Source: Cerasicoccus frondis (lineage in GTDB: Bacteria > Verrucomicrobiota > Verrucomicrobiia > Opitutales > Cerasicoccaceae). From it: a DNA stretch of 64,000 bases. Position numbers and translations under genes: made by a program. This document shows positions 1 through 64,000 of this stretch, piece by piece. Numbering within the stretch: position 1 is the stretch's first letter; every line of letters starts with the position of its first letter. The DNA lies in NCBI GenBank assembly GCA_031296915.1, contig JAVDPC010000030.1:16547-80546 (forward strand), in the 5' to 3' direction. The notes below the pieces were generated by a model that saw only the letters and a program-made list of their open reading frames with translations, was not told the DNA's origin and searched no databases.

Positions 1-2
1 CC

Positions 3-2771
3 ACCGACTTCCGTAACCAGGAGATTGTGCTCATCGACAAATCGGCCGAAAGCGAAGACACGGTGACCGCAGTGCCCTTTGCGCTGGCGCTCGACCAGGA
101 AACGCTCCAACTGCCCAATGGCTTCACGCTGAACATCATCGCCGCCGTCAAAAATGGCGGCATGGGCATGCGGATGAACTTGCTGGGCGAATACGAAAAT
201 TTTGCCTCCATGGCAGGGCAACCCGGCGCCCCGAAAATGGACGAAGCGCAATTCCGCCAAGTCAGCAATTCGGTTACCAGCTTGCGTGATCCCAATGTCG
301 TCATGCTGGCGATGGATGGCACGCCGATGGTCAATGCAGAGCATCTCAATTTGCAGGGGTTCGCGCCCCGGATGGACGGCGTGGTCATCGAGCACCCGCC
401 AACCTACAAAGAGGACGAGGCGAACATGGCGGCCGCCGCAGTGCAGGTCGTTGCCCCCAACGGTGAAACGCTGGGCACGTGGTTGCTGAGCGCCGGTTTG
501 GGGCCGGAGTTTCCGGCCCAGGGCTTCGAATACGACGGCAGGCGTTACGATCTATCCCTGCGCTTTGAGCGCACGTATTTTCCATTCACGCTGCAGCTAA
601 AGGACTTCAAGCATGACGTTTATCCGGGAACGCAGATCCCCAAGAATTTCTCCAGCGACGTCATCATCGACAATCCGCAAACGGGCGAAAACCGCCCCAC
701 GCTGATCTACATGAACAACCCGCTGCGCTACGAGGGATACACGTTTTTTCAAGCCAGCTTCGCCAACGAAGACACGACCTCGATTTTGCAGGTCGTGAGT
801 AATGCGACGTGGTGGCTGCCATACCTGGCGATCACCCTCGTCGGCTTTGGCATGACGATGCAGTTTGGCTTGAGCCTGATGCGGTTTGCCGACCGCAAGT
901 CTGTTCGCAAGAGCAAGGTGAAAGATGAGGAAGATGAGCCAGAAACTTTGGGCGGAGTCTTGATTCCCGGCGCGTTTTTGCTGCTTGGATTGCTGATCAC
1001 GCTGTCCGGCTTTTTCCAGCGTTCGAAGTCGGAATTCGACGTGCAGGCATTCGCCGAGTTACCCGTCCAGACGGGTGGGCGTCTCATGCCGCTGGATTCG
1101 GTTGCGCGCAATTCGCTGCGGATTATCCGCGGGCGTCAGAATGTGCGCCTTGAAGACGGCCAGAAGCTCAACGCCAGCGAGTGGCTGCTCGATTTATCCT
1201 ACAAGCCGCAGGAGGCGGATGATTATCCGGTGTTCCGCATCGTGAACCCCGAAGTGTTGGGTTTGTTCGGCTGGCAGCAGGAGGAGCGTAAGTATTTCTC
1301 CTGGAATGAGTTGAGCCCGCAATTTTCGATGTTGGCCGAACTTGCGCGCCAGGTTCCGGAGGCCGAGCCGCAACGCACGCCATTTCACAAGGCTTTGCTC
1401 AAGCTAACGAATGCGCTCACGCTTTACAATTCGCTCGGGCACTCGCTGAATCCCGGTGAAGATTATAAATTCTGGCCGGAAATCGCCGGTCCCGGGGGAG
1501 AGGCGCTCCAGAACCGTGAGCAAGGCAAACCCTTCAGCGAAGCTGCGCTGGGGCCCTTTATTGCGATGGCGGATTACTACATGCGCTTGGCGAATACGGC
1601 TGACCTGGGGCTGACGAAGCCACCGGCGACCAGTGCGAGCAACGCCTGGCTGAACATTGGCGAAGGCATGTTTATGACGATCCAGAGCGGCACGCTTAAC
1701 CCCGTGGTGGCCGGTTACGGCGCGGTGGGCGACGCATACCGAACTGACAACCCCGAGGCATTTGCCAGCGCGGTGGCGGGCATACATGAACATTTGGCGC
1801 AGGAGGTGGATTTGGGGCGCGTGCGTTTCGAGGAATTCTTTAACGTGATGCAGCCGTTCTACTACACGATTGTGATTTACGTGCTGATTTTCGCCCTGGT
1901 CTGCGCGAGCTGGTTGAAATGGGCCGCGCCTTTGCAGCGAGCGGCGTTTTGGCTGCTGATTCTGGCGCTCGTCGTGCACACGTTTGGCCTCTTTGCGCGA
2001 ATGTACATTCAGGGAAGGCCGCCGGTCACGAACCTTTACTCGTCTGCTATTTTTGTGGGCTGGGTGGCGATCATTCTGGGCGTTGTCCTGGAGCGGATTC
2101 ACCGTAACGGGGTAGGCAGTTTTGTGGCGTCGCTGATTGGTTTTTCGACGCTGATTATTGCCCATAATCTTGCATTGACCGGGGATACGCTGGAGATGAT
2201 GCGCGCCGTGCTCGATGACAACTTCTGGTTGGCGACCCACGTGGTGATCATCACCGCAGGCTACGGCGCCGTCTTCCTCGCCGGCGCGCTGGGCTTGGTC
2301 TACATTATCCTTGGGCTGGTGACGCGTTTGCTGGACAAGCCTTTGGGCAAGACGCTCTACGGAATGGCATACGGAATCACCTGTTTCGGGCTGTTGTTCA
2401 GCTTTGTCGGAACGATGCTGGGCGGTATCTGGGCTGACCAGAGTTGGGGGCGTTTTTGGGGCTGGGACCCGAAGGAGAACGGCGCCTTGATCATTGTTTT
2501 ATGGGGGGCGCTGATGCTGCATGCTCGTTGGGGCGGCTTGGTCCGCGAGCGAGGCTTTATGGTGCTTGCCGTGGGGGGAAATATCGTGACTGCCTGGAGT
2601 TGGTTCGGCACGAATTTGCTGGGCATCGGTTTGCACTCTTACGGCTTCCTCAGCGCAGCCTTCACTGCCTTGAAATATTTCTGGGGCAGCCAGGTTCTAA
2701 TCATTGCGCTTGGGCTGATTCCCCTTAATCTGTGGTTAAGTTCAAAATTATGGAAAAAAGAATCGGACTGA
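3..2771 (+). CDS. ccsA: ResB-CcsA fusion, cytochrome c maturation (5' truncated by window)
   Basis: System II cytochrome c assembly protein that carries haem across the membrane and holds it for attachment to apocytochromes. The frame is open from the first bases; codons before the GTG at 27 still read ResB-like (TDFRNQEIVL), so the true start lies outside the window and the N-terminal ResB helices are missing. Counting from 27, residues 1-260 are the extracytoplasmic end of ResB (YFPFTLQLKDF, NNPLRYEGYTFFQASF), with membrane segments near 265-287 and 311-334. After a long soluble stretch the CcsA part has several helices and the tryptophan-rich haem loop DQSWGRFWGWDPKENG at 804-819. The following lipoprotein gene overlaps its 3' end by 22 bp, so the two are probably co-transcribed. 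The family is secure; the missing N-terminus is the main uncertainty. Confidence 0.93.
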   Translation, partial: TDFRNQEIVLIDKSAESEDTVTAVPFALALDQETLQLPNGFTLNIIAAVKNGGMGMRMNLLGEYENFASMAGQPGAPKMDEAQFRQVSNSVTSLRDPNVVMLAMDGTPMVNAEHLNLQGFAPRMDGVVIEHPPTYKEDEANMAAAAVQVVAPNGETLGTWLLSAGLGPEFPAQGFEYDGRRYDLSLRFERTYFPFTLQLKDFKHDVYPGTQIPKNFSSDVIIDNPQTGENRPTLIYMNNPLRYEGYTFFQASFANEDTTSILQVVSNATWWLPYLAITLVGFGMTMQFGLSLMRFADRKSVRKSKVKDEEDEPETLGGVLIPGAFLLLGLLITLSGFFQRSKSEFDVQAFAELPVQTGGRLMPLDSVARNSLRIIRGRQNVRLEDGQKLNASEWLLDLSYKPQEADDYPVFRIVNPEVLGLFGWQQEERKYFSWNELSPQFSMLAELARQVPEAEPQRTPFHKALLKLTNALTLYNSLGHSLNPGEDYKFWPEIAGPGGEALQNREQGKPFSEAALGPFIAMADYYMRLANTADLGLTKPPATSASNAWLNIGEGMFMTIQSGTLNPVVAGYGAVGDAYRTDNPEAFASAVAGIHEHLAQEVDLGRVRFEEFFNVMQPFYYTIVIYVLIFALVCASWLKWAAPLQRAAFWLLILALVVHTFGLFARMYIQGRPPVTNLYSSAIFVGWVAIILGVVLERIHRNGVGSFVASLIGFSTLIIAHNLALTGDTLEMMRAVLDDNFWLATHVVIITAGYGAVFLAGALGLVYIILGLVTRLLDKPLGKTLYGMAYGITCFGLLFSFVGTMLGGIWADQSWGRFWGWDPKENGALIIVLWGALMLHARWGGLVRERGFMVLAVGGNIVTAWSWFGTNLLGIGLHSYGFLSAAFTALKYFWGSQVLIIALGLIPLNLWLSSKLWKKESD

Positions 2772-2908
2772 TTGCCGCCCTCTTGACCACATTGATTTTT
2801 ACTGCCTGTGAAACTGCTTCGTCGCCTTCGGACGCTGAGCAGCGGGAACATGTGCTGAAAATGGAGCAGCAGCGGCAGGAATATCAACCCGAAGCTCCCG
2901 GTAATTAA
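2750..2908 (+). CDS. small lipoprotein, 52 aa
   Basis: Short gene starting at an ATG inside the 3' end of the cytochrome assembly gene. The product has a lysine/arginine N-terminus (MEKRIGLIAA), a hydrophobic stretch and a lipobox-like IFTAC with Cys20. A short hydrophilic, Glu/Gln-rich tail (EQREHVLKMEQQRQEYQ) follows. It is predicted to be an exported, lipid-anchored peptide of 33 residues. The next gene, 15 bp downstream, encodes a similar small lipoprotein. Function unknown. The coding case rests on the clean signal-lipobox design and the tight overlap, not on recognised homology. Confidence 0.62.
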   Translation: MEKRIGLIAALLTTLIFTACETASSPSDAEQREHVLKMEQQRQEYQPEAPGN

Positions 2909-2923
2909 TAGGTAACACCAACG

Positions 2924-3133
2924 ATGAAAACTATACGTATCAAATTGGCGATCGCGGCGGCTCTGAGCGGCATTTCTTTGGTGGGTTGCCAGTCGACTCC
3001 AATCACGCCTGAGGAAAAAGCCGCCTATCAAAAAGATGAGGCAGTTTTGCAGTACGAGGATCAACAGCAGGCCAACGAAATGGAGTATTTAAGCGGTGAT
3101 GGGATGGAAGATGGGCGTGAATTAAATCCTTAG
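2924..3133 (+). CDS. small lipoprotein, 69 aa
   Basis: Predicted lipoprotein: basic start (MKTIRIK), hydrophobic core, lipobox LVGC with Cys22, then an acidic, Gln-rich hydrophilic domain of about 47 residues (EEKAAYQKDEAVLQYEDQQQ). It resembles the preceding 52-aa lipoprotein in layout, though not clearly in sequence. The two may derive from one ancestor or simply share a class of short envelope lipoproteins. No functional domain recognised. It is probably the last gene of the ccsA transcript; a 660-bp gene-free region follows. Confidence 0.7.
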   Translation: MKTIRIKLAIAAALSGISLVGCQSTPITPEEKAAYQKDEAVLQYEDQQQANEMEYLSGDGMEDGRELNP

Positions 3134-3344
3134 GATTCAGCCATTTTAAAAGAAATTAGGCATAAATACCTAGAGCTGCCTGGGTGAATCAATTAGTTCT
3201 CAGGCACTGACTACATTTTTTTGACGACTTATGTTAAAAAACGTCATTTTCGAAAAAAAAATGCTGCAAAAGCATTATCTTTTCCGGAACATGTCGTATA
3301 TATTATTGACGATATAAGTGTTGGGTAAAACCAACCTTTCAGTC

Positions 3345-3404
3345 AGTAGTAGCAGTAGTAGTAGTAGTAGCAGCCAGTCCCCGTCCCAGAAATGGGCGGG
3401 GACT
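3345..3404 (+). other. AGT/AGC trinucleotide tract plus GC-rich hairpin
   Basis: About ten AGT/AGC triplets (3345-3373) run directly into a hairpin whose arms AGTCCCCGTCCC (3376-3387) and TGGGCGGGGACT (3393-3404) pair with one mismatch near the loop. No T-run follows, so it is a poor intrinsic terminator. It could be a small structured RNA or a leader remnant. No promoter could be assigned. Confidence 0.4.
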
Positions 3405-3474
3405 ATCTGTGTACGGAATAGCCGGAGGGTAATTCTTGTCAAAAATGTTCAATATAGAAGGGAATATGTCCCGC

Positions 3475-3747
3475 TAGAGCACTTTTCATCTAGATTGGCC
3501 GAGTCAGGCCGCAGTGATTTTTCGTGTCCAGCAAGGCGGCTTGAGCGTCGCAGGCTGGAAGCCTGTGAGCGAAAAGCCAACAACGCTGGCGCGGAAAAGC
3601 ACTCGGTTTAGGACTTGGGGCCAGATTGGAAGTTCGCGGCGTTGGCATTTCAATCACGGGCTTCCAGCCCGCTCAATCAAAGCCGCCTTGCGCTGCATCC
3701 AATCTCTACCCCACCTGACTCGGCCAATCTAGATGAAAAGTGCTCTA
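3475..3747. mobile_element. MITE-like element with perfect 34-bp terminal inverted repeats
   Basis: Left arm 3475-3508 begins TAGAGCACTTTTCATCTAGA; right arm 3714-3747 is its exact reverse complement over all 34 bp. The outermost bases at both ends are TA, as expected for a TA target used by IS630/Tc1-mariner-type transposases. Inside the arms a second, imperfect inverted region is present (GCAAGGCGGCTT near the left, AAGCCGCCTTGCGC near the right). There is no transposase, so it would have to be moved in trans. Another copy starts at 63,926. Confidence 0.75.
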
Positions 3748-3794
3748 ATATTTTTTCTTGGAATACAATGGTGGCTTTGAGACACTGGTATTGA

Positions 3795-6416
3795 ATGTTG
3801 AGAACTATCATTGGTTTGCTCAATCTGAGCTTCGCTGCGTTCCCCCTTGGCGCCGAAATTGTTGAAGCAGATCTGAATTTGCCCTCAAGCAATACGTCGC
3901 CCTACACATTGGAGAATGCTTTTCCGGGACTGAGCTTTGTTGATCCCATATCCATCACGACTGCGCCAGGGGAGACTGATCGTATCTTTGTCGGCGAAAA
4001 AGGCGGAAAATTATGGGTTGTTAATGATCTGAACACGGGCGAAGTCACTCAGGAGTTATTTCTATCCGTCAAAAATATTCAAAATGCTTGGGAGTCTGGA
4101 TTGCTTGGAGTCGCTTTTCATCCTGATTTTGCGAACAACGGCTACTTTTACGTATATTACACGCCTAAGTATGACACAGAAGAGGGACGGATTCGTTACA
4201 ATCGGCTTTCGCGATTCCAAGTATCCGCTGAAAACCCTAATATAGCTGATCCTGATAGTGAGCAAATGCTGATAAACCAATTGGATCAGAGTATCTTTCA
4301 TAATGCAGGCGACTTGCATTTTGGCAGTGACGGATATCTCTACTTTACTAACGGCGATGGAGGAGGTGCGGATGATAGTTTGGATGTCGCTCAGCGATTG
4401 GATCTGGATTACTTCGCCGGGATATTCCGGATTGATGTAGACCGCTTGCCTGGCAATCTTGAACCGAATCCTCACCCGAGCGTTGTGCTTGACCCCGATA
4501 CTGGAAAGGCGAGGTATGCGATACCAGCGGACAATCCCTGGGTGGGGGCGACAGAATTCAATGGTGAGCCGGTTGACCCGGAAAATGTTGTCATGGAGTA
4601 TTTTGCCATTGGGCTGAGGAATCCCTTTCGCTTTTGGATCGATGATGCAACTGGCTATATTTGGATAGGGGACGTTGGGCAATATGCTCAGGAAGAGATA
4701 AACATCGCGCAAGGAGGCGAAAACTTTGGTTGGGCCTTTCGCGAGGGTTTTTTAGATGGTCCTAAAATAGACGAACAACCCGAGGGCTTTGTTGAGACTC
4801 CCCCCATCCACATTTATCCGCGTAATGAGGGGCGAGCAGTCATTGGTGGCCTGTTGTATCGCGAGGATTTTTACCCTGAGCTTACGGGCGCCTATATTTT
4901 TGGAGATTACGTGTCTGGTCGAATTTGGGGGCTTCGCTACAACGGTAACACCGTTACCCGTGAGCTACTGACACAGCAGACATCCCTTACCGAGTTCGAT
5001 CTGCATCCACAGACTGGCGAGATTCTAATCAGCATACGTGATAGTGGCCAAGTCATGAAGCTGGTGCGAAATGACACCACTGAAGAGTTGCCAGCGCTCT
5101 TATCCGATACGGGGGCATTTAGTTCGCTGGAGGATTTAACGCCTACTGCTGGCGTTATTGCCTACGAGCCGAATGTCAGCTTTTGGTCCGACCATGCGAT
5201 TAAGCAGCGTTGGTTTGCTTTGGCGGGAGACGAGCCCATTGAATACTCGTTGAACGAAGGCTGGTCTGCTCCGGCTGGCGCGGTGTGGATTAAGCACTTT
5301 GAATTGGAATTGGAGCGGGGGAATCCCGATTCGCGTCAAAGAATTGAAACGCGCTTCCTGGTTAAAACCGATGACGGCGCTTATGGCGTGGCTTATCGAT
5401 GGAATGAGGCGGGGACCGAGGCCACTCTGGTTGACGCCGAGGGCGTTGATATCGCGCTGGATATTGTGAATGAGGACGGATTGGATCAAACGCAGCTCTG
5501 GCACATACCCAGTCGCTCGGAATGCATGCAGTGCCATAGTGCGGTGTCGGGTTATGCATTGAGCTTTAATGCGCGACAGCTGAATCGCGAGGCGGACTTT
5601 AACGGACAGTATCAAAATGTTTTAGCTGCTTTGGGTGAGATGGGATACTTGGAAGGCGGTCCGGAGGAGAATGCAGTTAAGTACATACCGGCTTATGCGG
5701 CAATTGATGACGAATCCCAAAGCCTGGAATTCCGTGCGCGTAGTTATCTAGCGGTTAACTGCGCACAATGCCATCAGCCAGGCGGGCCTGCAATTTCAGA
5801 AATTGATTTACGGCCTCAGTTGACTCTGCGTGAAACCGGCGTCTTGAACGCTGTGCCTGGCAACGATGCAGGGGGCAACAGCAATCCGCATAACCGGATC
5901 GTTGTGCCGGGTGATCCCGATCTTTCAGTTTTACTGCAGCGGATGTGCGCTTGTAGCGGATTTACGCGGATGCCGCCTCTTGCCTCCAATGAAATCGATG
6001 AGGCCGGAGTCGCGCTGGTTCGAGAGTGGATCGAAAACCTGAGTGCTCAAACCTATGAGGATTGGGCTGCACTGCATTTTCCTGACAATGCTGAGTCTGC
6101 TGATCCAGATGCTGACGTCGACCAGGATGGCTTTAGCAATGAGTTTGAATTCCTGCTGGGATCCAATCCAAATCAGTATCTGGATGCCTGGCGCCCGGAG
6201 TTGCTCTGGTCTGATGGACAAGTATCACTGGTCTATCAGACTGTTCCCCATACTCCCTTGTTGATCGAGAAATCGACGGATCTGTCTAACTGGGAGCTCT
6301 GGGAAGATGGACCTCAGTCGCTGATCTCGGATGATGATTCGGTTCTACACGAGCAAGAGGTTGATGGCAGTGAACCGGTTTTTCTGCGATTCGTATTTCC
6401 TACGACTGGAGAGTAG
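3795..6416 (+). CDS. secreted PQQ-type sugar dehydrogenase fused to di-haem cytochrome-like region
   Basis: 873-aa exported protein. Residues 1-20 look like a signal peptide (cleavage near PLGA). Residues ~40-410 match the glucose/sorbosone dehydrogenase beta-propeller (LLGVAFHPDFANNGYFYVYY, NGDGGGADDS, GDVGQYAQEEIN). From ~445 there is a second region of a type that often follows such propellers (SFWSDHAIKQRWFAL), with two haem motifs: CMQCH at 577-581 and CAQCH at 656-660. Near 770-790 is an Asp-rich calcium-type motif (DADVDQDGFSNEFE), then a beta-rich tail. The inferred role is periplasmic or outer-surface oxidation of a sugar or alcohol, passing electrons to the fused cytochrome. Substrate unknown. 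No close operon partners; the start follows the MITE by about 50 bp. Confidence 0.82.
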   Translation: MLRTIIGLLNLSFAAFPLGAEIVEADLNLPSSNTSPYTLENAFPGLSFVDPISITTAPGETDRIFVGEKGGKLWVVNDLNTGEVTQELFLSVKNIQNAWESGLLGVAFHPDFANNGYFYVYYTPKYDTEEGRIRYNRLSRFQVSAENPNIADPDSEQMLINQLDQSIFHNAGDLHFGSDGYLYFTNGDGGGADDSLDVAQRLDLDYFAGIFRIDVDRLPGNLEPNPHPSVVLDPDTGKARYAIPADNPWVGATEFNGEPVDPENVVMEYFAIGLRNPFRFWIDDATGYIWIGDVGQYAQEEINIAQGGENFGWAFREGFLDGPKIDEQPEGFVETPPIHIYPRNEGRAVIGGLLYREDFYPELTGAYIFGDYVSGRIWGLRYNGNTVTRELLTQQTSLTEFDLHPQTGEILISIRDSGQVMKLVRNDTTEELPALLSDTGAFSSLEDLTPTAGVIAYEPNVSFWSDHAIKQRWFALAGDEPIEYSLNEGWSAPAGAVWIKHFELELERGNPDSRQRIETRFLVKTDDGAYGVAYRWNEAGTEATLVDAEGVDIALDIVNEDGLDQTQLWHIPSRSECMQCHSAVSGYALSFNARQLNREADFNGQYQNVLAALGEMGYLEGGPEENAVKYIPAYAAIDDESQSLEFRARSYLAVNCAQCHQPGGPAISEIDLRPQLTLRETGVLNAVPGNDAGGNSNPHNRIVVPGDPDLSVLLQRMCACSGFTRMPPLASNEIDEAGVALVREWIENLSAQTYEDWAALHFPDNAESADPDADVDQDGFSNEFEFLLGSNPNQYLDAWRPELLWSDGQVSLVYQTVPHTPLLIEKSTDLSNWELWEDGPQSLISDDDSVLHEQEVDGSEPVFLRFVFPTTGE

Positions 6417-6601
6417 TTTCCTCCTTTAAGAGTTTTTTATTTGAGGAAAGACCCCGCGAGTTCAGCTCTCTGACCAGCTGTTTGCGGGCGTTAATTTATG
6501 GTTAATCTTCCAGGGTGTATAATTGGGCGAAAATAACCTAGCGTGAGGCCCGGATGATGCGCGGTTGCAACTAATTGGGGGTTACGCAGCAAAAAACCGT
6601 T

Positions 6602-7270
6602 ATGAAAATACTTGCTGTCGAAGATGAAAGTAAGATCGCGGACTTCATCCGCTTGGGCTTGGAGGCAGAAGGCCACTCCATTGACTTGGTCCACACCGGT
6701 AGGCAGGGGCTCGCTCAAGCGCGTGAGCAGAGCTATGACGCAGTCGTGCTCGACATTATGTTGCCAGAGAAAGATGGCCTCGACGTATTGCGCGCCATGC
6801 GTTGCGAAGGGTTGAATATGCCGGTTATCTTGGTCACTGCGCGCAGCAATGTAGAGGATCGTGTGGAAGGGCTCAAGCTCGGCGCTGATGATTACCTGGT
6901 GAAGCCCTTCTATGTTGAAGAGTTGGCCGCCCGGCTGATGGCGGTGAGTCGTCGGACTTCGGGCGAGCACTTGAACCTCCGGCAGTATGGAGACTTGAAA
7001 CTTAATCTGGCGACCAGGGAAGTGCGCTGGGCTGATCAGGTGGTCGAGCTTACTGCGCGCGAATTCAACATGCTGGAGTATTTCATGCGAACGCCAGGGC
7101 GAGTTTATACCCGGCCGCAGATCTTGGAGCATGTTTGGCAGTATCACTTTGATCCTGGCACGAACTTGGTCGACGTCTACATTAAGCGACTGCGGCAAAA
7201 GCTAACCGAAGAAGGCGCGCCACCCTGCATTGAAACCGTGCGTGGCGTCGGGTACCGGCTGGCTGCCTAG
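6602..7270 (+). CDS. OmpR/PhoB-type response regulator
   Basis: 222-aa DNA-binding response regulator. The receiver domain has the acidic pair E7/D8, phosphoacceptor D51 (VVLDIMLP), T79 and K101 (DDYLVKPF). A C-terminal winged helix (~130-222) has the usual TAREFNMLEYFMRTPGRVYT. The ATG at 6602 is preferred because MKILAVED is the canonical receiver start; the frame could extend to a TTG at 6575. The partner histidine kinase begins 2 bp after the stop, so they form a two-component operon. The order and sequence type resemble CusR/QseB-like systems for metals or envelope stress, but the signal cannot be read from the sequence. Confidence 0.93.
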   Translation: MKILAVEDESKIADFIRLGLEAEGHSIDLVHTGRQGLAQAREQSYDAVVLDIMLPEKDGLDVLRAMRCEGLNMPVILVTARSNVEDRVEGLKLGADDYLVKPFYVEELAARLMAVSRRTSGEHLNLRQYGDLKLNLATREVRWADQVVELTAREFNMLEYFMRTPGRVYTRPQILEHVWQYHFDPGTNLVDVYIKRLRQKLTEEGAPPCIETVRGVGYRLAA

Positions 7271-7272
7271 CA

Positions 7273-8709
7273 ATGGCTTGGCTATGCTCATTTCGCTGGC
7301 GGGTTGCGCTGTTTAGCGCGCTGTTGATCTTGGTGATCGTCGGTGGCTTAGCCGCGACCTTGCGCTTTACAATGGAGGGGCTGCTGGTGGATAGCCTCGA
7401 TGAAAAGCTCAAAACGCAGGCGGAGTATTTTCAGCCAGCATGCGATTACTTAAGCGAAGACCCCTACGATCTATGGGAGCGCCCGCTTCCTCCAATGCCA
7501 CCTGCGGATGCATCTGCGGCGTTTTTAGTGTTTGATGAGGGGCTAATCTTACTACAGCGCAGTGTTCCCGAAGAGTTGAACATTCGCATCGTATGGGAAT
7601 TGATTGCGCGGCTGGAGTTTCCGGAGGCTAATACATTCAGTTTTGTGGATTACCCAGACAGTGAGTCCCAAGAGTGGCGGCTTGCTGTGGTGAAGCGCGA
7701 CGGGCTTTTTTTTGTTTGGGCTGAGGAACAAGGCGCAGTGGCGGTGGCCTTGTCGAAGCTGGAACGCGCATTTTTAGGACTAATACCGATTGCGCTCATA
7801 ACTGCAGTAGTAGGGGGCTGGGAAATTGGCCGCCGGACGCTGCGCCCGGTTCTCACGCTTGCGGAGCGGATGCGGGAGATCGACGCCGCCGGGCTTGATC
7901 GGCGCATTAACGAAGCAGGCGCTACGTCGGAAATCCGTGAGCTCATCCGGAATCATAACCGGATGCTGGACCGTTTGGAGAGTCAGTTTCACCAAGCTTC
8001 ACGCTTCAGTGCAGATGCAGCGCACGAGTTGAACACGCCTTTGACGGTGATGCAAAGCGAAGTGGAGGCGCGTCTTCGCTGTGTGGAAGATTCACCTGCG
8101 GATCTGCGTTTCTGTGAAAGCCTGTTGACTGAAATCATGCGCTTGAAGGCGATGGGGCAGAAGCTCTTGCTGTTGGCTCGCTGTGATAATGGGCAAATGA
8201 AGATTGCTCCCAAGGAGATTAGCTTATCGGAGCTCGTCGTTGACTTATGGGAAGACATTCCGCTGATCAATCCAGAGCTGGCTTATGAAGCCGAAATTTG
8301 CCCCGGTCTGATGGTGAATGCGGACGCTGATCTCTTGCGGTTGCTGGTGCAGAATCTCCTGGTCAACGCAGTGCGCTACAATCAGCCAATGGGCTGGGTG
8401 CGCACTACTTTGCGACAGAGTGGCGAGGACGTGCAGTTAACGGTCGCAAATGCTTCACGCCCCATTGAGGAGGCGCAGGCAGGGCGTATTTTCGACCGGT
8501 TTTTCCGCGTGGATGCATCGCGAACCAGCGCCACTGGCGGCACTGGTCTGGGCCTTAGCCTGGCTCGTGAAATTGCCCAAGTGCATCAGGCAGAATTGAA
8601 ACTTTCCCGGAATGGCGGGGGAGTCGTGGCGTTTAGTTTGCGCATGCCATGCACACGATTAGCTTCAATAAATCGACCAGCCTCTGGGCGCAGCATTTTG
8701 GTGAGGTAA
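7273..8709 (+). CDS. membrane sensor histidine kinase
   Basis: 478 aa. Transmembrane helices lie at about 11-33 and 166-184 and enclose a ~130-residue periplasmic sensor; HAMP at ~186-240. The phosphoacceptor box is FSADAAHELNTPLTV with His251, the N box is NLLVNAVRYN (361-370), the F box RIFDRFFRVD, and the G2 box GGTGLGLSLA near 422-431. All catalytic elements are intact. It phosphorylates the response regulator encoded immediately upstream. The periplasmic domain is not one I can name, so the stimulus is unknown. Confidence 0.93.
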   Translation: MAWLCSFRWRVALFSALLILVIVGGLAATLRFTMEGLLVDSLDEKLKTQAEYFQPACDYLSEDPYDLWERPLPPMPPADASAAFLVFDEGLILLQRSVPEELNIRIVWELIARLEFPEANTFSFVDYPDSESQEWRLAVVKRDGLFFVWAEEQGAVAVALSKLERAFLGLIPIALITAVVGGWEIGRRTLRPVLTLAERMREIDAAGLDRRINEAGATSEIRELIRNHNRMLDRLESQFHQASRFSADAAHELNTPLTVMQSEVEARLRCVEDSPADLRFCESLLTEIMRLKAMGQKLLLLARCDNGQMKIAPKEISLSELVVDLWEDIPLINPELAYEAEICPGLMVNADADLLRLLVQNLLVNAVRYNQPMGWVRTTLRQSGEDVQLTVANASRPIEEAQAGRIFDRFFRVDASRTSATGGTGLGLSLAREIAQVHQAELKLSRNGGGVVAFSLRMPCTRLASINRPASGRSILVR

Positions 8710-8762
8710 ATTGCAGCGAATGATTGCCAGCGTGGGTGGCGTCTTCCATCTTGAAGATTGCC

Positions 8763-10136
8763 ATGCCGCGTTCCGAACAACCGTCGCTTTTCCAATCCTC
8801 GTCTCCGCAAACGGATTCGAGCGAGTCGGCTGCGCCAACACAGGGTAAGGCGCACCAGCCGTTAGCCGTGCGCATGCGACCGCGCAATTTAAGCGAGGTG
8901 ATTGGCCAAGAGCATTTGTTGGGCGAGGGCTGTTTGCTGCCTCGTCTGATCAAGGCGGATTCATTTGGCAGTCTTTTGTTTTATGGCCCTCCCGGTTGCG
9001 GTAAGACGACCATGGCGGAAGTCATCGCAGAGGAGACGGGCAGTCGCTGTGTTCGCTTAAATGCCGTGCTCTCTAATGTGGCGGAGCTGCGGGATGTGTT
9101 GCGCATGGCGCGCTACCATCCAGATCAACGGACCATCTTATTCATCGACGAAATTCACCGTTTCAACAAGGCGCAGCAGGATCTGCTGTTGCCGGATGTA
9201 GAGGCGGGCAATGTGCGACTGATCGGCGCAACAACGCACAATCCGGGCTTTTACATCATCCCGCCGCTTTTGTCGCGGAGCCATTTGTTTCGCTTGGAGC
9301 CTTTGCCGGAAGACGCCGTGGTGGCGGTGCTGTTGCGGGCATTGGGCGATGCCGAGCGTGGCTTGGGCAAGACGCATTGCGCCGCAGATGAATCTGTTTT
9401 GCGCGGTTTGGCGCGTTTGTGCGATGGGGATACCCGCCGGGCGCTCAACGCGCTGGAAACGCTGGTGCTGAGTCGGCCGATGGGCAGCGAGATCACAACG
9501 GACGACTTGTCCGTCTTCGCCCGTGAGCGCCAGATTCGCTACGACAACAACGAGGACGAGCATTACGACACCATTTCCGCCTACATCAAGAGCATGCGTG
9601 GGGGGGACCCCGATGCGGCGCTTTATTGGCTGGCCAAGATGCTGGCCGGCGGCGAAGACCCGCGATTCATTGCGCGACGTTTGGTGATTTTGGCCAGTGA
9701 AGACATCGGCATGGCGGATTCCCGGGCGTTGCCCTTGGCCGTAGCGACATTCCAGGCGTGCGAGTTTATCGGCATGCCGGAGTGTGAGCTGAATCTGGCC
9801 CATGCGACCGTTTTTATGGCCTGTGCGCCGAAGAGCAACTCGACGACCATGGCCATTAGCGCGGCTAAGCAATCCATCCAGCAAGGGCCGTTGCAGTCGG
9901 TGCCCATGTGGCTGCGTGATGCGCATACCAAGCTAAATAAAAAGCTCGGGCAGGGGGAGGGCTACCTCTACAGTCACGACTTCCCAGAGGCGGTGTCCGG
10001 GCAGGAATACATGATCGAGCCACAGACATTCTACACGCCCAAGCAGGCTGGAGCCGAGGCGGCGATTGGAGAACGACTGGCGAAATGGCGCTCCCTGAAG
10101 ACCCAAATTCAGCGCGATTCTGGCGCTCGGGCGTAG
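8763..10136 (+). CDS. rarA: replication-associated recombination protein A (AAA+ ATPase)
   Basis: 457-aa AAA+ ATPase of the RarA/MgsA/WHIP family, which acts at stalled replication forks. Walker A GPPGCGKTT is at 75-83 and Walker B ILFIDEIHRF at 125-134; the C-terminal tetramerisation part has ASEDIGMADSRALPLA and the late YLYSHDFPEAVSGQEY signature. The N-terminus has a Gln/Ser-rich tail before MRPRNLSEVIGQEHLLGEG. ATG 8763 is preferred over a TTG 39 bp upstream. It lies 53 bp after the histidine kinase gene, with no functional link evident. Confidence 0.93.
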   Translation: MPRSEQPSLFQSSSPQTDSSESAAPTQGKAHQPLAVRMRPRNLSEVIGQEHLLGEGCLLPRLIKADSFGSLLFYGPPGCGKTTMAEVIAEETGSRCVRLNAVLSNVAELRDVLRMARYHPDQRTILFIDEIHRFNKAQQDLLLPDVEAGNVRLIGATTHNPGFYIIPPLLSRSHLFRLEPLPEDAVVAVLLRALGDAERGLGKTHCAADESVLRGLARLCDGDTRRALNALETLVLSRPMGSEITTDDLSVFARERQIRYDNNEDEHYDTISAYIKSMRGGDPDAALYWLAKMLAGGEDPRFIARRLVILASEDIGMADSRALPLAVATFQACEFIGMPECELNLAHATVFMACAPKSNSTTMAISAAKQSIQQGPLQSVPMWLRDAHTKLNKKLGQGEGYLYSHDFPEAVSGQEYMIEPQTFYTPKQAGAEAAIGERLAKWRSLKTQIQRDSGARA

Positions 10137-10215
10137 AGTTACTGGTTCTGGGCTATTGACCCTTGTGGGAACTTGCCGCTTGAGGATTGGTCGGAGTGTT
10201 GATACAGATACGCTT

Positions 10216-10767
10216 ATGAATTTTGCAACCAGCATTCGATTTGTGTTCGCCCTCTTGCTTTGGGGGGCTGGCGCTTCGCTCTTTGGCCAAGTTGTTGAAG
10301 GGCAGAAGCTGGAACCCGAGCTGGGGCTCTACGTCGAAATCAATGAAGAGGAATGGGGCGCTGCGAAGCTGAATCTGCGCATCGTGAATAACAATTTTCA
10401 GGCCTATTTTCTCAATGCGGAAGATCTGTTGGTGAAGCCACAGGTCGATAAGCTCATTGTCCATTATTCGAATTTCGTTAAGAAATCGAACGCCAATATG
10501 ACGATTACCCTGGAGCCCGATGGCATGATGATGACATCCAAGCGAGTCGTTTCCCCGCCTTACCGCTATCAAGTGCGTTTGTTTTTGAAGAAAACCGTCG
10601 AGCCAAATGCGTATTACGAAGAGCCATATGAAGAGAAGGAGTTCATTGGCATGCACATCCTGGATCAGCTTGGCGGCGATATGCTGGAAAAAACTTCGAT
10701 GGAGCCGACGAGTGTAGAGGTTGAGGCGCAGCCGGAAGAAAAGGCTGAGGCCGAGCAAGCTGAATAA
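10216..10767 (+). CDS. exported protein of unknown function
   Basis: 183 aa. A signal peptide is clear (MNFATSIRFVFALLLWGAGA, cleavage near SLFGQ). The mature part is acidic and predicted beta-rich (LYVEINEEEWGAAKLNLRIV), ending in a Glu/Ala-rich tail (EKAEAEQAE). I recognise no domain. Its stop overlaps the ATG of the next gene by one base, implying translational coupling to the holin-like membrane protein. The ATG at 10216 is chosen because it places the signal peptide at the N-terminus; longer versions add a non-signal extension. Confidence 0.75.
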   Translation: MNFATSIRFVFALLLWGAGASLFGQVVEGQKLEPELGLYVEINEEEWGAAKLNLRIVNNNFQAYFLNAEDLLVKPQVDKLIVHYSNFVKKSNANMTITLEPDGMMMTSKRVVSPPYRYQVRLFLKKTVEPNAYYEEPYEEKEFIGMHILDQLGGDMLEKTSMEPTSVEVEAQPEEKAEAEQAE

Positions 10768-11213
10768 TGGCTGAACCCCAAGCACAAAACTGGCTCGCTT
10801 GGCTGCGGTCTTGGGTAATCATTGCTCTGGGAGTATTAATCGCTGCCTGGACCAGTGATGGGATTCGCTTTGACAGCAATGCTGCGCTTATTTTCGGCGT
10901 CTTGCTGATTAGCCTGCTCAATGTTTTTCTGCGGCCGATATTGCTCCTGCTGACATTGCCATTCGTAGTCCTCACGCTGGGGCTGGGCGTTGTGATCATC
11001 AATGGTCTGTTGTTCTGGATCGCAAGCAGCATTGTCCCAGGCTTCGAAGTCACGAGCTTTGGCTCCGCGTTGTGGGGGGCAATCGTTGTGAGCATCACGC
11101 ACTTTTTCGCCAACTCCCTACTCGGGGGGCGCAGGACCGTACGGGTGCAAGTCAATCGCGGCAAGGCGGGTTCCGATAAACCCGACAAGCCGGATGATGT
11201 GATCGATGTTTAG
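10767..11213 (+). CDS. phage-holin-like four-helix membrane protein (YvlD-type)
   Basis: 148-aa integral membrane protein with four hydrophobic segments: WVIIALGVLIAAWTS, AALIFGVLLISLLNVFL, LLLTLPFVVLTLGLGVVII and a last one around LWGAIVVSITHFFAN. The motif NVFLRPILLLLTLPF is characteristic of the YvlD/'phage holin family' membrane proteins found widely in bacteria; despite the name these are not necessarily phage genes. The C-terminus is a short polar tail. It overlaps the preceding gene by 1 bp (stop/start TAATG). Confidence 0.85.
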   Translation: MAEPQAQNWLAWLRSWVIIALGVLIAAWTSDGIRFDSNAALIFGVLLISLLNVFLRPILLLLTLPFVVLTLGLGVVIINGLLFWIASSIVPGFEVTSFGSALWGAIVVSITHFFANSLLGGRRTVRVQVNRGKAGSDKPDKPDDVIDV

Positions 11214-11219
11214 GGCGCG

Positions 11220-12122
11220 TTAATCGCTGTCCTTATGAATCAGATCTTTGGAGGTGAGCAGCTTGACGAATTTCTTCATCGCTGGGGTGAGAACTCGACC
11301 CTTGCGGTGAACGATCGCCAGTGGTCGCGTCACTTTCTTACCGCGTAGTTGCACAGAGGCGAGTAGCCCTTGCTTAACTTCCTGAATGACGGTTGTGGAG
11401 GGGACAAGCGAAACACCAGCGTCGATCTCAACCGCGCGCTTAACGGTCTCGATGTTGTCGAACTCCATGACCGGGTCGATATCAAGCTTGTTGTCGCGGA
11501 AAAGCTGATCAGTGGCTTTGCGAGTGGGGATGTCGGGGTCAAAGCCAATAAACTTGTAGTTTTCCAGCTCCTTCAGATCGACTGATTTTTGCTTTGCAAG
11601 CGGACAGCTCGGTGAGCAGATCGCGACCATTTGGTCTTCTTGAAAGGGAATCGTTTCGAGCTGTCGCAGCTTTTGGGGATAGGCTACTAAACCGAAATCC
11701 ACGGCATTGTGCAGAATGTCTTCGTAAACCAGGTTGGCGCGACGGTATTCCACGCGCACATTGACGTCGGGAAACTCCTGCAGGAATTCCTTCACGTAGG
11801 GGGGGAGCTCGTGCAGACCGATTGAATAAATAGTGGAAATGTGAATGGTGCCGCTGATGACTTTTTTCATCTCTTGCAGCTCACTCATCAGCTTTTCGTA
11901 AAGGTGGAGCAGCTCTTTGGAGGATTCATAGAGCTTGGCGCCTTCGCGGGTGAGATGGAATTGCTTTTGACTGCGGTCAACGATTAGCGCATTAAAGTGC
12001 TTTTCCATGGCGCGTAGCTGCTGGCTGACAGCAGATTGAGTGATGCCATTTAACTTTGCCGCTTTGGAAAAACTCTGGCTTTCAACGAGATCAGAAAAGA
12101 TTTTCAAGTTTTCGATATGCAT
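11220..12122 (-). CDS. LysR-family transcriptional regulator
   Basis: 300 aa. The N-terminal winged helix-turn-helix (MHIENLKIFSDLVESQSFSK, then AAKLNGITQSAVSQQLRAME) is followed by a periplasmic-binding-like effector domain (~90-295). The arrangement is close to the CysL/CysB-like branch, but the effector cannot be inferred. It is divergent from the YggS-family gene; only about 60 bp separate the starts, and this gap holds an ATAT-CACG-ATAT near-palindrome. The ATG at 12122 is preferred over an upstream alternative at 12140 because it gives the normal LysR start. Confidence 0.9.
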   Translation of the reverse strand: MHIENLKIFSDLVESQSFSKAAKLNGITQSAVSQQLRAMEKHFNALIVDRSQKQFHLTREGAKLYESSKELLHLYEKLMSELQEMKKVISGTIHISTIYSIGLHELPPYVKEFLQEFPDVNVRVEYRRANLVYEDILHNAVDFGLVAYPQKLRQLETIPFQEDQMVAICSPSCPLAKQKSVDLKELENYKFIGFDPDIPTRKATDQLFRDNKLDIDPVMEFDNIETVKRAVEIDAGVSLVPSTTVIQEVKQGLLASVQLRGKKVTRPLAIVHRKGRVLTPAMKKFVKLLTSKDLIHKDSD

Positions 12123-12131
12123 AATTAAACC

Positions 12132-12147
12132 TAATATCACGATATCT
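12132..12147. promoter_or_regulatory. possible LysR-type operator
   Basis: Short dyad with ATAT on either side of CACG in the ~60-bp gap between the divergent lysR-type and yggS-type starts. LysR regulators commonly bind T-N11-A dyads in such gaps. On the minus strand TTGCAA, 17 bp, then ATATTA could serve as a weak promoter. Suggestive only. Confidence 0.3.
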
Positions 12148-12181
12148 TATTCGTTTGCAATAGTAAAAATAGCAAAACTTA

Positions 12182-12883
12182 TTGAATTTCGAAGTGATTA
12201 CTTACGAGCAGTTTCTGGCGAACCACCAACGCATTCAAGCGCGTCTGCAGCAGGCATGCGAGGCGGTGGGGCGTGCCCCGTCTGAGGTCCGTATCATGCC
12301 TGTCACGAAGACGCATCCAGTCGACGCAGCCGTGTTTGCCGAGCGGGCAGGCTATGATGTAGTGGGCGAAAATCGGGTGCAGGAAGCGCTGGAAAAGATT
12401 GACGCGGGGCAAACTAGAATCCGCTGGGAGCTCATCGGCCACCTACAATCAAACAAAGCCCGGTTGGCGGCGGAGAAATTTGACCGCATTCAATCTGTGG
12501 ACAGCGCGAAACTGCTGCGCAAGCTGAATGCGGCTGCCGGTGAATTAGGCCGACGTTTACCGATTCTGCTCCAAGTTAACGCGGGGGATGACCCTGCGAA
12601 ATTTGGATTGGATGTGGCGGATACGGCTGGTGTGCTTGAGCTCGCTTTGGACATGAGCCACATACGCGTTGATGGCCTGATGACGATCGCTCCGTTGGCT
12701 GAGGACCCTGCCGTGGCATTCAACTGTTTCCGCCGTCTACGTGATTTGCGTGATCAACTGGCAGCGCAGTTTGACTGCTCGCTGCCGGAGTTATCCATGG
12801 GCATGAGCGGAGATTTGGAGGCGGCCGTTGCTTCAGGAAGCACGATGCTGCGGGTTGGCAGCGCGTTTTTCGGTGCTCGTTGA
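12182..12883 (+). CDS. YggS-family PLP-binding protein (PLP homeostasis)
   Basis: 233-aa single-domain PLP protein of the YggS/PROSC (COG0325) family, which buffers intracellular pyridoxal phosphate. The cofactor lysine is in IMPVTKTHP (Lys43). Other family motifs are GENRVQEA, WELIGHLQSNKA and MGMSGDLEAAV...GSTMLRVGSAFFG. The start is uncertain: no ATG lies before the lysine motif, so TTG 12182 or GTG 12194 must be used, and neither has a good ribosome-binding site. Divergent from the LysR gene. Confidence 0.9.
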   Translation: MNFEVITYEQFLANHQRIQARLQQACEAVGRAPSEVRIMPVTKTHPVDAAVFAERAGYDVVGENRVQEALEKIDAGQTRIRWELIGHLQSNKARLAAEKFDRIQSVDSAKLLRKLNAAAGELGRRLPILLQVNAGDDPAKFGLDVADTAGVLELALDMSHIRVDGLMTIAPLAEDPAVAFNCFRRLRDLRDQLAAQFDCSLPELSMGMSGDLEAAVASGSTMLRVGSAFFGAR

Positions 12884-13088
12884 CAGGGGGCGCCAGATGT
12901 CGGCCAATGCGGTGTCCAACAAGTTTTCAGCGGCGCCCCGTAAGGCGAGAACTGCAGAGTCTCGGATTGAGCTGAGTTCAGGCGCAGCGCTGTGCGGATT
13001 ATGGACCTTGGTCGATCGCTGTATAGATGTTTCCATGTATGACAATGGTAATCATCGGATTGAACGATCAAATTTTAAGCAAAAATTG

Positions 13089-13307
13089 CTAGTGGACTTT
13101 GGGAAAGCCGAGTTGCTTGCGCAGTTCGCGAACAATCCGCTCCAGTTCATTTGTTCCAGCCTGTATTTGGTGCAGGCTTTTTTCCATTTGATCACCTTCA
13201 GGAGCACGCTTGATGATTTCGCAGTGTCCCCGGATCAGGAAAATCTGTCCGTTCATGTCGTGGACTAACGTGCGCATGGATTGCTCCTCAGCTTCTGAGA
13301 GGTTCAT
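13089..13307 (-). CDS. stand-alone histidine phosphoacceptor (DHp-like) helix protein
   Basis: 72 aa. The sequence TLVHDMNGQIFLIRGHCEII resembles the H-box helix of histidine kinases (H-D-x-N with the following hydrophobic pattern), and the rest is a second amphipathic helix (SLHQIQAGTNELERIVRELR). No ATPase domain follows. It could be a phosphotransfer helix hairpin in the manner of Spo0B, or a kinase remnant. It lies 35 bp downstream of the pyrophosphatase gene on the same strand and may be co-transcribed with it. No transmembrane segment. Identity is inferred from the motif alone. Confidence 0.6.
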   Translation of the reverse strand: MNLSEAEEQSMRTLVHDMNGQIFLIRGHCEIIKRAPEGDQMEKSLHQIQAGTNELERIVRELRKQLGFPKVH

Positions 13308-13342
13308 AGGCTCACAATGGGGTTAAAACTGGGCAGTGCAAC

Positions 13343-15016
13343 CTAAACTGCCTCGACTCCCATGCTGTCGAGCAGATTGCTCAGGTAGGGGATGAGCTGC
13401 TTTTTGCGGGATACGATGCTAGGCATATCGAAAATATTGCGATGCGTGTCCACGTGGGAAAATGAAATGTTGCTGATAATTTCGCTTTCTCCGGCCGTAA
13501 CGAGCAGTGAGTTTTGCTGGTTAATGTCCGTCACCAGCAAGCAGGAGAAGTCCAGCCCGTTATTGGTCAGGTAGGCGTCCAGCGCCTGTTGGATGGCATC
13601 GTGGTGCTTCCAGAAGTTTTCATAGCCAAGCTCTTCGATTTGGGAAACGGAATACTTGATGCCGCCCTGGTCGTATTGCTTGCAGTCAGTTTCGATGACG
13701 CGATCAGGCGTCGAAGTGAGAATGATGGAACCGGAATTGAAGACCAGATCGCACATTTCCTCCACGGTGACCCCGGAAATCTCGGATAGCCAGGGGAGCA
13801 ACTCGGCGTCCTTGGGCGTGGAGGTCGGGCTTTGCAAATTCAGAGTATCGGACACGAGGCCCGCCAGCATTATGCCCGCAATGGCCGGGGAGGGCGTGAT
13901 GTTGGCCGCCTGGAAGAGGCTTGCGATGATGCTGCTGGTTGACCCGATGATTTCGTTACGGAAGTAAATTGGCTGCGCAGTTGCGGGATTCGCCAGCCGG
14001 TGGTGGTCGATGATTTCAACGATGTTGACTTCGCCCGCGCCATTGACTGCCTGGCCCAGCTCATTGTGATCGACCAGCACCAGGCGAGTGGGGACTGGCT
14101 TCAGCAAGTCGGTTTTGGAGAATAGGCCAATGAGATGCTTTTTCTCGTCAACCACGCAGAAAATTGGGGCGCTCAAATTGGCGATTTTCCGCTTAACGGA
14201 GCTGACTTTTTCATCTGCGCCAAAGGTGGGCACTTCGGTGTCGATCATCGGAGCCAGAAGCGTCGCAGTGCGGATAATCCAGGATGTGGTGGCGGAATCA
14301 GCCTCGCTGACAATGAGGGATACGCCGCGGTCACGGGCGAATTCGACCACCTCCTTATCGACGTCCAAGCCTCCGGTGATCACCACCAGGCGGGCGCCGC
14401 CCTGGATTGCTTTCTGTTGAATGTCGTAGCGGTCGCCCACGACCACCACGCTTTCCTTGAAGGTGACGCCCTCGCTTTCGGTAAATGCCCCAAAAGAGCG
14501 GATGTCCATTGCGCCGATGCGGACGTAGAGGTCCTGCGTCAACTCCGGGTCGACCACGTTGAGCACTTCTGCCTTCAGCGAGCGAATGATGTGCCCGATG
14601 GAGGTATGCACGTGGCGCATCTTGCGCGGCTCTTTGGGCTTGGGAATGAAGAATTCGCCCAAAGAAAAAATGGATACCTGGCCAGCGAGCACGCCCTTTT
14701 CATTCACGACCGGCAGTGAGCGAATGTCATGTTCATCAATGATTTCCAGTGCTTCGGCGCAGGTGGCTTTGTCGCCAATGCGATGCATGTCGCGCCGCAT
14801 GATGTCGTGCACGCGTGGGGTTACATCGCCGAGAAAGAGGGGGAGGGGTTGGTCAAAGCGCTTGAGAATTGCGTCAATGCGGGCATTGGAGTTGCCACAG
14901 CGCGCAGCGGTGTAGCCCTTTTCGCCGATGGCCTGTTTGTAGGCAGCGTAAGCAATCGCGGAACAGATGGCGTCAGCGTCCGGATTTTTATGACCAATAA
15001 TATACGTGGGTGTCAT
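13343..15016 (-). CDS. ppaC: manganese-dependent inorganic pyrophosphatase with CBS-DRTGG regulatory insert
   Basis: 557-aa family II (DHH) pyrophosphatase hydrolysing PPi to phosphate. Metal ligands appear in GHKNPDADAI (H9, D13, D15), LVDHNELG (D316, H317) and IIDHHRLAN (337-339). The C-terminal DHHA2 domain ends with the substrate-binding SRKKQ. Between the first motif and VDHNE lie a CBS motif, a DRTGG-like domain (~140-250) and a second CBS motif (~260-308), the layout of nucleotide-regulated enzymes in which AMP/ADP inhibit and ATP or diadenosine polyphosphates activate. About twice the length of unregulated forms. Possibly operonic with the DHp-like gene downstream. Confidence 0.94.
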   Translation of the reverse strand: MTPTYIIGHKNPDADAICSAIAYAAYKQAIGEKGYTAARCGNSNARIDAILKRFDQPLPLFLGDVTPRVHDIMRRDMHRIGDKATCAEALEIIDEHDIRSLPVVNEKGVLAGQVSIFSLGEFFIPKPKEPRKMRHVHTSIGHIIRSLKAEVLNVVDPELTQDLYVRIGAMDIRSFGAFTESEGVTFKESVVVVGDRYDIQQKAIQGGARLVVITGGLDVDKEVVEFARDRGVSLIVSEADSATTSWIIRTATLLAPMIDTEVPTFGADEKVSSVKRKIANLSAPIFCVVDEKKHLIGLFSKTDLLKPVPTRLVLVDHNELGQAVNGAGEVNIVEIIDHHRLANPATAQPIYFRNEIIGSTSSIIASLFQAANITPSPAIAGIMLAGLVSDTLNLQSPTSTPKDAELLPWLSEISGVTVEEMCDLVFNSGSIILTSTPDRVIETDCKQYDQGGIKYSVSQIEELGYENFWKHHDAIQQALDAYLTNNGLDFSCLLVTDINQQNSLLVTAGESEIISNISFSHVDTHRNIFDMPSIVSRKKQLIPYLSNLLDSMGVEAV

Positions 15017-15146
15017 GGGTGGTGAACAAATCTAAGTACCCTAGCAAGATACTATCCCAATTGCGAAATGCGAGAACTAAAGCCCGATTTGGGAGTAAGT
15101 GGAAGAAATCTTCCGGTATCTTTCAAACGCGTCAGGCTATAAGCAA

Positions 15147-15176
15147 CAAAAAAGGCCGGATCGAAATCCGGCCTTT
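15147..15176 (-). terminator. rho-independent terminator of the pseudopilin gene
   Basis: Perfect 11-bp stem (AAAGGCCGGAT / ATCCGGCCTTT) with a 4-nt loop, about 20 bp past the pseudopilin stop. Read leftward, the stem is followed by a T-run. Strong intrinsic terminator. Confidence 0.88.
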
Positions 15177-15196
15177 CGAAATGATATGGAGCGCGA

Positions 15197-15904
15197 TTAG
15201 TCGCTGCTATCTTCGACGTAAGTTGCGCCTTCATTGACGGCAGCAGCGATGTTGTCAGCAGAGGAGCTCTTTCCGTATTCCAGAAGTGGATCAAGAGTGA
15301 AGTCCTGGTACCAAGCTACGTGGCCGTCGAGGAAGACGACGTGGCCGCCGTCACCAGCCCAAGGAGAGTCTTCGTCGTTCCACTCGGTAGATGTGCCGGT
15401 GGTGCCGAGGCCGCGAGTGGCGGCTAGTGGCGTGGTGCTGGTAGGCGCATTCTTGGAAAGGCCGGTGATGACACCCCAGCTGATTGGGCCGCCGACATCT
15501 GCCTTCTTGAGCACGGTGTCATTTTCGGTGTCATCGAGAACGGTCTGGGGAATGTCTGCGTTGGCAAGAGCGTCGTCACTTTCGATGTACCAGATGGAGC
15601 CATCATTCAAGCCGCCGTATTTCGCGAGGATCCATGCATAATCGCTAACGGTGGAGGCGCCGAGATTTTCCTTGGTGTCGTCAGCCTTGATGTTACGGGT
15701 CTTGCCGCCGCTGTTAGCATAGGTGTTGTAGGCCAAGCCGATCTGGCGACCATTACTGGACGCAGCGGACTTTTTGGCGGATTCTTGAACCTTACCGACG
15801 GCAGGGATCAGAATCGCGGCCAAAATGCCGATGATCGCGATGACCGTCAACAGTTCGACGAGGGTGAAGCCTTTTCGGCTGATTGCTTTACGAGATAGTG
15901 TCAT
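15197..15904 (-). CDS. prepilin-type (type II secretion-like) secreted protein
   Basis: 235 aa with a short basic leader and a classic prepilin cleavage/methylation segment: cleavage at RKG|FTLVELLTVIAII, the essential Glu5 of the mature protein, then a hydrophobic helix. The globular part contains the H-X9-DG element GGHVVFLDGHVAWY typical of the large prepilin-like families of Verrucomicrobia and Planctomycetes. Likely a pseudopilin or surface-exported protein processed by a prepilin peptidase (not in this window). Monocistronic, with its own terminator downstream. Confidence 0.9.
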   Translation of the reverse strand: MTLSRKAISRKGFTLVELLTVIAIIGILAAILIPAVGKVQESAKKSAASSNGRQIGLAYNTYANSGGKTRNIKADDTKENLGASTVSDYAWILAKYGGLNDGSIWYIESDDALANADIPQTVLDDTENDTVLKKADVGGPISWGVITGLSKNAPTSTTPLAATRGLGTTGTSTEWNDEDSPWAGDGGHVVFLDGHVAWYQDFTLDPLLEYGKSSSADNIAAAVNEGATYVEDSSD

Positions 15905-16064
15905 TTTCCGGGAATCGGGTTATGGGATTAGCACGCTGGCTTGAGGCCAACGATTGATGATTATTATCTTCAGGTTATTTTATGAATATCACTTCCTTGC
16001 GGCTGAAAAGCATATTTTCGCGCGACAAGACGATTATTTCAAGGGTTCAAGAGATTTTTCCTGC

Positions 16065-17336
16065 TTAGTAAGGCAGAGGAAACTGTTGTGACAATTCTAG
16101 GGCGATTGCTTTAGCCTGTGCAATCTTTTCTTCACTTTCCGGATCACTCAGTACCAAGTCAATGGCTTCAACGATCTTCACCATCTCGGCTTCCTTCATG
16201 CCACGGGAGGTAACTGCGGGGGCGCCGAGACGTAAACCACTGGTTTGGAACGGGCTACGCGTTTCGCCGGGGACGGTGTTGCGGTTGGTGGTGATGTTGG
16301 CCTTATCCAAAGCAATCTGGGCGACCTTACCGGTCAGATCCGGATGGCTGGGGCGAAGATCAACGAGCACTAAGTGATTATCGGTTCCATCACTGGAAAG
16401 TTTATAGCCTTTATCCATCAAAGCTTTAGCCATGGCGGCGGTGTTGGCTTTGACCTGCTTGGCGTATTCTTTGAAGGCCGACTTGGCGGCTTCCTGGAAG
16501 CAAACGGCCTTGGCCGCGATGATGTGCATCAGCGGGCCGCCTTGACCGCCGGGGAACACGGCGCTGTCGATCTTCTTGGCAAACTCTTCGTTGCACATGA
16601 TCAGGCCGCCGCGAGGGCCGCGCAGCGTCTTGTGCGTGGTGGTGGTGACGAAGTCTGCGATGCCGACGGGGGAGGGGTGCTCACCTGCGGCGACGAGGCC
16701 GGCGATGTGGGCGATGTCGGCCAGCAGAAGGGCGCCAACGCTCTTGGCGATCTCACCCATGCGGGCAAAGTCGATGACGCGCGGGTAGGCGGAGGCGCCT
16801 ACGGTGATCATCTTGGGCTTTTCCTTCTCGGCCTGGGCGGCGAGGCCATCGTAGTCGATGCGGCCGTCTTCCGGGCTCACGTAATAGTGGACGACTTCGT
16901 AAAGTTTACCCGAGAAATTGGCCGGATTGCCGTGGGTCAAGTGGCCGCCGTCGGACAGGTTCATCGTCAAAATCTTGTCGCCGGGCTGGAGCGTGGCGGC
17001 GTAGACGGCGAAATTGGCCTGGCTGCCGGAGTGCGGCTGCACGTTGGCGTGGTCGGCGCCAAAGAGGGCCTTGGCGCGGTCGATGGCGATTTGTTCGACG
17101 ATGTCGACGTATTCGCAACCGCCGTAGTAGCGTTTGCCCGGGTAGCCCTCGGCATACTTGTTGGTCAGCACACTGCCAGCGGCCTCAATGACGGCGGGCA
17201 GGGTGAAGTTTTCCGAGGCGATCAGCTCGATGTGGCTTTGCTGACGGGCGCGTTCTTGCTCCATGGCAGCGAAGATATCGGGATCAAGCTGCGCGAGCGG
17301 GGTGGCGTCTAAGGCGGAAGTTGCTTCGGTCATCAT
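16065..17336 (-). CDS. glyA: serine hydroxymethyltransferase
   Basis: 423-aa PLP enzyme interconverting serine and glycine while loading tetrahydrofolate. The PLP lysine is K236 in [15 protein letters not shown]; other family motifs are [23 protein letters not shown] and [11 protein letters not shown]. Start: two adjacent ATGs (17336/17333); the open frame runs further upstream only through low-complexity repeat DNA ([11 protein letters not shown]-like), which is not protein-like here. In several Firmicutes glyA follows a low-molecular-weight phosphatase and rpiB; those genes lie ~4 kb upstream on the same strand, separated by other genes. Confidence 0.96.
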
Positions 17337-17393
17337 AGTAAAAGGTGAATACGTTGAGGGATTTTGCGCGGATCGCAAAGAAAAATACGGTTC

Positions 17394-17485
17394 GAAGGTT
17401 TGAAAGTTCGGAATGTGGGTACGGTGGGTAAGGTTGGTAGTGTGGGTAAGGTGAGGAATGTGGGTAAGGTGGGTGAGGTTGTAGT
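17394..17485. repeat. GT-rich imperfect tandem repeat
   Basis: Begins with GTTCGAAGGTTTGAAAGTTC and continues with about four variants of GTGGGTAAGGT. The left end shares the GTTCGAA/GAAAGTT words found at 17,868 and 55,237. Read leftward it gives Thr-His-Leu repeats that explain an artificial N-terminal extension of glyA. Confidence 0.6.
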
Positions 17486-17867
17486 GGATTCGATGTTTGA
17501 GCCCCCGGGGGGGGGGGCAAATCGGGCTTGGGGGGAATATTGTGGCGCAGCAAGGCATCCCGCAGTCCAAGGGGGAGATTGCGGAAGGCGGGCGACCCGT
17601 TGTGTCGGTCGCACAAACGTCGATGCGGGCGATCTGTAAACTGGCATAATTTCACGCGGACCTTGCCAGAAGATGCCTCGCATCTACTGGATTAAAACCT
17701 GGGGGCGTCAACGGGCTAGCTGCTGTCACCAGGCAGGCGTTGAATGGGCCCCATCGTAACGGTTCAAGGCGCGCGCGAAAACGAATGCAGTCGCACGGCA
17801 TCGACTGGACTAGCCGCAGGCTATGTCGGGCTCGGCGGAATGGTGGGAGTGTGGTTCATGGCGGTGA

Positions 17868-17915
17868 GTTGTGGAGTTTGGAAGTTCGAAGGTTCGTAGA
17901 GTTCGAAAGTTGGGC
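17868..17915. repeat. GTTCGAA-type short repeat cluster
   Basis: Three close variants of GAAGTTCGAAGGTT / GAGTTCGAAAGTT in 48 bp. The same words occur near 17,394 and as a spaced inverted repeat at 55,237-55,334, which suggests a dispersed small repeat family. No coding potential. Confidence 0.5.
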
Positions 17916-17956
17916 GTGGTGAGTTCAGAACAGGGTGCGTGATCAGCCTGTCCCGT

Positions 17957-18042
17957 TGAGCGGGATCTCGATCCGCACCCCATGCTGAAAGAATGCCAGC
18001 CACCGAGCTGAAACTGTAGATCGAGGCGATCCGCGCTAGCTC
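17957..18042. repeat. palindromic repeat, degenerate copy (family of 35,081)
   Basis: Right arm GATCGAGGCGATCCGCGC and the preceding GCTGAAACTG closely match the element at 35,081-35,165. The left arm (GAGCGGGATCTCGATC) is shortened, so the palindrome is degenerate. Confidence 0.55.
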
Positions 18043-18162
18043 AGAGGGATGGATTGGGGTTAAGTGAAATGTTCAAAATAACACTACTTGGCTCCAGGTT
18101 GTTTGCCAACAAAAAAAGTGAACATTCGGGCATTTTTTGTCCGCTTTTCTTCATATCCAATC

Positions 18163-18624
18163 TCAGAAATATTCCATTGCTCGCAGGCCAAGGTATTCGA
18201 ATTTCCCGAAGCCAGCTTTCTTATCCTCCCAAACTCGATCACGAAGAATTAACGGAAAAACGTCCTTCGGCTCGTTCATCACTTCGTCCTCGGTGAAGAA
18301 GCGGGCTTCAACAATGTGCTCACGAGTTGCCTCCTCAGCTTCAACCGAGATCGCACCGCCCAAGAGCTCGCACAGAACCCACGTCTTGATATGCCGAGTA
18401 GTGGGCTCATGGAATTCCTCCAAGTAAACTGGCCGAATTGGCTCGGCATTTAATCCGGTCTCCTCCCTGACTTCGCGCTTTGCTGCTTGGCATATGCCCT
18501 CCGTGTCGATTACTCCGCCGCCCGGAGCGACCCAGAAATCGTAGCTTCCCTCTTTCTTGTGGCGAACGAGGAGTATTCGATCGCCATCAAAGACAATAGC
18601 ACCAGCTGAGATTCGATGTTTCAT
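18163..18624 (-). CDS. NUDIX hydrolase
   Basis: 153 aa. The Nudix box spans residues 36-58: GGGVIDTEG, then the catalytic REVREETG. N-terminal residues (HRISAGAIVFDGDRILLVRH) give the usual beta strands. It would hydrolyse a nucleoside diphosphate linked to another group; substrate not predictable. Together with the next gene it forms an AT-richer patch between housekeeping genes, with codon use unlike its neighbours, which suggests recent acquisition. Single domain of normal length. Confidence 0.88.
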   Translation of the reverse strand: MKHRISAGAIVFDGDRILLVRHKKEGSYDFWVAPGGGVIDTEGICQAAKREVREETGLNAEPIRPVYLEEFHEPTTRHIKTWVLCELLGGAISVEAEEATREHIVEARFFTEDEVMNEPKDVFPLILRDRVWEDKKAGFGKFEYLGLRAMEYF

Positions 18625-18707
18625 GTAATTTGCAGAACGTAAACATGGGATACGAAAAAAGGCGCAGCCTTATTCGTTAGCTCCATCGGCTTGTTCGAAT
18701 TGTTTTT

Positions 18708-19223
18708 TTAGCATTGTTCTAAGGCAAATTGCTTTAGTTCTTTCGGTGATTGAATGTGAAAAACATCTTTCTTTCCTTGGTAGCTCTCAACCAACTTTAG
18801 CAGCTTCGGTCGTATGTCTCGATCGATCATCCAGATCATTTTCAACATCTTCCATGTCATCGGGACTAAATTACACCCTTCTGGTTTCTCTACGGACTTC
18901 GAATTGATTAGAGCCTTAAGTTGCCTCTTTAACGCCCAATAGAGGTGAATCCAGACGCTGTGGTCCACAAAGATGATCGTATCGGCCTTTTCAAATCGTC
19001 CTTCTATTGTTTCCCAAGGCCCCCATCCGTCTAAGAGCCATTTATCTTGCTCTATGACCTTTCGAATTTCGGAAGCCACTTCTTTTTCTGGTGCAGCGAC
19101 CCAACCTGGTTTCCACTGAATTTTATCCACCGGGTGAAGTGGTAGTTTGTGTTTTTTCACGATGGCTTTGCAGATGGTTGACTTTCCACCTGCTGCATTT
19201 CCGATGATGGTTGCTTTGCACAT
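18708..19223 (-). CDS. P-loop adenylate-kinase-like ('topology modulation'/FlaR-type) protein
   Basis: 171 aa with an N-terminal Walker A GNAAGGKST (8-16) and the pattern HPVDKIQWKPGW...WLLDGWGPWETIEGR seen in small adenylate-kinase-related proteins annotated as topology modulation protein. FVDHS resembles the Walker B strand and RDIRPK the lid arginines. It probably phosphorylates or binds a nucleotide, but the physiological role is unknown. AT-rich like the neighbouring NUDIX gene and on the same strand (83 bp apart). Confidence 0.75.
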   Translation of the reverse strand: MCKATIIGNAAGGKSTICKAIVKKHKLPLHPVDKIQWKPGWVAAPEKEVASEIRKVIEQDKWLLDGWGPWETIEGRFEKADTIIFVDHSVWIHLYWALKRQLKALINSKSVEKPEGCNLVPMTWKMLKMIWMIDRDIRPKLLKLVESYQGKKDVFHIQSPKELKQFALEQC

Positions 19224-19244
19224 ATTATTCCATTTTGTAGAATG

Positions 19245-19493
19245 CTAAGAGTCGGTGTGATGTGAATGCTCACCCAGCGCGTCTTGTTGTGCTTTGAATG
19301 CTATGCCTGCCTTCCGCATGTCTCTAACGAAGCTAGGGTAGTCCTGTTTTTGACGAAATGAACCGATATGCTTTGTTACATTACCTTTTCGGTCATGAAG
19401 ACTATCAGGCAAATCCGCCAACTTACCAGACATTCTTTGATACAGAGTATGCATAGAATATGCCGATAGCAAAAGGTTTTCTTCGAACACCAA
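19245..19493 (-). pseudogene. short ORF, probably a decayed gene fragment
   Basis: 82-codon frame with only a TTG at its 5' end. Two codons upstream (plus 19500-19502) is an in-frame TGA, and beyond it the frame continues as plausible protein (GMLAKGPAIEAE, stop, then WKLVFEENLLLSAY). This looks like a coding sequence interrupted by a nonsense mutation. The readable part (LYQRMSGKLADLPDSLHDRK) matches no domain I recognise. A short genuine gene starting at an internal ATG remains possible. It lies at the edge of the AT-rich patch. Confidence 0.4.
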
Positions 19494-19587
19494 TTTCCAT
19501 CATTCCGCTTCGATGGCTGGGCCTTTGGCCAGCATTCCCGGGCTTCTCGGATCAGTGGGTTCATACTTCTACACAGCAGGCTGGTTC

Positions 19588-20040
19588 TTATGCCCTGGCC
19601 TGGTCGTAGATGGCTTTGACCGACGGGCGCACGAGCACGATCAGCGTCAGCACGCCAAGTGCGGTGCCCATGGGGAATAAGATGCAGTTGATGCAAGCCA
19701 CGACAAAAGAGAAGTAGTAATCTCGGCGCTGCTTGATTTTTCGCCCCGAAATGATGGTCGCAATCGCCAACGCCTGTCCGGCCAGAAAGCAAAACAAACC
19801 GGCTCCAAAGACGATCCAGCCAAACATACTCATCGGGAAGGGGAAGGTCTGCGGCGCGTTGTGCATTTCTTCGAGCATGGGGTTCGTACCGAGCAGGAAG
19901 CTTAGACCGACCAACATATGAATGATGGGCATGCAGGCGAAGAGCACTCCCACGCCGCCAATGGCGTAGTGCGCAATCGCGAGTGAATTCAAATGTGACT
20001 CGTCTTGGGAGGGAGGTAAGGGTGGAGGCGTTTCGTGCAT
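19588..20040 (-). CDS. small four-helix membrane protein
   Basis: 150 aa. A short Pro-rich cytoplasmic start (MHETPPPLPPSQ) is followed by four hydrophobic segments (around YAIGGVGVLFACMPIIHMLV, FGWIVFGAGLFCFLAGQALA, YFSFVVACINCILFPMG and ALGVLTLIVLV). The layout resembles the DUF4190-like membrane proteins common in Verrucomicrobia and Planctomycetes. Function unknown. The ATG at 20040 is chosen because the longer frame upstream is an overlap with the next gene. Possibly the last gene of the purD-phosphatase-rpiB run. Confidence 0.75.
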   Translation of the reverse strand: MHETPPPLPPSQDESHLNSLAIAHYAIGGVGVLFACMPIIHMLVGLSFLLGTNPMLEEMHNAPQTFPFPMSMFGWIVFGAGLFCFLAGQALAIATIISGRKIKQRRDYYFSFVVACINCILFPMGTALGVLTLIVLVRPSVKAIYDQARA

Positions 20041-20116
20041 GCTGCCATTATGACATTGTGGGCGGGCGACAACTATTGCAATGGGACGGCTTGTTTGTAA
20101 CGTCGCCGCTTCGGCC

Positions 20117-21220
20117 TCACAATTCGCAGAGTGGTTGGTTGGCGTTGCCGATGAAAGGATGCAGCTTGGCCTCGCCGGTGAGCCCGAAGGCCGCCAGCGC
20201 CTCGCGGAGCTTGTCTTTGGTCTCTTCGCCGGGATCGTAAAGCAGGAGATCGATATAAGATAAGCGCGCGCCGGTGGCGCCGCCGATGCACTCGCCGCGG
20301 AGCTCGGGCTTGAGCGCCTTTTCGATGGCTTCTTCGATCTCGCCGCGACGTGAGGACTCCTCACCTCTGGGCAGATGGCTGGAGGGGAAGGACACGAAGA
20401 CAAACTCGGCCCCCATGCCCTCAAACGGATTCTCCGGGATCTGGCCGCGCTCGCCGAGGAAGTCATTGATCAAGCGGCGGTGGCGGGTGTTGCCGACCAG
20501 GGTGTCCGAGCGGATAAAGCTGTCGTCGGGCTCGGGCAGTCGGTAAATGGAGTAAGCGCCAAACTGCTCGGGCGCCTGCCAACTGGCGCGAATCGATTCC
20601 ACCTCCTGCCGCAGCTCATGAATGGGGACGGATTTGGCCAGCTTGTCATTGCGGATGTGGATGTCGCCAATGTGGTTTTCCACGGCGTCCTCGCCCAGGG
20701 CTTCATCGAGCATGATGAAGATGATCTGGTAGGCGGCGTTTTCGGGCAGCTCGCTGAAGGCGGGGTGCCAGGCGCTCAGGTTGATGACCTGGCTGTCGCG
20801 CTGTGCATGCAGGGTGACCCAGATTTCGCCGGCTTTGATGCTCTGGCCGTTGATTTCCAGTTTGATGCCTTCGTTGAAATCGTGTGATGGCTGGCGGCTC
20901 GCATAAAAGGTCCAGCCAGGCAGCTCCGGGGCCTGTGAGAGCCAGAATTCGGTGAGCAGGCGTTTGTGGCTGTTGCCCTCCGGGGAAAGGGTGAAGGAGT
21001 GGCCTCCCTTAGCCTCGGAGTCAGCGCCAAAGACCCACGCGAGGCCAGGAATGATGTCTTCGCACTTGGCGCTGACTTCATCCGTCAGATCCGGGCATTT
21101 GCCAGACTCAAGGGTTTCGTAAAAGCGGGCTGATTGCTCCGCAAACCAAGTCCAAAAAGCGGCTACTCTTTGGTTGAACGGGATGATGATCGGCGCTTTT
21201 GTTTTCCGGCTGAAGAACAT
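20117..21220 (-). CDS. conserved hypothetical protein, 367 aa
   Basis: Soluble protein with no signal peptide or membrane segment. N-terminal MFFSRKTKAPIIIPFNQRVA leads into an alpha/beta domain with several Trp/Phe-rich stretches (FWTWFAEQSARFYETLESGK). The C-terminal part (~240-367) has a ferredoxin-like feel (EFVFVSFPSSHLPRGEE, LSYIDLLLYDPGEETKDKLR). I cannot assign a family. It starts 35 bp after rpiB on the same strand and may be the fourth gene of that operon. Confidence 0.75.
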   Translation of the reverse strand: MFFSRKTKAPIIIPFNQRVAAFWTWFAEQSARFYETLESGKCPDLTDEVSAKCEDIIPGLAWVFGADSEAKGGHSFTLSPEGNSHKRLLTEFWLSQAPELPGWTFYASRQPSHDFNEGIKLEINGQSIKAGEIWVTLHAQRDSQVINLSAWHPAFSELPENAAYQIIFIMLDEALGEDAVENHIGDIHIRNDKLAKSVPIHELRQEVESIRASWQAPEQFGAYSIYRLPEPDDSFIRSDTLVGNTRHRRLINDFLGERGQIPENPFEGMGAEFVFVSFPSSHLPRGEESSRRGEIEEAIEKALKPELRGECIGGATGARLSYIDLLLYDPGEETKDKLREALAAFGLTGEAKLHPFIGNANQPLCEL

Positions 21221-21255
21221 GATTGGCCGTCTCTATCGGTGAGGTTGGCAGGAAA

Positions 21256-21714
21256 TTAATCTTCCGCTTCGAGGGCAGACATTTTTTCGACGCGCCGGGC
21301 ATGGCGCTCACCGCCTGGGCCGTCGCCTTGCCAGGGGGTATTGATGAAAATGCGGGTCATCTTCGCCGCCATGTAAGGCGTGTCGTATTTCTGGCCGAAG
21401 CAGATGACGTTGGCGTTGTTGTGCAGGCGGGAAAACTCCGCAGCGTCCTCGTTGTGGCAGACGGCGCCGCGTGCGCCATGCACCTTGTTCACCGCGATGC
21501 TGATGCCGATGCCGGAGGTGCAAATGGCGACGCCGAAGTTTGCCTCGCCGCTCACCACATCCCTGGCCACGGCCTCGCCGAAGTCCGGGTAGTCGACGCT
21601 TTCAAGCCCTTTGGCGCCGCGGTCGATGACCTCATGGCCTTCGGCTTTCAGCGTCTCGATGAGCGTCGTTTTCAGGTCATAACCTCCGTGATCGGAACCG
21701 ATGGAAATTTTCAT
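21256..21714 (-). CDS. rpiB: ribose-5-phosphate isomerase B
   Basis: 152-aa RpiB/LacAB-family sugar-phosphate isomerase of the pentose phosphate pathway. The start MKISIGSDHGGYDLK is diagnostic (D8, H9 bind substrate), with the catalytic Cys65 in AICTSGIGIS and the conserved DYPDFGEAVA. ATG 21714 is certain on length and motif. It begins one base after the stop of the low-molecular-weight phosphatase gene, so the two are translationally coupled. Confidence 0.95.
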   Translation of the reverse strand: MKISIGSDHGGYDLKTTLIETLKAEGHEVIDRGAKGLESVDYPDFGEAVARDVVSGEANFGVAICTSGIGISIAVNKVHGARGAVCHNEDAAEFSRLHNNANVICFGQKYDTPYMAAKMTRIFINTPWQGDGPGGERHARRVEKMSALEAED

Positions 21715-21715
21715 T

Positions 21716-22210
21716 TTAGGAATTGTAGTAAAGTGGATATTGCTCACGCAGGAATTTGAGCAAGCTGGGGATGGCCTCGACCATGGAATCGCGGCAAAGC
21801 TCATACTCCGGCAGATCACGGCCAAAGGGGTCGGGGATTTCCACGGAGGCGTCGCCGCCGATCAGCTCGCGGAACAAATACATGTGCTTGGGAATGTGCT
21901 CGAAATGAACCTCGATCAGCGTGCGATGAGTCTGCGTCATGCAGAAGACGGCAAAAGCGCGATCCAGCAAATCTTGGCTGATTTGCTGGCTGCGGTGGTT
22001 GCGCAAGTCCAGCCCGACGGTGCTCAGCGCCTTAACTGAATTTAGCGAGGCCGGATCGCCGTTGTAGGCCGAAATGCCCGCAGAGACGACTTTGAGCTTG
22101 TTGAGCGGAGAGTCCTCCGCCGCCAGGCCGTGCGCCAGCAATCGCTCGCCCATGGGGCTGCGGCAGATGTTTGCGGTGCAGACGATTATGATGTGATCGC
22201 GCTCGGGCAT
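21716..22210 (-). CDS. low-molecular-weight protein-tyrosine-phosphatase family
   Basis: 164 aa. The P-loop CX5R is CTANICRS (Cys11, Arg17) and the general acid is Asp in IPDPFG near 126. The residue between Asn and Cys is Ile, as in tyrosine phosphatases; the related protein-arginine phosphatases have Thr there, so tyrosine or another phospho-substrate is more likely. Sits between purD and rpiB; the pairing of this family with rpiB and glyA is known from Firmicutes. Cytoplasmic. Confidence 0.9.
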   Translation of the reverse strand: MPERDHIIIVCTANICRSPMGERLLAHGLAAEDSPLNKLKVVSAGISAYNGDPASLNSVKALSTVGLDLRNHRSQQISQDLLDRAFAVFCMTQTHRTLIEVHFEHIPKHMYLFRELIGGDASVEIPDPFGRDLPEYELCRDSMVEAIPSLLKFLREQYPLYYNS

Positions 22211-22273
22211 GTTGAGGAAAACTTATAGCGCTAAGCCCGGCCCATGCACGAAAAAACGAAGACGAAGTTATCT

Positions 22274-23551
22274 TCAGCTCTCGCGCTCCAGTTGGCGCCA
22301 GGCAATGTCGCGGCGGTAGAAGGCGTTCTTCCACTTCACCTGCTCGACGACTTGGTAGGCGTCTGCCTTGGCTTGCTGGAGGGTGGGGGCGTTGGCCACC
22401 ACGCCCAGCACGCGGCCGCCAGCGGTGACGATTTCGCCTGCGTCATTCTTTACCGTGCCGGCGTGAACGATGGACACATTGTCCGGCAATTCCGCCGGGA
22501 AGCTGATCACGTCGCCCTTGCGGTAGGCGTCCGGGTAACCTCCGGCGGCCATGACGACGATCATCGAATATTCGTCCTTTACGCGCACGGTCTCGGGCTT
22601 GAGCTCGCCGCGGGCGCAGTCCAGGATGAGCTGCACCGGGTCTTGCTCCAGGAGCGGCAGCAAAATCTGGCACTCGGGGTCGCCAAAGCGGACGTTGAAC
22701 TCAACCACCTTGGGCTGGCCGTCCGGCATCACCATAATGCCCACGTAGAGTGTGCCGCGGTAGTCGATGCCGTCGTCCTTCAGCGCCTTGAGCGTGGGAA
22801 TGATGATTTCCTCGCGGACTTTCTTTTCCACGGCGTCATTGACCACTGCTGCTGGCGCATAGGCGCCCATGCCGCCGGTGTTGAGACCGGTGTCGCCTTC
22901 ACCCACGCGCTTGTGGTCCTGGCTGGCGGGCAGCATAATGTAGTCTTCGCCGGAGACCATGAGCATGATGGAGGCTTCCTCGCCGTCCATAAATTCTTCC
23001 ACCAGAATCTCGTGGCCCGCTACGCCAAAGGAGTTTTTCACGAGCATGTCGCGCGCGACCTGTTCGGCTTCGGTGAAGCTCTGGCAGATGAGCACGCCTT
23101 TGCCCGCAGCCAGGCCGTCAGCCTTGATGACGAGCGGGTATTCGGCGTTTTGCAGGTATTGCAGTGATTTGGTGAAATCCGTGAACTTCTCGCCCCAGGC
23201 CGTGGGGATCTTGTTGTTGATCAGGAATTCCTTGGTGAAGGTCTTGCTGGCCTCCAGGCGCGCGCCATCGAGGTTGGGGCCATAAACATCGAAACCGGCT
23301 GCGCGGAGGGCGTCTGCGGCGCCAATGGCCAGAGGCGCTTCGGGGCCGACGATGACGAGGTCGGCCGCGACTTCTTTGGCGAGAGCCACAATGGCGTCGA
23401 CGTTATTGACATCCAGCGCGCGGCAATCTGCGTCCAGCGCCATGCCGCCATTGCCGGGAGCGGCAATGATTTCGTCCACCAGGGGGCTTTTCTTGCAGGC
23501 GATGACCAACGAGTGCTCACGACCGCCAGAACCAATGACCAAAACTTTCAT
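22274..23551 (-). CDS. purD: phosphoribosylamine-glycine ligase
   Basis: 425-aa ATP-grasp enzyme joining glycine to phosphoribosylamine in purine synthesis. Motifs: MKVLVIGSGGREHSL at the N-terminus, VIKADGLAAGKGV (ATP-grasp), GEEASIMLMVSG, QDHKRVGEGDTGLNTGGMGA and NVRFGDPECQ. Full length. The ATG at 23551 is preferred over an alternative six codons upstream. It probably leads a leftward operon with the phosphatase and rpiB (63 bp, then 1 bp gaps). Confidence 0.96.
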   Translation of the reverse strand: MKVLVIGSGGREHSLVIACKKSPLVDEIIAAPGNGGMALDADCRALDVNNVDAIVALAKEVAADLVIVGPEAPLAIGAADALRAAGFDVYGPNLDGARLEASKTFTKEFLINNKIPTAWGEKFTDFTKSLQYLQNAEYPLVIKADGLAAGKGVLICQSFTEAEQVARDMLVKNSFGVAGHEILVEEFMDGEEASIMLMVSGEDYIMLPASQDHKRVGEGDTGLNTGGMGAYAPAAVVNDAVEKKVREEIIIPTLKALKDDGIDYRGTLYVGIMVMPDGQPKVVEFNVRFGDPECQILLPLLEQDPVQLILDCARGELKPETVRVKDEYSMIVVMAAGGYPDAYRKGDVISFPAELPDNVSIVHAGTVKNDAGEIVTAGGRVLGVVANAPTLQQAKADAYQVVEQVKWKNAFYRRDIAWRQLERES

Positions 23552-23706
23552 GGGCCAGAACAAACACACCTCACGCGCGGGATGAAAGGAAAAAAGATCA
23601 AACTTCTGTCCCGGGTTGCTCGCGCCAGAAGCCGGGGAACGGCCTATGAAATTTCTCCGTCTATGTTACTCGACATCGTTGAGCGGCTGTTTCTAACTGG
23701 ATTGCG

Positions 23707-25026
23707 ATGAAGAAACCCAACGTCATCTGGTTCGTCTGTGATCAAATGCGTGGCCAGGCCACGGGATACAATGGCGACCCCAACGTCTTTACCCCGAACC
23801 TCGACAACATGTCCATTTGCGGCGCCGCATTCACCCAGGCGGTGTCCGGCTACCCGCTGTGTTGTCCGTTTCGCGCGAGCATGTTGACGGGGCGTTACGC
23901 GCACAACCACTCGGTGAAAATTCACGAGGACAAGCTGGAAAACTCCTACCAGATCATCGCCGATGTCTTCAACGAGCATGACTACGAGACGATTTACCTC
24001 GGCAAATGGCACCTCGCGGGGATGAAGGAGAGCGAAGGGCGCACCGTGACGCGGACGGTGGCAAGGGAGGATCGCATGCGATTCGACACCTGGATTGGCT
24101 ACGAAAACAACAACAGCCAATGGGACTGCTATCTCCACGGGCACGAGGGAGATCAGGAAGTGCCGCATTTCAAGGTGATCGATTACGAAACCGACGCGCT
24201 GACGGACATGGCGCTGCAACGCATCCAGGCGCGCAAGGATTCCGATAAGCCGTTCTTCATGGTGGTTTCCGTTCAGCCGCCGCACGTGCCATGCCTGGCG
24301 CCGCCGGAGCACCGACATTATCAGGCGCAGCAACTGGAGCTACGGCCCAATGTGCCGGTTAAGGAGATCGCGCGGACACGCATTGATTTATCCGGCTATT
24401 ATGCGCAGATCGAGAACATCGATCACAACGTGGGCCGCATCATGGATTTGCTGCGCGCAGAGGAGATGATCAACGACACGCATCTCATCTTTTTCTCCGA
24501 TCATGGCGATCAAATGGGCAGCCAGGGCGCCTATGGCAAATGCGTGCCTTACGAGGAGTCGGCGCGTGTGCCGTTTCTCATGGGCGGCGGCGAGCCGATG
24601 AATTATTACAAGATCGCCGGCAAGAATAACTGCCTGCTGAACCACGTGGATATTGCTCCGACGACGCTGGGCCTTTGCGGCATTGCGACTCCGGATTGGA
24701 TGGAGGGCTTTGACTACTCTCACCGTCGCACCGGCGTAAATTACGCGGACCGTATACACGAAGAACCTGACAGCGCCTTTTTACAACTCATTGGCGACCG
24801 TGAATCCGGCTATGCCTGGCGTTGCGTGGTCACCAGGGATGGTTGGAAATACGCCGCCGTGCGCGGAGGCGGCCATTGGCTCATGTATAACCTCAACGAC
24901 GATCCTTACGAGCAAACGAACCTGGCATTCAATACGTGGTACTACAAGAAGCGCTGTGAGCTCAAGGCGCTCCTTCAGGACTGGATCACCAAGACCGGCG
25001 ACGACTTTCCCCTCCCATCCGACTAG
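23707..25026 (+). CDS. sulfatase (formylglycine type), apparently cytoplasmic
   Basis: 439-aa alkaline-phosphatase-superfamily sulfatase. Start MKKPNVIWFVCDQMRG gives the metal Asp12. The sulfatase box CCPFRASMLTGR (52-63) provides Cys52 for conversion to formylglycine (C-x-P-x-R with Phe in place of the usual Ser). The second metal site is FFSDHGDQMGSQG. No signal peptide is visible, unusual for sulfatases of marine polysaccharide degraders; the substrate may be imported or small. No anaerobic or aerobic maturase gene is in the window. Divergent from purD. Confidence 0.88.
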   Translation: MKKPNVIWFVCDQMRGQATGYNGDPNVFTPNLDNMSICGAAFTQAVSGYPLCCPFRASMLTGRYAHNHSVKIHEDKLENSYQIIADVFNEHDYETIYLGKWHLAGMKESEGRTVTRTVAREDRMRFDTWIGYENNNSQWDCYLHGHEGDQEVPHFKVIDYETDALTDMALQRIQARKDSDKPFFMVVSVQPPHVPCLAPPEHRHYQAQQLELRPNVPVKEIARTRIDLSGYYAQIENIDHNVGRIMDLLRAEEMINDTHLIFFSDHGDQMGSQGAYGKCVPYEESARVPFLMGGGEPMNYYKIAGKNNCLLNHVDIAPTTLGLCGIATPDWMEGFDYSHRRTGVNYADRIHEEPDSAFLQLIGDRESGYAWRCVVTRDGWKYAAVRGGGHWLMYNLNDDPYEQTNLAFNTWYYKKRCELKALLQDWITKTGDDFPLPSD

Positions 25027-25086
25027 GCAGCGTGCCGTTGCATCCGGATTGGCGCATGGCGCCAATGGCTAATCAAGGACTCTGAG

Positions 25087-25157
25087 GTAGCACAGGCGTC
25101 TCGCCTGTGTTGTTTCAGTTAGATGGGATCGGTACACAGGCGAGACGCCTGTGCTAC
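25087..25157. repeat. palindromic repeat with perfect 24-bp arms
   Basis: Left arm 25087-25110 starts GTAGCACAGGCGTCTCGCCT; right arm 25134-25157 is its exact reverse complement. Each arm is itself a small palindrome (CACAGGCG-TCT-CGCCTGTG). Lies between the convergent sulfatase and Fpg-like genes, where it could also work as a bidirectional terminator, though it has no T-run. Confidence 0.7.
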
Positions 25158-25241
25158 GCCAATACGCTTGTTCTACGTCAATATGCGCCGCCGCCACGTT
25201 GCCTCATACACATCGCTAAGCCATTTGCCCATCGGGCAAAT

Positions 25242-26078
25242 CTACCGGTCCAGCGGGACGCTGGGCTGGCACTGAGGGCAGAAGCAACTGGTGCGGCCGC
25301 CGACAGCTTTGCGTTGCAAAGCTTCGCCGTCTTTGGGGCAATGGCCGCCGTCGCGCCAGCGATGCCAGAAGAGCCAGCTCTCGGGGATGTTAACGTTTAG
25401 ATCGGGTGGGAGTTCGCCACCGGCGCCAGCGATGGCGCGCAAGGCGTCGGCCGCAACTTCACGAACTTTGCGATACAGAGTATTGCGCTGAACAGCGGTG
25501 AGTTGGGCGCATTTGGTTTCGGGGAAAATCTGCGCGCGCCAGAGTATTTCGTCCGCCATCCAATTGCCAATGCCAGGGAAACGCTCCTGCATCAACAGGA
25601 CAGCTTTGATCGGCGACTTTGCGCGTCGCGCAAGGAATGCATCCATGACGTCCGGCGTGAAAGCGTCGGATAAAACGGGCGGCGGAATTTCGGTCCACCA
25701 GTCCGGCGGCGCTTGGCCAATATGGAGCCTTAGCAGACCGAATTGACGCGGGTCGCGGAAGACTAAGGTGCGCGATGCTTGCCGCAAGACGAAGTGATCC
25801 CACTTGCCGCGCTCAGCTTGCTTTGCATTGCAAAGTAACTTGCCGGTCATGCCAAGATGTAAGCCCAGCCAGCGTCCGCCGGAAAACTGAAACAGCATTT
25901 GCTTGGCTTGCGCAAAGGACGCACGCAGCGTGACGCCGGTCAGCGCTTCGGTGATTTCTGCAGTCGATGAATCGCGGTAAATGCGCGCCTTAGGATTGCA
26001 CTCGACAAGCTTGACTTTGCCGCCGATTCCGGGGTCCCACTGCTGGCGGAAATATTCGACTTCGGCTAACTCAGGCAT
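25242..26078 (-). CDS. formamidopyrimidine-DNA glycosylase family protein
   Basis: 278-aa Fpg/Nei-family base-excision repair enzyme. The catalytic N-terminus is present after Met removal (PELAEVEYF: Pro1, Glu2), with the conserved lysine in AQAKQMLFQF and the helix-two-turn-helix RFPGIGNWMADEILWRA. The C-terminal zinc finger is atypical: GGHCPKDGEAL lacks the second Cys (Asp instead) while CFCPQCQ keeps the other pair and adds a Cys; the DNA-contact Arg in GGRTSCFC is present. A variant finger of this kind occurs in some family members. Could act on oxidised purines or pyrimidines. Confidence 0.87.
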   Translation of the reverse strand: MPELAEVEYFRQQWDPGIGGKVKLVECNPKARIYRDSSTAEITEALTGVTLRASFAQAKQMLFQFSGGRWLGLHLGMTGKLLCNAKQAERGKWDHFVLRQASRTLVFRDPRQFGLLRLHIGQAPPDWWTEIPPPVLSDAFTPDVMDAFLARRAKSPIKAVLLMQERFPGIGNWMADEILWRAQIFPETKCAQLTAVQRNTLYRKVREVAADALRAIAGAGGELPPDLNVNIPESWLFWHRWRDGGHCPKDGEALQRKAVGGRTSCFCPQCQPSVPLDR

Positions 26079-26091
26079 GGTGGTTATTTAT

Positions 26092-26216
26092 GAATTATGA
26101 ATTATGAATGCTGAATTATGAAAACCAGATAAACGAAATCGGATGAGACTTAGGTCAGTCTGCCTTTCACTTCATCAGTCTCCTTTCATCATTCAGCATT
26201 CATAATTCATAATTTC
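26092..26216. repeat. AT-rich inverted repeat (AATTATGAATTATGAATGC type)
   Basis: Arms of about 24 bp, left at 26092-26116 (GAATTATGAATTATGAATGC core) and right at 26193-26216, separated by 76 bp. Much more AT-rich than its surroundings. It lies between the Fpg-like and SulP genes. Confidence 0.6.
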
Positions 26217-26218
26217 AA

Positions 26219-26239
26219 AACTTTGCACTGCAAAGTTTA
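26219..26239 (-). terminator. possible terminator hairpin after the SulP gene
   Basis: Perfect 9-bp stem AAACTTTGC / GCAAAGTTT with a 3-nt loop, immediately after the SulP stop codon; TTTTG follows on the minus strand. The CTTTGC-nnn-GCAAAG core recurs in and near other genes in this window, so it may be a repeat rather than a dedicated terminator. Confidence 0.5.
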
Positions 26240-28258
26240 TTACTCTTCTCCGACCTTCTTGCGTTTGTTGGGGTTGACGTAGATTTTGATGTCCACTTCC
26301 TGGTCGCCGAGGATTTCCTGCGCGCGGCCAAGAGCCATGGCAGTGGAGAGCGTGGGGTTGGCGTGGTGATCCGGGAACACGTTTTTCGGGTTGAGCGTTT
26401 GCAGGATGCCGGAGTCGGTTAGCGTCTTCATGCATTCCTCGCGGCATTCGCTCAGAATTAAAATGCGGTCGCGCTCGTTCATGTAGCCCACCAACTCTTC
26501 GATGGCCATGGCGGATGTGGCGTCGAGGTGACGCGCGTTGCGCATTTTTAAAATAACGATTTTCAGGTTTTCACGCTCGGCGACGCGGCGCATTTGCTCG
26601 TCGAAAATTTCGGCGGCGCCAAAGAACAAATCGCCTTCCACGTGGACAATCGACACCTCGGCGTTCTTCGGCTTGTCGTCGTCATCCATTTGGGAGAGGC
26701 CCCCTTCGTCGTCGAAGCCGAACTCCGACAGCTCCGGCGTCGCCGCTTTGCGCAAAAAGAGAATAATGCTCAGGCCCGCGCCCAGGTAGATTGCGGTGTC
26801 GAGTGGGATCAGCAGGCCTGCGCCGCAGGTCGTGTAAAACACTGCGGCGTCGCTACGCGTGGCCTTGGTGACGATCTTGATGGCGTGCCGGTTGAAGAGC
26901 CCGACGCCGATGAAAATTACCAGCACAGCCAGCACGGATTGCGGGATATACATGATGAGCGGCCCGAGGACAAAGGCGCCGGCGGCGACCATGAGGCCGT
27001 TCATGAGGGAGGCCACGGGTGTGCGCCCGCCGCTGCTCCACGAGAGCTGCGAGCGCGTCAAGGAACCAGAGGCTGGCATGCCGCCAAAGAAACCACTGGC
27101 AATGTTGGCGGCGCCAATGGAGAGCATTTCCTGGTTGCCATCGAGCTTTTCGCCGGAGCGCGCCGCGAGACTTTTGCCAATGCTGGAGCCTTCGAGCACA
27201 CACAGCAGCGCAAGCGCAAGCGCGACATTGGCGAGCTGCGCGATGGAATCAAAATCGATTTTCGGAATCGTGATCGGCCAGTTGCTGGCGTCGATGGGCT
27301 GCAGCCAGCGAATGTCCGAGCCGGCCCAGATGCGCGTTTCTTCCGGGTGCAATTCATCCTCCCGCTTCTCGACGGGAAACTCATCCGAGCGGGGGGGGAT
27401 GGATTCCGGCGGTAAAATGTCTTCCGAAAGCTCTGCTTCGACGACCTGACTTTGCTGGGTCAGCATTTGCGCATGGCGCTCGAAATCGAAGTCGGGATTC
27501 AAGGTTTTGGTGGCCAGCACCGCGATGCCGGATACGACGATCATCGTGATGGCGACATTGGGCAGCGCCTTGAATTTCTTTTGCAGCAGCAGGAACAAGA
27601 CGGCGGTGATCACGCTGAGAATAGCGGACTCCACATGCAGCTCGGGCAGGTGCTTGATGGTGACGATCAGCTTTTCGAAAAAGGTGGTGGCGCGCTCTTT
27701 TTCGTCGGGCGTAAAGGTGATGCCGAGCGCGTTCTTGGCCTGCCCGACAATGATGAGCAGCGACGCCGCCGTGATGTAGCCCGTGACGACCGTTCTTGAA
27801 ATATACTGGATGACGTTGGCCACGCGCAAATAGGCGCCGACGACCATGAAGCCGCCAATCATCAGCAGGAGCAGGGGCAACATCGCGGCGCGGGCTTCCT
27901 CGTTGATGATCGACAGCGCCGCCATCGCCGAGGCAAAAGTGACCGAGGTGGCGTTCGTCGGGCCCAGCGTAATGAAGCGTGAGCCGGCGAAAAACGAGGC
28001 CACAATCGCCGCCACCGCCGAGCCGTAAATGCCATACTGAATCGGCAGTCCGGCAATGAGCGCATAGGCCATGCCCTGTGGAAAGGCGAGGAGCGCAACG
28101 TTGAGCCCAGCCCGGAAATCCGCCCCGGCAATGGCCGCATTATAATGACGGACATGGTGGCGCAGCGGGAAAAAATCCAATTGGTTGGCTTGCTTCAGCC
28201 AGCGCAGTGTCGATTTCAGGCGTTCAACGTTCAAGCCTTTAACCAAAAGCGAAATCAA
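26240..28258 (-). CDS. SulP-family anion transporter with STAS domain
   Basis: 672-aa SLC26/SulP permease for sulfate, bicarbonate or a related anion. The membrane domain begins near residue 45 (ADFRAGLNVALLAFPQGMAY, LPIQYGIYGSAVAAIVASFF, the family's GSRFITLGPTNATS) and runs to ~530, interrupted at ~255-330 by a long acidic hydrophilic insert (ESIPPRSDEFPVEKREDELH) that is unusual. The C-terminal STAS domain (~540-650) has NLKIVILKMRNARHLDATSA. Energetic coupling and substrate cannot be told from sequence; the neighbouring sulfatase makes sulfate a reasonable but unproven guess. Confidence 0.92.
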   Translation of the reverse strand: MISLLVKGLNVERLKSTLRWLKQANQLDFFPLRHHVRHYNAAIAGADFRAGLNVALLAFPQGMAYALIAGLPIQYGIYGSAVAAIVASFFAGSRFITLGPTNATSVTFASAMAALSIINEEARAAMLPLLLLMIGGFMVVGAYLRVANVIQYISRTVVTGYITAASLLIIVGQAKNALGITFTPDEKERATTFFEKLIVTIKHLPELHVESAILSVITAVLFLLLQKKFKALPNVAITMIVVSGIAVLATKTLNPDFDFERHAQMLTQQSQVVEAELSEDILPPESIPPRSDEFPVEKREDELHPEETRIWAGSDIRWLQPIDASNWPITIPKIDFDSIAQLANVALALALLCVLEGSSIGKSLAARSGEKLDGNQEMLSIGAANIASGFFGGMPASGSLTRSQLSWSSGGRTPVASLMNGLMVAAGAFVLGPLIMYIPQSVLAVLVIFIGVGLFNRHAIKIVTKATRSDAAVFYTTCGAGLLIPLDTAIYLGAGLSIILFLRKAATPELSEFGFDDEGGLSQMDDDDKPKNAEVSIVHVEGDLFFGAAEIFDEQMRRVAERENLKIVILKMRNARHLDATSAMAIEELVGYMNERDRILILSECREECMKTLTDSGILQTLNPKNVFPDHHANPTLSTAMALGRAQEILGDQEVDIKIYVNPNKRKKVGEE

Positions 28259-28329
28259 TCCAGTGGAAAGTCTTTTTTGGGGATTAGTTGGGAGTTGCGA
28301 ATTGTGAGTGGGCGCCCTTCGGTAGGTTC

Positions 28330-28641
28330 ATGAACAATCGCTCCGACATTTTTAAAGAGAAAGTCGCCAAGGATCCGAACAACAGCTTGTTTCGCTACAG
28401 CTTGGCGCAGGCGCTCTTCGACGAAAAGCAATATGCCGATGCGCAGGAGCATCTGCAGTTCTGCGTCAGCAGTCGCGAAGACTGGATGATGCCGCGCATT
28501 TTGCTGGGGAAGAGCTTACTGGAAACCGGCGATGTCGAGGCCGCCAAGCCGATCCTGGCCGATGCGCTTCAACTTGCCGTAGACCAAGATCACGACGATC
28601 CTGCGGCTGAATTGCGCGAGATTCTGGCCGACCTCGACTAG
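28330..28641 (+). CDS. small TPR-like protein
   Basis: 103-aa soluble protein with roughly two tetratricopeptide-like helical repeats (NNSLFRYSLAQALFDEKQYA; PRILLGKSLLETGDVEAAKP). It probably mediates a protein contact. ATG 28330 is chosen because it starts the TPR-like helix; the longer frame from 28288 reads through sequence that is not protein-like. Upstream of and in the same direction as the glycosyltransferase gene (21 bp gap), so probably co-transcribed. Confidence 0.75.
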   Translation: MNNRSDIFKEKVAKDPNNSLFRYSLAQALFDEKQYADAQEHLQFCVSSREDWMMPRILLGKSLLETGDVEAAKPILADALQLAVDQDHDDPAAELREILADLD

Positions 28642-28662
28642 CAGTTCCCTGATCTATCCACT

Positions 28663-29916
28663 ATGCGCGTGGTCATCACCAGTCACGGTTCGACAGGGGA
28701 CATGGTGCCCATGGTGGCGCTGGGCCGTGCGTTGATTGACGCCGGGCACCGGGTGGTGTTTGTGGCGCCGGTTTTGTTTCAGCCATTGATCGAGGGAGCG
28801 GGCGTGCCGTTTCACGAAACGCCGCCAGACTGGTCGACCGAGGATGGCCGGGACGCGATGAAACAGCTGTCGCGCATCAAGTCGCCGATGAATCAGCTCA
28901 AGCGCATTTACGAGTTTGGTCTGGGCGACTATGAGGAATATTTTTCGATCCTGGAAACGCTGACGGCGGACGCGGACCTGCTGCTGTCGTCGTATTTGTA
29001 TCCCTGCCTGGAGGCGCTGGCGGAGAAGCAAGGCGCGCAGTTTGCCGTGGCGACCTTTGCGCACAACGCCGTGCCCACGGCAACGCAGGCGCCGCTGCCG
29101 TATTTGGATTTCCCCTGGCTGCCGGGCGCCCTCGGGCGCGCCTGGCGTGGGCTTTGGTGGGCGATTGCCGACAACGCCGTGCGCATCAGCCTCAATCGCG
29201 TAATTGGCGATGTGCTCAAGGCGCACCAGCTCTCGACGAACTGGAGCTTTTTTCGCCGCCCGGCGCCGCTGGCGTTGGTTACGGTTTCAGAGAAATTGTT
29301 TGCGCCCCAAACGGGCGATGTGGACCCGCGTTTTCTCTACGTGGGCTACTGCCGTTATCAGACGCCGCCCGACGAAGCGCTGGAAGCCGAACTGGACGCG
29401 TTTTGCGGCAATGAACCCGTACCGGTGTTGAATTTTGGCAGCGTTACCTGGGACGGCGCGACGGATCAGTTTGCTGAGCTCTTACAGCGTTGGCCGAAGG
29501 GCAAAAAGCTGATTGTGCAAAGCGGTTGGGCGGGCTTTGCCCAACTGCCCGGCGCCGAGCGAAGCGACATCAAACTGATCGGCCACGCCAATCACGACCG
29601 CTTGTTTGCGCGGGCTTCAGCGGTGATCCACCATGGCGGCGCCGGGACGACGGCTTCTGCGCTGCATGCGGGCGCGCCGCAGATCATCATCCCGCATATT
29701 GCGGATCAATTTTTCTGGGCCAGCGAATGTCAACGCCTTGGCGTGGCGATGATCGGCCGGAAAAAGCAGTGGCCCAGCGAGTTGGCGCAGTGGGTGAATA
29801 CGGTGGAAGGCAACCCGGCTTTTGCTGCGAAAGCTCAAGAAACAGCAGCTAGTTTAAAGCAGGAAAATGGGCCAGTGCGCGCGGTGAAAGAATTGGAAGC
29901 ATACGTCGGGGAGTAG
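28663..29916 (+). CDS. glycosyltransferase, GT1/GT28 (UGT-like) family
   Basis: 417 aa. N-terminal Rossmann start MRVVITSHGSTGDMVPMVAL and the C-terminal nucleotide-sugar site HHGGAGTTASALHAG followed by PQIIIPHIADQFFWA are typical of UDP-glycosyltransferases acting on lipids or small hydrophobic acceptors (sterol glucosyltransferase/YjiC type). Soluble, probably membrane-associated; both halves intact. The acceptor is unknown. Possible glycolipid or carotenoid glycosylation, but no pathway neighbours support a choice. Confidence 0.88.
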   Translation: MRVVITSHGSTGDMVPMVALGRALIDAGHRVVFVAPVLFQPLIEGAGVPFHETPPDWSTEDGRDAMKQLSRIKSPMNQLKRIYEFGLGDYEEYFSILETLTADADLLLSSYLYPCLEALAEKQGAQFAVATFAHNAVPTATQAPLPYLDFPWLPGALGRAWRGLWWAIADNAVRISLNRVIGDVLKAHQLSTNWSFFRRPAPLALVTVSEKLFAPQTGDVDPRFLYVGYCRYQTPPDEALEAELDAFCGNEPVPVLNFGSVTWDGATDQFAELLQRWPKGKKLIVQSGWAGFAQLPGAERSDIKLIGHANHDRLFARASAVIHHGGAGTTASALHAGAPQIIIPHIADQFFWASECQRLGVAMIGRKKQWPSELAQWVNTVEGNPAFAAKAQETAASLKQENGPVRAVKELEAYVGE

Positions 29917-29983
29917 CTTCCGTGTCACTGCGGTATAAATGGCAAAGCTAATAGGCATCACTCACTTGCCTAATAAATATTGC

Positions 29984-30012
29984 TTGCGCTGAACGTATTA
30001 AGCGCCGATAAA
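29984..30012 (+). promoter_or_regulatory. possible promoter of the symporter pair
   Basis: TTGCGC, 17 bp, GATAAA. A start about 7 bp downstream would fall at the GTG start codon (30020), giving a leaderless message. Weak -35; candidate only. Confidence 0.28.
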
Positions 30013-30019
30013 AGCGCGC

Positions 30020-30328
30020 GTGCCTCAAGACGCCCCTACGAAAGAAGCGCTCGTCAATCGCTATTGGCGCGCGAACCTAACCATCACGCTCGGCCTGCTG
30101 TTTATCTGGGCCTTTGTCAGCTTTGGCTGCGGCATTTTGTTTGCCGACGTGCTGGACGACATTCACCTGTTCGGCACGGGCTATCCGCTCGGGTTCTGGT
30201 TTGCGCAGCAGGGGTCGATCATCGTCTTTGTTTTCCTGATCCTCATCTACGCCATCGCGATGAACGCGCTCGACCGCAAGCACAAGCGCGAGATGGACGA
30301 GTTTAAGGCGAAGGGAGGCCAGGCGTGA
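30020..30328 (+). CDS. DUF4212 small subunit of Na+/solute symporter
   Basis: 102 aa with two membrane segments (ITLGLLFIWAFVSFGCGILF and SIIVFVFLILIYAIAMNAL) and the motif YPLGFWFAQQGS that marks the DUF4212 small partner proteins of ~600-residue solute:sodium symporters. GTG start. Its 3' end overlaps the GTG start of the large subunit by 4 bp, so the two are coupled and presumably form one transporter. Confidence 0.9.
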   Translation: MPQDAPTKEALVNRYWRANLTITLGLLFIWAFVSFGCGILFADVLDDIHLFGTGYPLGFWFAQQGSIIVFVFLILIYAIAMNALDRKHKREMDEFKAKGGQA

Positions 30329-32226
30329 GCGTTCAAGTTTGGACCTACATTTTCGTTGGCCTGAGTTTCTCGCTCTATCTGGGCATTGCCTGGTGGGCGC
30401 GCGTGGCCGACACCAAGGGCTTTTACATTGCCGGAGGCGGCGTGCCGGCGTCCGCTAATGGCATGGCGACGGCGGCCGACTGGATGTCTGCCGCGTCCTT
30501 TATTTCGATGGCGGGTCTGGTCTCGACCATGGGGTATTCCGGCGGCGTTTACTTGATGGGGTGGACCGGCGGTTACGTGCTTTTGGCGCTGCTCATCGCG
30601 CCGTATCTGCGCAAGTTTGGGCACTTTACGGTGCCGGATTTCGTGGGTGACCGCTTCGGCACGAGCTTTGCCAAAGGCAAGCCCGACACGATGATGGCGC
30701 GCATCCTTTCCAACCCCGCGCGCGTCGTGGCGGTGGTCTGCGCGCTGTTCGTGAGCTTTACTTATGTGGCCGGGCAAATGCGCGGCGTGGGCCTTGTGTT
30801 TAGCCGCTTCCTCGAAGTGGATATCAACATCGGCGTGGTGATCGGCATGATCATCGTCTTCGTCTATTCGACCCTCGGCGGTATGAAGGGCATCACGTGG
30901 ACGCAGGTGGCGCAGTTCTGGGTGCTGATAACGGCCTTCCTCGTGCCGACGATTGCGATCTCGCTCAAGCTGACCGGTGAAATGGTGCCGCAGATCGGCC
31001 TCGGCTCCGAGCTCATTGACGGCGGTATGATGCTGCTCGATCGCCTCGACGGCCTGCACAAGGAGCTCGGCTTTAGCAGCTACACTGAGCCTTTCCAGGG
31101 GAAGTGGGACAAGGCGAACGTCTTCATGGTCGCCCTCGTTCTGATGGCCGGCACCGCTGGTCTGCCGCACGTGATCGTGCGCTTCTACACGGTGAAGTCG
31201 CCGGCGGCGGCTCGATGGAGCGGCTTCTGGGCGCTGCTTTTTATCTCGGGCCTCTACCTGAGCGCACCAGCGCTGGCTGGCTTTGCGCGCTTTTACATGA
31301 TCAATACGCTCAACGGCGCGACCGAGCAGGACATCCCCAAGTGGTTTACTAACTGGGAGGAAACCGGCTTGATTCTCTGGGTGGACGACGGCGACGGCAA
31401 ACTCCACTTTTCCAACAAGGACGACAACGAAATCTTCCGCCAAGGGCCGACGCTCAGCGACAGCGAGCTGCTCCACATCATCAAGGATCACCAGCTCTAC
31501 ATCGACACCAAGGACTCCGCCGATCCCCGTGGCGAGGACGGCCGCGCCATCCTGCGCGACATGGGCTTGAGCGGTCCGGACAAGGACATCATCGTGCTCG
31601 CCACGCCCGAGATGGCCGAGTTGTCCAACTGGATCATTGCGTTCATTGCGGCCGGTGGTTTGGCGGCGGCGCTGTCCACGGCGAGTGGCCTGCTGCTGGT
31701 GATTTCCTCTTCCGTCGCGCACGACTTGTATTATCGCATCATCAACCCCGTGGCGTCGGAGAAGCAACGCCTCCTCGTGGGCCGTGGCTTCATCGGCCTG
31801 GCCGTGGTGATCGCGGGCATCTTCGGCATCTACCCGCCCGGCTTTGTGGGCGAGGTGGTGGCCTTTGCGTTTGGTCTGGCCTCGGCGAGCTTCTTCCCGG
31901 TCATCCTGCTGGGCATCTTTAACCGCCGCGTCAGCACGACGCCTGCGGTGTTCGGTATGATCGCGGGCATGGGCTTCACGATGTTCTACATCATCGCGGT
32001 GAAATACTTCGGCATGGCGCAGTGGACCTTCTGGGGCCTGAGCGAGCCCGGCATCCAACCGGCGGCCATCGGCGCCATCGGCATGGTGATCAACTTCGTC
32101 GTCGCGATCGCGCTGTCGTTCGTCTGCGAAAAGCCCGGCCCGGAAATCCAGGCCCTGATCGACTCCGTCCGCGAACCCGAAGACGCCGAAGGCTCAATCA
32201 ACATCGAAGACGCCCCGGAGCATTAA
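30325..32226 (+). CDS. sodium:solute symporter large subunit (VC_2705-type SSS family)
   Basis: 633-aa SSS-family transporter with about 13 hydrophobic segments. Early motifs: SLYLGIAWWARVADTKGFYI, GGVPASANGMATAADWMSAA and GLVSTMGYSGGVYLMGWTGG. A hydrophilic extracellular insert (~335-430, rich in Asp/Lys) splits the core, as in the VC_2705 subfamily that pairs with DUF4212 proteins. These usually carry acetate or other small organic acids, but the substrate is unproven. GTG start overlapping the small subunit. The gene-free stretch downstream borders the reverse transcriptase segment. Confidence 0.93.
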   Translation: MSVQVWTYIFVGLSFSLYLGIAWWARVADTKGFYIAGGGVPASANGMATAADWMSAASFISMAGLVSTMGYSGGVYLMGWTGGYVLLALLIAPYLRKFGHFTVPDFVGDRFGTSFAKGKPDTMMARILSNPARVVAVVCALFVSFTYVAGQMRGVGLVFSRFLEVDINIGVVIGMIIVFVYSTLGGMKGITWTQVAQFWVLITAFLVPTIAISLKLTGEMVPQIGLGSELIDGGMMLLDRLDGLHKELGFSSYTEPFQGKWDKANVFMVALVLMAGTAGLPHVIVRFYTVKSPAAARWSGFWALLFISGLYLSAPALAGFARFYMINTLNGATEQDIPKWFTNWEETGLILWVDDGDGKLHFSNKDDNEIFRQGPTLSDSELLHIIKDHQLYIDTKDSADPRGEDGRAILRDMGLSGPDKDIIVLATPEMAELSNWIIAFIAAGGLAAALSTASGLLLVISSSVAHDLYYRIINPVASEKQRLLVGRGFIGLAVVIAGIFGIYPPGFVGEVVAFAFGLASASFFPVILLGIFNRRVSTTPAVFGMIAGMGFTMFYIIAVKYFGMAQWTFWGLSEPGIQPAAIGAIGMVINFVVAIALSFVCEKPGPEIQALIDSVREPEDAEGSINIEDAPEH

Positions 32227-32290
32227 TGCTCCGCCGGGCGGGCTTTGGCCACACCTCGCTACGAAGGCTCATCCGCACGACCCCATTTCC

Positions 32291-32327
32291 CGGAGGGCAA
32301 CACTCCGTTGTTGCCACCCTATGGAAC
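32291..32327 (+). repeat. left arm of inverted repeat bounding the RT segment
   Basis: Begins CGGAGGGCAACACTCCGTTG. It pairs with the reverse complement of 34530-34566 at 32 of 37 positions. Lies between the symporter stop and the RT stop codon. Also contains its own small hairpin (GGCAACA / TGTTGCC). Confidence 0.6.
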
Positions 32328-32366
32328 GGGGAATACTCAGGTGTGCCCACCGACTTGTTGTAATTT

Positions 32367-33998
32367 TCAATACGGGTCTGGCCTTTCATCAGGCTCAGCC
32401 ACGACAGTGGTCACAGGATGTGTGGCTAATGTCTGGTCATTCAATCGACTAAGTGCACTGCGGACCGGCTCGCATGATCTAGCGGAATGTTCATGAGCCC
32501 TTCTTCTTATTTCCTGAATCTCCATGTCTGACACTGACGCCATGTAAATCCCTATTAAATTTAACTCAAATGCTCGTGCTGAGAGAAAGGCTGGTAGCAG
32601 ATAAAGAATTGATTGCCGCTCTTCATCTTCAAGTTGATCAAAGAAACGAAACTGACGTTGGCCTCTCTTCTTTAAAAGATGGTGGAGGCATCTATACTTA
32701 GCGTAGTCACAGACGCTCTCGCTGGATAATAATTCTAGGATCTTTGATCTACAATGTTCCTGGGTGTCGGGAGAAACTCCTCGATATAGAGCAGTTTGAA
32801 CGAGTAACCATGTTGCATGCTTAGATGCACCTCTACCAATTTCAACAAAATCAGCTAGCATATTAACATGCCAAATAGCTCTATCTTCGAGCGAAAGGAC
32901 CGGATGACCATCAGCAGTATGTGAACTCATATATTTACAGAAATCCTTACCATCTTTCTTTCGGTCGATATCATCACCTTCGTTAAAGACTCTATCGAAT
33001 TCCTCGAATGGTGCATCAATCTCTTGGTCTAAGATCTGTAATCCTGCGTTCTCAACTTCGATCTCTATTGAAGCATCAACGAGATAGTTTGAGGATCTTA
33101 AATCATCCATCTCTGCTTCATTCTCTGCGATAGTGGTTTTTGACGAATTGAGATTTAGGCCAAGATTCAGCAAGCATTCTTGTAGAGACCTTAAATGTCC
33201 TAAAACTTCAACCCGTGAACTACCAAATATTCTGATGTCGTCTACGTAACGACCATAGGTGGCGCCAAGACTCGTCATAGCATCATCGACATCCTTCAGG
33301 TAGATATTTGCTAAATACCCCTCAACGCCATCGCCTATAGGTAATCCTTGGTGCAATTGGGATGGCTGAGCAATTTGACCTGTTGCCTGCGAATAATAAA
33401 TCACACGCGTCTTCAGTAATCGCATAAATAGTCGAATTATTTCAGTATCTCTGGGTATCGACAGATGCCTTTCTATCGCATCAACCAAATATTCGTGAGA
33501 AACAGAGTCATAAAATGCTGAAATGTCGGCTTTCACTAAGACATTGTGTTCGTCGCATTTCTCTTGCTGCCATTCGCAAAAACGTGGCCAGCCACCTGTC
33601 GCAAATTCTTCGGTAAAGCGAATGTTCTGGGCGTCTCCGGTTGCCCTGCGGTTGGCAAAGCACTCATCAAGAATCTCATATTCTACTTCCTCGGAAAATA
33701 GTATAGTGATGGCATACCTGACCACCAAATCCTTCAACGGTATGTATACCATCCTTCGGTCACATAAGTGATTCTTAGGAGGAAAGTAGGCAAATGCGGT
33801 TCTAGGTTGATAAGCTTCAACATTATCAAGTTCGCTTATTATTTCTGCTATTATGCTCTCTCTATTTGATATCGAGTATTCAATTTCTATAGGATCAAAG
33901 AAATGGTCTCCATTTTGCCTATCGAAAATTGCGTAGTCAAAAGCTGCAGACAAAATTTCCCTACTCCTCAGACGTCTTAATGCTGTTTGGTGGTCCAT
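32367..33998 (-). CDS. solitary reverse transcriptase (UG/Abi-like, defence-type candidate)
   Basis: 543 aa. RT motifs: YFPPKNHLCDRRMVYIPL (71-88), VKADISAFYDSVSHE (155-169, catalytic Asp158), QGLPIGDGVEGYLANIYL (217-234), GRYVDDIRIF (249-258, catalytic YVDD) and LNLNSSKTTI. No maturase X domain, HNH nuclease or integrase; instead a helical C-terminal region of ~240 residues (300-543). This layout fits the unclassified or defence-related bacterial RTs (UG/DRT, AbiA/AbiK-like) rather than group II introns, retrons or diversity-generating RTs, but the exact class cannot be named. The gene is clearly AT-richer than its neighbours, stands alone, and is bounded by an imperfect inverted repeat. No terminator or ribosome-binding site evident. 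Confidence 0.9.
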   Translation of the reverse strand: MDHQTALRRLRSREILSAAFDYAIFDRQNGDHFFDPIEIEYSISNRESIIAEIISELDNVEAYQPRTAFAYFPPKNHLCDRRMVYIPLKDLVVRYAITILFSEEVEYEILDECFANRRATGDAQNIRFTEEFATGGWPRFCEWQQEKCDEHNVLVKADISAFYDSVSHEYLVDAIERHLSIPRDTEIIRLFMRLLKTRVIYYSQATGQIAQPSQLHQGLPIGDGVEGYLANIYLKDVDDAMTSLGATYGRYVDDIRIFGSSRVEVLGHLRSLQECLLNLGLNLNSSKTTIAENEAEMDDLRSSNYLVDASIEIEVENAGLQILDQEIDAPFEEFDRVFNEGDDIDRKKDGKDFCKYMSSHTADGHPVLSLEDRAIWHVNMLADFVEIGRGASKHATWLLVQTALYRGVSPDTQEHCRSKILELLSSESVCDYAKYRCLHHLLKKRGQRQFRFFDQLEDEERQSILYLLPAFLSARAFELNLIGIYMASVSDMEIQEIRRRAHEHSARSCEPVRSALSRLNDQTLATHPVTTVVAEPDERPDPY

Positions 33999-34310
33999 GT
34001 TATTCTATTCAACAGTGTTATTGATCGCACCGTTTAACTTACGAACTGAGCAGATCTTCGGTGCTGATCTTCTATTCAAATTGGTCGAAGGTCATTTCTT
34101 CGTCAAGGTTGTAGGTTGATACAAGAAAATCTCAATTCACAAATTCCAATGATCCAATTCTTGTCTTTTCATTGGGTGATGGAACGCGGCGGAAGGATGA
34201 CCTTGCTGGGCAGGGACTCGCGAACCTTACTTGGAAGTTGGGGCAAAACACCGGTGTTTCGTGACGCAACACAGCTGGGCATTGAGAGCATAGCCCCTAC
34301 AGGCTTTGGA

Positions 34311-34397
34311 AGAAGCGTCGGCTACGCTTCCCGGGAGTGTCGGCGACACTTCGAGTGACAGTCGGCGACGCTTGGTCGCACAGTGGGCGATACTTGA
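34311..34397 (+). repeat. 22-bp-period tandem palindromic array, copy A
   Basis: Four units with the core GTCGGCGA (one copy each altered to GTCGGCTA and GTGGGCGA) at an exact 22-bp spacing. The first two units are themselves palindromes with different arms: AAGCGTCGGCTACGCTT and AGTGTCGGCGACACTT. 77 of 87 bases match copy B (44425-44511, opposite strand). Ends about 310 bp upstream of the RT start; the same end faces the downstream gene as in copy B. Confidence 0.82.
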
Positions 34398-34529
34398 AAG
34401 GCCCTGGGCGGCTCGTTTGAGCGCGCGGTTGCTGGGATTATCGTGTCAGAAAGCGGTCGGCGGGGCAAGCGAAGAGGGCGTGGATGTGCAGAAAAACGCA
34501 GTGACGGGTCCGGTGGGGATTGGCTGGCG

Positions 34530-34566
34530 GTTGCATGGGGTGGCGCCAACGGACTGTTGCCCTCCG
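34530..34566 (-). repeat. right arm of inverted repeat bounding the RT segment
   Basis: Reverse complement begins CGGAGGGCAACAGTCCGTTG; matches 32291-32327 at 32/37. Together the arms enclose about 2.2 kb containing only the RT gene and the 22-bp array. Confidence 0.6.
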
Positions 34567-34598
34567 CTGGAGGGGGATGGCCGCTAAACTGGGGTGTG

Positions 34599-35006
34599 CT
34601 AGCGCTTGCGTGATTTGCCGTCGGGGCGGCATTTTTCGAGGACGACTTTTAGGGCGTTGCCGGCCAGGAGGACCTCGCGCAGGCAGACGCTGAGCGAGGC
34701 GAAGAGCAGCAGGATGCTCAGGCCGAAGAGGACCTCGCCGAGCATTTGGAAATCCGTGTGGATCGCGAGGATCGATACCAGGCAACTCAGCAGCGAGAGG
34801 ATGCCCAGCGCCTGCATCCATTTGATCAAGGTTAGGCGCAGCTCGAGGTTGTCGATTTGGCGGCGGAGGGATTCGTCGTCGTGCTCGATAAGCTGCCCGG
34901 CGAGGTCACGCACGATCTTCGCCAGCGCCAGGAAACGGTTGGTGTACGCCAGCATCAGCAGCGATACCGCCGGGAAAAGAATGGCTGGTGTGGTGACGTC
35001 GATCAT
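34599..35006 (-). CDS. DUF2721 membrane protein
   Basis: 135 aa, with three hydrophobic segments (TPAILFPAVSLLMLAYTNRF; IKWMQALGILSLLSCLVSIL; LGEVLFGLSILLLFASLSVC) and the family signature PAVSLLMLAYTNRFLALAKIVR. Function unknown; common in environmental Gram-negative bacteria. ATG 35006 is chosen over a longer Pro-rich N-terminus. Downstream of the ispD-ispF-small membrane gene run, separated from it by a palindromic repeat. Confidence 0.85.
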   Translation of the reverse strand: MIDVTTPAILFPAVSLLMLAYTNRFLALAKIVRDLAGQLIEHDDESLRRQIDNLELRLTLIKWMQALGILSLLSCLVSILAIHTDFQMLGEVLFGLSILLLFASLSVCLREVLLAGNALKVVLEKCRPDGKSRKR

Positions 35007-35080
35007 GGGTGGTGGTGGCCTGTTAGGCGGCCACTTGAAAAGCATGCGTGAGGGCAGGGGAAATATTCAAGCCAATTAGC

Positions 35081-35165
35081 AGGTGGCGCGGGATCGTCTC
35101 GATCTGCACTGTGTAACGCTGGCCAAGCTGGGTGAAACTGCGGATCGAGACGATCCGCGCCACCT
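35081..35165. repeat. palindromic repeat with ~23-bp arms
   Basis: Left arm 35081-35104 (AGGTGGCGCGGGATCGTCTC...) pairs with right arm 35143-35165 (GATCGAGACGATCCGCGCCA...) with a single extra G. A degenerate relative lies at 17957-18042. Sits between two genes of one leftward cluster. Confidence 0.65.
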
Positions 35166-35167
35166 TT

Positions 35168-35344
35168 TTACGCCTTCGGCTTCTTCTTAAAGAACCGCAT
35201 GACGGCGTAGGTGAGGAGCACGAGAAAGGTGACGGCGAAAATCGTATTGGCTGAGGTGTGGCCGGGGCCCATGACCTCCACGCAGAGCAGCACGAGCAGC
35301 ACGGCGCCGATCAGGCTGAGGACGATTTTCGCGGCGTCGCCCAT
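35168..35344 (-). CDS. small two-helix membrane protein, 58 aa
   Basis: 58-codon gene: MGDAAKIVLSLIGAVLLVLL, a short loop (VEVMGPGHTSANT), a second hydrophobic segment IFAVTFLVLLTYAVMRF and a basic tail KKKPKA. Its ATG is 7 bp after the ispF stop on the same strand. The two-helix design with positive-inside tail and tight spacing support a real gene. Function unknown. Confidence 0.68.
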   Translation of the reverse strand: MGDAAKIVLSLIGAVLLVLLCVEVMGPGHTSANTIFAVTFLVLLTYAVMRFFKKKPKA

Positions 35345-35351
35345 CGCGGGG

Positions 35352-35840
35352 TTAGTCCTTTTTCATCAGCATGCACACGGCGTGCGCGGCGATGCCGGCG
35401 CAGCGTCCAAGGTCGCCGATCTTTTCGTTGGTCGTGGCCTTGAGGCCGACTTCGGTGGGCGCGATTTGCAGGCTCTCGGCGAGCACGGCCTTCATCTTAT
35501 CGAGGTGAGGCGCGATCTTGGGTTCTTCCGCGATGAGAGCGATGTCGACATTGCCTACGGCATAACCGCGGCTGTGGGCTTCATTCACCGCGCGGCGTAG
35601 GATGTCCTGCGAGTCCATGTCTTTGCAGCTTGGATCGTCGTTGGGGAAAAAGTGGCCGATGTCGGGCAGGCCGAGTGCGCCGAGGACTGCGTCGGCCAGG
35701 GCGTGGGTTAAACAATCCGCGTCGGAATGTCCGTCGAGGCCTTTGTCGTGAGGGATTTCCACGCCGCCGAGGACAAGTCGGCGGGCGAGGGCGAAGCGGT
35801 GAATGTCGTAACCGAGACCGATGCGAAAGGGGAGGCTCAT
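35352..35840 (-). CDS. ispF: 2-C-methyl-D-erythritol 2,4-cyclodiphosphate synthase
   Basis: 162-aa MEP-pathway enzyme making the cyclic diphosphate precursor of isoprenoids. Zinc ligands lie in GLGYDIHRFA and GHSDADCLTHALADAVLGAL (Asp/His). Also present are DIGHFFPNDDP and the C-terminal ATTNEKIGDLGR. The ATG overlaps the ispD stop by 4 bp, the common ispD-ispF coupling. Confidence 0.96.
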   Translation of the reverse strand: MSLPFRIGLGYDIHRFALARRLVLGGVEIPHDKGLDGHSDADCLTHALADAVLGALGLPDIGHFFPNDDPSCKDMDSQDILRRAVNEAHSRGYAVGNVDIALIAEEPKIAPHLDKMKAVLAESLQIAPTEVGLKATTNEKIGDLGRCAGIAAHAVCMLMKKD

Positions 35841-36550
35841 GAAGATTTTTGTTGAAGGAGGAATTCTAGATAAGGCAGGTCAGCGGGCGTCGTCAACTTC
35901 GGGTTCGGATATGGGTTCTCGACGAGGGTGACTTTGTGGCCTTCGCGGCTGTAAGCGGCGGTGTCATCGGTGACGGATTCATTGGCCAGCCGCAGCCTGC
36001 GGTAGGATTCCAAAATGGTTTCACGGTGAAAGACTTGCGGCGTCTCCATGGCCCAGAGATTGGAGCGGGGCACATCTTTAAGCCGACGCGCCGTGGTTTT
36101 GCGCTGGGAGCCTGCCGCGCGCTTGATGGTGTCGGCGACGCGGTGGGCCAAGACGGCGGCGTTGTCTTGAAGGGCAGCGTCGTAGAGCGCCTGGATGTTC
36201 TCCGGGCGGATCATCGGGCGCGCGCAATCGTGGATGAATACGTAGTCCACGAGGAGCGACACTTCGCTGAGGCCATTGAAAACGGAGTCTTGCCGTTCCT
36301 TGCCGCCAGCCACCCAGGCGATGTTCCAGTGCTCGACGTTGAGGTCGCCCAGGACTTTGGCCAGCTCAATACGTTGCTCTTTGTCGCGATAGACGATGAC
36401 GGCGTGCTCAGTCAAGCCGCTGTCGACGAAGGCTTTCACCGAGTGCCAAAACACGGGTTTACCGCCGAGCGGCGTTAGGACTTTGTCCGCCACCTTGCCA
36501 CGCATGCGCGTTCCGCTGCCCGCACATAGAAATATCGCTGCGTTTGCCAT
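35837..36550 (-). CDS. ispD: 2-C-methyl-D-erythritol 4-phosphate cytidylyltransferase
   Basis: 237-aa CTP-dependent nucleotidyltransferase of the MEP pathway. The N-terminal nucleotide loop LCAGSGTRMRGKVADK, the HDCARP motif and AMETPQVFHRE are family hallmarks, followed by DDTAAY. First gene of a leftward group with ispF, a 58-aa membrane protein and perhaps the DUF2721 gene. A strong 16-bp hairpin lies upstream at 36650. Confidence 0.95.
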   Translation of the reverse strand: MANAAIFLCAGSGTRMRGKVADKVLTPLGGKPVFWHSVKAFVDSGLTEHAVIVYRDKEQRIELAKVLGDLNVEHWNIAWVAGGKERQDSVFNGLSEVSLLVDYVFIHDCARPMIRPENIQALYDAALQDNAAVLAHRVADTIKRAAGSQRKTTARRLKDVPRSNLWAMETPQVFHRETILESYRRLRLANESVTDDTAAYSREGHKVTLVENPYPNPKLTTPADLPYLEFLLQQKSS

Positions 36551-36649
36551 AATGTAATTTTAGGAAAACGCAGTAGCATGCCACGGGCCACCTTTAGGGC
36601 AACTCTTTAACCGAGAAAGGCTGAGGGGCGGAGAGGGGCTGTTCTCTTG

Positions 36650-36685
36650 GTGTTGGGGTTCCGCCTTCAGGCGGAACCCCAACAC
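36650..36685. repeat. perfect 16-bp stem hairpin
   Basis: Arms GTGTTGGGGTTCCGCC (36650-36665) and its exact complement (36670-36685) with a 4-nt loop, between ispD (start side) and the dienelactone hydrolase stop. No T-run, so a repeat or RNA-end protector more than a classical terminator. Confidence 0.6.
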
Positions 36686-36699
36686 ATGTTAACGAAATG

Positions 36700-37482
36700 C
36701 TAGTCGCCGAACTTTTCGTCGAACAATTCGTCCATGTAGTCGAAGGCGCGCTTGGCGGAGAGGGCGTTGTATTCGGCTTTGCCGGGCATGTTGGCGTGCG
36801 GGTCGGTGAAGGAGTGGACGGTGTTGCTGAATTGGACGAGCTGCCAGTCGACCTTGGTCTGCATCATGGTGGCGACAAATTGCTGCACGTCACTTTGCGG
36901 GACAAAGGGGTCATCTGCGCCGTGGAGCACGAGGACGCTGGCCTGGGTTTTGCCAGCGTCGGCGGTGAGTGTCGGGGAAAGCAGGTCGCCGTGAAACGAG
37001 ACAATGGCGTCCAGGTCGGCGCCAGTGCGGCCAAGCTCCAGCACGACGCCGCCACCAAAGCAGAATCCGATTGCGGCGGTCTGTGTTTTCTTGGTGGGGG
37101 CATGCTGTGAAAGCAGCACTTCAAGTGATTTCTGCGCGCGCTTGCGCATGAGGTCGCGGTCGCTGCGAACAAAGCCTGCCGCCTGGCCGGCCTCGGCGCT
37201 GTTTTTCGGGCGAATATCCACACCGTACATGTCCGCGACAAACACAACATAGTCGTCGCTGGCCACCTTCTTTGCTTTTTCAATCGATTCTGGCGTCATC
37301 CCGAGCCAGTTGGGAACCATGAGGATTGCCGGTTTGGGCTCGTCGAGGTCGTCATCGTAGACCAGCACGCCTTCGAACGATGTCCCGTCCAGTGAGTAGG
37401 GGACGCGTTTTTCGATGACTTTGGCGAAGAGGGAATTCGCGAAAACAAGAGTGAATAGGCAGAGTGTAATCAGTGGCTTCAT
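36700..37482 (-). CDS. exported dienelactone hydrolase family protein
   Basis: 260-aa alpha/beta hydrolase with a signal peptide (cleavage near NSLFA). The nucleophile is Cys141 in GFCFGGG, Asp lies in LHGADDPF (~190) and His in HSFTDPH (His223), giving the Cys-Asp-His triad of dienelactone hydrolases. A periplasmic form is less usual than the cytoplasmic enzyme of chloroaromatic degradation; the real substrate is probably another ester or lactone. No aromatic-degradation genes nearby. Confidence 0.85.
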   Translation of the reverse strand: MKPLITLCLFTLVFANSLFAKVIEKRVPYSLDGTSFEGVLVYDDDLDEPKPAILMVPNWLGMTPESIEKAKKVASDDYVVFVADMYGVDIRPKNSAEAGQAAGFVRSDRDLMRKRAQKSLEVLLSQHAPTKKTQTAAIGFCFGGGVVLELGRTGADLDAIVSFHGDLLSPTLTADAGKTQASVLVLHGADDPFVPQSDVQQFVATMMQTKVDWQLVQFSNTVHSFTDPHANMPGKAEYNALSAKRAFDYMDELFDEKFGD

Positions 37483-37527
37483 GCGGACAGCATGGCGCGT
37501 TTGCCGTAAATTTCAAATGCGCGTTGG

Positions 37528-38511
37528 TTATTCCGGCGAGTCTGGCTTTTTGCTGTCCAGCACGGCTGGCGATTGTTTCACGGGCTGACGCTCCGCCCAA
37601 TAACGCGCCATCAGGGCGTCCATATCTTCACGCATGACTTGGCCGCGTCGCAGGCCAAACAGGTACCGGCCAATGAGCCTGGTGAGCCAGAACATGCCAA
37701 AAAACAATCCCAGCGGAAAGATGATCGTGTCGAACAAGTAGGCGGCGCTGACTGTGATGACGTCCCAGAATAATTGCGTGGCGCGTGTGGTCAGGTACTT
37801 GGTTAGGGCGCCGGTGGCCTCCTTGACTTTGGCGGCTTTGGTCAGGATGCCGTCGGCCTGCTCGATGGCGTCATAGCGCTCGTTGAGTTCGAGGCTGAGG
37901 AGTGTGAGGTTGCTTTCCGCCTCGATGAGTTGGCTCTCGGTAATTTGCTCCGATAGCGCGCTGCCGCCCCAGACTGCAAGTGGCACGATGGCGTAGGCCG
38001 CAAGCGCCAGAATCGTGCTGAAAAACGTGACGTCGCGCAAGACGCGGCCCACCGCCCGTCGCTTGGGCGCGAACCAGGCTGCCGTCAGGTAACACAGCAT
38101 CGAGGCCAGCGCGAGCGCGAGAAGCCATTGGTCAAGATACTGCGAGACCTCCAGCAGCATGCGTGTCATGACGATGATCATCGTGGCCCACAGAACGATT
38201 TGCCAGGCGAAGTCCACGTAGTCATACACGCCCTGCACGATGTCGCCGACCTCCAGCCCAAAGCCCACGCCGAGCTCGCTGCCTTCGACGACGGCCAGCA
38301 CGCTTTTCACCGCAGTCAGGATGAGAAACAGGCGGGAGGCGTCGTCAAAGGATTCGTCCAGGTATTGCTGGTTGGCGTAGTCGAGGTGGCCTAATGCGCG
38401 CTGATTGATCCAGCTGTCGAGCGGCCCTTGCAGGACCATCGCCAGAAGCAGCGTGATTGTGGCGATGATCGCCAGACGGGAAATGAATAGTGCACGGGCT
38501 TTACTCGCCAT
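37528..38511 (-). CDS. membrane protein of unknown function, 327 aa
   Basis: About six hydrophobic segments: ISRLAIIATITLLLAMVLQG near the N-terminus, WQIVLWATMIIVMTRMLL, LLALALASMLCYLTAAWF, FFSTILALAAYAIVPLAVWG and a pair near the C-terminus (LFDTIIFPLGLFFGMFWL). A hydrophilic helical section lies at ~185-245 (ESNLTLLSLELNERYDAIEQ). No family recognised. Ends with a polar tail. Probably a single-gene unit, 45 bp upstream of the hydrolase on the same strand. Confidence 0.78.
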   Translation of the reverse strand: MASKARALFISRLAIIATITLLLAMVLQGPLDSWINQRALGHLDYANQQYLDESFDDASRLFLILTAVKSVLAVVEGSELGVGFGLEVGDIVQGVYDYVDFAWQIVLWATMIIVMTRMLLEVSQYLDQWLLALALASMLCYLTAAWFAPKRRAVGRVLRDVTFFSTILALAAYAIVPLAVWGGSALSEQITESQLIEAESNLTLLSLELNERYDAIEQADGILTKAAKVKEATGALTKYLTTRATQLFWDVITVSAAYLFDTIIFPLGLFFGMFWLTRLIGRYLFGLRRGQVMREDMDALMARYWAERQPVKQSPAVLDSKKPDSPE

Positions 38512-38550
38512 AGGTCAGTCTTCATTAAGACTGCATCCGGCGACAAGTGT

Positions 38551-38982
38551 TCATTTTACGAGTTTCGAACCGATGATGGGAATCGATTGACGGCGGATGT
38601 ACAGCACGACTGCGCTGCTCACCCACGAGAGGCACGCCAAGGCAAATAAGGACCCGTCTTCATGACCGCCCGGGTAGTCAAAGGTAATCCCCAATGGGCC
38701 AAGGTGTGTGGCGATGGCGCCGGTTAGCGTGCCGATGGCGAGCACTGCGCCCAGCCACGCGAGGCGGGGGATGAGCAGGCAAACGCCCGCAATTAATTCA
38801 ACGACGCCCGAGCCAATTCGCCCTGCGGCGCCGAGCCCGATGGTGTCGAAGATATACACCGTTTCCGGCGCCGCAGTGAACTTGAAGTAGAGCGTTTGCA
38901 GCAGGATGACGGCGGGGAACAGTTGACAGATCCAGCTGATGACGGCTGTGCGTTTAGAGAGTTTGGCGAGAGGTGCGTTCAT
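38551..38982 (-). CDS. DoxX-family membrane protein
   Basis: 143 aa with four hydrophobic segments. The pattern WICQLFPAVILLQTLYFKFT, then IGSGVVELIAGVCLLIPRLA and LGAVLAIGTLTGAIATHLGP, matches the DoxX/DoxD-like quinone-associated membrane proteins. Biochemical role uncertain in the family. Sits 39 bp upstream of the unknown membrane protein on the same strand, divergent from the YHS gene. Confidence 0.85.
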   Translation of the reverse strand: MNAPLAKLSKRTAVISWICQLFPAVILLQTLYFKFTAAPETVYIFDTIGLGAAGRIGSGVVELIAGVCLLIPRLAWLGAVLAIGTLTGAIATHLGPLGITFDYPGGHEDGSLFALACLSWVSSAVVLYIRRQSIPIIGSKLVK

Positions 38983-39085
38983 GGTGAACTGTGTCGTGTT
39001 CGCACTGGATTACTTGCAGAGAAAATGAAGTCCGAGCGAAAAAGTTTTTCTGTCAGGTATTGGCCAGTCAGGCGTCAAAGAGCGC

Positions 39086-39610
39086 ATGATAAAATTTCAG
39101 TTTCTCGTGTTCGTCTTTTCATTGGCGTTTGTTGCCGGGCTAGCGTGTGCGGCTCCAGACTCTGCATTGCAAAGTAACTCTGCCGCGCAAAGTAATTGGG
39201 CGCCAGTCAAGCGTCAGGCGGATTTCAATCTCGATTCGGGCGACCTCGGAGCGCAGGGCTATGACCCGGTGTCCTATTTTTCCAATCATCCGCAGAAGGG
39301 CAACGCCCGGATTGCCAGTGTTTACCGTGGCGTCACTTACTACTTTGTGAACACGGCAAACAAGCAAATCTTCGACGCTGATCCAGGCAAATACGAGCCC
39401 GCATTTGGCGGTTGGTGTGCTTGGGCGATGGCAGACGATGGCAGCAAAGTCGATGTCGATCCAAAGACTTTCAAAATAGTCGAGGGGCGGTTGTATTTAT
39501 TCTACAACGGTTTTTGGGGCGACACCTTGAAAAAATGGAATGCGGGCAATCAAGACGCTTTGGCCAAGTCCGCCCAGGCGAACTGGGCCAGCGTAACGCA
39601 AAACGACTGA
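39086..39610 (+). CDS. exported YHS-domain protein
   Basis: 174 aa. Signal peptide (FLVFVFSLAFVAGLACA), then two near-identical short segments SALQSN and SAAQSN, then a YHS domain: GYDPVSYFSNHPQKG, VYRGVTYYFVNTANKQIFDA, KYEPAFGGWCAWAMADD. YHS domains bind metals, often copper or mercury; Cys in GGWCAWA is a candidate ligand. The SALQSN/SAAQSN duplication is encoded by a tandem copy of a CTGC-nnn-GCAAAG palindrome. Confidence 0.85.
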   Translation: MIKFQFLVFVFSLAFVAGLACAAPDSALQSNSAAQSNWAPVKRQADFNLDSGDLGAQGYDPVSYFSNHPQKGNARIASVYRGVTYYFVNTANKQIFDADPGKYEPAFGGWCAWAMADDGSKVDVDPKTFKIVEGRLYLFYNGFWGDTLKKWNAGNQDALAKSAQANWASVTQND

Positions 39611-39709
39611 GTTTGCGCGCTACTAGCCGAATCAAGCAATTCCGATAAAAGCGGCTCAGCGCCGGTTTTTGCTTCCCTCCAAGGCGCAGATTGATTGGAT
39701 GGACGCGCT

Positions 39710-40942
39710 ATGGGAGCACCTAAAAAAGTCGGAATCCTTACTGCAGGCGGCCTCGCCCCCTGCTTATCCTCCGCCATTGGCGGCCTGATTGAACGCTACA
39801 CGGAGATCGCGCCGGACATCGAGATCATCTGCTATGTGGGTGGCTATAAGGGCCTCCTGCTCGGCGAGAGCATCGTCGTGACGCCCGAGATGCGCAAGGA
39901 CGCGCACATCCTCCACCGCCACGGCGGCAGCCCGATCGGCAACAGCCGCGTGAAGCTGACCAACGTGAAGGACTGCGTGAAGCGCGGCCTCGTGCAGGAA
40001 GGTGAAGACCCGCAGAAGGTCGCCGCGGACCAGCTCGTCAAGGACGGCGTGGACGTGCTCCACACCATCGGTGGCGACGACACCAACACCGCCGCTGCCG
40101 ACCTCGCCGCGTTCCTGAAGCGCAACGATTACGATCTGCAGGTTATCGGCTTGCCGAAGACCATCGACAACGACGTGTTCCCGATTGCCCAGAGCCTCGG
40201 CGCCTGGACCGCGGCCGAAGAAGGCGCGAAGTATTTCCGCAACATCGTGGCTGAGCACAACGCCAACCCGCGCATGTTGATCGTCCACGAAGTCATGGGC
40301 CGCTCCTGCGGTTGGTTGACGGCCGCGACCGCCAAATACTACCGCGACGAGATCCTCGGCGACCGTGGTTTCGTGCCCGGTCTGGGCCTCAGCGAAAAGC
40401 GCGTTGACGTGCACGCGATCTACATTCCCGAGATGGAAATCGACCTCGAAGCCGAAGCCGCTCGGCTGAAGCAGATCATGGACGAAGTCGACTGCGTGAA
40501 CATCTTCGTTTCCGAAGGCGCAGGCGTGGAATCCATCGTCAAGCAAATGGAAGCCGCCGGCCAGGAAGTGCCGCGTGACGCCTTTGGCCACGTGAAGCTG
40601 GACGCCGTCAACCCAGGCAAATACTTTGGCAGCAAGTTCGCGGAAGCCCTCGGCGCCGAGAAGAACATGGTGCAGAAGAGTGGCTACTTCAGCCGCGCCG
40701 CTCCGGCCAACACTGACGACCTTCGCCTGATCAAGAGCTGCACGGACCTCGCGGTTCAGTGTGCGCACGAAGGCAAGACTGGCGTTATCGGTCACGACGA
40801 AGACCAAAGCAACATCCTGCGCGCCATCGAGTTCGAGCGCATTAAGGGGGGCAAGCCGTTCAGCATCGACGAGCCTTGGTTCGACGAGTTGCTCGCCGCC
40901 ATTGGTCAGCCCAAGGGCAAGAAGGTCGAAGTCGCCCACTAG
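39710..40942 (+). CDS. pfp: PPi-dependent 6-phosphofructokinase
   Basis: 410-aa diphosphate:fructose-6-phosphate 1-phosphotransferase. The nucleotide/PPi loop reads TIGGDDTNTAA (GGDD at 121-124); Asp in place of the Gly of ATP enzymes excludes ATP and selects PPi. The catalytic loop is GLPKTIDNDV (148-157), with EVMGRSCGWL for substrate binding. Reversible, so it can work in glycolysis and gluconeogenesis. ATG 39710 preferred over TTG 39695. A terminator follows at 41021. Confidence 0.95.
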   Translation: MGAPKKVGILTAGGLAPCLSSAIGGLIERYTEIAPDIEIICYVGGYKGLLLGESIVVTPEMRKDAHILHRHGGSPIGNSRVKLTNVKDCVKRGLVQEGEDPQKVAADQLVKDGVDVLHTIGGDDTNTAAADLAAFLKRNDYDLQVIGLPKTIDNDVFPIAQSLGAWTAAEEGAKYFRNIVAEHNANPRMLIVHEVMGRSCGWLTAATAKYYRDEILGDRGFVPGLGLSEKRVDVHAIYIPEMEIDLEAEAARLKQIMDEVDCVNIFVSEGAGVESIVKQMEAAGQEVPRDAFGHVKLDAVNPGKYFGSKFAEALGAEKNMVQKSGYFSRAAPANTDDLRLIKSCTDLAVQCAHEGKTGVIGHDEDQSNILRAIEFERIKGGKPFSIDEPWFDELLAAIGQPKGKKVEVAH

Positions 40943-41020
40943 CCAACCTCCGGTTGGATCGGAGAGCCGGCCGTAGGCCGGGGCTGTGAGGTAGACGAAG
41001 ATTCTGATTCTTTTTCAAAC

Positions 41021-41064
41021 GCCCGAAGTTTCTGAGATTAGTCTTGGGAACTTCGGGCCTTTTT
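41021..41064 (+). terminator. terminator of the PPi-PFK gene
   Basis: Stem GCCCGAAGTT / AACTTCGGGC with a loop of about 18 nt followed by TTTTTA. Good intrinsic terminator about 80 bp past the stop codon; the next gene starts at 41080. Confidence 0.82.
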
Positions 41065-41079
41065 ATTGTCTTAGAGCGC

Positions 41080-41553
41080 ATGGTTAGCGCTGACGAAACG
41101 AAGCACCTTATCCGCGAATGGGGTCGCCGCCAGGATGAGCATCTGGGGCTGGCTGGCTTCATCGACATTCTGGCCGAAGATGGCTTCGTAATGAAGTTTG
41201 GCGACGCCGAATGGCGCGGCTACGAGGGCTTTGAGCAGCATCAAAAGCTGAAGGCCAAGTTTTTCGACGAGGCGCATGTTTACGTCGAAGACGCTTGGGA
41301 AATCGTAGTCGGCGAAACGGAAACCCAAGCCCGCTCTCAGATGGTCTGGGAGTGCCGAACACGGGAAGGGGATGCGCCACGCAGTCAGTCGCTTTGCTCG
41401 GATCTCGAGCATCGTTGGGTGATGGTGCGCTGCCCGCGACGTGGGACGCCCGTTATCCAGTACCACGAGTGCCTGTCGTTGAAGTATCGCCCGGGGCAGG
41501 GCCCTGACGGCGTGCACGAGGGAGATGTCCACCTAGGCGCAAAGCAGAGCTAA
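41080..41553 (+). CDS. SnoaL/NTF2-like protein
   Basis: 157 aa. The pattern IREWGRRQDEHLGLAGFIDI, GFVMKFGDAEWRGYEGFEQH, FFDEAHVYVEDAW and the terminal YHECLSLKYRPG fit the cone-shaped NTF2/SnoaL fold used by small polyketide cyclases, dehydratases and many binding proteins. Ligand unknown. ATG 41080 lies just after the terminator of the upstream gene, so it needs its own promoter in or before that hairpin. Confidence 0.65.
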   Translation: MVSADETKHLIREWGRRQDEHLGLAGFIDILAEDGFVMKFGDAEWRGYEGFEQHQKLKAKFFDEAHVYVEDAWEIVVGETETQARSQMVWECRTREGDAPRSQSLCSDLEHRWVMVRCPRRGTPVIQYHECLSLKYRPGQGPDGVHEGDVHLGAKQS

Positions 41554-41877
41554 GGTTACTTAGGCAAGGTTCACCGCTTGGGGGGGGCGGCCGTATTGAG
41601 CGGCTTAGGCATGTTCACGTTAGGAGTGGGGCTTAGTGCCTCGTTGAGTATTTGGGCATAGGGGCTTCACGCGCATAAGTCCTGTACTTGTGTCTCAATT
41701 ACAGGCCGTTTGGCGTTACTGCGTCTCATTTGCGCGAATAAGTCTGTAAGTGGCTGTAAAATAAGGCTTTATGGATCATTTTTGTGCGATTTTGACTTGC
41801 GAATGCAAAGATATTGGCTTTTTTATTGAGACAAGAGTTAGCCGCTCAACCTTAACTTCAACCGAAAGAAAAAAGCC
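41554..41877. other. gene-free region upstream of the ferredoxin gene
   Basis: No gene seen. It contains an 8-base G run near 41581, an imperfect direct repeat of GCGC-ATAAGTC-TGTA (around 41668 and 41733) and CTGTA...TACAG arms that could form a hairpin. These may regulate the ferredoxin gene. No clear promoter. Confidence 0.5.
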
Positions 41878-42069
41878 ATGTATATCATCAAGCCCGACCT
41901 CTGCGTCATGTGTGACGCTTGCCGTCCGGTCTGCCCACGCAACGCCGTGAGCGCCCACGCAACCGAAAAGACCTACGTTGTCGACGCTGATCTCTGCAAT
42001 GACTGCGCCAACATGGGCGCCGTTCGTTGCGTGCCGCAGTGCCCGACCGACGCAATCGTCGCTAAGTAA
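41878..42069 (+). CDS. 2[4Fe-4S] ferredoxin
   Basis: 63-aa bacterial-type ferredoxin. Cluster 1: [12 protein letters not shown] (C-x2-C-x2-C-x3-CP). Cluster 2: [17 protein letters not shown], where the spacing C-x2-C-x7-C-x3-CP shows the loop insertion of Alvin/nitrogen-fixation-type ferredoxins. Low-potential electron carrier in the cytoplasm; no dedicated partner is obvious. Faces a DUF3793-type gene convergently, and the two share the terminator at 42101. Confidence 0.93.
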
Positions 42070-42100
42070 CCCGCAACGCCTTTCGTGGCGTTGGCCACAG

Positions 42101-42133
42101 CGCCGCATCCTCTCGGGGATCGCGGCGTTTTTT
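42101..42133 (+). terminator. terminator of the ferredoxin gene
   Basis: CGCCGC(ATCC)/(GGAT)CGCGGCG stem followed by six T residues, about 30 bp past the ferredoxin stop. Its T-run overlaps the last bases of the converging gene. Confidence 0.82.
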
Positions 42134-42767
42134 ATGCGCAGAGCTCGACGCCTGGAGCGCCAGCCAAAAATTTGAGCGCCGTGCAGCGGGCTTGCTGATA
42201 AGCGCAGCTGCGACGCTGGGATTCCTGCATGCAGCCATACACCCGCCAACCGCAGGCGCCGAGGCAGGGCAGGGGCATGAGGCCCATGTAGCCGAAGACG
42301 TCCTCAATCGGGTAGCCCAGGGCGAGGCCGATCTCGTGCGGCAGGTTGCCATGTTGCTCCCAGCGGTCGCGCACCTCGTCGATGAAGCTTTCCGCCGTGA
42401 GTGGCATGTGGTAATTGAGCTTGCCGCTCATCACGCAAGCTGGCGCGATGTCGAGCACCTCCTGAAGGCGGTCCGGCTGATAGACCACGAACTTCAGGGT
42501 GGTGTCGCTCACGTGCAGCAGGCGGTAGGCAAAGCCCCATTCTCCTGCCAGACGCTGCAAGTTAGTCTCAACCTCACCGATGTCGAGATTGAGCTCATCC
42601 CAGGACATCGCCAGGAGCTCGCCGGTTTTCTCGCTAAGCAAGACGCTGGCGGCATTCAGGAAGAGCCATTGGTCAAAGCGCCGCGTCCGCTCGTCCTGCG
42701 ACGAGAGGTCGTCCCGCCACTCGAGGTAGGGGGCTGCCGCGTTGCTTGTTTCGACCAACAGTTCCAT
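42132..42767 (-). CDS. DUF3793-like protein
   Basis: 211 aa. Motifs: [60 protein letters not shown] and a Cys-rich end ([34 protein letters not shown]). LGYPxEDVxG followed by a Cys/Gly segment matches DUF3793 proteins, which occur next to flavodoxin or ferredoxin genes and have been proposed to act in metal or redox metabolism. Here it converges on a ferredoxin gene. ATG 42767 preferred; a longer start at 42869 is possible. Confidence 0.7.
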
Positions 42768-43075
42768 ATTGCAAATGGGTCTTATTAACGCGAGGCCTGC
42801 GCGGCAAGCCATTTCCGCCATTAAACTTTTTGCCGCACCGATGAAAATCCCTAATGCATGGTATCGCACTGGGCTGCTGTGGTTTATGAAAGCGCGCCTT
42901 CGTGCGACGCATTCTTAACCACGAAGGGCACAGAGGGCACGAAGGCTGAGAGGCAGCAATTAGAGACTCACGCAAAGACGCAAAGGCGCAAAGTTTAAAA
43001 TTCAGTTGAAGTGGCCTTAGCGACTTTGCGTCTTTGCGTGAGAAAAACACGCTTCGCTGGTCGCGCCTCACCCCG
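42768..43075. other. intergenic region with a CACGCAAAGACGCAAAG repeat
   Basis: No gene. Contains CACGAAGG/CACAGAGGGCACGAAGG words (~42922-42946) and an inverted repeat at 42967-43042. Nothing else recognised. Confidence 0.55.
42967..43042. repeat. inverted repeat of the ACGCAAAGACGCAAAG type
   Basis: Left arm CTCACGCAAAGACGCAAAG (42967-42985) and right arm (43024-43042) are exact reverse complements over 19 bp. A third GCGCAAAG follows the left arm. This word pattern is seen as a dispersed repeat in many environmental bacterial genomes. Confidence 0.62.
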
Positions 43076-44107
43076 TTACCCCAGGTCCTGCTCAAACAGC
43101 AGGTAGTCGATGTGGCGGAAGACGAGTTCGCCCATGGTTTTGCAATCGAGGAAGCCGGTGAAGCCGTGGTATTCCGCCAATTCGCGCTTGAGCTGTTCAG
43201 TCTTTTCGGGCGGCGAAATGGTGTCCTCGCCCATGCAGGTGCGCAGGTTGCTGAGGCGGTAGGGGATGGTGTTCGCGCGGCGGGCCATGAGCGCGCGTTC
43301 CTCGATCTGATACTGCTGGATGGTCTCGAAGTTGAGCAGGCCAGTGCAGAGCTGGACGACGGGCAGGTTGTCCTTGAAGAACTGCGGCAGGTAAATCTTG
43401 TGGCGGCCTTCGTAGCTCTGCTGGTCGAAGTCGATCGGGCGCACACGATATTGCTCGTTGTCGAAGTCGGGCGTGATGCCGACCACGTAGTTATACGAGC
43501 GCATGTCGCCGAGCAGGCGCGCAAAGCACCGCTCGTTGAACTTGATGAACTCCTTGGCCACGCGGACGCGGTTCAGGCTTTCGCGGCCAAAGTATTCGCG
43601 GATAAACTGGTCGCCCGGGACGCCGACGATGTGCTCCTCGATCAGCGTGTCCTGGTGGACGAGGTAGTTGATGCTCGACGGCGAGAGCATTTCCTCAAGC
43701 TCGAGGCCGTAGATGCGCGACGCGTCCGCCCGCTTCACGTAGAAGTAGTCGTAGTTGTCGTTGTATTGGTTGATGATCCGGATGCGGAACGGCTGGGAAT
43801 TGCCGAACGAGCAGAAGTCCACGCGGTCCACGCGCAGGTGCTCGACGCTTTCGTTGCCAGCGATCTGGAGCAGGGCGTAGATGCGGGTCAGCGCCTCGTT
43901 GATTTCCTGGAAAATGGTCGGCTCGTAAATGAAGGTCTGCCACAGCGTGTCCTCGCCCTCCTTGTCGAGCAGCGGAAAGGATTCGTAGGGCTGCGTGAGT
44001 CCCTTGTAGAGAATGGGCAAATCCATCTCGCGCCCATACTGGCGGAGGTAGTCATGCAGGTCCGCATTGACGTCGTAGTGTTTCTTTCGCTTGGAAATAA
44101 CCTGCAT
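43076..44107 (-). CDS. conserved hypothetical protein, 343 aa
   Basis: Soluble, no signal peptide. Conserved-looking blocks: KKHYDVNADLHDYLRQYGRE, LPILYKGLTQPYESFPLLD, NQYNDNYDYFYVKRADASRI, NYLVHQDTLIEEHIVGVPGD, and FNERCFARLLGDMRSYNYVV followed by RVRPIDFDQQSYEGR. The sequence looks like a family also present in Bacteroidetes. The late IDFDQQS recalls a kinase-like metal-binding Asp, but this is only a resemblance. Function unknown. The 5' side is a gene-free repeat region. Confidence 0.8.
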   Translation of the reverse strand: MQVISKRKKHYDVNADLHDYLRQYGREMDLPILYKGLTQPYESFPLLDKEGEDTLWQTFIYEPTIFQEINEALTRIYALLQIAGNESVEHLRVDRVDFCSFGNSQPFRIRIINQYNDNYDYFYVKRADASRIYGLELEEMLSPSSINYLVHQDTLIEEHIVGVPGDQFIREYFGRESLNRVRVAKEFIKFNERCFARLLGDMRSYNYVVGITPDFDNEQYRVRPIDFDQQSYEGRHKIYLPQFFKDNLPVVQLCTGLLNFETIQQYQIEERALMARRANTIPYRLSNLRTCMGEDTISPPEKTEQLKRELAEYHGFTGFLDCKTMGELVFRHIDYLLFEQDLG

Positions 44108-44216
44108 GCTCCAAGGTATGATCGCTTTATGGCCGCTTTGCCAGCGCGTTTTGCGATGAGGCGTGATTTGGAATGGGTAACCTTGGGGGCGGGGGGAGTT
44201 GAGCTTCTTTCGACCA

Positions 44217-44308
44217 AAAGGTGGAGCCTGCTACCCCTGGCAGGCTTGTTCCATCCTACTGGCCGAGGGGCAAGAGCAGCCCCGGTCGGGACGCCGGGCT
44301 CCACCTTT
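44217..44308. repeat. inverted repeat with AAAGGTGGAGCC arms
   Basis: Perfect 12-bp arms (44217-44228 and 44297-44308) enclose a GC-rich segment with further small palindromes (CCTGCTACCCCTGGCAGG). Likely another dispersed palindromic element. Confidence 0.5.
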
Positions 44309-44424
44309 AGGCAATTTGCGCCGAGAATTATTATAGAAAACCCGTTTCCGCTATTGCCCTCTACGGACGTTTCGGGCATACTTTCAGCATGAAAAGTCGG
44401 CCCGATAAAGGCATCCAATGCGTC

Positions 44425-44511
44425 TTAAGTATCGCCGACTGCTGGACCAAGCGTCGCCGACTGTAGCTCGAAGTGTCGCCGACACTCCTGGCAAGCGTCG
44501 CCGACGCTTCT
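44425..44511 (-). repeat. 22-bp-period tandem palindromic array, copy B
   Basis: Read on the minus strand: four GTCGGCGA cores at exact 22-bp spacing, with palindromic units AAGCGTCGGCGACGCTT and AGTGTCGGCGACACTT. Differs from copy A (34311-34397) at 10 of 87 positions. Ends about 267 bp upstream of the DUF4304 gene, in the same relative orientation to it as copy A has to the RT gene. Flanking sequence beyond the first unit may also be distantly related to that of copy A. Confidence 0.82.
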
Positions 44512-44778
44512 TCGCGTACCACGTAAGGCTTTGGTCACAACCACGATAATGGTTGAGGCGCAACCACGGGTAGGTTTGCACCACAACAAGCAGGGGCTTT
44601 TTGCCACTGGCTCTTACTTCGCGCACCAAACGAGTCCTCTTGTAAAGAACAATGACCTACGAGTCGAATTGCCTGCGAGCTTTGCCAGATGTCGATGTAA
44701 AGTACTTTACTGTCCGATGGCCTGCGTGTAGCTATATGACGTTTTCGTCGCTTAAAAATATTATTTAGCAGAAACGAC

Positions 44779-45429
44779 ATGAAATCACCTTCTTCGAAAG
44801 TTATCGACCAAGTTCTTGCAAGTGGACCGAAGCAATTTTTCAAGGAGACGGGTTTTCGCAAGATGGCGCGTTCCTTCATCAAGGAAGTAGGTGATCTTTA
44901 TTGGGTAGTGAATTTTCAGTCGAGTATGTGGAATTCTCCAGAGTCAGCGCGTTTTACCGTGAACTTAATGCTGGTTCTACCATATTTTCACGAGATCTGG
45001 ACGTCCAAGCCATTTCCCAAGAATCCCGGAAGCGCAGCTCCGGTATGTCGTTTCCGGATTGGCTTACTTATGCCGGAAAGAAAAGATTATTGGTGGGAAG
45101 TTGATCTAGAGACGGACGCAGAGCAGGTTGGAAATGAAGTGACAGAATTAATTGCAAGTATCGGTCTACCATACCTTGAGAAAGCTACCAATCTCGAATG
45201 GGTTATTCAGCAACTTCTTGATGAAGAGTATTTTCACGGCTGTGTTATGAATCAGCCATTGGCAGCATCGATACTTCTTCATCATCTCGGAAAAGAGAAA
45301 AAGGCTGAAAGAGTGATCCAGTCGCTGAAGAAGAAAAACACTCATGAAGGCTTTGGCAAGACGATCACTACAATAGAGAGTCGCATCAAAACTAAAGATG
45401 TCAACAAGGCAGGGGGCGGGCTATCCTAA
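44779..45429 (+). CDS. DUF4304-domain protein
   Basis: 216 aa. The opening (GPKQFFKETGFRKMARSFIK, VGDLYWVVNFQSSMWNSPES, FTVNLMLV) matches DUF4304, a domain common in accessory and immunity-like small proteins. The C-terminal part is helical. AT-richer than its surroundings. Not in an obvious operon; a TA pair follows 60 bp downstream. Function unknown. Confidence 0.75.
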   Translation: MKSPSSKVIDQVLASGPKQFFKETGFRKMARSFIKEVGDLYWVVNFQSSMWNSPESARFTVNLMLVLPYFHEIWTSKPFPKNPGSAAPVCRFRIGLLMPERKDYWWEVDLETDAEQVGNEVTELIASIGLPYLEKATNLEWVIQQLLDEEYFHGCVMNQPLAASILLHHLGKEKKAERVIQSLKKKNTHEGFGKTITTIESRIKTKDVNKAGGGLS

Positions 45430-45454
45430 GTACTGCTTAACTCAAAAGTATGCA

Positions 45455-45491
45455 TTGACCGATACACACGCTTGGCTTACTCTGTGTGTAT
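45455..45491 (+). promoter_or_regulatory. vapBC promoter and operator
   Basis: -35 TTGACC (45455-45460), 17-bp spacer, -10 TACTCT (45478-45483). The perfect 8-bp arms ATACACAC (45462-45469) and GTGTGTAT (45484-45491) lie 22 bp centre to centre, two helix turns, on both sides of the -10 and ending in the start codon. Expected autoregulation by the VapBC complex. Initiation 6-8 bp after the -10 would fall on or next to the ATG, giving a leaderless mRNA. Confidence 0.62.
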
Positions 45492-45690
45492 GAAGCGGAC
45501 GAACATTGTGCTCGACGAAAAGCTAGTTGGGAAAGGGATGCGGCTCACCGGAATCGAAACTCAAAAGGGCTTGATTGACTACGCCCTGCGGGAACTCGTT
45601 CGCCGGAAGGAGCAAAAGAGCATCCTCAAGCTCAAGGGCAAGATTCGCTGGGAAGGCGATCTTGACGCCATGCGCGCGAATCGAACCTAG
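45490..45690 (+). CDS. vapB: VapB-family antitoxin
   Basis: 66 aa. Ribbon-helix-helix N-terminus MKRTNIVLDEKLVGKGMRLT followed by the C-terminal toxin-binding tail with the typical GKIRWEGDLDAMR. Neutralises the VapC RNase and with it represses its own promoter. ATG 45490 preferred to TTG 45472, because the latter lies upstream of the expected transcription start. Two bases separate its stop from vapC. Confidence 0.88.
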   Translation: MKRTNIVLDEKLVGKGMRLTGIETQKGLIDYALRELVRRKEQKSILKLKGKIRWEGDLDAMRANRT

Positions 45691-45692
45691 GC

Positions 45693-46085
45693 ATGGTCAT
45701 TGTCGACACCACTGTCTGGATTCATTTTCTACAAGGCCGGGAAACCGGAGAGGTCGCAAAGCTCGAAGCGCTGTTGGCCGATGAAGTGGACGTCTTCATC
45801 ACGGGGCTCATCATCCAAGAAATCCTGACGGGCATTAAAGCGAAGAAGGACCGGGCGAAAGTGATCAAGGAGCTGAGTCACTTCATCCTGATTAACCCGA
45901 CCCTCGAAACGCACATTCAAGCGGCAGAAATCTTTGACGCCTGCAGGAAGAAAGGGCTTACGATTCGAAGCATCATAGACTGTCTGATCGCAGCGTTGGC
46001 GCTCGAATACGATCTCGCGGTTCTGGAGAAGGGTCGGGATTACTCCTTCATCGCCGAGGTCTTCCCGCTAAAGAATTTTAGGTAG
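45693..46085 (+). CDS. vapC: VapC-type PIN-domain ribonuclease toxin
   Basis: 130-aa PIN nuclease. Acidic metal-binding residues: D5 (VIVDTTVWI), E43 (IIQEIL), D96 (RSIIDCLIA) and D116 (GRDYSFI), the usual four. Cleaves RNA, in most studied cases tRNA or rRNA loops, and is inhibited by the upstream VapB. All catalytic residues intact, so a functional toxin. An inverted repeat follows downstream at 46131. Confidence 0.92.
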   Translation: MVIVDTTVWIHFLQGRETGEVAKLEALLADEVDVFITGLIIQEILTGIKAKKDRAKVIKELSHFILINPTLETHIQAAEIFDACRKKGLTIRSIIDCLIAALALEYDLAVLEKGRDYSFIAEVFPLKNFR

Positions 46086-46130
46086 CGCCTGGGAATTCAG
46101 AATATCTGATTGATCCCGCATAGGCTATTC

Positions 46131-46196
46131 ATCGCGGCATAAAGCCGCTCCTACCAAGAGCCGCATTATCCGGTGGGAGCGGCTTTATGCCGCGAT
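46131..46196. repeat. palindromic repeat (ATCGCGGCATAAAGCCGCTCC type)
   Basis: 25-bp arms at 46131-46155 and 46172-46196, complementary except for one base. Separates vapC from the convergent rpoN gene and may act as a bidirectional terminator. The word pattern is known as a dispersed repeat in other bacteria. Confidence 0.65.
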
Positions 46197-46202
46197 TCGC
46201 CC

Positions 46203-47657
46203 CTAATGAAACCGCCGTCTTAAATTCGTTGGCAGGATACCGAGTTCTTCGCGGTATTTGGCGACGGTGCGGCGGGCGATTTTGACGTCTTCTTCGGCGA
46301 GGATTTTCACTACTTCCTGGTCGCTGAGAGGCTTCGCCGGGTTCTCATTGCTGATGATGTTCGCAATGCGGTCCTTGATGGACTTGTTGGAGACGGCCTG
46401 GCCGTCCTTGCCCTGGTAGCCGGGGGTGAAGAAATACTTGAACTCAAATACGCCGTGGGGCGTCTCGATGAACTTGTTGGCAATGGCGCGGCTGACGGTC
46501 GTTTCGTGCACGCCGACGGTTTGCGCGATCTGGTTCATGGTGAGCGGGCGCAGCTTGGAGACGCCGTGCTCAAAGAACTCGAGCTGGTATTTGAGGATCT
46601 CCTCCGTGATGCGCTCAATGGTCTGCTGGCGCTGCTCGATGGAATTCATCAGGAAGCGGCCGGCGCGAATCTTTTCGCGGATGTATTCCTTGTCCTTGCC
46701 GATGATTTTGCCGGTGGCGATCATCTCCTTGTAAGCCGGGCTGATGCGGAGGCGGGGGATGTAGTCGTTGTTGAGGATGATCTGCCATTCGTCGTCGTTC
46801 TTTTCGACGGTGACGTCGGGCACGACAACGCGGTTGTTGTCGTCGCTGAACTTGCTGCCCGGCGCCGGGTCCAGCGCGGCGATTTCCTCGATGGCAAACT
46901 GGACTTCTTCGATCTTTGAGCCGGTCTTGCGTGCGATGTCCGGAATGCGGTGGCGCAGCAGGAGCTCGTAGTGGTCGCGAATGATCTCGGCAGCCAGCGT
47001 ATCGTCGCGTTCTGTCAGCTTGAGCTGAGTAAGGAGACAATCCTGCAAATCCTTGGCGCCAATGCCGGGCGGGTCGAGGGACTTCAGCACATCGGCCACG
47101 AACTGCATGTCGCTCAGTGGCAGCTGCGTCATGAGGGCGGCGTCGGATAGGCTAATCGTGAGGAAACCGCGGTCGTCGAGGCTGCCGATCAGGTAATCGA
47201 TGCCTTCCTTTTGCGAGGGCGTCAGGTCGCAGAGATCGGCTTGGCGCAGGAGGTGTTCCTGCAAGGATGTTTCGCTGACGAGCGAATCAAAAAAGTGCTG
47301 GCGGCGTTGGGCGTCTTCGCTGGTGAATTGCGAGTTGGATGCTTCCTGAGTATAATACTCGCGGTAATCTTCATCCAGCTGGCTGAGCTTGGAGTAATCT
47401 TCCTCGCTCAACTGAAGCTCGTCGCTGTTGTTGGGCTCGTTATCTTGGGACTCAGTGCCTTCGCTGGCTTGTTGCTCAAGGCTAATCCCTTCGATGGGCA
47501 GCTCTTCAAGAGTTGGGTTTTGCTGCAGCTCTTCCAGAATGGAATTACGCAGCTCCAGCGTAGGCGCTTGTAGAATTTTAAGGGACTGACGTAACTGCGG
47601 CGCGAGGACAAGGGTCTGCGCCTGCTTCTGAACCTGTTGAAGTCCCTGGTGTGCCAT
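46203..47657 (-). CDS. rpoN: RNA polymerase sigma-54 factor
   Basis: 484 aa. Region I is Gln/Leu-rich (QKQAQTLVLAPQLRQSLKIL, LEELQQNPTLEE), followed by an acidic region II, then the core-binding and DNA-binding domains. The RpoN box IARRTVAKYREELGI near the C-terminus contacts the -24 element. Directs transcription that needs activator ATPases, commonly for nitrogen or motility genes. No sigma-54 promoter (TGGCAC-N5-TTGC) was spotted in this window. Full length. Confidence 0.96.
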   Translation of the reverse strand: MAHQGLQQVQKQAQTLVLAPQLRQSLKILQAPTLELRNSILEELQQNPTLEELPIEGISLEQQASEGTESQDNEPNNSDELQLSEEDYSKLSQLDEDYREYYTQEASNSQFTSEDAQRRQHFFDSLVSETSLQEHLLRQADLCDLTPSQKEGIDYLIGSLDDRGFLTISLSDAALMTQLPLSDMQFVADVLKSLDPPGIGAKDLQDCLLTQLKLTERDDTLAAEIIRDHYELLLRHRIPDIARKTGSKIEEVQFAIEEIAALDPAPGSKFSDDNNRVVVPDVTVEKNDDEWQIILNNDYIPRLRISPAYKEMIATGKIIGKDKEYIREKIRAGRFLMNSIEQRQQTIERITEEILKYQLEFFEHGVSKLRPLTMNQIAQTVGVHETTVSRAIANKFIETPHGVFEFKYFFTPGYQGKDGQAVSNKSIKDRIANIISNENPAKPLSDQEVVKILAEEDVKIARRTVAKYREELGILPTNLRRRFH

Positions 47658-47719
47658 AGATTACTGGAAAGAAGTCGCTCACGATGGGGTATTGGTGTGG
47701 GCGTGAAAGTTAGGTTTGG

Positions 47720-48787
47720 TTAGCGTTGTCCGTGACGTTGGGCGGCGTTGTCGCCGTCGGGCCCGAAAAGATCCTGCAGGTAGAGGGCAAGCTTTTCGTT
47801 GGTTGGGCCGTAGCCGTCACTGTAAAGGTAGACCTCAAGCGCCGTGAGCAACTCGGTGGCCGACTGGTAGCGGTCTTCGCGGTTGCGGGCCAGCGTGCGG
47901 TAGAGAATGTCGTTGAGCTTGTCGTCGACGCCATCGCGCATGCGGCGGAAGTCCGGCAGGTCCAGCGTGAGAATGCGCTCACGGGTGGTTTCGGAGTCTT
48001 CACCTTCGAAAATGTTGTAGCCCAGCAGCAGCTCAGAGAGGACAATGCCGCAGGGAAAGATGTCCGCGCGTGCGTCGGTGACTTCCTTGCGCGCTTGCTC
48101 GGGGGAGAGGTATTCATCCTTACCGGCAATGACTTCGCCCTCCTCGTTATACATGAGGTCGAGCGCCTTCGCGATGCCGAAGTCCGTCAGCTTCACGTCG
48201 CCCTCGTAGGCGAGCATGATGTTTTTCGGGCCCACGTCGCGGTGGACGATGCCGACCGGGCGGCCATGGACGTCGCGCTTGTTGTGCGCGTAGGCGAGGC
48301 CACGGGCGACGCGGGAGACAATGAACACGGCCAAATCGACCGGGATCAGCTGATTGGTCTCGATGTGATGATTAATAAACTCCTCGGTATTGAGGCCGTT
48401 TACATACTCCATCACCATGAAATACTGATCGCCCAAGGCGCCCAGGTGGTAGGTCTGGACGATGTTGGTGTGGATGAGGTCAGCGACCAGGCGGGCTTCG
48501 CCAATGAAGTTGCTGCGAAACTCATCAAACACGGAAAATTCTTCACGGATCAGCTTGATGGCGACGACCTTGCAGAACTCGTCACTGCCATGCTGTCGGC
48601 CTTCGTAAACGACGCCCATACCGCCTTCGGCGATCTTCCGGACTAGCTCGTAGTGTATTTCGTTGAAGAGGTGTTTTAACCGTTCCACTGTTCCGCACGA
48701 TAAACGAGGAAGCGTTTCAATCAAGCGGAAAGATCGAAATGTGCACGTTTCTTGCTCGCGAGCCGGAAACCGCTCCATATTTGACAT
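47720..48787 (-). CDS. cytoplasmic Ser/Thr protein kinase
   Basis: 355-aa Hanks-type kinase. Gly-rich loop [11 protein letters not shown] (53-63), catalytic Lys78 (VVAIKLI), HRDVGPKN (182-189), DFG (202-204) and the LSPEQA activation-segment anchor are all present. No transmembrane helix or sensor domain, and only a short C-terminal tail. Starts at 48787 or 48778; a longer frame would overlap the divergent erpA gene, 28 bp away. Substrate unknown. Downstream lies rpoN on the same strand, but a link is not demonstrable. Confidence 0.9.
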
Positions 48788-48815
48788 TGCGACGGTCTTC
48801 ACGCAAATTTGAGGG

Positions 48816-49133
48816 ATGATCAATTTAACCGAATCCGCCGCCGCCCAAATTCGTAAGCTCCAAGCTGAAGCTGACGCGGCTGACAAACTCCTCCGCGTCT
48901 TCATCGAGCCGGGTGGTTGCTCGGGCTTTGAATACGGCATGACTTTCGACGAGCCTAAAGCCGACGACGAACGCCTGAGCGATCAGGGCATCGATTTCCT
49001 GGTCGATCCGGCCAGCTTTTCCTACTTGGACGGTTGCCGCATCCACTTCGATGACGGCCTTCACGGCAAGGGCTTTGAAATTAACAACCCCAACGCCGCT
49101 TCGACTTGCGGTTGCGGACGGTCGTTTAATTAA
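48816..49133 (+). CDS. erpA: HesB/IscA/ErpA-family iron-sulfur carrier
   Basis: 105-aa A-type carrier delivering [Fe-S] clusters to apoproteins. Cys35 (GGCSGFEYG) and C98/C100 (STCGCGRSF) are the three cluster ligands. The remaining signature is [20 protein letters not shown]. Divergent from the Ser/Thr kinase; its own terminator follows. IscA versus ErpA naming is not certain. Confidence 0.93.
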
Positions 49134-49160
49134 ACGCAAAATTCAGAGTTCAAAATGCAA

Positions 49161-49187
49161 AAAGGCCAGCGTTACGTTGGTCTTTTT
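49161..49187 (+). terminator. terminator of the erpA-type gene
   Basis: AAAGGCCAGCG / CGTTGGTCTTT stem with two G-U pairs and a TTA loop, followed by a T-run (TCTTTTTTAT). Confidence 0.75.
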
Positions 49188-49249
49188 TATGGCCTAACTT
49201 CGGGCTTCATCTGCGCCTCGCGGCATTTTGAATTCATCACTTTGCCTTT

Positions 49250-49507
49250 CTAGGGCTGAAACATATTCAGCGCACGAAAGCTTTCCACGGCAAACCATAT
49301 CATGACCCCGCCAATGGGCAGGTAGATGAATACCGCCTTTATGCGGCTGATGCCGCCCGGGTCATACTTGCCAAATGTCGCGCGCTCAAAGGCGCTGTTG
49401 GTGAACCGCCGAAACTTGGGAATCAGCTTTCGCTTGCCTTGCAGGCGATCCCGCGCCGCCCGGCGTTGGCGGTGGTGGTAAAGCCAGCGAAAGAATTGGT
49501 TGATCAT
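49250..49507 (-). CDS. small basic membrane protein, 85 aa
   Basis: 85 aa. The N-terminal half is strongly basic (WLYHHRQRRAARDRLQGKRK, FRRFTNSAFERATFGKYDP) and the C-terminal end has one hydrophobic segment (AVFIYLPIGGVMIWFAV). A single-pass membrane protein with a cationic cytoplasmic head. No family recognised. ATG 49507 chosen because the longer frame upstream is a shadow. Antiparallel to the nucleoside hydrolase gene. Confidence 0.55.
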   Translation of the reverse strand: MINQFFRWLYHHRQRRAARDRLQGKRKLIPKFRRFTNSAFERATFGKYDPGGISRIKAVFIYLPIGGVMIWFAVESFRALNMFQP

Positions 49508-49591
49508 GGAGTTGGGTTTCGGCTTCGGTGCAAGATATTGCGGAGGACAAGCATTTGACAGGGGTTGTTTTTGCGCAAATAAAAACGCTCT

Positions 49592-50518
49592 ATGAATCTC
49601 CCGTTTGCCCCCGACGCATTGATTCGTCAACTCGCCTGGCCGACAGAGCCAGTGGATATGGTGCTCGACACCGATACCTACAACGAGATCGACGACCAGT
49701 TCGCCCTCGTTTACGCGCTGCTCTCGCCCGAGCGCATGACGATGAAGGCAGTCTACGCCGCGCCCTTTCACAACAGCCGCTCATCGGGCCCGGCGGATGG
49801 CATGGAAAAAAGCTACGAAGAGATTCTGCGCCTGCTCGATTTTATGGATCGTTCGGCGGACGGGTTTGCTTTCCGCGGATCAACGGAATGGTTGGCCAAT
49901 CACGACACGCCTGTCAGAAGCGAAGCGGTTGAGCACCTGATCGAGCTGGCGCGAAGTTATACGGAAGACCGCCCGCTCTATGTGGTGGCCATCGGTGCGA
50001 TTACCAATGTTGCCTCAGCCCTGATCGCTGCGCCCGACATTGCGCGCAAAATCGTCGTTCTTTGGTTGGGCGGCCATCCGGTGCACTGCGGGTCGACGAA
50101 TGAATTCAATTTGCAGGGCGACCGCATAGCCTCGCGGTTTATCTTCGACTGTGGCGTGCCGCTGGTGCGTTTTCCCTGTGCGCTGGTGGCGCAGTCGCTG
50201 GCCTCGACGAACGCCGAGATGGAGCGCTTTGCCAAGGGGCGCGGCCAGATCGGCGATTATTTATACGAGATCTTTTCAACCTACAAACCGGACATGGATG
50301 AGCCGGGCGTCTCGAAGGTGGTGTGGGACATCGCCCCCATCGCATGGCTGGTTCAAGAAAACGGAATCAGTAGTTGCCTGATGCCGAGTCCGATTCTCAA
50401 TGTCGCCGACTTGACCTTCAGCGTCGACTACGGTCGCCATTACCTGCGCGAAGTCGTCCACATCAACCGCGACGTTGTCTACAAAGACTTGTTTACGAAG
50501 CTCGCGAAACTGTCTTAA
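49592..50518 (+). CDS. nucleoside hydrolase family protein
   Basis: 308-aa inosine/uridine-preferring nucleoside hydrolase fold, cleaving the N-glycosidic bond of ribonucleosides. The metal-binding loop is VLDTDTYNEIDDQFAL (D26, D28, D34, D35), a variant of the usual DTDPGxDD with Thr-Tyr-Asn in the Pro-Gly position. The later motif ITNVASAL and a mid-sequence NEFNLQGD (the usual EFN(xx)D) are present. The Tyr-Asn variant occurs in some family branches, so nucleoside specificity is unproven. panB follows 9 bp downstream. Confidence 0.85.
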   Translation: MNLPFAPDALIRQLAWPTEPVDMVLDTDTYNEIDDQFALVYALLSPERMTMKAVYAAPFHNSRSSGPADGMEKSYEEILRLLDFMDRSADGFAFRGSTEWLANHDTPVRSEAVEHLIELARSYTEDRPLYVVAIGAITNVASALIAAPDIARKIVVLWLGGHPVHCGSTNEFNLQGDRIASRFIFDCGVPLVRFPCALVAQSLASTNAEMERFAKGRGQIGDYLYEIFSTYKPDMDEPGVSKVVWDIAPIAWLVQENGISSCLMPSPILNVADLTFSVDYGRHYLREVVHINRDVVYKDLFTKLAKLS

Positions 50519-50527
50519 CTATCCGGC

Positions 50528-51304
50528 GTGAAAACCACCACGCTAACCATCCGCAGACTGAAGGGCGAGCGACCAATCGCCATGCTCACCGCGTACGACT
50601 TTATCACCGCGCAACTCGCGACTGAAGCCGGGGCGGACATGATTCTCGTTGGCGATTCGTTGGGCAACACCGCGTTGGGCTTTGAGTCGACGATCCCGGT
50701 GACGGTCGACATGATGCTCCACCACTGCGCTGCGGTGGCCCGCGCCAAGCCGTCGGCTCTGCTGATGTGCGATGTGCCGTTTGCCGTGGCGGGTCATTCC
50801 ACCGATAACCTGCTCGATGTCTGTGCGCGGATGTTGCAGCAGGGCGGGGCGGAGTGTGTGAAGATCGAGGGGGGCATCCGCCGCGCCGAGAAATGCGCCG
50901 CCATCGCCCGTGCGGGCATTCCGGTGATGGGCCACATCGGCCTTAAGCCACAGGACGTTCTCCAACTGGGAGGCTATCGCAAGTATGGCAAAACCGATCA
51001 GGGACGCGATCGCTTGCTGGCCGAAGCAAAAGCATGGGAGGACGCTGGCGCTTTTGCGTTGCTGCTGGAAATGGTCGACGCCGAGGCGGCGGCGATGGTT
51101 ACCGAAGCGGTGAAGATTCCCACGATTGGCATTGGCGCAGGCCCGAAAGTTGACGGGCAAGTGCTTGTCATTTCGGACGCCCTCGGCCTCAATGCAGGCA
51201 AGTATCCGGGCTTTGCGAAGAAGTATGTGGACCTGCGCTCGATTGCGGTTGAGGCGCTGGGCAAATACGTCAGCGAAGTGCGCGAACGTCAGTTTCCGGA
51301 GTAG
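50528..51304 (+). CDS. panB: 3-methyl-2-oxobutanoate hydroxymethyltransferase
   Basis: 258-aa (beta/alpha)8 enzyme, first committed step of pantothenate synthesis. GTG start. Motifs: DMILVGDSLGNTALGFEST (metal-binding Asp/Ser), VKIEGG, GHIGLKPQDVLQLGGY, LLLEMV and TIGIGAGPKVDGQVLVISD. Likely translated with the nucleoside hydrolase gene upstream; the other pantothenate gene panD is ~8 kb away on the opposite strand. Confidence 0.95.
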   Translation: MKTTTLTIRRLKGERPIAMLTAYDFITAQLATEAGADMILVGDSLGNTALGFESTIPVTVDMMLHHCAAVARAKPSALLMCDVPFAVAGHSTDNLLDVCARMLQQGGAECVKIEGGIRRAEKCAAIARAGIPVMGHIGLKPQDVLQLGGYRKYGKTDQGRDRLLAEAKAWEDAGAFALLLEMVDAEAAAMVTEAVKIPTIGIGAGPKVDGQVLVISDALGLNAGKYPGFAKKYVDLRSIAVEALGKYVSEVRERQFPE

Positions 51305-51306
51305 GC

Positions 51307-52449
51307 TTAATTAGGGCGTTCTCGCCAGTATTCTGCCGGAAAGTCGATCTTGAGCATGGGTTCGCCGGTGGCGTTGCCGCGCGAATTAATTGCGTAGTAA
51401 ATGGCGCTGTGTGTGTCTTTGCGAACTCTGGGGTCCGAGTCCTCCAAGAGTGAGCGCAGCGCCAAAATGTTCTGCGCATTGCGGTGATTAGCCAGCGCAT
51501 GAATGGCTTGGGCGCGTCCCTGATGCTCGGACTGGTTGGCGATGGCGATTAGCCGTTCGGAAAAGCGGTCATCGCCATACTTTTGTGCGCCGAGCCCGCC
51601 GGTTGGCCAAGTGTTGGGGTGCGATTCCGCGAGGGAAATTTCGATCAGCGTTAGCAGGATCTCGCGATCGATTTCTTCTTCTTCGAGAATGGTCAGCATG
51701 CTGCTGGACAAACCATGCTCGTAGGCGGAGTGGATGATCTGTTGCATCACTTCTTTGCTGTGCGGCAGGTAATGTCGCAGGCCCTCATCCGCCCAATAAC
51801 CGGAACCGTCCTGATACGCGGCCCAAAGCAACGGCTGGGCGCTCAGCGGGTGCTGGGTATACATCAGCTTTTTCGTGAGCGCCGCGCGTTCTTGATCATC
51901 AGTCGTGGCCTGAAGTTGCGCAGTGAGTTCATCAATGTAGGTAGCCATCGCCTCGTCATTGCGGGGGAGGATGGTGATCGCGATCGGAACGGACGCAACT
52001 TGGCCCGCCGCGTCTTGGGCGCCAAACGGATCATGTCCATAGAAGCCGGTCACCTCGTAAATGCCGGGCTCAAGCAGCGCCCAGCGGTTGAGCGCGATGG
52101 TTTTGGAAAATGATTCACCGGGCTTCAGTTCGCGTGGTTGGGTGAGGCCGCCCATTGAGTATATGCCTATCTTGGCGCGTGGGTCGGGCGCTGCTTCGCC
52201 GTTGGCGTTGGTGGCCACAAGGCGATATTCCGGCATACGGCCGCTGCGGTCGTAATTGCGGTCGCCGTATTCGTAAACTTCGTTGCCCGCGTTGGTAATC
52301 GTGAAGACGACGGGAATTTCATCGCCGAGGGAAAACGCGTCCTGTTCGCAGGTGATACTCAGCGTGAGTGGGTAGTCCGTTGCCTGATTGGCTTTCAGGC
52401 TAAGGCAGGCTGCCAGAAAGGCGATGAGTGGGTAGAGTTGGGGGCGCAT
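51307..52449 (-). CDS. exported protein with HEAT-like C-terminal region
   Basis: 380 aa. Signal peptide (LYPLIAFLAACLSLKANQA). Residues ~25-160 look like a beta-sandwich (LTLSITCEQDAFSLGDEIPV, NRWALLEPGIYEVTGFYGHD); 170-370 are helical repeats with HEAT-like character (LALRSLLEDSDPRVRKDTHS). No catalytic motif seen. Convergent with panB, 3 bp between the stop codons. Unknown function; probably periplasmic or outer-surface. Confidence 0.7.
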   Translation of the reverse strand: MRPQLYPLIAFLAACLSLKANQATDYPLTLSITCEQDAFSLGDEIPVVFTITNAGNEVYEYGDRNYDRSGRMPEYRLVATNANGEAAPDPRAKIGIYSMGGLTQPRELKPGESFSKTIALNRWALLEPGIYEVTGFYGHDPFGAQDAAGQVASVPIAITILPRNDEAMATYIDELTAQLQATTDDQERAALTKKLMYTQHPLSAQPLLWAAYQDGSGYWADEGLRHYLPHSKEVMQQIIHSAYEHGLSSSMLTILEEEEIDREILLTLIEISLAESHPNTWPTGGLGAQKYGDDRFSERLIAIANQSEHQGRAQAIHALANHRNAQNILALRSLLEDSDPRVRKDTHSAIYYAINSRGNATGEPMLKIDFPAEYWRERPN

Positions 52450-52493
52450 GCTCCATGGGACATTTGTCAGGAGCGCTGGTTCCGGGAGATGTC

Positions 52494-53483
52494 CTAACGC
52501 TTTGTGAGTTTGCTAAGACGACGGAGGAGCTGCTGATGACGGGCTAAGCCATGTTGAGCCCAGAAGCTTTCGCGATTCCAATGATGTCGGTAAGTGGTTG
52601 CGGTTTTGCCTGCGCCGGATTTCACCAGCCTCAAGAGCTTTTCGAGAATCCAGACGATCTGTTTTTCTGGCGTAAAATACTGTTCCCAGGCATGGCGGGC
52701 GTTGGCCGCAAGCTTTGGCGCTTCGGCAAGTCGGTCTTTCAATATGTGTGGCAGATGAGGGATATCTTTTTCGGGCAGAATAATTGCGCAGCTTGCCCAA
52801 GCGGGACCCTCCGGAGGCGCCCAACGATCGGATAGAATGACGGGCGCCCGCTCGAGCTGCATCGCTTCAAAGAGTCGATAGGTTGAAGGGCCAAGGCCTC
52901 CGGGGCAGAGGGCAAAGTGGCCGTTGAGAATTTCCTCGCAGTAGCGGTTTTTGGCCTCATCACTGTGACGATACCAGGCGCCGGTTTCCGGTTCTTCAAT
53001 TAGGAAATCGGCGCCAAAGTCGGCACGCTGCGCACGCAGTTGCTCGCGGGCAGGGCAGTTGGTGGTGCCACGAAAGGTCGCCAGGAAATGGCGTGGCTGT
53101 TCACGCTGTTTAGCCCAGTAATGGACACGTTCATTGGGGACCATCAGGTAGCCTGTGGCCACTGTGTCCGGGCGGTGTTGCGATTGTGGCAGATTGACAT
53201 AGCCGCCTGGCAAGAAGGGAACTGGATGGTCGTCAATGTTCAGCGTGCAGACTTTCGGGGTATGCTCGGCGACGATGGGATCAGCCAGTAATTTTGCGGC
53301 GTGCTCGCGACCCTTTTGACGGCAGATTTCGAGCAGGATGATCAAGTCGGCTTCATTGGCGGTATCGCAAATGGCGAAGCTTGCACTGTCATTGATTAGA
53401 CGCGATAAGCTGTCCCGGAATGGCTCGCCTGACCAGGCAATAACGTCCTGGCCCTCAAGCGTGTGCAGATAGATTTGGGGCAT
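52494..53483 (-). CDS. exostosin-family (GT47-like) glycosyltransferase
   Basis: 329 aa. The C-terminal part has FALCPGGLGPSTYRLFEAMQ and APVILSDRWAPPEGPAW, the exostosin signature for the nucleotide-sugar site. The N-terminal part contains a DxD-like LNIDDHPVPF. Soluble. Could transfer a sugar in exopolysaccharide or O-antigen assembly. 17 bp downstream of the GAF histidine kinase gene on the same strand; they may be co-transcribed. Confidence 0.82.
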   Translation of the reverse strand: MPQIYLHTLEGQDVIAWSGEPFRDSLSRLINDSASFAICDTANEADLIILLEICRQKGREHAAKLLADPIVAEHTPKVCTLNIDDHPVPFLPGGYVNLPQSQHRPDTVATGYLMVPNERVHYWAKQREQPRHFLATFRGTTNCPAREQLRAQRADFGADFLIEEPETGAWYRHSDEAKNRYCEEILNGHFALCPGGLGPSTYRLFEAMQLERAPVILSDRWAPPEGPAWASCAIILPEKDIPHLPHILKDRLAEAPKLAANARHAWEQYFTPEKQIVWILEKLLRLVKSGAGKTATTYRHHWNRESFWAQHGLARHQQLLRRLSKLTKR

Positions 53484-53500
53484 GGAGGGGGCAGCATTTA

Positions 53501-55204
53501 TTAGCGCACCAGCGGAATGGTAAACTGAAAGGTGGCGCCGGCTTTTCCTGTTTCGACAAGGCTGATCTCGCCGCGGTGGCTTTTGATGATTTGCTTGGAA
53601 ATCGCCAAGCCCAGGCCTGAACCTTCAGGACGCCCAGAGAGGAATGACTGGAAAATACGGGATCGCAGCTCCACAGGAATGCCCGGCCCATTGTCGCTGA
53701 CCTCGACATAGCCCATCGGCATGATGGGATTCTGGTCGCGCTTGACGGATACGGTGACCTTGCCGCCCTGCGGCATGGCCTGAAAGGCGTTGAGCACAAG
53801 GTTGAGAATGACCTGTTGGATCTGACCCTTGTGAGCCTCCACGCTGAGCGACTCTTTGTGCTTGTGAAAGATGAGCTCGACGCCGCTTTGCTCGGCCTTC
53901 AGGCGGACGAGCAGGATGGTTTCGTCGACCAGTTTGTTCAGGTCGTAGAGCGCGTGCATGCCCGTTCGGCTTTTACCAAAGGAAAGCACGCGGCCGACGA
54001 TTTCTTCGAGCTGTTGGATTTTTTCGCTGATGACCTCGGTGTCCTTGTTGCGCGGGTCCTCCACGCCAAAGTCGAGCGTGAGGGATTCGAATAACAGCTT
54101 GATGACGGTCAGCGGATTGCGGATCTCATGGGCAATTTCGGCAGAAAGCAGCCCCAGCGTGGTCAGCCGCTCGTTCTTGCGCAGGCTTTCTTCACTCTGG
54201 AAAACGCGGGAGTAAAGCTGGCTGTTCTGAATCGCCACGGCGCCCATTGAGGCCATCGACGTAAAGAGCTGGCGCTCGTCGTTGTTAAAGCGGTGCGGCG
54301 TGTCCGTGTAGGCGTTGAGCACGCCAATGGCCTGGCCTTCGCAAATGATCGGCGTGGCCAGGAGCGAGGAAAGCCCGACGCTTTGAGTCAGGTCCAGAAA
54401 ATGGTGTTCTTCGGTCTGTGGCAGGTTCTGAATCGCGACTTGCTTGCGGCGGTCGATCGCCACGCCAACGGCGGTTTCCGTTAGCGGCAGCTCCTCCTCG
54501 TAATCAATCGGCCCTTCTGCGCCGGAGACGACTTCGAGCTTCAGGCGGCGACGATCCTCACTCAGCAGGTAGATCGCGCAAATGCTGCAGGGCATGAGCT
54601 TGCGCGCCTCACGGGTGAGGGATTTTAGCACGTCTCGCAACTCGCGTTTGCCACCGAGAAGCTGGCCAATACGCAGCAATGTTTGGAGCTGATGATTCTT
54701 TTCCTTGAGCTGGCGAATGAGCCAGAGTCGGCTGACCACGGAGGTGGCTTCAATGGTAAGCAGCGAGAGGAGCTTCAGGTCGTTTTCGCTAAAGGCGTCG
54801 GGGCGGTCGCTGTCGACATTCACCACGCCAACGGGCATGCCGTCGATGAGCATTGGCGCCGCCATCTCGGATTGTACAGACTCCTTAACGGGCACGTAGC
54901 GGGAATCGGCGTGAACATCTGGCACCAGGAGTGGTTTGCCATGGAGCGCCACCCAGCCGGTGATGCCAATGCCGAGGGGGAGGGCAAAGTGATTGTTGAG
55001 CATGAGCCCGCGCGTCACTTCGATTTCCAGCAGGTTGGTGTCGGGATTCGTCAGCGCAACGGATGCGCTGCTGGCGCCCAGGACATCCACGAGCTCTTGG
55101 AGGATGGCTTCCAGCGCTTCGCGGGCGTCGTCTGTCTCACTGACCAGTCGGCTGATGCGATACAGTGAATCGATGACGGAGCGTTCTGGCGCGGCGGTGG
55201 GCAT
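53501..55204 (-). CDS. soluble histidine kinase with two GAF domains
   Basis: 567 aa. GAF1 at ~25-165 and GAF2 at ~180-330; dimerisation box LGLLSAEIAHEIRNPLTVIK with His359; N box NLVLNAFQAM (468-477); DNGPGI (504-509); GSGLGLA (528-534). No membrane helix, so it senses a cytoplasmic ligand through GAF. All catalytic motifs intact; no adjacent response regulator. The NtrB-like H box and nearby rpoN and glnD invite a nitrogen-control idea, but the GAF domains argue for another signal. Confidence 0.9.
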   Translation of the reverse strand: MPTAAPERSVIDSLYRISRLVSETDDAREALEAILQELVDVLGASSASVALTNPDTNLLEIEVTRGLMLNNHFALPLGIGITGWVALHGKPLLVPDVHADSRYVPVKESVQSEMAAPMLIDGMPVGVVNVDSDRPDAFSENDLKLLSLLTIEATSVVSRLWLIRQLKEKNHQLQTLLRIGQLLGGKRELRDVLKSLTREARKLMPCSICAIYLLSEDRRRLKLEVVSGAEGPIDYEEELPLTETAVGVAIDRRKQVAIQNLPQTEEHHFLDLTQSVGLSSLLATPIICEGQAIGVLNAYTDTPHRFNNDERQLFTSMASMGAVAIQNSQLYSRVFQSEESLRKNERLTTLGLLSAEIAHEIRNPLTVIKLLFESLTLDFGVEDPRNKDTEVISEKIQQLEEIVGRVLSFGKSRTGMHALYDLNKLVDETILLVRLKAEQSGVELIFHKHKESLSVEAHKGQIQQVILNLVLNAFQAMPQGGKVTVSVKRDQNPIMPMGYVEVSDNGPGIPVELRSRIFQSFLSGRPEGSGLGLAISKQIIKSHRGEISLVETGKAGATFQFTIPLVR

Positions 55205-55236
55205 GAGTTAAGGCTGGAAAGTTTGGAGGTTTGTAT

Positions 55237-55334
55237 GTTCGAAAGTTTATTTTTTAACGGCAATGACCAGCCAAGTGAACTACCAAATGCTCACTGAATA
55301 AACTGACGAACGACGCACGTTCAAACTTTCGAAC
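55237..55334. repeat. spaced inverted repeat GTTCGAAAGTTT
   Basis: Perfect 12-bp arms at 55237-55248 and 55323-55334, about 74 bp apart, between the GAF kinase and glnD genes. The arm words recur around 17,394 and 17,868. Confidence 0.5.
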
Positions 55335-55338
55335 GCAT

Positions 55339-58158
55339 TTAACCTGCCGCTTCAAACTCGTCCCGTGAAATGATGCGCTCGATGTCGTCCCGGAGGGGGA
55401 CGAGGGTGTCCGCATTACTGATCGTCAACGGGCGGGTGGGCTCGATGTAAAAGGTGTCCAGCGCAGCGCCGCGTTCCGTGGAAATGCGGGCAAAGCTGAT
55501 GTCGTAGCCGTGCTTGAAAATCGCGTATGCGAGTTGGTAGAGCAGGCCAAGGTGGTCGTTAGCCTGTACCTCCACAATGGTGCGCTTCAGCGAAAGTTCG
55601 TGATAAACGTCGACTTTGGAGGGAATAGGCGCGCGCAGGCGGTTGTTCTTTTCCGATCCGAAACTGCTGGAAAGTTTGGCCGCCTGATCCTTGATGGCGG
55701 GCATCAAGTCCACATTGTGCAGGAGCGCTCTTTCGAGGTGGCTGCGGAATTTCTCCTCTGCCTTCGGGTCCTGGACCATGCCGCCGTCTGGCGCCACGAC
55801 GTAAAATGTATCGATTGTAATGTGGTCGTTCCGCGAAATCGCCTTGGTGCTGAGAATGTTGACTCCGGCTACGGTTAGGGCGCCAGCCAGCTTATAGAAC
55901 AACCCAGCGCGGTCCCAGGTGACGATGTTGACCACGGTCAGGCCCTGGTCTTCGTCATTGCGCCAATCGACCACAGGCACGAGGGAGCCGATGCTGTCGG
56001 CCTCGGAAATGGTTTCGAGCAACTCATTGACCATCCGCACATGCAGAATGATGTCATCGGCGTCGTTGTGGATGAAATAACGTTCGGGCAGCAGATTGAA
56101 ATGAGCGTCAATCTGGTCTTTTTCAATGTCCGGCAGGCGGCGTTCGATGATTTCGCGGTAGATCATCGATTTACGCTCCTTTCGGCGTTTCGCCATGGCG
56201 TCAGGCTCATGGTGAATGTATTCAAGTGTGGCGCGGAAAAGGTTTTCATGCAGCGAGTCTTTGTAGCTATTCCATAGACTGCTCGCCGTGCCTGAAGCGT
56301 CGCAATAGGTATGCACAAAAAGATAGCGGAGAATGTCTTCTTCTCCAACAAGCTTGGCAAATGAGGCGATAGTCCGAGGGTCATCTATATCGAGCCTTTG
56401 CCAGAATCGTGCCATTTCGAGGTGATTCTCGACGATTGTTAAAATTATTTTCCGTCTTTTTTCGTCTAACCCCAATCTTTTCAGGATGGGCTCAGCGACC
56501 CGGACCCCGCTGATACAGTGGCCTTGGACGCCATCTGACTTGCCCAGATCGTGCACCAGTAGGATGAGATACAGCAGGGCGGGTGTTTCCGTTTTGACTA
56601 AAGCTTTATGATATTTTTGGCCATAATTTCCTTCTTCCCGGAAAACTTCGTCCAGCTTGCGAATTGTGCTCAGGGTGTGGATGTCGGCCGTGTAGCGGTG
56701 GTAAAACTCATGCTGCACCAGGCAGGTGATTTCGCCAAATTCCGGCAAGAAGCGCCCGAGCACCCCCGTCTCATGCATGAGCAGGAGAATGGGGTAGACG
56801 TTGCCGCGGGTTTGCAAAATTGAGCGGAAAGTGCGGTTGGCGGACTCATTGTGCATAAGCTTGGCGTCGATCAGGTGCAGGGATTGGCTGATCAGCACCC
56901 GCAGGTCCAGGTCGGGCTGGAGGTCGTATTGTTGCAGGTAACGGAAGACGCGGATGATCCGTGTTTTATCGCGCTTGAAGACGTTTTGATCCTCGGCGGA
57001 AAGCGTTCCTGGCGTGATGAGGAAGCCGTCCAACTCCTTTTGCCGGTCCATGCGTCGGGAGTCGATGACCGCCTGAAACGTGTAGCCGCGGTTGGAGTCG
57101 AGACTGCTGAAGGCTAGGCGTTGCTCCAGCAGCTTCGAAGTCTGGTAAATGTAATTGGCGTGCCGATAGTAGTCCTGCATGAACGCCTCCACCCGGCGGA
57201 AGATGTCGTGCTGTTTATAGCCCAAGGCCCACGCAATGCCGGGTTGCGCCTCAAGGCTCAGGGTGTCGTTCGGGCGCTTGCTGTTGAAGTGGACTTCATT
57301 GCGCACGCGCAGGAGGAAGTCATACGCCTCGTGCAGGTGGTCGCGCTCAGCTTGGCTGAGGAATTTTTTCTCCATCAGCGCATCGAGTGAACCATTGCCC
57401 AAGCGGACCTCAGCCATCCATAAAATATTCTGGTAATCGCGCAAACCACCGACGCCGTTCTTGATGTCGGGTTCTTGCAGGAAGACGCTGCCGCCGTATT
57501 TTTCCCGGCGCTCTGCTTGGTCGGCGAGGCGGTCTTTGGCGTAGGCGCGGTGGTCGGTCCTTTGGTAATATTTGCGGTAGGTTTTCTCGAACTCCCGGTA
57601 GAGCTCGGCGTCGCCGCAGATGAGCCGGGCTTCAAGCAGGGCGTTGAGTGTCTGGACGTCGGCTTTGGCTTCGGTGATGGTTTCCTTGACCGTGCGGCTG
57701 GAGTGACCGACTTTCAAATTGAGGTCCCACAGTGGGTAAAGGATTTCGTCGGTCATGACCTCCTGCAGCGGCTTAAGCGTCTCTGGCCGGGCGCGCTTGG
57801 GGTAGAGGAACATGATGTCAATGTCGCTCAGCGGGCAGAGTTCGGCGCGGCCATAACCACCCAGCGCAAGCATGGCCACGGGGTAGGGCACAGGGCCTTT
57901 CTTATACTCAAAAATGGCCAAGGCGTTCTTATAAAGATACTCGATGAGCACATCGATCATCAATGTGCGCGCCATTGCCACGCGAAGGCCGCCATCGCCC
58001 TTCTCGTGGTAGCGATGCAGCATCTCTTGCTCCAGGCGCATGTACTCCTTCAACTGCTTTAGGCGTTCGCCGGGGGCAGTGTCCAAGTCAAACGTTAGCC
58101 GCTTGCTGGCGTGCAGGCGGATTCTACGGAGAAGAGGATCTTGTAAGGTGTTCTTCAA
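55339..58158 (-). CDS. glnD: [protein-PII] uridylyltransferase/uridylyl-removing enzyme
   Basis: 939-aa nitrogen-status sensor. Nucleotidyltransferase site GGYGRAELCPLSDIDIMF (100-117, Asp112/Asp114), HD domain LVHDLGKSDGVQGH, and two C-terminal ACT domains (~700-930; NIVTWDRAGLFYKLAGALTV and VQANDHLGLLYQLAYAIF) that bind glutamine. Start: TTG 58158. An in-frame TAA three codons upstream excludes a longer protein, and AAGGA sits 3 bp before the TTG. No glnB in the window. Full length. Confidence 0.93.
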   Translation of the reverse strand: MKNTLQDPLLRRIRLHASKRLTFDLDTAPGERLKQLKEYMRLEQEMLHRYHEKGDGGLRVAMARTLMIDVLIEYLYKNALAIFEYKKGPVPYPVAMLALGGYGRAELCPLSDIDIMFLYPKRARPETLKPLQEVMTDEILYPLWDLNLKVGHSSRTVKETITEAKADVQTLNALLEARLICGDAELYREFEKTYRKYYQRTDHRAYAKDRLADQAERREKYGGSVFLQEPDIKNGVGGLRDYQNILWMAEVRLGNGSLDALMEKKFLSQAERDHLHEAYDFLLRVRNEVHFNSKRPNDTLSLEAQPGIAWALGYKQHDIFRRVEAFMQDYYRHANYIYQTSKLLEQRLAFSSLDSNRGYTFQAVIDSRRMDRQKELDGFLITPGTLSAEDQNVFKRDKTRIIRVFRYLQQYDLQPDLDLRVLISQSLHLIDAKLMHNESANRTFRSILQTRGNVYPILLLMHETGVLGRFLPEFGEITCLVQHEFYHRYTADIHTLSTIRKLDEVFREEGNYGQKYHKALVKTETPALLYLILLVHDLGKSDGVQGHCISGVRVAEPILKRLGLDEKRRKIILTIVENHLEMARFWQRLDIDDPRTIASFAKLVGEEDILRYLFVHTYCDASGTASSLWNSYKDSLHENLFRATLEYIHHEPDAMAKRRKERKSMIYREIIERRLPDIEKDQIDAHFNLLPERYFIHNDADDIILHVRMVNELLETISEADSIGSLVPVVDWRNDEDQGLTVVNIVTWDRAGLFYKLAGALTVAGVNILSTKAISRNDHITIDTFYVVAPDGGMVQDPKAEEKFRSHLERALLHNVDLMPAIKDQAAKLSSSFGSEKNNRLRAPIPSKVDVYHELSLKRTIVEVQANDHLGLLYQLAYAIFKHGYDISFARISTERGAALDTFYIEPTRPLTISNADTLVPLRDDIERIISRDEFEAAG

Positions 58159-58288
58159 GTTTCCTTAACAGACGCACACCCGTTGACAGATTTCAACGGG
58201 GAAAATGCAAACGGATGCTCTATTGACATTTTTAAGCCTCGCTATGAATAATATCCATGTAACCGCCTGATTTATACCGTTTTATGTC

Positions 58289-58957
58289 ATGAAAAAAGTT
58301 CTCCTAACCGGCTTCGGCGATTGGGCCGGCAGCTGCGCCAACCCGGCAGGCGAAGTCGCCAAAGCCCTCGACGGCGCCCAACTTGACGGTGCGATCGTTT
58401 CCAGCGTCATTGCGCCTTCCGTCTTCAAGAAAATGATCCCCTGCGTCACGGACGCCATCGACGCGCAAAAGCCCGACATTGTCCTCTCCATGGGCGAATA
58501 CAACGGGCGCACGATGATCACAGTGGAGCGCATTGCCCAGAACATCATTGAGGCCACCCGCTACAACCTGACCGACGAAGAAGGCGATATGCCACAGGAC
58601 GAACCCGTTGTGCCAGGTGCGCCATATGCCTACCCGGCGACGGTTCCGCTCCGCGCGATGGCCCGCGCCATGCGCGACGCAGGCGTCCCCGCAGATATTT
58701 CAGACACCGCCGCCACCTTTGGTTGCAACTTGCTGATGTTCGGCGTGTTACATCATATCGCAGTAAATAAATTACCGATTCGCGCAGGATGGGTTCACCT
58801 GCCATCATTGCCGGAAACAGCGGCGCTCGATAAAAATGTTGGCCTGCCCAGCATGGCGTTGGAAACCCAAGTGACTGGCCTCAAGGCCGCCATCGAAGCC
58901 TGCGCCAAACATGAGACCGATATCGACGTTCCGATCTCGTCGAGACTGCAGATTTAG
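58289..58957 (+). CDS. pcp: pyroglutamyl-peptidase I family protein
   Basis: 222-aa C15-family cysteine peptidase removing N-terminal pyroglutamate. N-terminal [19 protein letters not shown] resembles the usual TGFGPF. Catalytic triad: Glu80 ([10 protein letters not shown]), Cys146 (FGCNLLMFG) and His170 (GWVHLPSLP). The Cys context is less typical (FGCN instead of xVCN), so altered specificity is possible. The stop codon overlaps the panD stop by 4 bp on the opposite strand (TTAG shared). Confidence 0.85.
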
Positions 58958-59358
58958 GCTGGGGACGAGACTACGAAGTTCTCGTCCTCAATGCCCGGAG
59001 CCCGTTCTTTGACGATGGTCTGGTTGCCATCGGCGAGGACGACCACGCGTGGTTTCCAGCCTTTGGCTTCCTCAGGCGACATCTGCGCGAAACACATGAT
59101 AACGAGCAGATCACCCGGCTTGCCACGGTGGGCAGCCGCGCCATTGAGCGCAAATGTGCGAGACCCGGCGGGGGCCTCAATGGCATACGTTTCCAATCGC
59201 TCGCCATTGGTGATGTTGCCCACGAGAATTTTCTCATAGGGGAGCAGGCCGATGCGTTCCATCAGCTCGGCGTCAATGGCCAGCGAGCCCTCGTAGTCTA
59301 CCTCGGCTTCGGTGACTTCGGCACGCAGAATCTTACACTTGAGAATATCGACTAGCAT
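58954..59358 (-). CDS. panD: aspartate 1-decarboxylase
   Basis: 134-aa self-cleaving pyruvoyl enzyme making beta-alanine for pantothenate. Processing site G24|S25 in DYEGSLAID and Lys9 ([11 protein letters not shown]) are present; [20 protein letters not shown] is conserved. The first Met is certain. Converges on the pcp-like gene with a 4-bp overlap of stop codons. Confidence 0.95.
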
Positions 59359-59530
59359 TGTCTTTGACCAGGTACAGCAGTTTCCGTACGCAGAATCCTA
59401 TATTTCAATTCAAGTTTTGCCCGCCGTCAATGCGCAAGTAGAGATTTAGTCAAATGCCAATTCATTCCACGTGAACGATTTCGCGCGAATGTCACTCAGG
59501 CTGCGTTATCGAACTGGTTGATCCCAGTGC

Positions 59531-59953
59531 TCAGTGCTCGCACTCACAGTGGTCATGCCCGTGGTGGTGACCGTGCTCATGATGATCGCAGAGCGCGCTG
59601 TCGGGTAGATCAATGCTGAGTCCGTCTTGATGAACTTTCAGTATTTCCGCCACAGTGCGGCAACCGGCGGCGTGAAAAATCAGCAAACCAGCTTCGTGGG
59701 CGCGGAGGAGGGCTCCCCGGCCCATATTCTGGCCAAAGAGTATGCGACATCCGCGCTGAGTCAGGCCCTGGATCGGAGCGCATTCGCCTGTCAAACGCGC
59801 GGATTCCGCCGTTAGGCACTCAAAGTTGCTGCCGTCGGTGTCCACGAGGGCAAAGAACGGAGCCTTGCCGAAGTGGGGGCAAATTTTAGAATCAAGCCCA
59901 TCGTTGGTTTCAACGGGGACGGCTAGGCGATGAATGTTTTGAGTGATCGTCAT
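59531..59953 (-). CDS. NifX/NafY-type cofactor-binding protein with His-rich tail
   Basis: 140 aa. One dinitrogenase iron-molybdenum cofactor-biosynthesis-like domain (RLAVPVETNDGLDSKICPHF, then GKAPFF; the LFGQNMGRGALLR loop), then a metal-binding tail with eight His in CDHHEHGHHHGHDHCECEH. Such proteins bind iron-sulfur or molybdenum clusters; a His tail suggests metal storage or transfer. No nif genes nearby, so a nitrogenase-independent role is likely. Its ATG overlaps the stop of the DUF134-NifX gene by 4 bp. Confidence 0.85.
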   Translation of the reverse strand: MTITQNIHRLAVPVETNDGLDSKICPHFGKAPFFALVDTDGSNFECLTAESARLTGECAPIQGLTQRGCRILFGQNMGRGALLRAHEAGLLIFHAAGCRTVAEILKVHQDGLSIDLPDSALCDHHEHGHHHGHDHCECEH

Positions 59954-60612
59954 GCGGATTTTATGTTGATGAATTGAATGATTTCCTGGTTGGCGACTCC
60001 CTTGGCGATGTGAGGAGTGATGCCAGCTTTGGCTAGCAATTCGATTGCATCTGGGCCGAAGCGTCCGGCAACAATATCGGTAACCATTGCTTGCCTGAGG
60101 CATTGGATTGCGGCTTGTGCTGCTTGTCGCCGGAGGTTGGCCCCTGCGTTTTCCAGGACCGAGGTCTGGGCAGTCGTTGAATGTTGAATAACGAAAAATC
60201 GGGCGCGGCCGAATATTGAACTGACCGAGCCCTCGGCGTCACCGTCCTCACTGGCGATTGCAATGATGCGCTCAGCGGGGACTTGGCTGGGAGCCGCGTC
60301 TTCTTCGAGGTTGATTTGGAAGTCGTCCGTTTCTTCGGCGTCAATGCATAGCGGGCGGTTGCGCTCAATGCCAAGGGCGATGGAGCGCCGTGCGCGCTCA
60401 AGCATGCGGCCCGCAGTGCTGTGGGAAACCCCCAGCTTGCTGGCGGCTTCTCGTAGACTCAAGGCATGGCCGTCGACCAGGCGCATCACTTCGAAGTCGA
60501 GGAGGGATACTTCAGCAAAGGTCTTTAATTGGCGTCCGGTTGGATTGACCGGCAGGTAAACCTTCGGAGAGGGCATGCCTTGGAGCTGACGTTGTTTGGT
60601 TGGGCGTCCCAT
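59950..60612 (-). CDS. DUF134 HTH - NifX-domain fusion regulator
   Basis: 220 aa. Residues 1-~90 are DUF134, with the conserved GRPTKQRQLQGMPSPKVYLP start and the helix-turn-helix LREAASKLGVSHSTAGRMLE. Residues ~115-215 are a NifX-like domain (IIAIASEDGDAEGSVSSIFG, then RARFF; GRFGPDAIELLAKAGI). The combination suggests a metal- or cluster-responsive regulator, though no DNA target is visible. Coupled to the following His-rich NifX-like gene. Confidence 0.83.
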   Translation of the reverse strand: MGRPTKQRQLQGMPSPKVYLPVNPTGRQLKTFAEVSLLDFEVMRLVDGHALSLREAASKLGVSHSTAGRMLERARRSIALGIERNRPLCIDAEETDDFQINLEEDAAPSQVPAERIIAIASEDGDAEGSVSSIFGRARFFVIQHSTTAQTSVLENAGANLRRQAAQAAIQCLRQAMVTDIVAGRFGPDAIELLAKAGITPHIAKGVANQEIIQFINIKSA

Positions 60613-60758
60613 GAGTTTGAATAAACTCAATAATGGGAATATTCCCGTAACGAGCAACCTGAATGCCACCAGCTTTTACGCATAGAAGTAAGGCGAATGA
60701 CGCTGGTTAGCGTGGTTGCTAATTGGCCCAGAGGGGGGGGGCAGGGCGCCCAAAGGGC

Positions 60759-61850
60759 CTAGCTGGCTTCGCGAGTGGTCGCAGCGCTGTCGCCGACGGT
60801 TTCATTGCGCGCTTCGCGTCGCGCCTCGGAGATTTGCTTGCGTCGGGCCAATTCGCGCATGTCGACTGCGATGTCGTCCTTCTCAAAGATTTCCTGCCCG
60901 AGAATGTGCTCCATCACGTCCTCCATCGTCACCACGCCAGAGACGGAGCCAAACTCATCGACGGTCACCGCCAGTTGCTGGTGGTTTTTGAGGAATTGCT
61001 GGAGCGCGTGCGCGGCGTTGGCGGTGTCGGGCACATAAATGACTGGCTGCGTGAGGCGCTTCACCGTGACAGCGTCACGGTCGTCCGCTTTGGCCTTGAG
61101 GAGGTCGCGACGGCGGACCACGCCGATGATGTTGTCGATGTTTTCCTCGTAAACCGGCAGTCGAGCAAAGGGAATATTAGGCAATCGGGCAAAGACTTCG
61201 CCAATGGCTTCAGACGCCTCCAGCGCGGAGACCACGGTGCGCGGCGTCATGATTTCGCTGATTTTAACATCGTCCAAGCTCAGCGCATTGGAAATGATGA
61301 GGCTTTCGTCGGCGGTCAGCGTGCCTTCCTTGGCGCTTTTTTCGGCGAGTAGGATGATTTCCTCTTCGCCGGATTCCTCAACGTTGCGCTTGCCGGCAAT
61401 GAATTGCACCAGTCGTTTACAAACGTACGAAATGGGCATCATGGTCATCCGCACATACTTGAGCGGGTAGATCATGTAGGGGAGGAGGTTAGGGCGATAA
61501 AGGATGCCCAGATTTTTCGGTATAACCTCGGAAATGATCAGGATGCCGATCGTCATGGCGGCGGGCACCACGTATTTGGCCAAATGCGGTTCTTCTTTAA
61601 AGACGCGCACGGCGAGCACACCGGTGATGGTAGCCCCGAGTGTGTTGGCGACGGTGTTCAGGCTTAAAATGGCGGACGAGGTCTCCTCGATGTCCATCTT
61701 GAACTTTTCAAGTAATTCGCCTCGCTTGGGCGACTTTTGCTTGAGCCCTTCGATTTCCGCCGTGGTGGTGCTGAGGATCATGGCCTCCAGCAATGAACAG
61801 AACGCGGATACGACCAGCGTGAACACTACTGCAATGAAAAATGCGATCAT
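60759..61850 (-). CDS. CNNM/HlyC-CorC-type membrane protein (DUF21 + CBS pair)
   Basis: 363 aa. Four hydrophobic segments in the N-terminal DUF21/CNNM domain (IAFFIAVVFTLVVSAFCSLL, ILSLNTVANTLGATITGVLA, VVPAAMTIGILIISEVIPKN), then two CBS motifs (~205-320; PFARLPVYEENIDNIIGVV, LAVTVDEFGSVSGVVTMEDV). Usually annotated as hemolysin-related or Mg/Co efflux. It lacks a long CorC_HlyC C-terminal domain and ends in a basic tail. Ion unknown. Confidence 0.9.
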   Translation of the reverse strand: MIAFFIAVVFTLVVSAFCSLLEAMILSTTTAEIEGLKQKSPKRGELLEKFKMDIEETSSAILSLNTVANTLGATITGVLAVRVFKEEPHLAKYVVPAAMTIGILIISEVIPKNLGILYRPNLLPYMIYPLKYVRMTMMPISYVCKRLVQFIAGKRNVEESGEEEIILLAEKSAKEGTLTADESLIISNALSLDDVKISEIMTPRTVVSALEASEAIGEVFARLPNIPFARLPVYEENIDNIIGVVRRRDLLKAKADDRDAVTVKRLTQPVIYVPDTANAAHALQQFLKNHQQLAVTVDEFGSVSGVVTMEDVMEHILGQEIFEKDDIAVDMRELARRKQISEARREARNETVGDSAATTREAS

Positions 61851-62113
61851 CGCAGGTGGGCGGGCTCGCAGCCCGCGGTTCTAGGTAAAGGCTCTATGTC
61901 TTCTGTTTCCATGTAAGTAATCCCGCATGTCATAGTCTATCAGGAGGAAAGGCAAGCATAACCCGCGCCTGATTCTGTTGCTTAATGTATAGGAAAACTT
62001 GCTGACAACGTGATATTTGAGTGAAGACTTTTCTTGACTCATATTTGAGCTTTCACCCTTGACCGACCAACTTTTTGACCATTTGATCTGACTACCAGAC
62101 AACTCTTTACGAT

Positions 62114-62620
62114 ATGCAAACACCCAGAATTCTCGTTGCTGCCTCGGCCTTAGTCGCATCTCTTACCTTCACCGGATGCGAACTTTTTGAAGAAGGTTTT
62201 GAGCAGCCCGTAACTGTATATTCATTTCCCACTGGCGCTGAAGTCACTGTAGACGGGGAGAGCATAGGCAAAACGCCTTGCACCGTCGAGCTTGGTCGTC
62301 TCAAAGCGCACCAGTTCGTCCTCGAAAAGTCCGGCTACAAGCCTCAGAAGGAAACGGTCATGCCGACTCGCAATGAAGAAGGCAAAGGCATGGTTCGCTT
62401 TGGCCTCATGGAAGACACAGGACTTTATTTCGACCTGAGCCCTCAGCCCGTTCAGGCGCAAATGGTGCCCGATGTGCTGCCCAACAGCAAGGGAGTCGAT
62501 GCTTACAGCGAAATGGCGACCATCATTACTGAAGTTGACCAGCGTCGCGAGTCCGGCCAGATCGGACCAGTCGAGCATAAATACATCGTCGACCAGATTG
62601 TGAATTTCTACGCGAACTAA
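62114..62620 (+). CDS. PEGA-domain lipoprotein
   Basis: 168 aa. Lipobox FTGC with Cys22, then a PEGA domain (VYSFPTGAEVTVDGESIGKT, PCTVELGRLKAHQFVLEKSG, then Y) and a helical C-terminal part (DAYSEMATIITEVDQRRESG). PEGA domains are beta-rich surface modules of unclear role. Exported and lipid-anchored. Single-gene unit ending in a good terminator; gcvT follows about 85 bp on. Confidence 0.88.
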   Translation: MQTPRILVAASALVASLTFTGCELFEEGFEQPVTVYSFPTGAEVTVDGESIGKTPCTVELGRLKAHQFVLEKSGYKPQKETVMPTRNEEGKGMVRFGLMEDTGLYFDLSPQPVQAQMVPDVLPNSKGVDAYSEMATIITEVDQRRESGQIGPVEHKYIVDQIVNFYAN

Positions 62621-62641
62621 GGCGTCGCAAGATTACTTTTG

Positions 62642-62668
62642 AAAACCCGGTTTCATGCCGGGTTTTTT
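62642..62668 (+). terminator. terminator of the PEGA lipoprotein gene
   Basis: Perfect 9-bp stem AAAACCCGG / CCGGGTTTT with a 7-nt loop, then T-run. Strong intrinsic terminator. Confidence 0.9.
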
Positions 62669-62705
62669 CTTGGCCTGAGTCCAGATTGTTAGACAATCCG
62701 CCGCA

Positions 62706-63800
62706 ATGAGTGATTTACAGCACACCCCGCTTTATGGTTTCCACCTCGACCACGGCGCGCGCATGGTCCCGTTCGCTGGTTGGGAAATGCCCGTCCAATA
62801 CACAGGCATTCTCGATGAGCACTTAGCGGTTCGTGAGCGCGCAGGCCTCTTCGACGTGAGCCACATGGGGGAAGCTCTGGTCACTGGGGCGGGCGCCGAG
62901 GCTTTTCTTGACTACCTGCTGCCCAACAAAATTGCTGGCACGCCGGTGGGTATGGGCGTCTACTCGCCGATGTGCCATCCGAGCGGTGGTGTCGTGGATG
63001 ACCTCATTGCCTACCGTCTGCGCGAAAATGAATTCCTGCTCTGTCTCAACGCCTCTAACACGCAGAAGGATTTGGACTGGATCGCCCAGCAGATTGGCGA
63101 CTTTGATTGCACGCTTGAAGACGTTTCCTCGACCTATGCTCAGCTCGCATTGCAGGGGCCGAAGGCAATGGAAATCCTGAATGCCGTAGCGGGCGTTCCT
63201 GCCGGCAAAGAACTGAAGGTGAAGCGTTTTCGTGTCGTGGAGACCGAGTTGGCGAGCATTCCATGCCTGATTTGCGGCACTGGTTACACGGGTGAAGGCG
63301 GCGTTGAAATTTACTGCCACCATGGGCATGCACGCCAATTGGCGGACACGCTCGTTGAAGTCGGTCAACCAATGGGGCTTGCGCTCTGTGGACTGGGTGC
63401 GCGCGACAGCCTACGCCTGGAGGCGGGCTATCCGCTCTATGGCCATGAGCTGGGTGACGAAATCACTCCGACTGAAGGCGGTGTTGGCTGGACGGTGAAG
63501 CTCGACAAGCCGGGCGATTTCATTGGCAAAGAGGCGTTGCTGGCTGAGCGCGCGGATGGACCCAAGCGCAAGGTCGTCTTTTATACGATGAGCGACCGCC
63601 GCATTGCGCGCGCGGAAACGCCGGTTTTCGTCGGCGACAAACAGGTCGGCGTCGTGGTGTCAGGCACGCAATCACCGGTCCTCGGCTGCCCGATCGGCAG
63701 TGCGTTGGTCGACGCCCTGGCCGACGTGAGTGAGCTGGAAGTGGATATCCGCGGCAAGCGTTTCCCAATCACCGCGAAGCAGCCCCCGCTGCACAAGTAA
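62706..63800 (+). CDS. gcvT: glycine cleavage system aminomethyltransferase (T-protein)
   Basis: 364-aa folate-dependent T-protein that releases ammonia and passes a methylene group to tetrahydrofolate. Motifs: [51 protein letters not shown] and [20 protein letters not shown]. Full length. gcvH/gcvP are not seen, but would be expected downstream of the window. Functionally linked to glyA elsewhere in this window. Confidence 0.96.
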
Positions 63801-63925
63801 GTTAAAAGATCACTTGAGGAATGAGGGCGCCGTTCGTTCTCCGGTAAACACCGGGAATCTCCGCGATCCTTATTTTTTTCCGAGCGAAGTGGCTATTATA
63901 GGTCCACTGGAAGATAGTGAGGTCC

Positions 63926-64000
63926 TAGAGCACTTTTCATCTAGATTGGCCGATCAGGCCGCAGTGATTTTTCGTGTCCAGCAAGGCGGCTTGAGCGTCG
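63926..64000 (+). mobile_element. second MITE copy, truncated by window end
   Basis: Matches 3475-3550 except for a single missing G (GCCGATCAGG versus GCCGAGTCAGG), beginning with the same TAGAGCACTTTTCATCTAGA. The right end lies outside the window. Position is about 125 bp after gcvT. Confidence 0.8.

Follow-up and report, generated by a model that had tools for sequence, protein, structure and literature searches.

A UG34-type reverse transcriptase of Cerasicoccus frondis as a putative single-gene defence system in a variable genomic slot

The window analysed here, i.e., a 64-kb stretch of the Cerasicoccus frondis genome, carries a reverse transcriptase (RT) gene for which family-model and tree evidence strongly support assignment as a new member of UG34, a known defence-associated RT family. 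The reading that we prefer, and hold at about even confidence, is that of a recently acquired, self-contained, single-gene UG34 defence RT, which, we infer, would synthesise DNA template-independently. The locus thereby enlarges a rare family of defence RTs by one, and its features are collected in Table 1.

Table 1. Features at the RT locus, in window coordinates
Feature	Position	Strand	Basis
SSF (sodium:solute symporter) gene, convergent with the RT gene	30325..32226	+	Pfam
DNA in this genome, missing at the same locus of same-genus G001	32246..34006	.	blastn against L170
Left arm, REP-like: GGAG, then an imperfect palindrome	32291..32327	+	
UG34-type RT, 543 aa	32367..33998	-	ORF, PADLOC RT_UG34, Pfam RVT_1, alignment
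RT C-terminal region, residues 303-543, largely helical	32367..33092	-	AlphaFold2 model
RT core, about residues 30-300	within 32367..33998	-	
AT-rich non-coding leader upstream of the RT gene	34007..34311	-	also in G001, ahead of a different gene
Array of about four 22-nt palindromic units	34312..34395	.	
Right arm, REP-like; different hairpin at this place in G001	34530..34566	-	
DUF2721 gene	34599..35045	-	Pfam

An earlier note, made from the sequence of this locus, had described an RT with an intact catalytic Asp158 and YVDD motif, a base composition unlike that of the flanks, and a symporter gene and a DUF2721 gene as neighbours, and these descriptions were borne out. The ORF call on the window returned a single intact RT ORF with no internal stops, and no other ORF of more than 83 aa in the segment. 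The catalytic aspartate is residue 158 (window 33525-33527) and the YVDD motif spans residues 251-254 (window 33237-33248). Across all 11 aligned UG34 proteins, D158, D253 and D254 are invariant (with YVDD in the window RT and a YNDD variant in L155, L157, and L159), and so are W397, R436, and R445 of the C-terminal region. The RT gene is foreign in composition, with a GC content of 0.425 vs. 0.557 for the whole window, and when the window was cut into 1248 overlapping tiles of 1632 bp, the eight tiles with the lowest GC all fell in the RT segment (the lowest tile clear of it having 0.460). Pfam identified the flanking genes as an SSF symporter and a DUF2721 gene, and RVT_1 as the sole match in the RT.

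The PADLOC RT_UG34 model matched residues 1-490 of the RT with an E-value of 4.4e-158 (runner-up UG21, 1.1e-42); for the families nearest by HMM (UG21, UG19, DRT8, UG9, and UG32) no established chemistry was found. To place the protein, all UG34 proteins found except the partial G654/L158 copy (11 of 12) were aligned, and a 31-row RT-core tree was built from these 11 and from 20 of the 92 other extracted RTs (96 were extracted, including four UG34). Nine of the 20 non-UG34 rows bear a PADLOC label (ten proteins were scanned, including L067, which is not in the tree), while the DRT8 label of L032 and the group II and DGR-like labels were assigned by eye. The UG34 proteins formed one clade (100/100 support, present in 100% of 200 bootstrap trees), separate from the group II, DGR-like, UG9, UG19, and DRT8 groups. 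Within it, the window RT grouped (98/96) with the Melioribacter L062, with G900/L159, and with L155 and L157 from the Calothrix order; a second, cyanobacterial clade (100/100) held L063, L064, L065, L153, and L154; and L156 formed a long separate branch. The tree program flagged eight rows, four of them UG34 (L157, L156, L153, and L064), for an odd letter make-up, and L156 and L075 for their long branches. The window RT is 26-37% identical to the ten other aligned members. With the known UG34 RTs (PADLOC PDLC03773) it thus has in common the full-length HMM match, the clade, and the arrangement of an RT core plus C-terminal region, while the window copy, unlike the sister cyanobacterial clade, lacks a convergent NERD-helicase gene.

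The HMM and the tree agree with the earlier proposal of a DRT/Abi-type defence RT rather than a group II intron or DGR enzyme. A group II intron RT was rejected on a maturase score of 82 bits against a cut-off of 300 and a position outside the group II clade, and a DGR on a position outside the two-row DGR-like clade; direct repeats of more than 22 nt were not found in 31800-35100. Class 3 DRTs are defined by nitrilase or phosphohydrolase domains, as set out in PMC13275509, and membership of this class was rejected as well, since the RT has RVT_1 alone and no such fused domain (the dGTPase of L155 and L157 is a separate gene). The defining paper for the UG/Abi RTs is Mestre et al. 2022. Among the papers searched, those naming both UG34 and reverse transcriptases are transcriptome studies that, judged by title, are unrelated; the passages of PMC8934634 consulted give other UG classes and do not name UG34.

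The family is rare and patchy in the data searched, and spans distant phyla. No full-length copy of the RT was found in the 53 relatives' genomes searched, nine of which match it over part of its length only, and at E ≤ 1e-60 the UG34 HMM matched the own genome alone among 387 genomes drawn from the phylum. A pattern scan of genome contigs retrieved 181 RT relatives; among the best 80 of these, four stood out (a Melioribacter MAG, two Calothrix, and one Nostoc; E-values from 7e-114 to 9e-67), beyond which the E-value dropped to 5e-20, and all four matched the UG34 HMM at 3.3e-142 or better. The same HMM was matched in seven of 291 genomes from the Calothrix order (one being Calothrix itself), in two of 296 from the Melioribacter phylum (one being Melioribacter itself), and in three of 386 from the Calothrix phylum, all of which had already been found in the other searches. 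Although 177 plasmid records and seven phage records match the RT, none of them (25 of the 177 plasmid records being listed) has a place covering 80% of the query. Two pattern scans of viral contigs gave no match and a third no close relative (13 RT relatives at 21-35% identity), and a viral structure library held nothing informative for the RT. Such a rare and patchy distribution is as expected of a horizontally moving gene, and the window RT is horizontally acquired.

The insertion site itself could be compared in two genomes. The SSF gene was present in nine of nine family genomes searched; since among the nine stretches read the DUF2721 gene lay beside it only in G001 and G003, these two provide the only site comparisons. 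In G003, where the SSF gene is 96% identical, the SSF-to-DUF2721 gap consists of ~270 bp of unrelated DNA, i.e., an empty site. In G001 (SSF 95% and DUF2721 96% identical), the gap measures ~2.16 kb (L170:4160-6320) and holds a 330-aa ORF together with genes for a HicA toxin and a protein resembling HicB, the latter scoring below its cut-off; the RT query had no match in this genome. Homology between the window and G001, as traced by blastn against L170, ends at 32245 and resumes at 34007, and the novel DNA in between (32246-34006) comprises the RT gene and 121 bp 3′ of it. The contents of the slot differ between these same-genus genomes, in line with the earlier idea of an insertion rather than of identical flanking in all relatives. 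The 330-aa protein of G001 has no Pfam, PADLOC, or NCBIfam family and matches 15 plasmid records (best 49.5%), its plasmid-borne relatives being from Paraburkholderia, Cupriavidus, rhizobia, Agrobacterium, and Sphingopyxis. The start codons of this gene and of the RT gene are equidistant from the leader common to both genomes, over the last 40 bp of which identity fades to about 60-65% before the start codons, and the closeness of the gene start to this leader led us to consider an integron cassette. A bolder reading, which we regard as quite improbable, takes the SSF-DUF2721 slot as an exchange platform in which the ~300-bp leader stays fixed and unrelated accessory or defence genes are swapped behind it, with the UG34 RT contributing a new single-gene DRT chemistry that would need neither NERD-helicase nor dGTPase nor RNA.

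As a defence role is putative, the RT might also be a domesticated enzyme, or one without phenotype, that serves no defence purpose. The three scanned window neighbours (SSF, DUF4212, and DUF2721) are indeed not defence genes. Against this stand the patchy distribution across distant phyla, the differing site contents in same-genus genomes, and the defence-like neighbours of two related RTs: that of Melioribacter L062 lies beside DruE-like, GajB-like, and MkoC-like genes, and close to that of L155 is a methyltransferase with likeness to hsdM and MADS2 that reaches neither cut-off. We therefore judge a non-defence RT to be unlikely.

The earlier note had also proposed that the segment moved as a ~2.3-kb cassette ending in inverted arms. 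The 37-bp arms themselves were confirmed, with 32 of 37 positions matching as an inverted repeat (86% complementary over 37 nt), and a degenerate pattern derived from them matched twice in the window vs. zero times expected by chance. A 2.3-kb mobile unit bounded by the arms, with the RT as cargo or engine, would agree with the finding that the 25-base core pattern (at most three mismatches) matches this pair alone in the own genome, which holds no other well-matching arm pair (five more rows scored E 0.4 or worse). The arm motif is nevertheless dispersed in G001 (13 listed matches, nine with E ≤ 3e-5), where the RT is unmatched and where five of the six stretches read have the motif as inverted pairs ~36-190 bp apart. 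Moreover, because G001 has the same ~600-bp leader region without the RT, the novel DNA runs from ~32246 to 34006 and not from arm to arm, the left arm lying ~45 bp inside and the right arm ~525 bp outside the DNA that varies against G001; and the RT is the only ORF above 83 aa that such a unit would carry. With the junctions (~32245/34007) away from the arms and the motif dispersed, the arms were rejected as transposon ends, the cassette proposal was abandoned, and a mobile unit of this kind appears very unlikely.

Judged by their motif and its distribution, the arms fit REP-like dispersed genomic repeats. Inverted pairs of REP-like GGAG-hairpin elements were seen in L206, L207, L208, L209, and L211, all from G001, and are far rarer in the window's genome. 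The motif was weak in G003 (eight rows, best E 0.004, with single copies in two stretches read) and absent from G002. The palindrome array upstream of the leader is likewise a dispersed repeat of the genus and not RT-specific: among the candidates scored, further distinct places were found in G000 (10), G001 (10), G003 (three), and G002 (one), and none in the other 50 genomes. One such array lies at about 44427-44513 (minus) of the window.

The ~600 bp upstream of the RT gene had been put forward in the earlier note as a possible host of an associated RNA, and an RT working with an ncRNA from this region, as in the RNA-templated DRT2 and DRT9, would find an obvious candidate in the ~300-bp AT-rich leader, whose identity to G001 ranges from 75 to 88% across 60-bp blocks. 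In G001, however, the leader precedes another gene and the RT query is unmatched; since the G001 homology resumes at 34007, the ~600 bp upstream of the RT are common to a locus without the RT. The leader had no match at the G003 site and none in plasmids or phages. Its differences from G001 were spread over the three phases as 26/15/17, compared with 29/13/140 for the codon positions of the SSF gene, and coding content of the leader was rejected in view of this lack of clear three-base periodicity. No promoter-like site was found upstream of the RT gene on the RT strand.

Upstream conservation was not found among UG34 orthologues in different contexts either. When 250-bp upstream stretches of the window RT and ten orthologues were compared in 55 pairs, only L064 and L153, which are the same locus, matched substantially (80%), and L065 and L153 matched over 17 bp; L063 and L065 have nothing in common upstream, even though their DNA agrees at 89% over 900 bp from the coding start. 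The RT of L155 is separated by a mere 2 bp from the preceding ORF and by 8 bp from the convergent downstream dGTPase gene, and in L157 the ORFs for RT and dGTPase have 4 bp in common. Rfam gave no family match in 32200-34620 up to E 1, and the palindromes are dispersed repeats. The proposal of an upstream RNA host thus lost its footing, and we consider an RT dependent on such an RNA to be highly improbable. Class 2 (ncRNA-templated) DRTs were accordingly rejected, as no conserved cis-encoded ncRNA lies next to the RT across contexts. This leaves room for an RNA encoded inside the RT gene or in trans.

The helical C-terminus predicted in the earlier note was recovered when the whole RT was modelled with AlphaFold2 (mean pLDDT 77, pTM 0.79, 11 sequences): the RT core is followed by about ten helices. 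Residues 331-520 have mean pLDDT values of 66-95 in 10-residue blocks, and confidence is low for residues 304-331 and 526-543. In Foldseek, the best PDB matches by E-value were group II intron RTs, followed by DRT4/UG15, DRT9, AbiK, Abi-P2, and DRT6 (470-612 alignment columns, TM 0.28-0.42); DRT2 and DGR RTs were matched as well, over shorter stretches. Because group II RTs come out best and the ncRNA-using DRT9 and DRT2 score similarly, the fold does not decide the mechanism. When modelled alone (pLDDT 66, five sequences), the C-terminus had no structural match at E ≤ 0.001, and the 50 rows listed contained many HEAT/ARM solenoids by name (best E 0.17).

Several known systems offer partial likenesses. 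DRT4 (UG15) and DRT6 are also single-gene systems with an RT and a further C-terminal region, matched in fold over 470-548 columns, but they belong to a different UG family and the similarity is modest (for DRT4, TM 0.35-0.42 and rmsd 10.5-11.9 Å). AbiK and Abi-P2 have an RT core with a long fold-search alignment (matches 7z0z and 7r08), but their families are separate from UG34, and in the window RT a priming residue is only putative, the first candidates being Y202, invariant across the 11 aligned proteins, and the nearly invariant Y22. The ncRNA-templated DRT2 and DRT9 have the RT core and fold matches with similar scores, and differ in that the UG34 upstream comparison gave no cis RNA signal. 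Abi-P2 synthesises DNA template-independently. According to PMC13174585 and PMC13213688, so do DRT4 and AbiK, DRT4 being a single-gene system that makes random ssDNA and to which DRT6 is related (PMC13213688). Class 1 UG RTs, as described in PMC13174585, combine the RT with a HEAT-like helical domain and synthesise DNA independently of a nucleic-acid template, whereas class 2 RTs are ncRNA-templated; DRT1, of class 3, performs template-free, protein-primed synthesis, as stated in PMC13275509.

Since the window RT has no fused effector, no visible cis RNA, and a helical C-terminus, a single-gene mechanism like that of class 1, i.e., template-independent synthesis, is the best fit, and we infer such a mechanism for UG34. 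In the preferred reading, the UG34 protein alone would oligomerise and, without an RNA partner, make DNA template-independently, with one of its own tyrosine or serine residues as the possible primer. This DNA would be switched on or stabilised by phage infection and would then arrest the infected cell, a course of events reported for the single-gene DRT4 as well as for enzymes of the Abi and DRT1 types.

The main rival to such a self-contained RT is that UG34 forms a multi-gene system needing a partner (a NERD-helicase, a dGTPase, or another nuclease or helicase), in which case the window copy would be an orphan, either non-functional or dependent on a gene at another place. At six of the 11 other UG34 loci (L063, L064, L065, L153, L154, and L156) an intact NERD-plus-helicase gene is convergent with the RT gene, and PADLOC has a dedicated model for it, RTasNERD-Hel, which matched the two of the six that were scanned (L063 at 2.3e-274 and L156 at 2e-207); that of L154 was checked by Pfam, and the remaining loci are homologous by tblastn. 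At L155 and L157 the convergent gene instead encodes a dGTPase, whose score exceeds the curated PRK01096 cut-off. Because eight of the 11 other loci thus have an intact NERD-helicase or dGTPase beside the RT, a ninth pair being broken, partners may matter. The window RT is homologous to that of the cyanobacterial UG34 + RTasNERD-Hel pair (PADLOC PDLC03813), but the partner gene is not in the window, and the RTasNERD-Hel model gave no match in the own genome; as the control genomes gave no match either, this absence is weak evidence.

Against an obligate partner speaks that no NERD-helicase lies in the stretches examined around the four RTs nearest to that of the window (the 98/96 clade). By tblastn, neither NERD-helicase nor dGTPase was found in the stretches examined of L062 and L159 or in the 64-kb window, and the window RT has an uninterrupted ORF and a complete active site. 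We therefore rate dependence on a partner as rather unlikely, though still to be reckoned with. The loci seen suggest two UG34 branches, one with the NERD-helicase and one without (solitary, beside other helicases, or with a dGTPase); in L062, for instance, the gene facing the RT encodes a 925-aa helicase that ends in a nuclease-like domain. This division allows UG34 to be tested as a single-gene DRT and speaks against searching for a cis RNA.

Some further arrangements were seen along the way. A broken UG34 RT and a truncated NERD-helicase at L158:7377-9110 represent a decayed pair. The UG34 RT-dGTPase pairs (L155:6590-9654 and L157:7307-10308) both come from the Calothrix order and have otherwise different surroundings; RT and dGTPase possibly form a module, and their association in these two relatives may point to a connection between RT activity and the control of dNTPs. 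Finally, another genome of the order carries a DRT8-type RT (L021:1477-4475) directly behind a gene that, by eye, resembles a restriction-modification methylase (NPPY motif).
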